Source: Actinomyces oris
GTDB taxonomy: Bacteria > Actinomycetota > Actinomycetes > Actinomycetales > Actinomycetaceae
NCBI RefSeq assembly: GCF_001929375.1
Contig: NZ_MSGO01000024.1
Span: forward strand, 1-32,207
DNA: 32,207 bases
Reading direction: 5' to 3'
The position numbers and the translations under genes were made by a program. Position 1 is the stretch's first letter. Each line of letters starts with the position of its first letter. Shown here in pieces: positions 1 to 32,207 of the stretch. The notes beneath the pieces were generated by a model, which did not search any database, was not told the origin of the DNA, and was given only the letters and a program-made list of their open reading frames with translations.

Positions 1-173
1 GGTGCAGGCGAAGCGCCGCAGGCTCTGCAGAACGGGTCCTCAAACCCGATCGGCATACGGCACTCGATCACCGCGCGCTTGGCTGTGAGGTGCTGGCCCA
101 CAGCGGTCAGTCCCAGAGCGTCCAGGCCCAGGAAGGTCGTCAGATCAGGGTCGGTGAAGGTAGTCTCAGGCAC
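1..173 (-). CDS. ISL3-family transposase, N-terminal part (cut by window edge)
   Basis: The frame opens with GTG at 173 and runs off the left edge with 57 codons and no stop. Its product contains LGLDALGLTAVGQHL, then VIECRMPIGFEDPFCRACGA. A VECR-type segment followed by a CxxC pair is what I expect from the N-terminal zinc-binding region of ISL3 transposases, which precedes the catalytic DDE domain. A stop codon a little upstream limits how far the start could move, and GTG 173 is the only good start I see. The terminal repeat at 287-310 supports the assignment. Whether the rest of the transposase is intact cannot be seen. Confidence 0.7.
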   Translation of the reverse strand, partial: MPETTFTDPDLTTFLGLDALGLTAVGQHLTAKRAVIECRMPIGFEDPFCRACGASPA

Positions 174-310
174 GTCGAGGTCTCTCAGGTGGCGTGTGTA
201 GCAGCTCCCATCATCGGGGGACCTCGACCCCTACCCACCGCAACGACGCACCCACCCCACCTATGCACTTCAATAGGCTCCAGCTACCACACCCTCAAAC
301 ACGAAGAGCC
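1..310 (-). mobile_element. ISL3-family insertion sequence, end fragment
   Basis: The left edge carries the 5' end of an ISL3-like transposase gene (1-173, minus strand). Upstream of it, at 287-310, is a terminal-inverted-repeat-like sequence that reads on the minus strand from its outer end as GGCTCTTCGTGTTTGAGGGT. ISL3 elements of actinobacteria such as IS31831 and IS1207 begin with a very similar GGCTCTTC... repeat, so base 310 is probably the outer end of the element. The other end lies outside the window, so neither the partner repeat nor the 8-bp target duplication usual for this family can be checked. Confidence 0.7.
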
Positions 311-419
311 AGTTTGATTCGCTTAGACCGCCACCGCAATAGCACCGCCTTTTCCCACTGACAACATACAACGGGCGCATTGACAGAGGGCTGTCGGGGC
401 GCCACCCGATTACTCGGTT

Positions 420-446
420 CGGCGCGGTGTCTGTGTCCTGGCGCCG
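420..446 (-). terminator. Possible hairpin after putA
   Basis: CGGCGC (420-425) and GCGCCG (441-446) form a six-base-pair stem around a 15-base loop, a few bases beyond the putA stop codon. There is no T-tract, so this is only a weak candidate for a GC-rich actinobacterial terminator. The rest of 311-452 holds nothing I can identify. Confidence 0.25.
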
Positions 447-452
447 TCTGGC

Positions 453-3400
453 CTACAGGAGGCCCTCGGCCAGGTCCAGCGGGGTGCCGAAGCGGTGGTT
501 GGTGATGGCCACCGCCTGCTCACGCAGGAAGGGCAGCAGCTCGGAGTGCGGGCAGGCCGTCACTGCCCCCGTGTACAGGGCGATGTCGGGGCTCCCGCCG
601 GTCACCCGGCTGGCCTGGCTCCAGCGGGCCGCGGAGGTCTCCTCACGCGGGCCGAGGATGCGCACGCGCGTTCCCAGCCCGCCGGAGGCGGAGAGCTCGG
701 CCAGGCGGGCGTCCCAGGCTCCCTGGTCCTCGACCGCCACCTGGACGCCGGCGGCCAACAGCGCGTTCTGCAACGGCCGGGGCAGACGGTCCGCGACCGA
801 CAGACTGACGAACCCACCGGCTCGCACACCGGCCGCCATGACGCGCACGACGTCGGCCAGCTCGGTTCCCGCCCCGGCGCGCACGACCACGTCAGTGGGC
901 CGGTAGCGCAGGACGTTGCGCTCGCAGGCCAGCGCCGTGACATCGCGGTTGGCGCCGTAGGCGCTCCTCCAGGCCGAGGCGTCGGCCACCAGGGCGCGGC
1001 GCAGCCCGGCCAGGTCGGCCTCGCCCAGCTGGCTGCTGACGGCGTCGCACAGGCTCGCCACGCGCGGATCCAGCGCCGCAGTGCTCTGGCCTGCCGGCGC
1101 TTTCGCGTCCTGGCCGTCTGCGGGCTCGATGTCCCCCAGTCCCAGCAGGTAGGAGGGCCCGCCGGCCTTCGTCGTCGAGCCGATGGCCGAGCGCTTCCAG
1201 CCGCCGAAGGGCTGGCGGCGCACGATGGCCCCGGTGATACCGCGGTTGACGTAGATGTTGCCGGCCTGGATCGAGTCGAGCCAGATGGCGAGCTCGGCCG
1301 CGTCGAGGGTCTGGAGCCCGGAGGTGAGCCCGTAGTCGACGGCGTTGACCGCCTCGATGGCCTCCTGAAGCGTGTCCACCCGCATGACACCGATGACGGG
1401 CGCGAAGTACTCGGTGAGGTGGAACTCGCTGCCGGGCACGACCCCGGCGCGGATACCCGGGGTCCACAGGCCGTCTCCGAGGTAGCGGGGCTTGAGGGCC
1501 CAGTGCTCGCCGACACCCAGGGTGGTCAGGCCGCGCACGGCCTTCTCGTCGTCGGGAACGACGACCGGCCCCATCTGGGAGTCCAGCGACAGCGGAAGCC
1601 TGACCCTCAGGGAGGCGGTGGCGTCCACGAGCTGGCGGGCGATGCGCTCGGAGGTGCCGGCCGAGGAGACCAGCACCAGCAGGGAGGAGGCCGAGCACTT
1701 CTGGCCGGCGTGGGCGAAGGCCGAGTAGACGGCATCGCGCACGGCGATGTCGGGGTCGGCCGAGGGGGTGACGATGATGGCGTTCTTGCCGCTGGTCTCC
1801 CCCAGCAGGTGCATGTCCGGTTTCCAGGAGCGGAAGAGGCGGGCCGTGTCATAGGAGCCGGTGAGGACCACGCGGTCGACGTCCTTGTGGGTCACCAGGC
1901 GGCGTGAGACCTCCCCGTCCTCCAGCGGGGCGAGCACCACGAGGTCCTCGGGGATCCCGGCGTCGTGGAAGGCGCGCACGAGCTCGGCCGCGCAGCGTCG
2001 GGCCGGCGGGGCGGGCTTGAGGATGACGGCGCTGCCGGCCGCCAGGGCCGCGGCCACTCCCCCGGTGGGGATGGCCACCGGGAAGTTCCAGGGCGAGGCG
2101 ACCACGGTGACGTCCACCGGGGTGAAGCGGGCCCCGACCATGTACTCGGGGTCGTGCAGGAGCAGCGAGGACTCGGCGTAGTGGTGGCAGAAGTCGATGG
2201 CCTCACTGACCTCGGGGTCGGACTGGTCGATGGTCTTGCCGGCCTCGGAGCCGGCGACCTCGATGAGCTCGGCGCGCCGGGCGGCCAGGACGTCGCCGAC
2301 ACGGTGCAGGGCGGCGGCCCGCTCGGCCGGGTCCAGGGACTGCCAGACGCCGGCGGCCTCGGCCGTCGCGGCCACCAGGGAGTCCACCTCGGCGTTCGTG
2401 GACAGGCGTGCGGCACCCGCCTCCACCTCGGCCGCGCCCCGTGTGGAGCCCGGGATGGCGGCGGCGATGTCCCGGGCCCACTGGCGGTTGGCGGCCAGGG
2501 CCGGGTCGGAGTCGGGCTCGGAGACGAAGGGCCTCCTGGCGCGCTCGGCCACCGTGCCGGTCTCTTGAGGGATGCCCGCCTCCCGCTCGGCGAGCCGGTT
2601 CTGGGTGCGGTTGGGCACCGGTACTGGGGCGTCCGGGTCGAGGTCGGACAGGGCCGCCAGGAAGCGGTCTCGCTCGCGGGCGAAGATCTGCTCGTTGCCG
2701 GCCAGGTCGAAGACGCCGGACATGAAGTTCTCCGGCGCCGCGTTCTCCTCCAGGCGGCGCACCAGGTAGGAGATGGCGACGTCGAACTCGTGGGGGTCGA
2801 CGACGGGCACGTACAGCAGGAGGTGGCCGGTATCGCGGCGTACGACCTCCTGGATGCCGGTGGCCATGCCGGAGAGCATCTCGAACTCGACGTCGTCCTC
2901 GACGCCGCGCGCGGCGCGCAGCTCGAAGGCGAAGGCGATGTCGAAGAGGTTCTGGCCGGCCACGCCCAGGCGGATGTTGCGGGTGCGTTCGGGCGTCATC
3001 GCCCAGGACAGCATGCGCTTGTAACTGGTGTCGGTGGCCTGCTTGGAGGGCCAGGTGGTCAGCTCCCAGCCGTGGATCTCGGCGTCGACCTTCTCCATGG
3101 ACAGGTTGGCGCCCTTGACGATGCGGACCTTGACGCGCGAGCCGCCGGAGGCGACACGCTTGGCGGCCCACTCCTGGAGGCGCTGCATGGCGCCCAAGGA
3201 ATCGGGCAGGTAGGCCTGCAGGACGATGCCGGCCTCGTAGCCGCGCATGTCCTCCTGGTCGAGGATCGCGGTGAAGACGGCGATGGTCAGGTCCAGGTCC
3301 TTGTAGTCCTCCATGTCCAGGTTGAGGAAGGTGCCGTGGTCGCGGGCCAGGCGGTAGAGGGGCAGGAGGGCCTGGACGCCGTGGGCGACGACCTCCTCGA

Positions 3401-4025
3401 AGCCCCAGGGGTTGTGGGGGCCGGTGACGGCGGAGACCTTGACCGAGACGTAGTCGACGTCCTCGCGGGTGACCAGGCGGGAGACCTCGGCCAGGCGGCG
3501 GGCTGCCTCCTTCTCCCCCAGGACGGCCTCACCCAGGAGGTTGACGTTGAGGCGGTTGCCGCCCTTGCGCAGTCGGGCGAGGGCGGGCCCGAGTCCCTTG
3601 TCGGTGGCGTCGACGACGAGGTCGCCGACGATCTCCCGGAAGACCCGCCGGGCCACGGCGGTGACGGTGCGCGGGGCGAGTCGGGAGGCGGCCGAGCCCA
3701 GGCCCATGGCCCCGGCCAGGGCGGGCGGCAGGAAGTCGGTGCGGCCTGCCGACAGGCGCTTGAGGGCGGTGCTGGCGACGTCGAGGTCGGTGGGACGCAC
3801 GACGTCGTCGACGAAGCGGGTGGTGAATGTCAGGCCCTCGGGGTCGGAGAGGATGCCGGAAAGCAGCTTGGCCGAGCGCGGTACCGGCTCGGATGCCGAC
3901 TCGTCAGCCCACCGGCGTGCTCGGGCGACGGCCTTCTCGCCCAGCGCCCACAGGTCGTCGGGGCAGCGGCGTTCTGCGTTGCCTGCGGCGGTGCGGGGCT
4001 GACTGGGAACGGCGTTGTTCGTCAT
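453..4025 (-). CDS. putA: Bifunctional proline dehydrogenase / L-glutamate gamma-semialdehyde dehydrogenase
   Basis: This 1190-residue protein should oxidise proline to pyrroline-5-carboxylate with FAD and then oxidise glutamate semialdehyde to glutamate with NAD+. The N-terminal part (about residues 100-430) has the proline-dehydrogenase barrel, including VKVRIVKGANLSMEKVDAE near residue 300. The aldehyde dehydrogenase follows from about residue 510, with catalytic glutamate E743 in GETSGKNA and catalytic cysteine C777 in GQKCSA; the 34-residue spacing is the usual one. About 200 further residues form the C-terminal region often seen in long PutA proteins. The start is the ATG at 4025, preceded by GGAGG eight bases upstream; the frame stays open further upstream, but only across intergenic DNA and antisense to era. 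There is no ribbon-helix-helix domain at the N-terminus, so it is not the DNA-binding, trifunctional form of E. coli. Confidence 0.95.
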   Translation of the reverse strand: MTNNAVPSQPRTAAGNAERRCPDDLWALGEKAVARARRWADESASEPVPRSAKLLSGILSDPEGLTFTTRFVDDVVRPTDLDVASTALKRLSAGRTDFLPPALAGAMGLGSAASRLAPRTVTAVARRVFREIVGDLVVDATDKGLGPALARLRKGGNRLNVNLLGEAVLGEKEAARRLAEVSRLVTREDVDYVSVKVSAVTGPHNPWGFEEVVAHGVQALLPLYRLARDHGTFLNLDMEDYKDLDLTIAVFTAILDQEDMRGYEAGIVLQAYLPDSLGAMQRLQEWAAKRVASGGSRVKVRIVKGANLSMEKVDAEIHGWELTTWPSKQATDTSYKRMLSWAMTPERTRNIRLGVAGQNLFDIAFAFELRAARGVEDDVEFEMLSGMATGIQEVVRRDTGHLLLYVPVVDPHEFDVAISYLVRRLEENAAPENFMSGVFDLAGNEQIFARERDRFLAALSDLDPDAPVPVPNRTQNRLAEREAGIPQETGTVAERARRPFVSEPDSDPALAANRQWARDIAAAIPGSTRGAAEVEAGAARLSTNAEVDSLVAATAEAAGVWQSLDPAERAAALHRVGDVLAARRAELIEVAGSEAGKTIDQSDPEVSEAIDFCHHYAESSLLLHDPEYMVGARFTPVDVTVVASPWNFPVAIPTGGVAAALAAGSAVILKPAPPARRCAAELVRAFHDAGIPEDLVVLAPLEDGEVSRRLVTHKDVDRVVLTGSYDTARLFRSWKPDMHLLGETSGKNAIIVTPSADPDIAVRDAVYSAFAHAGQKCSASSLLVLVSSAGTSERIARQLVDATASLRVRLPLSLDSQMGPVVVPDDEKAVRGLTTLGVGEHWALKPRYLGDGLWTPGIRAGVVPGSEFHLTEYFAPVIGVMRVDTLQEAIEAVNAVDYGLTSGLQTLDAAELAIWLDSIQAGNIYVNRGITGAIVRRQPFGGWKRSAIGSTTKAGGPSYLLGLGDIEPADGQDAKAPAGQSTAALDPRVASLCDAVSSQLGEADLAGLRRALVADASAWRSAYGANRDVTALACERNVLRYRPTDVVVRAGAGTELADVVRVMAAGVRAGGFVSLSVADRLPRPLQNALLAAGVQVAVEDQGAWDARLAELSASGGLGTRVRILGPREETSAARWSQASRVTGGSPDIALYTGAVTACPHSELLPFLREQAVAITNHRFGTPLDLAEGLL

Positions 4026-4180
4026 GCGTTTGGCCTCCAGGTCGATGTGACATCGGACTCTCCAAGTGTGCGTGACAACACCCCTTGTGCGCGACCGATT
4101 CGACCCCAAGTCTGAAGGTGGCGCAAGTCCCCTTGGTCCCAGATGCCGTCCGCCCCGTTGCGCTGATAGCGTGGGGAGGT

Positions 4181-5380
4181 TCAGAAGCCGAGGCGGGCCA
4201 GGGCCTTGGGGTCGGACTGCCAGTCCTTGGCGGTGCGCACGTGCAGGTCGAGGTAGACCTTGCGCCCCAGCAGCTTCTCGATGCCCTTGCGGGCGGTGAC
4301 GCCCACCTCCTTGAGGCGCCGTCCGCCCCTGCCGATGATGATGGCCTTCTGGGAGTCGCGCTCGACGACGAGGCTCACGCGCACCTGGAGGCGGCCTCCG
4401 GCGCCCTTGATGCGGCCGACCTCGCGCTCGTCGTCGGGGTCGGCGATCTCGTCGACGACGACGGCCAGGGAGTGGGGCAGCTCGTCGCGCACGCCCTCCA
4501 GGGCGGCCTCGCGCACGAGCTCGGCGATCATGACCTGCTGGGGCTCGTCGGTGATCTCTCCGGTGGGGTACAGCGGCGGGGACAGGGGCATGTGCCCCAG
4601 CAGGACCTCCTCGAGGACGTCGATCTGCTCGTTGCGCTGGGCCGAGACCGGGACGATGTCGGCCCACTCCCCCAGCTCGCTGACGGCCAGGAGCTGGGCG
4701 GCCAGGGCCTCGCGGGTGACGGTGTCGGCCTTGGTGACCACAGCGACCACGGGGGTGCGCAGCTCGGCGAGGTCACGGGTGATGAAGCGGTCACCCGGGC
4801 CGATCTTCTCGTTGGCGGGGATGCAGAAGACGACGACGTCGACGTCGGTGAGGGTCTCGCGCACCAGGTCGTTGAGGCGCTTGCCCAGCAGGGTGCGGGG
4901 GCGGTGGAGGCCGGGGGTGTCGACCAGGACGATCTGCGCCTTGTCCTTGTGGATGACGCCGCGCACGTTGTGGCGGGTGGTCTGGGGGCGCCCGGAGGTG
5001 ATGGCGACCTTGGTGCCGACCATGGCGTTGGTGAGGGTGGACTTGCCTGCGTTGGGGCGGCCCACGATGCAGGCGAAGCCGGCGCGGAAGTCCTCGGGGA
5101 AGTCGGGGACGACGATCTCGACGCGGGTGGGGTCAGTGGTGTCGCCGGCGTCGGCGCTCTCGTCCGCGGGCTCGTCCTCGCCGTCGACGTCGTCGTCGGG
5201 GTCGGTGAGCGCGTTGGGGCCGTCCATGAGCTCGACGTCGGTGGGGAAGCGGAAGCCGGCCGGGGCGGGGCCGGGCGCGGGCATCTCGAGGGGCTCGGTC
5301 AGAAAGTCCTCTGGGACCTGGGGCTGGTCGTCGCGGGCTGCGGGGGCGACCTGGTCGGCGGTGTCTGCGGTGTCAGTCAT
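4181..5380 (-). CDS. era: GTPase Era
   Basis: Era is a GTPase that binds the 3' end of 16S rRNA and helps mature the 30S subunit. The 399-residue product has a P-loop GRPNAGKST (107-115), a switch-II DTPG (154-157) and a G4 motif TKAD in place of the textbook NKxD. Its C-terminal KH domain contains the IIIGRGGRRLKEVG loop. The first 95 residues or so are a Pro/Asp/Glu-rich tail absent from short Era proteins of about 300 residues. The ATG at 5380 overlaps the stop of the upstream CBS-protein gene by eight bases, which suggests translational coupling and supports this start. It is the last gene of the phoH-ybeY-corC-era operon. Confidence 0.95.
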   Translation of the reverse strand: MTDTADTADQVAPAARDDQPQVPEDFLTEPLEMPAPGPAPAGFRFPTDVELMDGPNALTDPDDDVDGEDEPADESADAGDTTDPTRVEIVVPDFPEDFRAGFACIVGRPNAGKSTLTNAMVGTKVAITSGRPQTTRHNVRGVIHKDKAQIVLVDTPGLHRPRTLLGKRLNDLVRETLTDVDVVVFCIPANEKIGPGDRFITRDLAELRTPVVAVVTKADTVTREALAAQLLAVSELGEWADIVPVSAQRNEQIDVLEEVLLGHMPLSPPLYPTGEITDEPQQVMIAELVREAALEGVRDELPHSLAVVVDEIADPDDEREVGRIKGAGGRLQVRVSLVVERDSQKAIIIGRGGRRLKEVGVTARKGIEKLLGRKVYLDLHVRTAKDWQSDPKALARLGF

Positions 5381-6659
5381 CGGTGTCCTCTTCGGGGGCG
5401 GGGGTGCGCGAGGCGAGAATAGTGGAGACCTGGCGGCGGCGGCCGGTGGCCTCCTCGGCCTGGAGGTGGACGCCCTGGGTGTCTCCGGCGGCGCCGGGCA
5501 GGGGGACGCGGCCGATGGCCTTGGTGAGCAGGCCGCCGACGGTGTCGACGTCGTCGTCGTCGATCTCGAGGTCGAAGAGCTCGCCGAGCTCATCCAGGGC
5601 GAGTCGAGCGGGGACGCGGTAGGTGCCGGGGGCGACTTCGACGACCTCGGGCAGCTCGGGGTCGTGCTCGTCGGTGAGCTCGCCGACGACCTCCTCCAGG
5701 AGGTCCTCCATGGTGACCAGCCCGGCGGTGCCTCCGTACTCGTCGACGGCCAGGGCCATGTGGAAGCGGCCGGTCTGCATCTCGCGCAGGAGGTCGTCGG
5801 CGGGCTTCATCTCGGGGACGTACTCGGCGTCCCGGACGAATCCGGCCACGGCGAGGGCCTCGTGCTCGGGGTGGGCGGCCAGACGGCGCAGGACGTCCTT
5901 GAGGTAGAGGATGCCGCGCACGTCGTCGGCGTCCTCCCCGATGACGGGCACGCGCGAGTAGCCGGAGCGGATGAACAGGCGCATGGCGGCGGAGGCGGGC
6001 TTGTGGGCGTCGATGGTGACCATGTCGGTGCGCGGGACCATGACCTCGCGCACGAGGGTCTGGCCGAGCTCGACGACCGAGCGCATCATCTCGCGGTCCT
6101 CGTCCTCGATGGTGTCGGTCTCGCCGATCTCGTCGATCATCTCGCGCAGGTCCTCGTTGACGGCCTCGCGGGTCTCGGCGTCGGTGGGGGCGGACTCGGG
6201 GCGGCGGGTGCGTGAGACGAGGCGGCGCTGCGGGGCGGCCAGGACGTCGACCCAGGTGAGCAGGCCGCCCAGGGCGAGGAGGGTGCCGGCGGGGTTGCGC
6301 CGGCCGTAGGTGCGCGGGGAGAAGCCGACGACGACGCCCAGCAGGATGATGTTGGCCAGCAGGGCCAGGGCCAGGACCTGCCACCAGGCGCGCACGAGCC
6401 CGGAGGCGGCCAGGGTGATGAGGACGGCGGCGAGCATGTCGACGGCGACGCGGGCGACGCTGAGGGCGCCCAGGACCCGGGTGCGGTGCTCGGCCAGGCG
6501 GCGGACCCGGGCGGCTCCGCGGCGGCCCTCCTCGATGAGGTCGTCGGCGGCGGCCCGGGTGAAGCGCAGCAGGGCGGACTCGCCGGCCGACAGGAGGGCA
6601 CCCAGGGCCAGGACGATCACCGCGCAGGCGATGAGCGCGGCGGTGGGGATACCGGTCAC
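5373..6659 (-). CDS. CNNM/CorC-family membrane protein with CBS pair (hemolysin-like)
   Basis: The 428-residue protein has an N-terminal membrane domain with several hydrophobic segments (about residues 5-130), a tandem CBS pair (about 190-320, with [13 protein letters not shown] at its start), and a C-terminal CorC_HlyC domain containing the [17 protein letters not shown] motif. CNNM/CorC proteins are linked to magnesium or cobalt transport, with the CBS pair sensing nucleotides; the older name hemolysin is misleading. In actinobacteria this gene typically sits between ybeY and era, as here. The GTG start at 6659 lies seven bases after the ybeY stop, and its own stop overlaps era. The ion it handles is not evident from the sequence. 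Confidence 0.9.
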
Positions 6660-6666
6660 GCGGGCC

Positions 6667-7114
6667 TCACTTGCCGCGCTCGGCCAGGAAGGTCAGCAGG
6701 AGGCGGCGCTGGAGGTCGAACATCTCCTTCTTCTCCTCGGGCTCGGCGTGGTCGTAGCCCAGGAGGTGGAGGATGCCGTGGACGGTGAGCAGGAGCATCT
6801 CCTCGACCGCGGAGTGCCCGGCGGCCAGGGCCTGCTTGGCGGCGACCTGCGGGCACAGGACGATGTCGCCCAGGGTGCCGGCGGGAGTGGGCGAGTCGGC
6901 CGAGCCGGGGCGCAGCTCGTCCATGGGGAAGCTCATGACGTCGGTGGGGCCGGGCAGGTCGAGCCAGCGCACGTGGAGCTCTTCCATGGGCTCGGGGTCG
7001 ATGAACATGATGTTGAGCTCGGCGGCGGGGCTGACGTGCATGGCAGTCAGGACGTGGTCGGCGAGGGCCGCGAACTCGGCGGCGTCGATGACGGTGGTGG
7101 TCTCGTTGATGACC

Positions 7115-7125
<11 letters not shown>
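6667..7125 (-). CDS. ybeY: Endoribonuclease YbeY
   Basis: YbeY is a zinc-dependent endoribonuclease involved in 16S rRNA 3'-end maturation and ribosome quality control. This 152-residue protein has the full signature: GTLGDIVL in the middle and the zinc-binding [12 protein letters not shown] near the C-terminus (HxxxHxxxxxH). Length is normal for the family. The ATG at 7125 overlaps the end of phoH by 11 bases, and the next gene follows after seven bases, so it is embedded in the phoH-ybeY-corC-era operon, where era also acts on 16S rRNA. Confidence 0.95.
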
Positions 7126-8338
<1,213 letters not shown>

Positions 8339-8584
8339 CACTGTCGATCCTAGATGATCGGTCCCGGAGACGCCGAGAGCACGGCGCCCTGGGCCGGCGC
8401 GCACTCTGCAGCCCTATCAAGACGTTGTGGTCGCCATCCGGATCTGCTGGGCCTCTCGACATTCTTCCGGTACGTCACATCTGATCCCGACTCTCCGTCT
8501 CGGATCGGCTAGTGTTGTTGCAGTCGGCCCAGGGCCCCGAATCGCGGGCGGTACCCGCACCAGTAATGTCTTTCGAGGATTCGT

Positions 8585-10135
8585 ATGACTGACTATCTCA
8601 CCCTTGGAAATGACGGCCGACTCGTAGACCGCGAAGGCAAGACTCTGGAGCTCAAGCGGGATCTCAGCTCACCCACCGGGCCACTGCGCACCATCACGGC
8701 CTTCGCGAACTCCGCGGGTGGTCGCCTCGTCATCGGGATCGCGGATGATGGCACCGTGGTCGGTGTTGAGGACCCGCTCGCCGAGGAGGAGCGCGTCGCC
8801 AGTCTCATCGATGACTGGATCTCACCCCAGCTGGTTCCCGCCATCGACCTTGTCCCGCTCGCCGACAAGACTGTTCTCGTCGTCGATGTTCCTCTGAGCA
8901 CCCGACGCCCCCACTACATCACTCGGCAGGGTCCAGAAGCGGGCGTCTACGTGCGTCTCGGTTCCTCCACTCGCCAGGCCGATCCGGCGTTGGTTGCCGA
9001 GCTCGAACGCAACGCTCACGGCATCGCTTTTGAGAACCTGCCCGAGCCACGCGCCACCCTGACTGACCTGGATCTGAGCGCTCTGGCCGAGCTGCGCGGC
9101 CGCGCCACCGACACGGACGGCCTGCTGGCGCTCGGCCTTGCAGCGAGACAAGGAGATGAGATCGTTCCGACCTACGCCGGGATTCTCACCGCCTGCCCCG
9201 ACCCCACGCGCTTCCTGCCCTCCGCCTGGGTTCAGTGCGGCCGGTTGCGCGGCCCCCACGGCACGGACATCTTCGACCAGGTTGAGATCCACGGACCGAT
9301 GCCGTTGGCCGTTGACCAGGCCGTGGAGTTCCTGCTGAAGCACGCTTACAAGACCGCCGTCTTCGGAGAAGTACGCCGCCGCGATGTCTACTCCATCCCC
9401 ATTGAGCCGATCCGCGAGGTCATCGTCAACGCCCTCGTTCACGCCTCCTACGCCGAGAGCAGCACCCCGATCCGCATCGGTTTCTACGACGACCGGGTCC
9501 AGGTTGACAGCCCCGGGCTACTCCTCCCCGGCATGACCGTCGACACCATGCGGCGGGTGTCCCGACTGCGCAACCCCGCACTGGCGCGCATCTTCCGCGA
9601 AGCCGGGATCATGGAGCAGTGGGGCACGGGCATCCAGCGCATCTTCGAGCAGGTGGCTCAGGCAGGCTTGCCCGAACCCACTATCGAGGAGGTCATCGAC
9701 CGCGTGCGGGTCACGATCCACGTGCTCAGCCACAATCCCGCCGATGCCGGAGAACACGGCGAGTCACTAAGTCGAGGCACTCAGTCACCAAGTCGGAGCA
9801 TCCAGTCACTAAGTCGAGTCACCAAGTCGGAGCATCCAGTCACTAAGTCGAGTCACCAAGTCGAGTCACCAAGTCACGAGGTTAGGAACCCGGACGACTA
9901 TCGGGACACGATCCTCTCCCTGCTCAGCGATGTCGAGATGACTCGCACCGACCTTCTGTCTCGACTGGGGCTGAGCAACGAGACACGCAACGTACGCCGC
10001 CATCTCGATCCCCTGATCGATGCAGGGCTCGTTGAACGAACGATCCCTGACAAGCCCAGGAGTCGACTCCAGCGCTACCGAATCACCGACGCCGGACGTG
10101 CCTATCTCGACAGGCTCTCCGGAGACGCCGAATGA
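8585..10135 (+). CDS. AlbA_2 / GHKL-ATPase-type putative regulator with internal repeat tract
   Basis: The 516-residue protein resembles COG2865-type proteins. It has a Schlafen-like AlbA_2 domain (about residues 10-130, with FANSAGGRLVIGIADDG), a middle region, a GHKL-type ATP-binding domain (about 265-350, N-box-like EVIVNALVHASY at 278-289 and GTGI at 347-350), and a C-terminal winged-helix segment (about 437-512). Between the last two, residues 393-433 are a Ser/Gln/Thr-rich linker encoded by DNA repeats (9761-9878). Family members are annotated as transcriptional regulators or helicase-like and often sit in mobile or defence regions, but their activity is largely unknown. ATG 8585 is the first good start. 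Its stop overlaps the next gene by four bases (ATGA), so the two were co-translated. Confidence 0.85.
   Translation: MTDYLTLGNDGRLVDREGKTLELKRDLSSPTGPLRTITAFANSAGGRLVIGIADDGTVVGVEDPLAEEERVASLIDDWISPQLVPAIDLVPLADKTVLVVDVPLSTRRPHYITRQGPEAGVYVRLGSSTRQADPALVAELERNAHGIAFENLPEPRATLTDLDLSALAELRGRATDTDGLLALGLAARQGDEIVPTYAGILTACPDPTRFLPSAWVQCGRLRGPHGTDIFDQVEIHGPMPLAVDQAVEFLLKHAYKTAVFGEVRRRDVYSIPIEPIREVIVNALVHASYAESSTPIRIGFYDDRVQVDSPGLLLPGMTVDTMRRVSRLRNPALARIFREAGIMEQWGTGIQRIFEQVAQAGLPEPTIEEVIDRVRVTIHVLSHNPADAGEHGESLSRGTQSPSRSIQSLSRVTKSEHPVTKSSHQVESPSHEVRNPDDYRDTILSLLSDVEMTRTDLLSRLGLSNETRNVRRHLDPLIDAGLVERTIPDKPRSRLQRYRITDAGRAYLDRLSGDAE
9761..9878. repeat. Coding tandem repeats, 13-bp units and a 34-bp higher unit
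   Basis: Variants of AGTCACTAAGTCG and AGTCACCAAGTCG recur through this stretch. Two GAGTCACCAAGTC units stand in direct tandem at 9850-9875. A longer unit containing GAGCATCCAGT repeats with a period of 34 bases (9796-9806 and 9830-9840). Neither 13 nor 34 is divisible by three, so successive copies are read in different frames. The array encodes the low-complexity linker of the AlbA_2/ATPase protein. Confidence 0.9.
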
Positions 10136-10524
10136 GCATCAATCTCCGGTGGGAACGGTTCGCGTCATGGCGCCACAAGAATGGATTGTTCTGCGCCATT
10201 GTTGCCTGGATTTTTCTAGCCATCATTGCTTACACACTTCTGAGCGCAATATGGGGATATGGACACGGTTGGAGTCGCGTTCTCACAGGGTGGCGCATTG
10301 GTGCGACTCACGATCCTTTAGATCGCATCAAAGTCACCTTGACGGCCTTGGGCGGTGTCGGCGCTGTTGGCTACCTCGTCATCAAGTACCGTGAACGCGC
10401 AGCGCTTGAGCGCGGCGAGGCTGACGAGAAGCTTGTACGCGCTGTCCAACAGCTGGGCGATCCTTCGCCACAGGTACGCATCGCTGTAGTTTACGCATTG
10501 AGGCTTATTCATAGGGGTGTTTAG
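10132..10524 (+). CDS. Membrane protein related to pentapeptide-repeat proteins, truncated by IS
   Basis: The native part ends near residue 123, at base 10500; the last seven codons and the stop belong to the insertion sequence. Two hydrophobic stretches (about residues 19-41 and 70-86) suggest membrane segments. They are followed by a charged region and VRAVQQLGDPSPQVRIAVVYAL. That arrangement is typical of the N-terminus of actinobacterial membrane proteins with C-terminal pentapeptide repeats, which are missing here. The ATG overlaps the preceding stop (ATGA), so it formed an operon with the AlbA_2/ATPase gene. The continuation is not found beyond the IS, so DNA was probably lost or rearranged. 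It is likely nonfunctional. Base composition is less G+C-rich than the core genes. Confidence 0.65.
   Translation: MSINLRWERFASWRHKNGLFCAIVAWIFLAIIAYTLLSAIWGYGHGWSRVLTGWRIGATHDPLDRIKVTLTALGGVGAVGYLVIKYRERAALERGEADEKLVRAVQQLGDPSPQVRIAVVYALRLIHRGV
10501..10520 (+). repeat. Left terminal inverted repeat of the IS5-type element
   Basis: AGGCTTATTCATAGGGGTGT pairs with the right end at 11399-11417 apart from one inserted A. The match may extend one base outward on each side (GAGGCTT). Confidence 0.85.
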
Positions 10525-10621
10525 GGTGTTTAAAGGGGGTGTGTGTCGTTAGATAGGGTGGTGGCTTGCTCTTGAGAGAATCTTTGGTGCTTAAGCCAAT
10601 CCAACCAAGAAGCAAACCGCC

Positions 10622-11409
10622 ATGACGAATAGTAGCACGAGGATCACTCGCGATGATGTCCTGGACCTGTGCGAGGCCATTCACGCCGCCAGTCCCGACC
10701 TGCCGGCGTTCGGGGCCAGGGTGCTGGGGCTGTTCCTGTGCGTGCGCCTGACCCTGACCCTGACCTACCTGCGCCACAACCCGTGCCAGGAGCTGCTCGC
10801 CGAGGCCTACAACGTCTCTCAGGCCACCGTCTCCCGCGTCATCAGTGCCTACACTCCTCTGATCGCTCGGGCCCTCCAAACGTCTGTGCCGACGGTGGAG
10901 GATCTGGATCCCACGGCCCAGCTGATCATCGACGGCACCCTCCTGGAGTGCTGGTCCTGGGCTGATCATCCTGAGCTTGACTTAAGGCAAGCACAAGACC
11001 ACGGGTCTGAACGTCCAGGTGGCCTGCACCCTGTCAGGGACCCTGGCCTGGGTCTCCGACCCCCAGGACGGACGCACGCACGACGCCCAGGCCCTGCGCC
11101 GCTGCGGACTGCTCGACGTCCCCGCCACCGACCTCCCAGACGGGACACCACCACCCCGCCACATCGGCGACAAGGGGTACATCGGACTGGGAATGATCAC
11201 CCCGAAAAGAAAACCTGCGAACCTGCCCCCTCCACCCAGACGACAAGACCTACAACACCACTGTCAACCAGATCCGCTACAAGATCGAGAGAGTCATCGC
11301 CAACATCAAGACCTGGAGAGTCCTGCACACCGGCTACAGAAGACCACTACAAACCTTCCCAGAAACCATCACAGCCGTCCTCGGACTCATATTCACCTAC
11401 ACCCCATGA
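10622..11409 (+). pseudogene. IS5-family (DDE_Tnp_4) transposase, two frameshifts
   Basis: Three consecutive reading frames together make one transposase. Frame one (from ATG 10622) gives the N-terminal helix-turn-helix (LLAEAYNVSQATVSRVISAY) and the first catalytic Asp in IIDGTLLECW. After a one-base insertion near 10975-10985, the next frame gives the second Asp region, HIGDKGYIGLGMITP. After a second one-base insertion near 11205-11225, the last frame gives NQIRYKIERVIANIKTWR, with the catalytic Glu, through to the stop. Both shifts are +1 insertions, unlike the single -1 programmed frameshift used by some IS elements, so I read this as decay. The element can no longer mobilise itself. Confidence 0.85.
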
Positions 11410-11417
11410 ATAAGCCT
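11399..11417 (-). repeat. Right terminal inverted repeat of the IS5-type element
   Basis: The sequence ACACCCCATGAATAAGCCT is the inverted counterpart of 10501-10520. The transposase stop codon (11407-11409) lies inside this repeat. Confidence 0.85.
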
Positions 11418-11591
11418 CCCAGTATCCGGGGCTGCACTCTATTCATTTTATTCAGCAAGCGATAAGTTGAGCCACCAACTCAACGGATCACGTCACTAAG
11501 TTGATTCAACATGCCATCAAATTGAAGTGCTAAAAGTTTTTCCATCGAGCGCTTCAGGCACTCTTGACATCAATACTCTTGATCGGTGTAT

Positions 11592-12464
11592 TCATAGGAC
11601 CACCATCGCAAGGGTCCCGCCGACCAGCAGCACCAGCCCCACGAGGTACCGCCTGCTGACGGCCTCCCGTAGGACGAGGGCGGAGAAGAGGACGGTGACC
11701 AGGACGCTCAGCTTGTCGATGGGGACGACCACGCTGGCCGGGCCGTCCTGCAGTGCCCGGTAGTAGCAGAGCCAGGAGGCACACGTGGCAGCCCCGGAGC
11801 CCAGGACGAAGCCGAGCTCACCACGCGGCACGGCATGAACCTCCCGGAGCTTGCCGGTGACGGCCACCATCACCCAGGCCATCACCAGGACCACCCCCGT
11901 GCGGATCGCGGTACCGAGGTTGGACTCCACCCCGGTGATGCCGGCCTTACCGAGGATCGCGGTGAGCGCGGCGAAGAAGGCTGAGCCGAGCGCATAGAGC
12001 AGCCAACCTCCGCCGTTGCGCACGGCCCGGGGCAAGCCACGCAGGTCATCGGCGTCAAGCATCAACAACGTCCCGACAGCGATCAGAGCCACTCCGAGCG
12101 CCCCAACGAGGCTCACCCGCTCCCCCAGGAACATGAGGGCCAGCAGCACCGTCAGCACCGTGCTCAGCTTGTCGATCGGCACCACCTTGCTGACGCTGCC
12201 GAGCTGGAGCGCCTTGAAGTAGCACAGCCAGGAGGCCCCGGTCGCGAGTCCCGAGAGCACCAGCAGCCCAGTGCTGCGGGCGTCGAGGTGGGCCAGTTCG
12301 GACTGCGAGCCAACGACGAGCACCATGCCCCAGGCGCCCGCCAGCACCACAACAGTGCGCAGCGCCGTCGCCACGGTCGAGTCCGTGGTACGGATCCCCT
12401 CCTTGGCCAGAACAGCGGTGATGCCGGCAAAAAGCGCTGAGCCGCAGGCGAAGACGATCCACAT
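11592..12464 (-). CDS. EamA/DMT-type transporter, tandem duplication of a 140-residue unit
   Basis: This 290-residue, highly hydrophobic protein has about ten transmembrane segments in two homologous halves. Each half carries the same signature: ASWLCYFKALQLGSVSKV then VPIDKLSTVLTVL in the first, and ASWLCYYRALQDGPASVV then VPIDKLSVLVTVL in the second. Many bacteria encode this family as a single 140-residue, five-helix EamA protein; here two units are fused. Substrates of such drug/metabolite-superfamily exporters are mostly unknown. ATG 12464 is chosen because it opens directly into the first helix. It lies 87 bases downstream of the ABC permease gene on the same strand and may share its transcript. 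Confidence 0.85.
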   Translation of the reverse strand: MWIVFACGSALFAGITAVLAKEGIRTTDSTVATALRTVVVLAGAWGMVLVVGSQSELAHLDARSTGLLVLSGLATGASWLCYFKALQLGSVSKVVPIDKLSTVLTVLLALMFLGERVSLVGALGVALIAVGTLLMLDADDLRGLPRAVRNGGGWLLYALGSAFFAALTAILGKAGITGVESNLGTAIRTGVVLVMAWVMVAVTGKLREVHAVPRGELGFVLGSGAATCASWLCYYRALQDGPASVVVPIDKLSVLVTVLFSALVLREAVSRRYLVGLVLLVGGTLAMVVL

Positions 12465-12551
12465 AAGGCAACCCTAACCCTACCCGGTAACACCGCACGG
12501 CGGGCGCGAAGGTCCTCGCCCGCACACCCGCCGTTGCTTGCTCCTCCCGGT

Positions 12552-13298
12552 TCAGCGAGTCTTGCGCGGCACGGTGGAGGCCGCCACCCCCAGCACCACC
12601 AGGCCGAAACAGACCAGGTAGGCCAGGTATCGGAAGAAATCGTCTGAGGGCTCGCTGGCAGTGGTGAGCTCGGTGACGGCATCGACCGCCCAGCTCAAGG
12701 GCAGGGCGTCACCGACCACCTCCAGGGCGCGCGGAAGCTGGTCACGGCTGACCAGGAGCCCGCACAGAAACAGCTGAGGCGCGATGACCACCGGCATGAA
12801 CTGGACGGCCTGGAACTCGGTGCGCGCGAAGGCTGAGACCAGCAGCCCCAGGGACACCCCAACGAAGGCGTCGACCAGGGCGGTGAGCACCACCCACCCC
12901 CAGGCGGCGGAGACGTCCACGTCCAGGCCCCAGGCGGCCACAGAGCACAGGATGAGGGACTGGATGACAGCGGTCAGCGCAAAAGCGGTCGCGTAGCCGA
13001 ACAGAAGATCGGCCCGGTGTATCGGGGTCGTCCACAGCCGCTCCAGGGTGCCGCTCACGCGCTCGCGCAGCATGGCGACGCTGGTGACCAGGAACATGAC
13101 CGTGGTCGGCAGGATCGCCATCATGGAGACCGCGATGTGGTTGAACAGCAGGTCCGCACCGGGGTAGTCGCGGTAGACGAAGTACAGCAGGGTCAGCAGC
13201 GCAGCCGGCACGATCGCGATGAGACCGACCGTGCGACGGTCGGCGCGTAGCTGGGTGAGGATGCGGCGGGTGGTGGCCAGGTAGGTGCGCAGGTGCAT
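12552..13298 (-). CDS. ABC-2 type transporter permease
   Basis: The 248-residue protein has six predicted membrane segments and the ABC-2 layout: a cytoplasmic N-terminus, a long segment with MLRERVSGTLERLWTTPI, then a helical bundle. This is the membrane half of an exporter of the drug, lipid or peptide class; nothing in the sequence fixes the substrate. Its ATG overlaps the stop of the ATPase gene by one base (TGATG), so the two proteins are made as a coupled pair. The upstream TetR gene points to an inducible efflux system. Confidence 0.88.
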   Translation of the reverse strand: MHLRTYLATTRRILTQLRADRRTVGLIAIVPAALLTLLYFVYRDYPGADLLFNHIAVSMMAILPTTVMFLVTSVAMLRERVSGTLERLWTTPIHRADLLFGYATAFALTAVIQSLILCSVAAWGLDVDVSAAWGWVVLTALVDAFVGVSLGLLVSAFARTEFQAVQFMPVVIAPQLFLCGLLVSRDQLPRALEVVGDALPLSWAVDAVTELTTASEPSDDFFRYLAYLVCFGLVVLGVAASTVPRKTR

Positions 13299-14131
13299 CA
13301 GCGCTGCCCTCCCTTCTGCTCGGGCTTCTTCTCGGAGTCGGCGATGACGGCCAGGAAGGCGGCGTCCACGGTGTCCGCCCCGGTGCTGGTCAGGAGGTCC
13401 TCGGCCGTGGTGGTGGCCAGGATGCGGCCGCTGCGCATGAGGAGGACCTGGTCGCAGCGGAAGGCCTCGTCCATAACGTGACTGGAGACCAGGAGCGTCG
13501 CACCACGCTCAGCCAGGGCGTGGAAGGTGGTCCACAGCTCCTCGCGGGTGACCGGGTCCAAGCCGACCGTGGGCTCGTCCATGACGAGCAGGTCAGGATC
13601 GGCCACGAGCGCGCAAGCCAGGCTCACGCGGCCGGCCTCACCGCCGGAGTAGGTGGACACCGGCCGGTCCGCCAGGGCGGTGAGCCCAACGACATCAAGG
13701 ACCTCGTCCAGGTCGCGGCCCCGGCCGCCGGCCAGGGAGGCGAAGTAGCGCAGGTTCTGGCGGGCCGTCAGGTCGGTGTAGACAGCCTGGTCCTGGGTGA
13801 CGTAGCCGACCCGGCCGCGCACAGCAGCAGCGCCGGGGGCGTGCCCGAGGACCTCAAGCTGTCCGCGGTAGCGCTGGACGCCGACGATGGTGCGCATGAG
13901 GGTGGTCTTGCCGCAGCCCGAGGGACCGAGCAGCCCGGTGATGGTGCCGGGCGCCAGGGTCAGGTCCAGGCCGTGGAGGATCTCCTTGCGCCCGCGGATC
14001 ACGCGCAGGTCCGTCGCGGCGACGGACGGCTGCGCAGGGGCGGCGCAGGACGTGATGTCTCGACCGGAGTCGTGCGATCGGTTGCTGGCCCCCGACTCCC
14101 GGGGCGCGTCTCCATCATCGCTTTTCATCAT
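13298..14131 (-). CDS. ABC transporter ATP-binding protein (TetR-linked exporter)
   Basis: The 277-residue protein has Walker A GPSGCGKTT (69-77), a Q-loop region (GYVTQDQAVYTDL), the variant signature YSGGE for LSGGQ, Walker B LLVMDEPTVGLD and a switch histidine in LLVSSHVMDEA. It energises the permease encoded immediately downstream. The first 35 or so residues are a polar, nonconserved tail. The start is one of two consecutive ATGs (14131 or 14128). A well-spaced promoter places the transcription start at or next to ATG 14131, so the message is probably leaderless. A palindrome overlaps the -10 element and the start codon, and the neighbouring TetR protein is its natural candidate ligand. 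Confidence 0.92.
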   Translation of the reverse strand: MMKSDDGDAPRESGASNRSHDSGRDITSCAAPAQPSVAATDLRVIRGRKEILHGLDLTLAPGTITGLLGPSGCGKTTLMRTIVGVQRYRGQLEVLGHAPGAAAVRGRVGYVTQDQAVYTDLTARQNLRYFASLAGGRGRDLDEVLDVVGLTALADRPVSTYSGGEAGRVSLACALVADPDLLVMDEPTVGLDPVTREELWTTFHALAERGATLLVSSHVMDEAFRCDQVLLMRSGRILATTTAEDLLTSTGADTVDAAFLAVIADSEKKPEQKGGQR

Positions 14132-14139
14132 GTGATGAA
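14124..14139 (-). promoter_or_regulatory. Putative TetR operator overlapping the ABC exporter start
   Basis: TTCATCA (14124-14130) and TGATGAA (14133-14139) are perfect seven-base arms around a two-base centre. The palindrome covers part of the -10 hexamer and the start codon of the ATPase gene, where a repressor would block transcription. A TetR-family gene lies just upstream on the same strand. Binding by that protein is inferred. Confidence 0.6.
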
Positions 14140-14166
14140 TATAGGTCGACGATGACCCGATGTCCA
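14138..14166 (-). promoter_or_regulatory. Promoter of the ABC exporter genes
   Basis: On the minus strand, TGGACA (14166-14161) is followed after exactly 17 bases by TATATT (14143-14138), each one mismatch from the sigma-70-type consensus. The predicted start point, about seven bases downstream, is the A of ATG 14131, implying a leaderless transcript. Confidence 0.65.
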
Positions 14167-14339
14167 GAGGCTGGAACTGGAAACTGTCCACATGGGACGA
14201 CTTTGAGCGTCCCTTCGGCCAGAGCGGTTCCCATCTGTGCAGGTCAGGGCGGCTTAGCTGGGCCCCAAGCCAGAAACGCAGCTTCAAAGCCGTCCCAAAC
14301 GGACAAGACTCGACTCGGAGACCGAGCCGATCTCAGTGA

Positions 14340-14957
14340 TCAGGTGGGTTCCACGACGTCAGGCAGGTCATCGAAGGCGTAGCGCTGGATGGTGGGGCCG
14401 ACGAGCGCGGCGACTGCCTCAACGTCGAGGCCGGCGATGTGGTCCATGCGGGCGACCCAACGGGCCAGGCCGAGTCCGATGACCTGGCTGGCGATGAGCT
14501 GGGCGCGCAGCTGGGGACGGTCGGGGCAGAAGTGGGTGACGATCGGAGAGAGGACACCGGTGGCGATGAAGTCGCGGAAGGGCTTGATGTCACTCCCCTG
14601 GCCGAGCGCAGCATGGATGACTGCGGTGAAACGGTCCGCGCCCGCCTCGTCCCACAGGCCGATGAAGGCCCGCACGATTCCCTCCCCCAGCCGCTCGGGC
14701 TCGAGCTCGGTGATGGAGGCCGCCCGGTGTATGAAGTTGACGTCGACCCCGGCAGTCGACTCGATGACCGCCTTGGCGAAGAGTGTGGCGCGGTCCGGGA
14801 AGTAGTGGTGGACCAGGGCCGGGTCGACGCCGGCGTCACGCGCGATGCCGCGCAGGGAGGTCTGGTAACCGTCACGGGCGAAGGCGGTGCGGGCCGCCGC
14901 CAGGATGGCCTCGCGCGTGTCCGGGCTGCCCGCCGGCCGCCGCCCCCTCGGGCTCAT
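14340..14957 (-). CDS. TetR family transcriptional regulator
   Basis: The 205-residue protein has a typical TetR N-terminal DNA-binding domain: REAILAAARTAFARDGYQ, then SLRGIARDAGVDPALVHHYF, which contains the recognition helix. Its C-terminal ligand domain resembles the TetR_C_33-like or generic AcrR-type regulators. It lies 208 bases upstream of an ABC-2 exporter pair with its own operator-like palindrome, so repression of that exporter is the likely role. The ligand is unknown. ATG 14957 is preceded by polar intergenic DNA, and no better start is seen. The 120 bases up to the divergent toxin-antitoxin-like operon would hold both promoters. Confidence 0.92.
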   Translation of the reverse strand: MSPRGRRPAGSPDTREAILAAARTAFARDGYQTSLRGIARDAGVDPALVHHYFPDRATLFAKAVIESTAGVDVNFIHRAASITELEPERLGEGIVRAFIGLWDEAGADRFTAVIHAALGQGSDIKPFRDFIATGVLSPIVTHFCPDRPQLRAQLIASQVIGLGLARWVARMDHIAGLDVEAVAALVGPTIQRYAFDDLPDVVEPT

Positions 14958-15034
14958 CGCTCGCTCGTCTCACTCATAGACAGAGCATGCCCGCGATCCG
15001 CCCCATTGGGAAGCGATCCTGCGACACGACATGC

Positions 15035-15055
15035 TAGAATTTTGTTTGACAAAAT
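15035..15055 (+). promoter_or_regulatory. Extended -10 promoter and palindromic operator of the TA-like operon
   Basis: TAGAAT (15035-15040), preceded by TG one base upstream, forms an extended -10 element. Immediately downstream, ATTTTGT (15039-15045) and ACAAAAT (15049-15055) make a perfect seven-base inverted repeat around TTG that spans the predicted transcription start. An autoregulatory ribbon-helix-helix antitoxin would be expected to bind such a site. No convincing -35 element is visible. Confidence 0.5.
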
Positions 15056-15077
15056 GTGTCGGCAGGAGATTGCGCGG

Positions 15078-15299
15078 ATGTTGGACAGGATCACCGTTCA
15101 TCCTCGCATCACCCGCCGTCACCCTGACATACAGGTCGCAGACGTTGAATCCGCCTGGCGCAGCGCCATCGCAGTCCGCCGAAGAAACTATGACCCGCCT
15201 GAGTACTACGCAGCAGCCGGAGCAGACCCTCATGGACGGCTGCTCGAGATGGTTGGGGTGGAACTCGACGATGGCAGCCTACTGATTTTCACGCTATGA
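15078..15299 (+). CDS. Putative toxin-like small protein, C-terminus frameshifted
   Basis: The 73-residue product starts at ATG 15078, nine bases after AGGAG (15064-15068); an in-frame ATG at 15054 has no ribosome site. It contains VADVESAWRSAIAVRRRNYD and then LLEMVGVELDDGSLLIFTL before the stop. Proteins encoded just before actinobacterial RHH antitoxins often end in a segment like IFHAMxxTxKMxxEL. Here that sequence continues in the next frame (HAMRLTDKMAQELQ, codons from 15290), up to a TGA at 15350-15352 that overlaps the next gene as ATGA. One missing base near 15290 therefore explains the early stop. It may be inactive, or the deletion may be a sequence error. Toxin identity is inferred from context and the end motif only. 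Confidence 0.6.
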   Translation: MLDRITVHPRITRRHPDIQVADVESAWRSAIAVRRRNYDPPEYYAAAGADPHGRLLEMVGVELDDGSLLIFTL

Positions 15300-15348
15300 G
15301 ACTCACCGACAAGATGGCTCAGGAACTACAGGTCAGGAGGGAGAACAC

Positions 15349-15618
15349 ATGAGCACCTATAAGACGAAGAGCGGCGCCACGCTCACTGATGACGAGATCG
15401 AGCGACTTGGTGAGGCAGCAGAACGAGGAGAGTATCCCGGCACTCCAGGAGAGTTCATTGTTTCTCCAGGCAGGCCTCGACTCTCAGACGAGGATCTTGT
15501 CACCATCGCCTTCAAAGTGCCACGCTCACATCGAGATGCACTGGACCGTAGGGCTGAGGCTCAGGGCGAAACTCGCAGTCAGTTCATGCGAGAAGCACTC
15601 GAAAGAGCACTAGCCTGA
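15349..15618 (+). CDS. Ribbon-helix-helix antitoxin-like regulator
   Basis: The 89-residue protein has a C-terminal RHH/CopG-like segment (about residues 47-87): LVTIAFKVPRSHRDALDRRA, then TRSQFMREALERAL. Its N-terminus, with TKSGATLTDDEIERLGEAAE, then a GEYPGTPG-type linker and GRPRLSDEDL, is a common architecture in actinobacterial antitoxins. The start has a strong AGGAGGG site six bases upstream. The frameshifted 3' end of the preceding gene would overlap this ATG by four bases, the usual arrangement of type II toxin-antitoxin pairs. It probably neutralises the upstream product and represses the operon through the palindrome at 15039-15055. No other function is apparent. Confidence 0.75.
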   Translation: MSTYKTKSGATLTDDEIERLGEAAERGEYPGTPGEFIVSPGRPRLSDEDLVTIAFKVPRSHRDALDRRAEAQGETRSQFMREALERALA

Positions 15619-15708
15619 AGCAAGCGGCGTCCACGCTGACACCACGTTCGTCAGCCAGCCGACTCAGCTCCTCCGATCTCCACAAGGATCGTCACCATCA
15701 CCACTGCC

Positions 15709-16521
15709 TCACTCCCACAGGCCGCTGGCGTGGGCGAGGACGGCCAGGGCGACGGGGCCGGCCGAGGCGGTGCGCATGACGTGGGGGCCCAGCCGCACCG
15801 TCGTCGCCCCGGCCACCTCCAGGGCCGCCGTCTCCTCGGGGCTGATACCGCCCTCGGGCCCCACGACGACGGCCAGCGCCAGTGGCGCTTCTCCGGGCGC
15901 GGGCAGGCGCACCGACTCCATGGCGGTGCTGATCGGGGTGCTGGCCTCCTCATGCAGGACCAGCACCACTCCCCCGCCGCGAACCGTCTGCCCCACCCAG
16001 TCGACCAGCCTGCGGGTGTCCCGCACCTCCTCAACCTCGGGCACGCGGGCCCGCCGGGCCTGCTTGGCGGCCTGGAGGGCGGTGGCCTGCCAGCGCCGGC
16101 GCCCCTTGGCCTGTTTGGCCCCCTGCCACACGGACACACAGCGCTCGGACTGCCAGGGCAGCACCAACCCCACCCCGACCTCGGTGGCGGTCTCCACGGC
16201 CTGCTCATCGCGTCCGCCCTTGGCCAGGGCCTGAACGAGGGCCAACCGCAGCGACGGCTCGGGCTCCTCAACACGCTCCAGCACCCGCACGGCCAGACGG
16301 TCCTTGGCGCCGCCGACACCGGCCCCGGTCACCTCGCACAGCAGGCGCAGACCCGCGCCGTCAACGAGGTCCACACGCCCCTGGGCACGCAGGCGCTTGA
16401 CGGTCACGGCATGGCGGGCCTCAGGCCCGGTGAGCATGAGGACAGTTCCGGTCCCCGCCGATGCGACGGCGTCGGCGGGCTCAATGGTCTCGGGCGTGAA
16501 GAGGAAGACGGGTGCGGTCAC
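15709..16521 (-). CDS. rsmE: 16S rRNA (uracil-1498-N3)-methyltransferase RsmE
   Basis: The 270-residue SPOUT-class protein should methylate U1498 of 16S rRNA using S-adenosylmethionine. It has the N-terminal PUA-like region with LTGPEARHAVTVKRLR, the central QALAKGGRDEQAVETATEVG, and the C-terminal knot signatures VVGPEGGISPEE and RLGPHVMRTASAGPVAL. Start is GTG 16521. In actinobacteria it normally follows dnaJ and leads into phoH; here yggS (opposite strand) separates it from dnaJ, and about 7 kb of accessory DNA separates it from phoH. The following 15619-15708 holds nothing recognisable. Confidence 0.94.
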   Translation of the reverse strand: MTAPVFLFTPETIEPADAVASAGTGTVLMLTGPEARHAVTVKRLRAQGRVDLVDGAGLRLLCEVTGAGVGGAKDRLAVRVLERVEEPEPSLRLALVQALAKGGRDEQAVETATEVGVGLVLPWQSERCVSVWQGAKQAKGRRRWQATALQAAKQARRARVPEVEEVRDTRRLVDWVGQTVRGGGVVLVLHEEASTPISTAMESVRLPAPGEAPLALAVVVGPEGGISPEETAALEVAGATTVRLGPHVMRTASAGPVALAVLAHASGLWE

Positions 16522-16581
16522 GGCCCCAGCCTACGGGCCGCATCGAACCGGTGTCCGCCGGCGGTGCTAGCGTCAGTGACC

Positions 16582-17415
16582 ATGACCGAGCCTTCAGCAG
16601 CCGCCCGCTGCCCGCAGTCGTCCCCGGCCCCCACCTACGCCGCCGCTATCACACTGGAGGACTTCCGCCGCAACCTGGCCGCCGTCCGCACCCGGATCGA
16701 CGCCGCCGCGAAGCGTGCCGGCCGCGACGCCGCCGAGATCCGTCTGCTGCCGGTGACCAAGACCGTCCCCGAGGAGCGCCTGCGCACCGCCTTCGCCGCG
16801 GGCATCACCCAGATGGGTGAGAACAAGGTCCAGGAGGCCCAGCGCAAGAGCGAGAACCTGGCGGACCTGGGCATCTCCTGGTCGGTCATCGGCCACCTGC
16901 AGACGAACAAGGCCAAAAATGTGGCCGCCTTCGCCGACGAGTTCCAGGCCCTGGACTCCCTGCGCCTGGCCGAGGCCCTCGACCGGCGCCTCCAGGCGGC
17001 CGGGCGCGGCCTGGACGTTTACGTGCAGGTCAACTCCTCGGGCGAGCCCAGCAAGTTCGGGCTGGAACCGGCCGACGTCGCCGACTTCCTTGCGGCGCTA
17101 CCGACCTACTCCTCGCTGCGGGTGCGCGGGCTCATGACCCTGGCCGCCAACACCGACGACGCGGCGCGCGTGCGCGAGTGCTTCAGCATCATGCGCCGGC
17201 TGCGCGACGCCGCCCTCCAGGCGGGCACCGTCGGCGACGGGCTGCTGTCGATGGGGATGAGCGGGGACTTCGAGGCCGCCATCGAGGGCGGCTCCACCTG
17301 CGTGCGGGTGGGCCAGGCGATCTTCGGGGCCCGGGCCACCCCCGACTCCCACTACTGGCCCGAGTCGCCTCACGCCGACCAGCTGCAGACCGACCAGCCT
17401 CCGGCCAGCAGCTGA
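16582..17415 (+). CDS. YggS/PROSC family pyridoxal-phosphate homeostasis protein
   Basis: The 277-residue protein matches the YggS/PLPBP family, which binds pyridoxal 5'-phosphate and buffers its level without a known catalytic reaction. The PLP lysine is K60 in LLPVTKTVPEE. Other family motifs are GENKVQEA, GHLQTNKAKNV, QVNSSGEPSKFG and MGMSGDFEAAIEGGSTCVR. The ATG at 16582 is followed by a nonconserved 20-residue leader; GTG 16576 is an alternative. It is transcribed opposite to its neighbours and starts 60 bases from the divergent rsmE start. It converges with dnaJ across a strong hairpin. Confidence 0.92.
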   Translation: MTEPSAAARCPQSSPAPTYAAAITLEDFRRNLAAVRTRIDAAAKRAGRDAAEIRLLPVTKTVPEERLRTAFAAGITQMGENKVQEAQRKSENLADLGISWSVIGHLQTNKAKNVAAFADEFQALDSLRLAEALDRRLQAAGRGLDVYVQVNSSGEPSKFGLEPADVADFLAALPTYSSLRVRGLMTLAANTDDAARVRECFSIMRRLRDAALQAGTVGDGLLSMGMSGDFEAAIEGGSTCVRVGQAIFGARATPDSHYWPESPHADQLQTDQPPASS

Positions 17416-17437
17416 GCGGCGGACCGCGGACCGCCGC
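17416..17437. terminator. Bidirectional GC-rich hairpin between yggS and dnaJ
   Basis: GCGGCGG (17416-17422) and CCGCCGC (17431-17437) form a perfect seven-base stem around ACCGCGGA, starting directly after the yggS stop and 17 bases from the dnaJ stop on the other strand. No T-tract follows in either direction, which is common in high-G+C genomes but lowers certainty. Confidence 0.5.
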
Positions 17438-17453
17438 CCCGTCCCGGTATCGC

Positions 17454-18578
17454 TCAGCGCCCGGAGAAGCGCTCCTTGAGCTTGCCCATGACGCTGGAGT
17501 CGCGCACGGGCTCGACGTCGTCCTCCCCGCGCAGGCGGGCCAGCTCGGCCAGCAGCTCGCGCTGACGGTCGTCCAGGCGCGTGGGGGTCTCCACGATGAT
17601 GGACACGTGCAGGTCCCCGCGGCCCTTGCGGCGCAGGCGCCCCACGCCCAGGCCGTCGAGGACGACCTCGTCGCCGGGCTGGCTGCCGGCCTTGACGGTG
17701 ACGCTCTGCTCGCCGTCGAGGGTCTGCAGCGGGAAGACGGCGCCCAGGGCGGCCGCGGTCATGGGCACGCGCAGCTCGGTGTAGAGGTCGTCGCCGTCGC
17801 GCTCGAGGAACTCGTGCGGCTTCTCGTGGATCTCCAGGTAGAGGTCGCCGTTGGGGCCGCCGGCCGGGCCGGCCTCGCCGCGCCCCGACATGCGGATACG
17901 GGTCCCGGTGGACACCCCGGCGGGGATGGAGACCTCCAGGTCCTGGCGCACGCGGGTGCGGCCCTCGCCCGAGCAGTCCTTGCAGGGGGTGACGATGACG
18001 GTGCCGTAGCCCTGGCAGCCCGGGCAGGGCGAGGAGGTCATCACCTGCCCCAGCAGGGTGCGGGTCATGCGTTGAACGTTGCCGACCCCGTTGCACTGGG
18101 AGCAGGTGACCGGCTCGGTGCCCGGTGCGCAGCACGAGCCGTCGCAGGCGGTGCAGGTGACGTAGGTGTCGATGGGGACCGACCGGGTCGCCCCGAAGGC
18201 GACGTCGGAGAGCTCCACGTCCACGGCCACGAGGGCGTCCTGGCCGCGTCGGGCCCGGGAGGCCGGTCCGCGGCTGGCCGCTCCCCCGCCGAAGAAGGAC
18301 TGGAAGATGCCGCCCAGGTCGCCGAAGTCGGCTCCGGCGAAGCCCCCGCCGAATCCGCCGCCGCCTCGCACGGCGTCCTCCCCGCCCAGGTCGTACATCT
18401 GGCGCTTGTCGGCGTCGGAGAGGACCTCGTAGGCGGAGGAGACCTCCTTGAACTCCTCCTCGTGGCCAGGGCCGGCGACGTCGGGGTGCAGCTGGCGGGC
18501 CTTCTTGCGGTAGGCCTTCTTGATCTCCTCGGGGCTGGCGTCGCGGCTGACGCCGAGGACCTCGTAGTAGTTGCTCAC
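17454..18578 (-). CDS. dnaJ: Chaperone DnaJ (DnaJ2 type)
   Basis: The 374-residue type I J-protein should deliver unfolded clients to DnaK and stimulate its ATPase. It has a J domain (1-65) with the HPD tripeptide at 31-33, a Gly/Phe-rich stretch (about 70-98), a cysteine-rich zinc region with four CxxC repeats ([32 protein letters not shown]), and C-terminal substrate-binding domains. The first zinc repeat has Cys where Gly is usual (CxxCxGxC). Start is GTG 18578 with AGGAAG upstream. It lies 91 bases downstream of hrcA on the same strand, so it should share the CIRCE-controlled heat-shock promoter. No dnaK-grpE cluster is in this window, consistent with this being the hrcA-linked dnaJ2. Confidence 0.95.
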
Positions 18579-18669
18579 TGCGTTCTTCCTTTACGGCTAC
18601 GACTTCTGCGGTGGTGGTCTGGGGCGTGCCCGGCCGGGCCGCTTGGGGGCGGGTCGGGCAGGCCGGTTC

Positions 18670-19755
18670 TCACGTCTCCGGTGGGGTCAGGAACCGGGAC
18701 AGGTAGCGGGCCACGGCCCGTACGGCGGTCATGGTGGCCGGGTAGTCCATGCGGGTGGGGCCGATGACCCCGAGGTGGGCGACGGCCTCACCGGTTCCCG
18801 GCCCGTAGGTGGTGGTGACGACGGAGGCCTCGGCCAGGGCGTCGTCGTTGTTCTCCGAGCCGATGCTCACACGCATCCGGTTCTCGCCGGCCGGGGAGCC
18901 GTCTGCGGCGGTGAACAGGCGCAGCAGCACCACCTGCTCCTCGACGGCGTCCAGGAGCGGGCCCAGGGAGGAGAAGTCGGGGGTGGCGCGGGCCAGGTTC
19001 GCGGTCCCGGCGACGACGAGCCGCTCCTCCGCGTCGGGGCGCAGGGCGGCGACGAGCTCGTCGGAGACGGCCTCGAGCAGGAACCGCTCGTCGGCGGGCG
19101 CCTGCTCGGCCAGGGCGGCCAGGATCGGGGCGACGTCGGCGGCGCGGCGGCCCGCGAGGGCACCGTTGAGGCGGGTGCGCAGGCGCTCCAGGACGAGGGG
19201 GTCGACGACGTCGGCGATGTCGAAGCCCCCGTCATGGCGGGAGCTCAGGGCGCCCCTGGACCGGAGGGTCACGGTGCGCTGGTCGACGCGCCCGGTGTCG
19301 GTGATGATGACCAGCAGGACGCGCTCGGGCCCCAGGGCCACGAGCTCGAGGTGCTGGAGGGCCGCGTACCGCAGGCTCGGGTACTCGACGACGGCGAGCT
19401 GGCCGGTCAGCTGGGCCAGGGCCCGCACGGTGCGGGCCACGACCTGCTCCAGGTCGACCGCCCCGGACAGGAGCGCGGTGATGGCGGCCCGCTCGGGCGC
19501 TGAGAGGGGCTTGATGCGGGCGACCTCGTCGACGAAGAGCCGGTAGCCCTTCTGGGTGGGCACGCGCCCGGCCGAGGTGTGCGGCTGGTGGATGTAGCCC
19601 TCGTCCTCCAGGGCCGCCATGTCGTTGCGGATGGTCGCCGGGGACACGCCCAGGCGGTAGCGCTCCACGAGGGCCTTGGACCCCACGGGCTCGCGCGTGC
19701 GCACGTAGTCGGTGACGATGGCGGACAGGACCTTGAGACGTCGGTCGTTGGCCAC
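18670..19755 (-). CDS. hrcA: Heat-inducible transcription repressor HrcA
   Basis: HrcA represses class I heat-shock genes by binding CIRCE and is itself folded by GroEL. The 361-residue protein opens with a winged-helix domain (RRLKVLSAIVTDYVRTREP, then SPATIRNDMAALEDEGYI and HTSAGRVPTQKGYRLFVDE), followed by the HrcA dimerisation and inserted domains. I chose GTG 19755 because GGGAGGAGGA lies just upstream and the product begins as usual for the family; an in-frame ATG at 19773 has no good ribosome site. The CIRCE element at 19846-19872 lies about 90 bases upstream, so the gene is autoregulated and drives dnaJ downstream. Confidence 0.95.
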   Translation of the reverse strand: MANDRRLKVLSAIVTDYVRTREPVGSKALVERYRLGVSPATIRNDMAALEDEGYIHQPHTSAGRVPTQKGYRLFVDEVARIKPLSAPERAAITALLSGAVDLEQVVARTVRALAQLTGQLAVVEYPSLRYAALQHLELVALGPERVLLVIITDTGRVDQRTVTLRSRGALSSRHDGGFDIADVVDPLVLERLRTRLNGALAGRRAADVAPILAALAEQAPADERFLLEAVSDELVAALRPDAEERLVVAGTANLARATPDFSSLGPLLDAVEEQVVLLRLFTAADGSPAGENRMRVSIGSENNDDALAEASVVTTTYGPGTGEAVAHLGVIGPTRMDYPATMTAVRAVARYLSRFLTPPET

Positions 19756-19845
19756 GGGTCCTCCTCCCCTCATCAGTGCCGAGACGCGATCAGTGCCGGC
19801 GTCAGGCGACAGGCCGCCCGCACACCGGTGGGGTGCGGCCAGCGA

Positions 19846-19872
19846 TTAGCACTCACCCCATGTGAGTGCCAT
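19846..19872 (-). promoter_or_regulatory. CIRCE operator (HrcA binding site)
   Basis: TTAGCACTC (19846-19854), a nine-base spacer, and GAGTGCCAT (19864-19872) match the CIRCE consensus TTAGCACTC-N9-GAGTGCTAA except for three bases in the second arm. It lies between hrcA (minus) and the divergent DUF3097 gene (plus), so HrcA could affect both. Confidence 0.92.
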
Positions 19873-19926
19873 CCTACGCTGTGGTCCGGCGGGTCCACCG
19901 CCGGCGGACCGTGAGTTTCCCCTACC

Positions 19927-21003
19927 GTGCCGAGGGTGAACACGCCCGCCCCGTACCGCTCCCCCGTTCCCGGATCGACCGCTGCCCGCCGCGCCGCCCT
20001 GAGGGCGCGCGCCGAGGCGGAGCAGAAGCAGCAGGCGCAGGGTGCCCCGGCCGGTTCGCGCTCGCGCGGTGGGGCGGCTGCGAGCAGGTCCGCTGCCCGC
20101 AGGCCCTCGTCGAGTGACCGCTACGGCGGGGACGTCCTGTCGGTCAACCCGCACCGCACGGGGCCCGGCGCCATACGCCCGGAGTCGGTGCACGTGCCGG
20201 TGACGCCGGGACTGGTGGTTGAGGACCGCCAGACCGGGTTCGTCGGCGCCGCGGTGGCGGTGGAGAAGTCGGGCGGTCAGCACGTCGTGGTCCTGGAGGA
20301 CCGTCACGGCGTGCGCCGCGGCTTCGCCCTGGGGCCGGGGTTCTGGATCGAGGGCCGCCCGGTGATCCTGGACCCGCCCGTGGCGCGCAGGCGCAGGCCC
20401 ACCGGAGCGGTGAGCGCCGCCGGCAGACGGCTGACGGCCTCGGGCTCCTACGCGGTTGAGGGCGAGCGGGCCAAGGTGGCGCGCGCCTCGCGCATCTGGG
20501 TGGAGGGCAAGCACGACGCCGAGCTGGTGGAGAAGGTCTGGGGTGACGACCTGCGCCACGAGGGCGTCGTCGTCCTCATGCTCGACGGCGTCGACAACCT
20601 CGAGGAGGTCATGGCCGACTTCGGCCCGGCCCCCGAGCGGCGGGCCGGCATCCTCGTGGACCACCTGGTGGCCGACTCCAAGGAGTCGCGGATCGCCCAG
20701 CGGGTGACCGAGATGCCCGGCGGGGAGAACGTGCTGGTCCTGGGGCACCCGTACGTGGACGTGTGGCAGGCGGTCAAGCCGGCCCGGGTGGGGCTGGAGC
20801 GCTGGCCGGACATCCCGCGGGGCACCGACATCAAGCACGGCACCCTGGAGGCCCTGGGCTGGCCGCACGCCACCCAGGCCGACGTCGCTCGGGGCTGGCA
20901 GCGCATCCTGGCGACGGTGCGCTCCTACAAGGACCTCGAGCCGAGCCTGCTGGGTCGCATGGAGGAGCTCATCGACTTCGTCACCGCCCCGGGCACGCGC
21001 TGA
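19927..21003 (+). CDS. DUF3097 family protein
   Basis: The 358-residue protein belongs to an actinobacterial family of unknown function. After a basic, Ala/Arg-rich leader (about 1-63) it has DRYGGDVLSVNP, a small beta-rich region with VVVLEDRHGVRRGFALG, and a core with SRIWVEGKHDAELVEKVWG, LMLDGVDNLEEV and a GILVDHLVADSKE segment. The WVEGKxDxEL and LVDHLV pattern is reminiscent of Toprim-like nucleic-acid enzymes (Glu followed by Asp-x-x pairs), but I offer this only as a resemblance. GTG 19927 is the first start; GTG 19936 is possible, and neither has a strong ribosome site. It is transcribed away from hrcA, with CIRCE in the shared upstream region. Confidence 0.85.
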   Translation: MPRVNTPAPYRSPVPGSTAARRAALRARAEAEQKQQAQGAPAGSRSRGGAAASRSAARRPSSSDRYGGDVLSVNPHRTGPGAIRPESVHVPVTPGLVVEDRQTGFVGAAVAVEKSGGQHVVVLEDRHGVRRGFALGPGFWIEGRPVILDPPVARRRRPTGAVSAAGRRLTASGSYAVEGERAKVARASRIWVEGKHDAELVEKVWGDDLRHEGVVVLMLDGVDNLEEVMADFGPAPERRAGILVDHLVADSKESRIAQRVTEMPGGENVLVLGHPYVDVWQAVKPARVGLERWPDIPRGTDIKHGTLEALGWPHATQADVARGWQRILATVRSYKDLEPSLLGRMEELIDFVTAPGTR

Positions 21004-21053
21004 GGAACCACCGAGGAGTCACGGTCCTCAACGCAGTGCCCTCACGGGGAGTC

Positions 21054-21668
21054 TCATAGGACACTGCCGTCGTCGAAGGTCACCGTCATGGCCTGCCCGG
21101 GTTCCACGAGCTCGAGCCGATCGTCATCGTTCAGCCCGAGGACGGTGTTCCGCTTGCGCCTGGGTATCGGGTAGGCGACGTGGGTGATGGAGCCGATCCC
21201 GTTGGGGTGGGTGAAGTCCTGGGGTCTGGGTTCGGTGCTGAAGTGACTCATGAGGAACGGCAGGTCGACGTCGTCGGGGAAGAAGACCTCGTAGCGCAGC
21301 TCCCGCCCGTGGGGGTCCACGCGCTTGGGCTTGAGGCGCAGGCCCTTGCCGTTCAGCAGGGTCGTCCCCTCCTCCAGCTCGGAGGCATCGCCCTCGAGGC
21401 ACAGACCACGCAACCCTTCGGGGCCTCGGTCCCAGGCCAGGAAACGGCGAGCCGCGCCCCCGCGCGGGCCGAGCGCGAGCAGGCGCCCCAGGAGCGGCGG
21501 CATGCCTGTACGGGCCAGGAGCTCCAGGTAGGGGCCGGAAGAGAAGTAGATGAGCGCGTTGTAGGGACGCTTCACCGTGCCGTACTCGACGGCGAAGCCC
21601 CTGGCCTCGAAGACGGCCACGGCCCGAGAGAGGTCCTTGACCTTGTAGACGACGTGTCCCAGCTGCAC
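21054..21668 (-). CDS. VOC/glyoxalase-like domain protein
   Basis: The 204-residue protein begins with a vicinal-oxygen-chelate fold motif, LGHVVYKVKDLSRAVAVFEARGF, and has a second half with RPQDFTHPNGIGSITHVAYP. Together they resemble the glyoxalase-like PF13468 type, in which two modules form one metal site. Candidate metal ligands are His4 and the later His of ITHVAY and Glu of YLELLAR. Known relatives range from lyases to uncharacterised stress proteins, so no reaction is assigned. Start is GTG 21668. It converges with the DUF3097 gene and lies 97 bases downstream of the antiporter gene on the same strand. Confidence 0.75.
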   Translation of the reverse strand: MQLGHVVYKVKDLSRAVAVFEARGFAVEYGTVKRPYNALIYFSSGPYLELLARTGMPPLLGRLLALGPRGGAARRFLAWDRGPEGLRGLCLEGDASELEEGTTLLNGKGLRLKPKRVDPHGRELRYEVFFPDDVDLPFLMSHFSTEPRPQDFTHPNGIGSITHVAYPIPRRKRNTVLGLNDDDRLELVEPGQAMTVTFDDGSVL

Positions 21669-21765
21669 GTGCTCAGGCTACGCATACGCAACCCGGGAGG
21701 GAACCCGTCCTGGCGAGGGCGGATGCAGCTGGTGGACCGGCAGTCCGACAGTCGGTTCAGTCGGC

Positions 21766-23187
21766 TCAGTCGGCCTCGCCCTCGGACTGGTCGGCCAGGG
21801 CCAGGCGGCGGGACTGGGACAGCAGAAGGGCATCGCGTCCCAGGAGCCCCACGGTGAGCACTCCGCCCAGGACCTTCCACAGGAGGCCCGGGGCGATGAA
21901 GAGCAGGACCATGGCGGCGATGATCGGCACCAGGTGCTTCATGGAGCGTCCCACGTAGCCGCCGAAGCTGGGCATCTCGACGCCGTCGGACTCGGCGACG
22001 GACTTGACCATGAAGTTCGGGCCGTTGCCGATGTAGGTGATGGCACCGCACAGGACGGCACCCAGCGAGATGGACACGAGGTAGAGCTCGGGAATCCCGG
22101 CCACGTCCATGCCACCGGGGTGGGGGACCCTGCCGGCCATCTCGAAGAAGGTGGCGTAGGTGGGGGCGTTGTCCAGGACGGAGGAGAGCCCACCGGTGAA
22201 GATGAAGAAGGTGACCTCGTTGAGCGGCAGCGAGCCGGCAACCTCGTCGAGGTAGTGCAGGGCCGGGATCATGGTGAGGAAGATGCCGATGAACAGGATG
22301 GCGACCTCGGCGATGGGGCCCCAGGTGAACTGGTTGTCCTTGAAGCGGACCCCGCGGCTGCCCAGGAAGTAGGAGCCGGCCGCCGAGGCGAGCATGATGA
22401 ACTCGCGCACGGGGATCCAGTCACCCAGGGCGGCGTGCCCCTCCTCGATGGCGTGAGCGTCGATGGAGGGGGCGAAGGCGACGGCGGCGATGATGACGGC
22501 GAAGAAGACGAAGTTGAGCGAGCCCTTGAGACCCAGGGGCTCGATCTCGGTGTCGTCGTCGTGCACGGCCTTGGCGGGCTCCTGGGAGTAGTAGTAGGAG
22601 TCCAGGGCGTAGTAGCTCACCAGCAGCATGATGTTGATGAAGAGGTACTCGCGCAGGAGGTTGAAGGTCCAGGTGAAGGGCACCCCGCGCAGGAAGCCCA
22701 GGAACAGGGGCGGGTCGCCCAGGGGCGTGAGGAGTCCGCCGCAGTTGGCCACGATGAAGATCGTGTACAGCACCGTGTGCACCCGGTAGCGGCGTTCCTT
22801 GTTGGTGGCCAGCAGGGGCCGGATGAGGAGCATGGCGGCGCCGGTGGTGCCCACGAAGGAGGCGATGACTCCCCCGACGGCCAGGAAGATCGTGTTGTTG
22901 CGGGGCGTGGCCCGGATGTCGCCCTTGAGGAAGATGCCTCCGGAGACGACGAACAGGGCCAGCAGCAGGCAGATGAACTGGAAGTACTCCACCACGGCGG
23001 CGAAGACGGACGTCCAGCCAAGGGCGACCCACATCCAGGCGGCCACCGGCACCCCCAGGCCGACGGCGACGATCAGCTGGCTGGAGTGCTTCTCCCACCA
23101 GTGGGCCGTGGCCGGGATCAGCGGCAGGACGGCGATGCAGGCGAGCATGCCCGCGAAGGGCAGGACGGACCACCACTCAAGATGCAC
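21766..23187 (-). CDS. NhaD-type sodium:proton antiporter (ion transporter superfamily)
   Basis: The 473-residue protein has about 12 hydrophobic segments throughout and the features of NhaD/CitMHS-like carriers: SGGIFLKGDIRATPRNNT, the half-helix motifs GTTGAAMLLIRPLL and NCGGLLTPLGDPPLF, and later LSSVLDNAPTYATFFEM with YIGNGPNFMVKS. The NxxxTxxGDPP and DNAPT motifs are typical of Na+/H+ antiporters in this group, so sodium efflux at the cytoplasmic membrane is most likely. Citrate or another carboxylate remains possible. Start is GTG 23187 with GAGGAAG upstream. It lies 134 bases downstream of the ferrochelatase gene on the same strand; nothing else links them. Confidence 0.85.
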   Translation of the reverse strand: MHLEWWSVLPFAGMLACIAVLPLIPATAHWWEKHSSQLIVAVGLGVPVAAWMWVALGWTSVFAAVVEYFQFICLLLALFVVSGGIFLKGDIRATPRNNTIFLAVGGVIASFVGTTGAAMLLIRPLLATNKERRYRVHTVLYTIFIVANCGGLLTPLGDPPLFLGFLRGVPFTWTFNLLREYLFINIMLLVSYYALDSYYYSQEPAKAVHDDDTEIEPLGLKGSLNFVFFAVIIAAVAFAPSIDAHAIEEGHAALGDWIPVREFIMLASAAGSYFLGSRGVRFKDNQFTWGPIAEVAILFIGIFLTMIPALHYLDEVAGSLPLNEVTFFIFTGGLSSVLDNAPTYATFFEMAGRVPHPGGMDVAGIPELYLVSISLGAVLCGAITYIGNGPNFMVKSVAESDGVEMPSFGGYVGRSMKHLVPIIAAMVLLFIAPGLLWKVLGGVLTVGLLGRDALLLSQSRRLALADQSEGEAD

Positions 23188-23321
23188 GGCAACTTCCTCA
23201 CAGAATCGGGCTGTTCACGTCACCATACCGTCCCGGGCATCGGTTTCCCCGGCGAGGGCCTGTGGTCTCTCGTGCTGAGACCGACCTTCCGGCCTGCTGC
23301 GACCGTGGGGCCGCACCGGGC

Positions 23322-24365
23322 TCAGATCCAGCCGGCCAGCACCTTTCTGGCCTGCTGAGCCAGGGTGGCGATGGCGCCGTCGGAGTCGTTGCCCCAGGGG
23401 ATGTAGTGGAAGCCGCCGCCCCCGGCAGTGGTGAAGGTCTCCCGGTTGAGCTGGTTGATCTCCTCGAGAGTCTCCAGGCAGTCGGAGACGAAGCCGGGGC
23501 AAATGACGTCGAGGCGGGGGCAGCCGGCGCGGCCGAGCTCGCCGACCGTGTCAATGGTGGCCGGCCCGATCCAGGCGGCGGGCCCGAAGACGGACTGGAA
23601 GGTGAGCCGGGCGAGCCCCTCGGGCAGGTCGAGTCGCCGTGAGAGGAGCTCGACGGTGCGCTCGCACTCGGCGCGGTAGGGGTCTCCGGCGTCGTGCATG
23701 GCCTGGGGGATGGAGTGGAAGGACAGCAGGAGGCGCTCGCCGGCGGCCGGGTCGGGGCGACCGTGGACCTGCCAGTGCTGCTCCAGGGCGGCGGCGAGGG
23801 CCTCGATGTAGGCAGGCGCCGTCTCGAAGGAGCGGATGGTGCGCAGCTCGGGCTGGTTGCGGGAGGCCAGGATGAAGCGGGCGGCCTCGTCGACGACGGT
23901 GCCGGCCGAGGAGGCGGCGTACTGCGGGTAGAGCGGGATGAGGGCGATCCTGCGGCAGCCGGCCTCCATGAGTTCGCCCATGACGCTGCGCAGGGCCGGC
24001 TGCCCGTAGCGCATGGCGACACGCACCTGGACCGATTCGCCGAGCTCTTCCTGGAGCAGCTCGCCCTGTCGCTCGCTGTAGTGCATGAGCGGGGAGCCGG
24101 AGCGGCTGGTCTCCTCGCCGGGGCGCCAGATGGTGGCGTACTTCGCCGCCGACGCGCGAGGGCGCACCAGCAGGATGATGCCTTCCAGGACGGGCCGCCA
24201 CAGGAGGGGGTGCGTCTCGACGATCCGGCGGTCGGAGAGGAACTCCCGCAGGAAGGGCCGAACGGCTCTGGCCGTGGGGGCCGACGGCGTGCCGAGGTTG
24301 GCCAGGATGAGGGCGGGGCGCTCGTCCGCGCCGCGCGGGTCGGGGGCGGTGGGGCTCAGGGGCAC
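23322..24365 (-). CDS. hemH: Ferrochelatase, E. coli-like type
   Basis: The 347-residue enzyme inserts Fe(II) into a porphyrin at the end of haem synthesis. Motifs include ILANLGTPSAPTARAV, FLSDRRIVE, GSPLMHYSERQ, LIPLYPQYAAS, the active-site histidine in LLSFHSIP and the glutamate in CPGFVSDCLETLEEI. These are nearly those of the E. coli enzyme and differ from typical actinobacterial coproporphyrin ferrochelatases, which have THSIP and CPIGFVADHIEV. The start is GTG 24365 with AAGGA seven bases upstream. Whether the substrate is protoporphyrin or coproporphyrin is open. hemW, another haem-related gene, lies about 3.7 kb away. Confidence 0.93.
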   Translation of the reverse strand: MPLSPTAPDPRGADERPALILANLGTPSAPTARAVRPFLREFLSDRRIVETHPLLWRPVLEGIILLVRPRASAAKYATIWRPGEETSRSGSPLMHYSERQGELLQEELGESVQVRVAMRYGQPALRSVMGELMEAGCRRIALIPLYPQYAASSAGTVVDEAARFILASRNQPELRTIRSFETAPAYIEALAAALEQHWQVHGRPDPAAGERLLLSFHSIPQAMHDAGDPYRAECERTVELLSRRLDLPEGLARLTFQSVFGPAAWIGPATIDTVGELGRAGCPRLDVICPGFVSDCLETLEEINQLNRETFTTAGGGGFHYIPWGNDSDGAIATLAQQARKVLAGWI

Positions 24366-24470
24366 AAAAGTCCTTGGGATGGGCAGGATCGTTCTCGACG
24401 ACGACGGCGTTGAGCGACGTCGGCCTCACTCTAGCCGAGCGGGTGCGCCCTCCGGCTCGCAACGAGTCCA

Positions 24471-24498
24471 CGCCCCGCAGGCTGAGACGAGCGGGGCG
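24471..24498 (-). terminator. Hairpin downstream of the small membrane-protein gene
   Basis: CGCCCCGC (24471-24478) and GCGGGGCG (24491-24498) form a perfect eight-base stem with a 12-base loop, 25 bases past the stop codon at 24523. No T-tract follows, but position and strength suit a terminator before the ferrochelatase promoter region. Confidence 0.45.
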
Positions 24499-24522
24499 CG
24501 GAGGAGACCTGAAGAGATGAGA

Positions 24523-25140
24523 TCAGCGGACGACGTCGTAGCCCTGGATGCGCACGTAGGAGTAGGCGGAGAGCAACGCCGCCAGCGGGACCGTCACAAG
24601 CCAGCCGATCAGTGTGATCCCACCGAGGATGTAGAGGCCAACACCGGTCAGAGCGAAGGGGAAGAGCTCTCCGACGTGGCTGGACAGGGTTGCCCACGAC
24701 GCCTTCATTCCTGCAATCCCATCCACGCCCTTGTCCACGGTGAAGTAGACAGAATAGTAGAGGAGAAAAGCCACGATGATTCCCGGAATGAGGCACAGGA
24801 TCATGCCTACTCCCGTGGCAATCGCAGTGAGGAAGCTGGCCAGAAGGCTGGCCCCGAAGTTCGGGAAGGAGAAGATATCGTTCCACTCCAGCTGCCGCCC
24901 CGAAGCCACCTTGAGAGTCATGTTGGCGGCCACGATGGCCGAGAACAGGCGGACACCGGGAGCGACATAACCCCAGAAGGGGATTCCGTAGCTGACTCCG
25001 TACTCTTCTCCGTTGAGCTCAACACGTGAGTCAAATCCAAGATTTGAAAGAATGGCCCACACACCGAAGCCGACAACGAGAATAAGCGCATTGTCCTTGA
25101 ACTTGGACCACGCCCAGGACATGCCATCGCCGACGCTCAT
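24523..25140 (-). CDS. Integral membrane protein of unknown function, core region
   Basis: The 205-residue core starts MSVGDGMSWAWSKFKDNAL and has about five hydrophobic segments, including ILVVGFGVWAIL, GMILCLIPGIIVAFLLYY and ILGGITLIGWLV. The architecture matches actinobacterial membrane proteins that normally carry a long Pro/Gly/Tyr-rich N-terminal tail before the first SVGDAxxxAW motif. That tail is present upstream in two other frames (25141-25346), so the native gene has suffered two one-base insertions. In the present sequence translation could begin at ATG 25140 or GTG 25197, giving a tail-less protein. Function is unknown. Confidence 0.75.
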   Translation of the reverse strand: MSVGDGMSWAWSKFKDNALILVVGFGVWAILSNLGFDSRVELNGEEYGVSYGIPFWGYVAPGVRLFSAIVAANMTLKVASGRQLEWNDIFSFPNFGASLLASFLTAIATGVGMILCLIPGIIVAFLLYYSVYFTVDKGVDGIAGMKASWATLSSHVGELFPFALTGVGLYILGGITLIGWLVTVPLAALLSAYSYVRIQGYDVVR

Positions 25141-25346
25141 CGGCGTACCGCCCCATTGCACCTGGAGGATAGGGAGGCACCCATCCTCCACCGGCACTCA
25201 TACCGGGCTGGGGTCCGTAGCCTGGAGCAGCAGCGGCGTGAGGGTCGTAACCGGCTTGCGCCCCGTAGCCGGGGGCACCTGCGCCCTGAGGGGCACCACC
25301 GGGCCGGGAACCGTCATCTGGAACCAGGGGGCTGTGAAGTAGTCAT
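25141..25346 (-). pseudogene. Displaced Pro/Gly-rich N-terminus of the 24523 membrane protein
   Basis: ATG 25346 opens MTTSQPPGS in one frame. After an extra A near 25316 the next frame reads DDGSRPGGAPQGAGAPGYG, then PGYGPQPGMSAGGGWVPPYP. After an extra G in the G-run near 25152 the core frame is reached. The distances between in-phase points (145 and 61 bases) each exceed a multiple of three by one, confirming two single-base insertions. Gly/Pro/Tyr-rich tails like this are usual in the family. Confidence 0.65.
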
Positions 25347-25389
25347 CCCATTAGTTTGCCACAAGCCCCTAGACACGACACTAAGAATA

Positions 25390-25782
25390 TCACTGCATCA
25401 GCAGGGGCAGGCCTTGAGCGGTCCGCGCCTGCTGGATCGCCGAAATGATCTTCTTCCTGCTCCACGTCACGAACTCCAGGTCGCCTCCCCGTGCGGTTGA
25501 GATGACGACGGTGACGTGGAGGATGAAGACCTTGGGGCGTGCGGCAAGGATTTCAGTCACGGGGACACGCAGCCGGCTTCGATCACTGTTGAGATTCATG
25601 GAGTGAGGCTCGAAGATGACCTCCGTGGTGGTCACCAGGAGATGTCCTCCGCGCGCCACGCGACCCCGCGCGCCAGTGAGGATGGCGGGCAACGAGATGA
25701 ACCGCTCACAAGCAGAAGCGGGTCGGTCGAGATGATTCGCAGGCACCCTGAGCAGGACCTGCCCGTCAGGTGTCATCGTCAC
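25390..25782 (-). CDS. GRAM/PH-like domain protein of unknown function
   Basis: The product, about 130 residues long, resembles a single GRAM or bacterial PH-like domain: GGHLLVTTTEVIFEPHSMNL, then RVPVTEILAARPK, and GGDLEFVTWSRKKIISAIQ at the end. Such domains bind lipids or proteins in eukaryotes; their bacterial role is not known. I chose GTG 25782 because GAGGGGGG lies five bases upstream; ATG 25776 and GTG 25803 are in the same frame. A promoter-like pair lies at 25824-25852. The gene precedes the membrane-protein gene on the same strand, but a 43-base gap and the damaged start there leave co-translation uncertain. Confidence 0.6.
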   Translation of the reverse strand: MTMTPDGQVLLRVPANHLDRPASACERFISLPAILTGARGRVARGGHLLVTTTEVIFEPHSMNLNSDRSRLRVPVTEILAARPKVFILHVTVVISTARGGDLEFVTWSRKKIISAIQQARTAQGLPLLMQ

Positions 25783-25823
25783 AGCCGCCCCCCTCGATTC
25801 CACCCAGATATTGACCTACCGTC

Positions 25824-25852
25824 AGTCTACTGCATCATCCGCTCAGCGTGAA
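25824..25852 (-). promoter_or_regulatory. Possible promoter of the GRAM-like gene
   Basis: On the minus strand TTCACG (25852-25847) and TAGACT (25829-25824) are separated by exactly 17 bases, each with four of six consensus matches. The predicted start point lies about 35 bases before GTG 25782. Confidence 0.35.
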
Positions 25853-25883
25853 TGGGCAGAACCCGCCCCGCAACACACGGACT

Positions 25884-25898
25884 CGCTCTTCAAGAGCG
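25884..25898. repeat. Perfect 7-bp inverted repeat
   Basis: CGCTCTT and AAGAGCG flank a single C in the otherwise gene-free stretch 25853-25999. It could be a hairpin or an operator. The rest of that stretch shows nothing I can name. Confidence 0.4.
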
Positions 25899-25999
25899 GA
25901 CACCCTCTCCGGACCACTCCACGACAGGCCGCCGCTGCCGTAGGGACAGAGGCTGGGGCCGTCCCGGCTGCTGCGGTGTCCAGGCGCTGACTCACTGGA

Positions 26000-26122
26000 C
26001 GGCGCGCGGGTGACGGTGCCGGTCATGAGACGGCCGCCGCGCAGGGCGAGGACCGCCCACCCCCTTGAGGCAGCACCACACGGAGGAAGCCCGTCGGCCA
26101 CGAAACCCAACAACGACAAGCT
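26000..26122 (-). pseudogene. Degenerate second copy of the hemW 3' end
   Basis: This stretch aligns with the last 120 or so bases of hemW (about 28109-28228). Both contain GGCGCG..GGTGACGGTG, then CATGAG.CGGCC and GAGGACCGCCC. Read on the minus strand it gives LGFVADGLPPCGAASRGW, then AVLALRGGRLMTGTVTRA, against the intact AGLVADGLLDAAAAVRGR, then AVLTLRGRLMADTVTRA. A two-base insertion near the end removes the original stop. A longer open frame covers this segment (25835-26317), but its remainder is not protein-like. It appears to be the displaced old end of hemW left behind by insertion of the 26237-28071 gene pair. Confidence 0.75.
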
Positions 26123-26236
26123 CGCCACCTTGATCACACAGCAGCGACGAGCAGCCTCCTGTCGCTTCCGGTCCTGAGCGCTCATCTGTGGTAACTTCTG
26201 GTTCCGTCCACTCGTTCGCGACTCCGGGAGGCCCTC

Positions 26237-26947
26237 GTGACTCAGCCCACGACACAGTTGCCACGCGCACCACGCGCACGAGTCATCACCGGAACGGAGG
26301 CCGAGCAGGAGCTCCACGCGATGGGCCTGTCCCCCTCCAGCCTCACTCGGCCCTGCGTTGAGGGGCTGCAGAGCGCAGTCGCCGGCTACTCACCTTTCGA
26401 GCCGGCGATCTCCTTCGGGTTCTCCATCTGGTCGAAAATCGTGGGAGCGCTGCGCAAACAGCTCGACAAGGAGGGCTGGAAGCACCATGACATCGCCAAC
26501 GCTCCCCGATCAGTCAGCCCGGACGGAACCATGGCGATCGCAGCAGTTGGCGGCGACTCACAGACTGCTCACGCGGATGGCGACCCGCGCAACGCACGCA
26601 CCAAAGGCCCCAGATTCGCCAATGAGGTCGAAAACAACGCAGTAAAGAGTGGCGCTCCGCGATACACGCAGTGTCGGCTCGACCTCGGAGCGGGCGATGA
26701 GGATACAGCTTTCGCCAACCTGCAGACCTGGATCCTGCTCTACTTCTGGGACCGAACCAGAAATGAGTTACGCCTGGAGCTGTCACTGCCGATAGACTGC
26801 GACAAGGGCTTCGTCACCCAGTGGGAGACACGATTCATTCTTCCCGTGCAGGACCTTTCAGGACATACCGACTTGTCTTCCGATGACGACGTGCGGCCCT
26901 ACGCAGCCACGCAGGACGTGGACTTCGAGATCACCGCTATCTCATGA
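26237..26947 (+). CDS. Unknown protein paired with XRE/ImmA-IrrE peptidase
   Basis: I do not recognise a domain in this 236-residue protein. It starts at GTG 26237 with GGGAGG seven bases upstream. The N-terminus is Pro/Arg-rich (LPRAPRARVITGTEAEQEL), followed by FGFSIWSKIVGALRKQL and a polar middle with KGPRFANEVENNAVKSG. A final part of alternating hydrophobic strands (ANLQTWILLYFWD, then LRLELSLPIDCD and WETRFILPVQDL) ends in DVDFEITAIS. There is no signal peptide or membrane helix. Its stop overlaps the next start (ATGA), so the two proteins are co-translated. By analogy with other HTH-ImmA pairs it could be a toxin, a protease substrate, or a sensor; this is inference only. Codon use is less G+C-biased than the core genes. 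Confidence 0.75.
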   Translation: MTQPTTQLPRAPRARVITGTEAEQELHAMGLSPSSLTRPCVEGLQSAVAGYSPFEPAISFGFSIWSKIVGALRKQLDKEGWKHHDIANAPRSVSPDGTMAIAAVGGDSQTAHADGDPRNARTKGPRFANEVENNAVKSGAPRYTQCRLDLGAGDEDTAFANLQTWILLYFWDRTRNELRLELSLPIDCDKGFVTQWETRFILPVQDLSGHTDLSSDDDVRPYAATQDVDFEITAIS

Positions 26948-28071
26948 CGCTTGAGGCATCGCGAGTCATCCTGGCCAGGCAGAGGGCAGGACTGTCCAAG
27001 TCAGCGCTGGCCCACAAAGCGGGGACGACACCTCGTACAGTGACAACATGGGAGTCTGTGGGACCCCCCGCATCAAGGTTGCATCAGATCGCCACCATCA
27101 CAGGCATGCCGCCTGAGTTCTTCTCAGTCGAGGAGATTGACCTACTGGACGAGAAACAGGTGTTCTTCCGGGCACGACGACGTTCTCCATCCGTCTTACT
27201 GCGTCGTTCAACAGCATTCGGAGCACTGGGCGTCGAGTTCTACAGGTCCATCTCCAAACACTTTATGACACCCGCCCTCAGCCTGCTCGACACCGAGTCT
27301 CGTAACTCACCTCAAGAGGCGGCTATGGCTCTGCGTCTAGCATGGGGAATGGGACAGGAACCTGTTCCCAACCTGGTGCAGATGGCTGAGGCTCACGGCA
27401 TCAGGGTCCTCGGGATTCCGCTGGCGGATGTCAAAGTGGATGCCTTCAGTTTCTGGTCGGCGGAGGGGCGCCCCTTCATCTTCCTGTCCCGCGTCAAGAC
27501 AGCGGAGCGTTCACGCTTCGATCTAGCACACGAGATCGGACATTTGATACTCCACTCGGATGTCACCAGAACCGAAGAGGTGACAGACCGGCAGATCGAA
27601 CATGAGGCGAATATTTTTGCCGCCGAGTTCCTGCTTCCCACAGAGTCCTTGCGCGCCAAGCTGTCAAGCCCTCCGTCACTCGACACCCTGATGAAGATCA
27701 AAATCACCTACGGGACATCGGCCATCGCAACGGCGCGCTCTATCTACGACGCAGGAGTGTTGTCGGACTGGGGATACCGGCAGATGCTCGCTACGCTCAC
27801 CACACGAGGCTTCCATCAAGGGGAGCCGGGCAGCACACTCCCCTATGAGAAATCACGGGTCTTCAGCACAGTCAATGATCATCTGAGGTCTCGGGGACTC
27901 TCAGTCTCAGACTGGGCTAGGACAATCGGTCAACGTCCTGACGACGTTACTGGTTTTATGCTCGGCCAAGCGCTTCACGCAGCCCCGGATACGGGCACGG
28001 AATCCATTTTTGAGAATTCAGGCAGCGAGGAGCACCCGACTGTCAGACCAAGACTTCAGATTGTGAAGTAG
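26944..28071 (+). CDS. XRE-family HTH / ImmA-IrrE metallopeptidase
   Basis: The 375-residue protein has an N-terminal XRE-type helix-turn-helix (about 5-60, LARQRAGLSKSALAHKAGT then TVTTWESVG), a linker, and an ImmA/IrrE (COG2856) zinc-peptidase domain with FDLAHEIGHLILH (HEIGH at 196-200) and the downstream ligand region IEHEANIFAAEFLLP (E221). About 80 residues beyond the usual domain end form a C-terminal extension with a possible second HTH-like stretch (RSRGLSVSDWARTIGQRPDD). Related proteins cleave repressors to induce mobile elements (ImmA), respond to damage in Deinococcus (IrrE), or act as antitoxins. Its ATG lies in the stop of the preceding unknown gene. It ends 28 bases from the converging hemW stop. 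Confidence 0.9.
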   Translation: MTLEASRVILARQRAGLSKSALAHKAGTTPRTVTTWESVGPPASRLHQIATITGMPPEFFSVEEIDLLDEKQVFFRARRRSPSVLLRRSTAFGALGVEFYRSISKHFMTPALSLLDTESRNSPQEAAMALRLAWGMGQEPVPNLVQMAEAHGIRVLGIPLADVKVDAFSFWSAEGRPFIFLSRVKTAERSRFDLAHEIGHLILHSDVTRTEEVTDRQIEHEANIFAAEFLLPTESLRAKLSSPPSLDTLMKIKITYGTSAIATARSIYDAGVLSDWGYRQMLATLTTRGFHQGEPGSTLPYEKSRVFSTVNDHLRSRGLSVSDWARTIGQRPDDVTGFMLGQALHAAPDTGTESIFENSGSEEHPTVRPRLQIVK

Positions 28072-28098
28072 TTCAGTTCAGCAGTACCTGGGTTGGGT

Positions 28099-29385
28099 TC
28101 ATCGGGTCAGGGCGCGGGTGACGGTGTCGGCCATGAGGCGGCCTCGCAGGGTGAGGACCGCCCGGCCCCGCACGGCCGCAGCGGCGTCGAGGAGTCCATC
28201 GGCCACGAGACCGGCCACGACGGGCACCAGGTGCGGCGGGGTGGCTTCGGCAGCATCAGGCCGGTGTGCTGATGGGCCACCCGGCAGGTTCCCGAGGCTC
28301 GCCAGCTCGATGCCCTCACGCAGGCGGATGCCCAGCATGATCCGCTCCAGCTCGCGGGAGTCGGCGTCGATGACCTCGTGCCCGGCCACGGGCAGGTGGT
28401 CGGTGGCGATCTGCCCGGCCCAGGCAACCGGGTGCTTGGTGTTCCACAGGCGCACGTCCCCCAGGTGGGAGTGGGCTCCGGGTCCCGCGCCCCACCAGTC
28501 CCAGTCGAGCCAGTAGGCCCGGTTGTGGCGGCACTCGGCGCCGGGCCGAGCCCAGTTGGAGAGCTCGTACCACTCGTAGCCGGCCTGGCGCAGGGCGGTA
28601 TCGGCCATCTCGTACTTGGTGGCCTCGTCGTCGTCCTCGGGCATCGGGAGCTCTCCGCGGCGGACCTGCCCCCACATGCGAGTGCCCTCCTCGATGACCA
28701 GGGCGTAGGCGCTCACGTGGTCCGGGCCGATGAGGGTCACCTCGTCCAGGGAGCGCCTCCAGTCCTCGAGGGACTCCCCCGGCGCCCCGTAGATGAGGTC
28801 CAGGGAGGTGCTCAGGCCGGCCCGCCGCGCCCACTCCACCACGCGGGGCACTCGGGCGGGCTCGTGGGTGCGCTCCAGGACCTTCAGCACGTGAGGCACG
28901 GCGGACTGCATGCCGAAGGAGACGCGGGTGAAACCGCCTTCGGACAGGGTCACCAGGCCGGCCTCGTCCACGGAGTCCGGGTTGGCCTCCGTCGTCACCT
29001 CCGCATCCGGAGCGAGCCCGAAGCACTCGCGCACCAGCTCCAGCATGCTCACCAGGTCGGAGGCGGGCAGCATGGTGGGGGTTCCTCCGCCCACAAAGAC
29101 GGTCTGGGCGGCGCGCACCGGCAGGCCCGCATCGCCCATGGCGCGGCGGGCGGCGCGCAGCTCGCCGGCGAGTGTTCCCACGAAGTCCTCGGCCGAGGCG
29201 CCCCGCCCCATGGTCAGGTTCGTGTAGGTGTTGAAGTCGCAGTATCCGCAACGCACCCGGCAGTAGGGAACGTGCAGGTACACCGAGAACGGGCGCTGAC
29301 CCCCGCCAGGAGCGGGCGCGGCCGCCTGCGCCGGCAGCTCCCCCATTCCCGGCAGGGGCTCACCCACCGGCTGGGCCGGGCTCAC
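28099..29385 (-). CDS. hemW: HemW-like radical SAM haem chaperone (formerly annotated as HemN-like)
   Basis: The 428-residue protein is a radical SAM enzyme with cluster motif CRVRCGYC (C42, C46, C49), followed by FVGGGTPTMLP and TTEANPDSVDEAGL, and the C-terminal HemN-type region with CRHNRAYW. The CxxxCxxC motif without the extra cysteine of true HemN fits HemW, which binds haem and delivers it to respiratory enzymes. GTG 29385 is chosen because it overlaps the stop of the MFS gene by four bases; the frame extends further upstream only inside that gene. The first 30 residues are Pro/Gly/Ala-rich. Its last 120 bases exist in a second, decayed copy at 26000-26122. In many actinobacteria hemW adjoins hrcA; here about 8 kb separates them. 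Confidence 0.92.
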   Translation of the reverse strand: MSPAQPVGEPLPGMGELPAQAAAPAPGGGQRPFSVYLHVPYCRVRCGYCDFNTYTNLTMGRGASAEDFVGTLAGELRAARRAMGDAGLPVRAAQTVFVGGGTPTMLPASDLVSMLELVRECFGLAPDAEVTTEANPDSVDEAGLVTLSEGGFTRVSFGMQSAVPHVLKVLERTHEPARVPRVVEWARRAGLSTSLDLIYGAPGESLEDWRRSLDEVTLIGPDHVSAYALVIEEGTRMWGQVRRGELPMPEDDDEATKYEMADTALRQAGYEWYELSNWARPGAECRHNRAYWLDWDWWGAGPGAHSHLGDVRLWNTKHPVAWAGQIATDHLPVAGHEVIDADSRELERIMLGIRLREGIELASLGNLPGGPSAHRPDAAEATPPHLVPVVAGLVADGLLDAAAAVRGRAVLTLRGRLMADTVTRALTR

Positions 29386-30698
29386 TCGGTACCGCCTTGC
29401 TCGGCCCGCTCCTCGTCGCCCTCCAGGACGCCTGCAGGAATGGACGGCCCGGGCCTGCCGGAGTCGCCTGCGCGGGCAACGATCTGGGCGCACACGGTCA
29501 TGAGCACCACGACCCCCGTCACCATGGCGAAAGGGGCCACCCAACCGCCGCTGTGCTCATGGACCCACCCCATCACCACGGGGCCGACGGCGGCCAGGCA
29601 GTAGCCGGTCGTCTGGATGACGGCGGTGGTCCGGCGGTTCTCGTCAACCGACTCCGAGCGGCGGATGACCAGGGTGAACAGGGCGGCGAAGAAGGCCCCC
29701 TGTGCAATGCCGGAGAGCATGCAGGGCACCAGCCAGTAGCCGGGGGCCACCGTCAGGCAGACCGGCAGCATGAGCCAGCAGGCGCAGATGACGCCCAGGA
29801 CCCTGCTGGCCGGCCACCGCAGCGCCTCGAACATCACCGGGACCAGCAGGGGCCCCACGATTCCCAGCAGGGAGAACACGGAGGCGGCCGCTCCCGCACC
29901 GGACTCGCTCATGGAGAGCTCGTCAACCAGGGCCGTGGGCAGCCACCCCGAGATCGCGTAGTAGGAGAAGGTCTGGGCTGCGAAGGCCACCGCCATCACC
30001 CAGGTCAGGGGGCGTCTCCAGACGGCGGTACCGGTCGACGACGTCGGACTGGCCAGGGAGCGCTCCGTCACCCAGGAGGTCATGCCCGATCGCTCCCGCA
30101 GGCTCCGCCTGGGCGCCTGGCTGCCGGGAGGGAAGACCCACAGCCACAGGGCGCCTGCCAGCAGCACCGGGATCGCGGTCCAGGCGGCGGCCGAGCCCCG
30201 CCAGCCGATGACGAGGGCCAGCGGCACGGCCAGGGCGGTGGCCGCGGTGACGATGACGTTGCAGGTCGAGGAGTACAGGCCCGTCATGAGTGAGGTGCGG
30301 TGCCAGAAGTCGCGGCCGATGACCATGGGCGCCACCAGGTTGCCCACCGTCAGCCCCGCCCCGATGATGAAGGTTCCGGCGAAGGCCGCCCAGGAGGTGC
30401 CGGCCGAGCGCAGCAGTGCCCCGGCCAGAGCCATTCCCAGGGTGAGCAGGCCCGCAGTGTTGATGCCGAGGCGACGCACCACGGTCGAGGCCAGCGGAGT
30501 GAGCAGACCGAAGCACAGGATCGGCACGGAGGTCAGTGCGCCGCGCGCCACCTCCCCCATACCCAGGTCCTGCCCCAGGCGCGTCAGCAGTGGCGGGATG
30601 ACGCCCACCGGAGCCCGCAGGACGGCGCAGAACCCGAGAAAGCCTGCGACGATGACCATGAGCCAGGCGCGGCGGGGCAGCCTGGGGACATCAGTCAC
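29382..30698 (-). CDS. MFS transporter (CynX/NimT-like)
   Basis: The 438-residue protein has about 12 membrane helices. It starts PRRAWLMVIVAGFLGFCAVL, followed by RAPVGVIPPLLTRLGQDLGM, close to the CynX/NimT group of the major facilitator superfamily, whose members carry cyanate, nitroimidazoles or unknown compounds. A cytoplasmic central loop contains RSLRERSGMTSWVTERSL. The substrate cannot be read from the sequence. The GTG start at 30698 overlaps the trmB stop by four bases, and its own stop overlaps hemW by four bases, so trmB, this gene and hemW are translationally coupled. Confidence 0.88.
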   Translation of the reverse strand: MTDVPRLPRRAWLMVIVAGFLGFCAVLRAPVGVIPPLLTRLGQDLGMGEVARGALTSVPILCFGLLTPLASTVVRRLGINTAGLLTLGMALAGALLRSAGTSWAAFAGTFIIGAGLTVGNLVAPMVIGRDFWHRTSLMTGLYSSTCNVIVTAATALAVPLALVIGWRGSAAAWTAIPVLLAGALWLWVFPPGSQAPRRSLRERSGMTSWVTERSLASPTSSTGTAVWRRPLTWVMAVAFAAQTFSYYAISGWLPTALVDELSMSESGAGAAASVFSLLGIVGPLLVPVMFEALRWPASRVLGVICACWLMLPVCLTVAPGYWLVPCMLSGIAQGAFFAALFTLVIRRSESVDENRRTTAVIQTTGYCLAAVGPVVMGWVHEHSGGWVAPFAMVTGVVVLMTVCAQIVARAGDSGRPGPSIPAGVLEGDEERAEQGGTE

Positions 30699-31705
30699 AG
30701 CCGGTCCGTCGGGTACAGCAGGCCGTCACCGCGGCCCTCGCGCAGGCGCCAGGGCTGGGACTCCAGGTGGTCCCAGGCCTGGCCCTCGGCCTCGAGACGA
30801 TCCAGGACGGAGGCGCCCCGCTCGGGGATCCAGTCCACCTCGGTGCGCACTGCGGTCAGGTCCCGGATCGTGCGCCCGGCGTCCAGGCCCCGCTGCTCGA
30901 AGCGGGTCATGACCCGCCCCTCGTAACGGGGCGACCACCCGCCACGCACCCCCGCCGGGGATCCCGGGTCCAGGCCGTTGCCCAGGCTGCCCTCCTCGGC
31001 GGTCTCGGCCCCCAGGTCGGGGCGGGCACCGGCGTCGTCGTGGCGGAAGTACGGCAGGGTCGCATCCGCGCGCAGGCCGGTGGGCAGCGCCGCCACGTCC
31101 TCGATGACGTCGCGCATCTGCCAGGCGTAGTCCGCCCAGTCGGTGGCCAGGCGCCACACCCCACCGGGACGCAGCACCCGCGCCACCGAGTCGGCGAAGG
31201 CCGTGGTCACCAGGCGGCGCTTGCGGTGGCGGGGCTTGCGCCAGGGGTCGGGGAAGAACACCCACACCTCGCTGGCGCAGGACACCGGCAGGGCTGTGGC
31301 CAGCAGCTGGGAGGCGTCGGCAGGAACGACCCGCACGTTGTGCAGGCCCTGACGGTGGATCGAGGTCACCAACCGGGCGATCGCGGTCTCCCAGACCTCC
31401 ACCGCCAGGTAGTCCACCCCCGGGTGGGCGGCGGCGTGGGCCAGCAGCGCCTCACCGCTGCCCGAGCCGACCTCGACGATCAGTGGCCGGACCTGACCCA
31501 CGTGCCCGAAGAGCTTCTCCGGCTCCAGACGGAAGCTCGGGGACACGGTGCGCACGGCGTCGGCCCGCGGTACATCGACCACGTAGCGGGGGCCGAGCTG
31601 GGCCAGGGCCTCGGCCTGGACGGGGCGCAGCCTGCCGCCGGCGCGCGAGAAGGAGCGCACCCTGGAGCGGATGGCGTGGGAGCGGGGCGGGTGGTGCTGA
31701 GCCAT
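30695..31705 (-). CDS. trmB: tRNA (guanine-46-N7)-methyltransferase
   Basis: The 336-residue protein should make m7G46 in the variable loop of tRNAs. It has the SAM-binding motif LIVEVGSGSGEALLAHAA, the TrmB-specific VWVFFPDPWRKPRHRKRR, and LRPGGVWRLATDWADYA. The family end RYEGRVMTRFEQRGLDAGR is followed by about 60 extra residues (RTEVDWIPERGASVLDRLEA and a basic tail), longer than usual. ATG 31705 is preceded by AAGG and begins MAQHHPPRS; the frame is open further upstream, but across the MOSC gene on the same strand in another phase. It leads a coupled set with the MFS gene and hemW. Confidence 0.93.
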   Translation of the reverse strand: MAQHHPPRSHAIRSRVRSFSRAGGRLRPVQAEALAQLGPRYVVDVPRADAVRTVSPSFRLEPEKLFGHVGQVRPLIVEVGSGSGEALLAHAAAHPGVDYLAVEVWETAIARLVTSIHRQGLHNVRVVPADASQLLATALPVSCASEVWVFFPDPWRKPRHRKRRLVTTAFADSVARVLRPGGVWRLATDWADYAWQMRDVIEDVAALPTGLRADATLPYFRHDDAGARPDLGAETAEEGSLGNGLDPGSPAGVRGGWSPRYEGRVMTRFEQRGLDAGRTIRDLTAVRTEVDWIPERGASVLDRLEAEGQAWDHLESQPWRLREGRGDGLLYPTDRL

Positions 31706-31781
31706 GCGGAGCCTTGCGTCCTTTACTTCTGTGAGGTCTCGAATCCGTCTGCCTGGTGTCCTCAGGCGCTGGGCGGTGCCC

Positions 31782-32207
31782 TCAGCCGACCTGCTCGTGG
31801 GCGGCGGCACGCACGTACTTCTTGGTGAAGGGGGCGATGACGCAGTTGCCGAAGACCTCGGAGTTGAGCAGCGCCTGGGCGTCGCGCGGGTCGTGGTGGG
31901 CGAACCAGCGCCGGCAGGTGACCCGGTGCCCCGGGGAGGAGACCACGCGCACCTCGTCACCGGCCTGCACCGCCCCCTCGGTGAGCACCGCCAGGTAGAC
32001 GCCCACCCGGTTGCGCGCCGAGAAGACCTCCACCCAGTCCGCGCGACCCACGCCTCGGGCGAAGGTGGCGCACGGGTTGCGCACACCGGTCACCCTGACC
32101 CGCAGTCCTCCGTTGCTCGGGTCACCGATGGACAGGATCGCGCCGATCTCCACGTCGTCGACGTCTCCCTCGATGAGGAGGTTCTCCCCCAGCCGCCCCG
32201 GCTCGAT
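31782..32207 (-). CDS. MOSC domain-containing protein, N-terminus cut by window edge
   Basis: The frame runs in from the right edge without a start. The visible 141 residues begin EPGRLGENLLIEGDVDDVEI, a motif typical of MOSC domains (GxxGENL), and continue with LRVRVTGVRNPCATF, then GVYLAVLTEGAVQAGDEV. MOSC domains relate to the molybdenum-cofactor sulfurase C-terminus and to YiiM/YuaD-like proteins that handle reactive sulfur or N-hydroxylated compounds. A GTG at 32153 could serve as a start but would cut the domain. The C-terminal tail ends HEQVG. It lies 76 bases upstream of trmB on the same strand. Confidence 0.8.
   Translation of the reverse strand: MEPGRLGENLLIEGDVDDVEIGAILSIGDPSNGGLRVRVTGVRNPCATFARGVGRADWVEVFSARNRVGVYLAVLTEGAVQAGDEVRVVSSPGHRVTCRRWFAHHDPRDAQALLNSEVFGNCVIAPFTKKYVRAAAHEQVG

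Follow-up and report, generated by a model that had tools for sequence, protein, structure and literature searches.

We analysed a stretch of 32,207 nucleotides (the window) from an Actinomyces oris genome (G000) and compared it with 49 genomes of the genus and a wider family set of 213 genomes. One of them, the second carrier G022, shares the arrangement described here. At the locus, the 3' end of hemW occurs twice in the same orientation and the two copies enclose a pair of plus-strand genes:

~25991..26112, minus strand: displaced, decayed old hemW 3' end of ~122 nt, with small indels and the native CAG-stop end kept
26113..28217, no strand assigned: the probable insert as a unit, ~2.1 kb, made up of the rmrT-rmrA pair and a single hemW-end repeat, delimited by stop-to-stop distances and empty sites
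26113..26236, no strand assigned: region upstream of rmrT within the insert, with no hemW similarity beyond the repeat
26237..26947, plus strand: rmrT, 236 aa, RosmerTA toxin homologue (PADLOC PDLC03935 RmrT, E 3.8e-50)
26944..28071, plus strand: rmrA, 375 aa, RosmerTA antitoxin homologue (PADLOC PDLC03949 RmrA, E 5.8e-108)
28072..28098, no strand assigned: 27 nt separating the stops of the convergent genes rmrA and hemW, element sequence also present in G022
28099..28217, minus strand: attached (element-rebuilt) hemW 3' end, 119 nt, ALTR terminus
28099..29385, minus strand: hemW (radical SAM heme chaperone), the target gene (TIGR00539, E 3.2e-68, 230.5 bits, above the cut-off)

By its matches to the PADLOC models, the pair between the repeats is a RosmerTA toxin–antitoxin/defence system. 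The reading frames overlap by 4 nt with the toxin gene first, and RmrA combines an XRE-type HTH with an ImmA/IrrE (M78) peptidase domain (PF06114, E 1.6e-23); its HTH_3 match (E 1.5e-4) is slightly below the cut-off of that model. RmrT matched 33 proteins at E ≤0.001 in the protein database. Some 20 RmrT clusters at 77–98% identity, of which one is probably that of the window itself, are on metagenome contigs. The cited part of PMC10440598 describes RosmerTA as a toxin-first operon whose antitoxin carries an HTH and an ImmA/IrrE domain, and the toxin of phage Kita as membrane-depolarising. Both window proteins resemble that system in model match, gene order and antitoxin domains, and the cargo itself shows nothing unusual. 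By analogy with the family, the cargo is a predicted anti-phage toxin–antitoxin pair in which RmrA would restrain RmrT. The preliminary description had noted a different base composition of the pair, and this was confirmed: its G+C content is 59%, against 72% in the hemW end and 67% in the far flank. Positions 26164-26236 are ~80% alike in two RosmerTA loci elsewhere (G009 and G031), and 26113-26163 has a counterpart only in G022 among the 49 genus genomes. The rmrA-hemW gap is identical in 24 of 28 alignment columns between G000 and G022, and in the remaining 47 genomes no sequence downstream of hemW gave a match to it that beat shuffles.

A blastn comparison of 25800-26400 with 27900-28400 recovered the repeat of the hemW end in plus/plus orientation, at 75% identity over 112 nt (E 1e-17), and aligned 25997-26107 to 28105-28212. 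The decayed counterpart reported earlier is thus real, and its positions required a shift of ~9–11 bases, from 28109-28228 and 26000-26122 to 28099-28217 and ~25991-26112. Searched against the whole genome, the displaced segment had no match apart from itself and the end of hemW (E 1.6e-12), with no third copy found, and hemW gave a single match per genome in 49/49 genus genomes. In a geometry-matched control, none of 280 random 120-nt window queries reached the score of the repeat, 50 (the best controls were 45 and 45). Among the direct repeats of the window, the hemW-end repeat is second by strength; that at 11655-12461 is stronger. Its outer edge in the window is sharp and no hemW similarity was found beyond it; a low-similarity extension deeper into hemW was not supported, since 134 and 120 of 200 dinucleotide shuffles scored as high. 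In view of the E value, the controls and the lack of a third copy in the genome search, a chance repeat was rejected, and an assembly error was rejected because the independent one-contig genome G022 has the same structure. We found no point in favour of either chance similarity or assembly error, and together they are exceedingly improbable as an explanation.

In G022, the same pair lies at the same place on one contig and is followed by a fresher displaced hemW end (92.4% identity over 119 nt). The stop-to-stop distance is 2108 nt in G000 and 2096 nt in G022. In pair-less relatives, the displaced copy together with its flank aligned unbroken across the hemW stop, which identifies empty sites. 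With positions given relative to the hemW end, the G022 sequence aligned with G001 from -113 to +1951 (90%), with G040 from -122 to +1440 (87%) and with G035 and G045 from -113 to +457 (80–81%), and the G000 sequence aligned with G014 from -113 to +2688 (80%). The hemW product ends in ALTQ in 10/10 close pair-less relatives. Both attached copies of the carriers end in ALTR, the element-type terminus, and both displaced copies keep CAG-stop. Together with the empty sites, this pattern indicates that the old end is now the displaced copy and that the attached end arrived with the 2.1 kb insert. It is therefore very likely that, in two Actinomyces species, a 2.1 kb insert entered the terminal 119 nt of hemW and displaced the native end. 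hemW now uses the end of the insert (ALTR), and the native end (ALTQ) lies beyond the pair and is decaying, with small indels and its CAG-stop retained. The earlier proposals of an insertion at the hemW 3' end that rebuilt this end, and of a decayed old end, agree with these data.

Sites of classical site-specific integration usually combine a direct repeat that finishes at the stop codon with a gene end brought by the element and a sharp outer edge, as seen here. In this explanation, a larger ancestral element with a tyrosine or serine integrase entered at the hemW 3' end, bringing a replacement for that end, and the integrase was later lost through an internal deletion, leaving attL and attR. 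However, as noted before, no integrase is visible: reading frames and domain and PADLOC profiles gave only two genes in the insert, neither of them a recombinase. Tyrosine-recombinase hits (E 1e-5 or better) numbered two per carrier, which is the genus minimum. Resolvase-family hits, which are family-level matches, numbered one per carrier, and at least one occurred in 7/7 genomes tested, including each of five pair-less relatives. It is possible that the integrase was lost after one action or was supplied by a co-resident element. A carrier of the hemW end was also searched for in phage records, in plasmid records and by a pattern scan of viral contigs, and no match was found at the sensitivity of those searches; nor were RmrA relatives found in viral contigs at the sensitivity of that search.

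Comparison of the two arms of G022 bears on the same question. All nine differences between the copies fall outside a 72-nt identical core at -99..-28 (P ~0.0015; P = 0.005–0.009 without the two terminus-swap sites). Within this core, both copies carry three private alleles absent from the 11 other close genomes. Outside it, the displaced copy departs from each of these 11 genomes at -115, -103 and -100 and matches G030 alone at -114; at -26 it is unlike all, and at -15 its base is shared only with G035. The attached copy is unlike the 10 pair-less relatives at -4 and -3, and its base at -27 is shared only with G039. If the private alleles are native, the change to native sequence in the displaced copy falls between -100 and -83, and the change to element sequence in the attached copy between -57 and -4. 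Homologous integration would leave a host-type core in both arms, with element-type sequence confined to their opposing outer margins; of the two carriers, only G022 fits this pattern, apart from -27, -26 and -15. Since these switch points do not coincide and the shared core carries private alleles, homologous exchange is favoured over a single site-specific crossover, and the footprint proposed in the preliminary description was not borne out as that of plain site-specific integration. Taken with the recombinase counts and the searches above, this makes classical site-specific integration rather unlikely. Because of the scattered matches to G030, G035 and G039 and the deviation from all genomes at -26, several of the G022 differences may be plain decay. 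There are only two carriers, and the case for exchange comes from a single genome with three private sites; the displaced copy of G000 is too decayed to locate crossover points. A donor with the same alleles would mimic the exchange signal, and later gene conversion could hide a single common crossover point.

We consider it probable that the locus as a whole reflects an insert made of a hemW end and a RosmerTA pair that moves by homologous recombination; for the homologous route taken alone, the balance is even. The insert would enter, and could leave, through the ~119-nt hemW arm. A circle might integrate Campbell-fashion with gap repair, or Campbell-fashion integration might be followed by gene conversion between the two arms. 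Recombination would be carried out by the host machinery rather than by a recombinase of the insert, and loss by the same homologous route would be scar-free.

A recombinase is also unnecessary in homology-facilitated illegitimate recombination, the model proposed for Vibrio cholerae effector modules in the cited part of PMC5361080. A linear donor with the hemW 3' part and the pair would undergo a homologous crossover inside hemW and an illegitimate join at -118 of the recipient hemW. However, this joint must fall upstream of the crossover to duplicate the 119 nt, which we infer to be less usual than a deletion, and the same part of PMC5361080 calls this type of event rare. As both carriers have the same junction, this route would imply one founding event or a chance repetition. 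What the locus shows of the junction is the sharp outer edge of the repeat described above. We regard the illegitimate route as unlikely. In the T6SS/rhs loci of V. cholerae, incoming modules shift old 3' ends downstream (PMC5361080, in the part cited), and these loci resemble the hemW locus in having a homologous anchor gene, a new module and an old 3' end moved downstream. They differ in that hemW is a housekeeping anchor with a function unrelated to the cargo and the new protein end is nearly the same, and in that the other junction of the hemW insert lies upstream, duplicating 119 nt.

The number of events is a separate matter. A single ancient insertion in an ancestor of the close species, retained in G000 and G022 and lost precisely in pair-less relatives such as G001, G020, G021 and, by most trees, G040, would require no ongoing mobility. 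In third-position identity between G000 and G022, rmrA (85%) resembles hemW (87%), and for this reason no recent transfer between the two genomes is visible. Two losses are needed on the concatenated tree and one on the nhaD tree, where G022 stands beside the G000 group; in these trees the piece upstream of hemW is not truly alignable for G003 and G004 (47–49% identity). On the other hand, the displaced end has ~70% identity with the hemW of the same genome in G000 and 92% in G022, where the copies also share private alleles, so that gene conversion in G022 would have to be assumed if the copies were equally old. A single ancient insertion is thus a serious candidate, held at somewhat less than even confidence. 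It bears on how many events took place and not on the first mechanism, and is compatible with the homologous-recombination explanation.

The suggestion that hemW 3' ends are a cargo hotspot held in part. The cross-Actinomyces comparison revealed a variable interval downstream of hemW and pair-less genomes with empty sites. nhaD was reached in 41 of 49 genomes, and in these the length of the hemW-nhaD interval varies from 148 bp to 13.5 kb; RmrT homologues lie in it in 5 of 14 RmrT-bearing genus genomes, one of the five being a degenerate remnant. Gene lists for this interval are incomplete, as the codon-bias ORF caller overlooks genes of low bias, among them the rmrT and rmrA of G000. Displaced hemW ends, surveyed with the hemW C-terminal protein, occurred only in 2/49 genus and 2/213 family genomes, both with this RosmerTA pair. 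Matches of 59–80% to G+C-rich sequence downstream of hemW are present in many genomes and were not counted as displaced ends because the C-terminal protein search did not return them. Matches of 69–75% over 69–98 nt in G006, G008, G016 and G042 all lie within nhaD. The flanking-repeat test, which recovers the repeat of the window itself (76% over 105 nt), found none at the hemW-downstream RmrT loci of G005, G032 and G028. Neither these three homologues or remnants nor 12 RmrT loci elsewhere have such a close flanking repeat. Gene-end repeats as a general habit of RosmerTA were likewise rejected, since 11 of the 12 loci outside hemW have no flanking direct repeat; the remaining one, in G178, has one 59-nt match, located ~6 kb upstream of the pair on one side and 2 kb downstream on the other.

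Integrative elements that enter protein-coding genes and restore their 3' ends include the guaA elements and e14 in icd. The hemW insert shares with them the gene-end direct repeat, the element-borne replacement end, the displaced old end and the empty site in relatives. In contrast, it is only 2.1 kb long, with two cargo genes, no integrase and hemW as the target, and its repeats in G022 show signs of mutual exchange. Integrase-less hotspots and minimal mobile elements are turned over by recombination in flanking core genes. Like the hemW locus, such hotspots have variable cargo that lies between core genes and lacks mobility genes (PMC5635113 and PMC10250203, in the parts cited). According to the proposal in the cited part of PMC10250203, exchange of this kind is free of any mobile-element scar. 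The hemW cargo, in contrast, comes with a hemW end of its own, and a displaced end stays behind.

Hotspots of gene turnover often have no integrases, and the way in which their cargo is gained and lost has yet to be settled (Oliveira et al.). At hemW, the footprint can be read base by base, as an empty site, a swapped end, a displaced end and a core common to both arms. hemW is an entry point for a defence pair, and the question of cargo turnover becomes testable in a laboratory strain of oral Actinomyces. The locus might even represent a class of integrase-free mini-elements, a doubtful generalisation for now, in which a defence pair and a ~120-nt portable core-gene 3' end would move by host recombination, rebuild the target each time and exit without a scar. 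A portable arm would allow very small defence cassettes to move with no mobility gene at all, and such cassettes would escape element finders based on integrases.

The last ~119 nt of hemW recur in the same orientation at ~25991-26112 (75% identity over 112 nt, E 1e-17), and two overlapping plus-strand genes lie between the copies:

~25991-26112, displaced copy of the hemW end, in the orientation of hemW
26237-26947, plus strand, rmrT
26944-28071, plus strand, rmrA
end at 28099, minus strand, hemW

The repeat, pointed out in the preliminary description, proved genuine on alignment: the displaced segment had no match in the whole genome other than itself and the hemW end, and its score was reached by none of 280 random queries in a geometry-matched control. 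The outer edge of the repeat is sharp, because the adjoining 61 nt resembled hemW no better than shuffled sequences did. The pair also differs in base composition as described, with a G+C content of 59% compared with 72% for the hemW end. Among the direct repeats in the window, the strongest is located at 11655-12461 (11655-12005 against 12111-12461, 63% over 357 nt) and may reflect a domain duplicated internally.

For the other 48 genomes of the genus, the hemW end was retrieved together with as much as 15 kb of the sequence downstream. The same pair was found at the same place in G022, where the displaced end spans -118 to the stop codon (positions counted from the hemW stop) with 92.4% identity over 119 nt. 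The displaced end and flank of G022 were aligned without a break to G001 (-113 to +1951, 90%) and G040 (-122 to +1440); the alignments to G035 and G045 were shorter and reached +457. Those of G000, the genome of the window, were aligned unbroken to G014; the alignment with its nearest relatives G001, G020, and G021 was interrupted because the sequence directly past the hemW stop differs. Since the displaced end and flank run unbroken into relatives without the pair, these relatives represent the empty site, which was thus found in G001, G040, G035, G045, and G014. It was revealed that hemW terminates in ...ALTQ in all 10 close pair-less relatives. Both displaced copies kept the CAG-stop ending, and the attached copies of G000 and G022 terminate in ...ALTR. 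The displaced copy is thus the old hemW end and the attached end came with the insert, as had been proposed. The insertion footprint behind hemW is real and well preserved. The hemH (ferrochelatase) gene of G022 seems to have an internal deletion, because only its first and last parts were matched (fetched stretch L054, ~4.9-5.2 kb); in G030 the hemH match was limited to the 3' part.

The first gene of the pair matched the PADLOC RmrT model (E 3.8e-50), and the second matched RmrA (E 5.8e-108) and encodes HTH and M78/ImmA-IrrE domains. These matches assign the genes as a putative RosmerTA toxin–antitoxin pair, a kind with members that have provided phage defence (PMC10440598). RmrT matches were present in 14 of the 49 genus genomes and 18 of the 213 family genomes, and 33 proteins were matched in the protein database, ~20 of them at 77-98% identity. 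The predicted fold of RmrT gives a weak lead to restriction-endonuclease-like proteins. G009 (L134) and G031 (L135) have a common RosmerTA locus away from hemW (96.5% identity over 7.9 kb), and ~73 bp 5' of rmrT are common to this locus and the pair in the window.

A tree of 14 genomes based on three gene regions placed G000 with G001, G020, and G021 at a support of 0.99 and paired G022 with G040 at 0.77. When only nhaD, the gene bounding the interval behind hemW, was used, G022 was placed beside the G000 group and G040 outside. The two carriers were sisters in neither tree; two gains would fit, as would one gain and one or two losses. At third codon positions, the carriers were 85% identical in rmrA and 83% in rmrT, compared with 87% in hemW and 91% in nhaD; thus, a recent transfer between the two is not apparent. 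Loss via the repeats would be scar-free, so that a pair-less relative would be indistinguishable from one that had never carried the pair.

No recombinase gene was found in the insert, in agreement with the earlier remark that no integrase is visible. Each carrier had two tyrosine-recombinase matches at E 1e-5 or better, the minimum in the genus, which are probably the housekeeping XerC/XerD, a naming that we infer. One resolvase-family match was detected per carrier, in a frame of ~700 codons, and this family had at least one match in each of 7 genomes tested, 5 of which are pair-less. Of the 119 sites compared between the attached and displaced copies of G022, 9 differ, and none of these falls within a core of 72 nt that is identical in both; such clustering has a chance of ~0.0015 (0.005-0.009 without the two terminus-swap sites). 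The core contains three alleles absent from G000 and all 10 relatives. On its 5' side the displaced copy differs from all compared genomes at -115, -103, and -100 and equals G030 at -114, and the attached copy at -4 and -3 is the same as G000, unlike the 10 pair-less relatives. With a single site-specific crossover, both switches would be expected at one point. Gap-repair integration of a circle would yield arms of host type in the core and of element type at opposite edges; later gene conversion between the arms could produce the same pattern. At -27, -26, and -15 the copies differ in ways that resemble ordinary decay or private changes, which counts against exchange between them. The case for exchange comes from one genome, G022, and the same picture would be expected from a donor that had these alleles.

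nhaD was reached in 41 of the 49 genomes, and in these the hemW–nhaD interval measured between 148 bp and 13.5 kb. RmrT homologues were located downstream of hemW in five genomes, namely G000, G022, and the following:

L084:9326-10060 (G005), RmrT homologue, PADLOC E 9.6e-47, just upstream of nhaD within the interval
L093:3303-4181 (G032), RmrT homologue, PADLOC E 3.4e-42, just upstream of nhaD within the interval
L096 10273-11028 (G028), degenerate, frame-broken remnants of rmrT and rmrA between hemW and the conserved gene that follows

The fetched stretches contained no RmrA match near the G005 and G032 homologues, whose adjoining ORFs, convergent and 165 and 202 aa long, had no Pfam match. 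G028 hemW is apparently frame-shifted near its end, and this genome is 82% complete. With relatedness ignored, 5 of 15 RmrT loci lay within 6.5 kb of hemW, far above chance (P ~4e-9), as did 3 of 13 when the carriers were left out (P 2e-5, relatedness likewise ignored). The proposed hotspot was upheld in part: the interval is variable and enriched in RmrT loci, but a search of 213 family genomes, 205 of which gave any match, revealed displaced hemW ends in G000 and G022 only. The interval is thus a variable locus, whereas the footprint of end swapping has so far been seen with this insert alone. A small accessory gene was found just 3' of hemW in 8 of 12 close-group genomes (G001, G018, G022, G030, G035, G039, G040, G045), in G022 past the displaced end, and not in the other 4. 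Its 123-aa protein is encoded 426-795 nt after the hemW stop (in G045 it was called at 161 aa), and a 137-141-aa ORF accompanies it in G022, G035, and G045. Compared with G014, the extra DNA of this set in G001 spans ~+2 to +1422. The proteins may be read from their sequences as glyoxalase/VOC-like and EVE-like, and the set makes up another variable cargo close to the same position.

The cargo belongs to a known type of system, and events in which an insertion behind a gene replaces its end are known as well. Cargo turnover through homologous recombination in core genes was argued earlier in PMC5635113 and PMC10250203. What is new is the combination: a two-gene insert without a recombinase, carrying its own copy of the end of a housekeeping gene, with signs of exchange between the copies.
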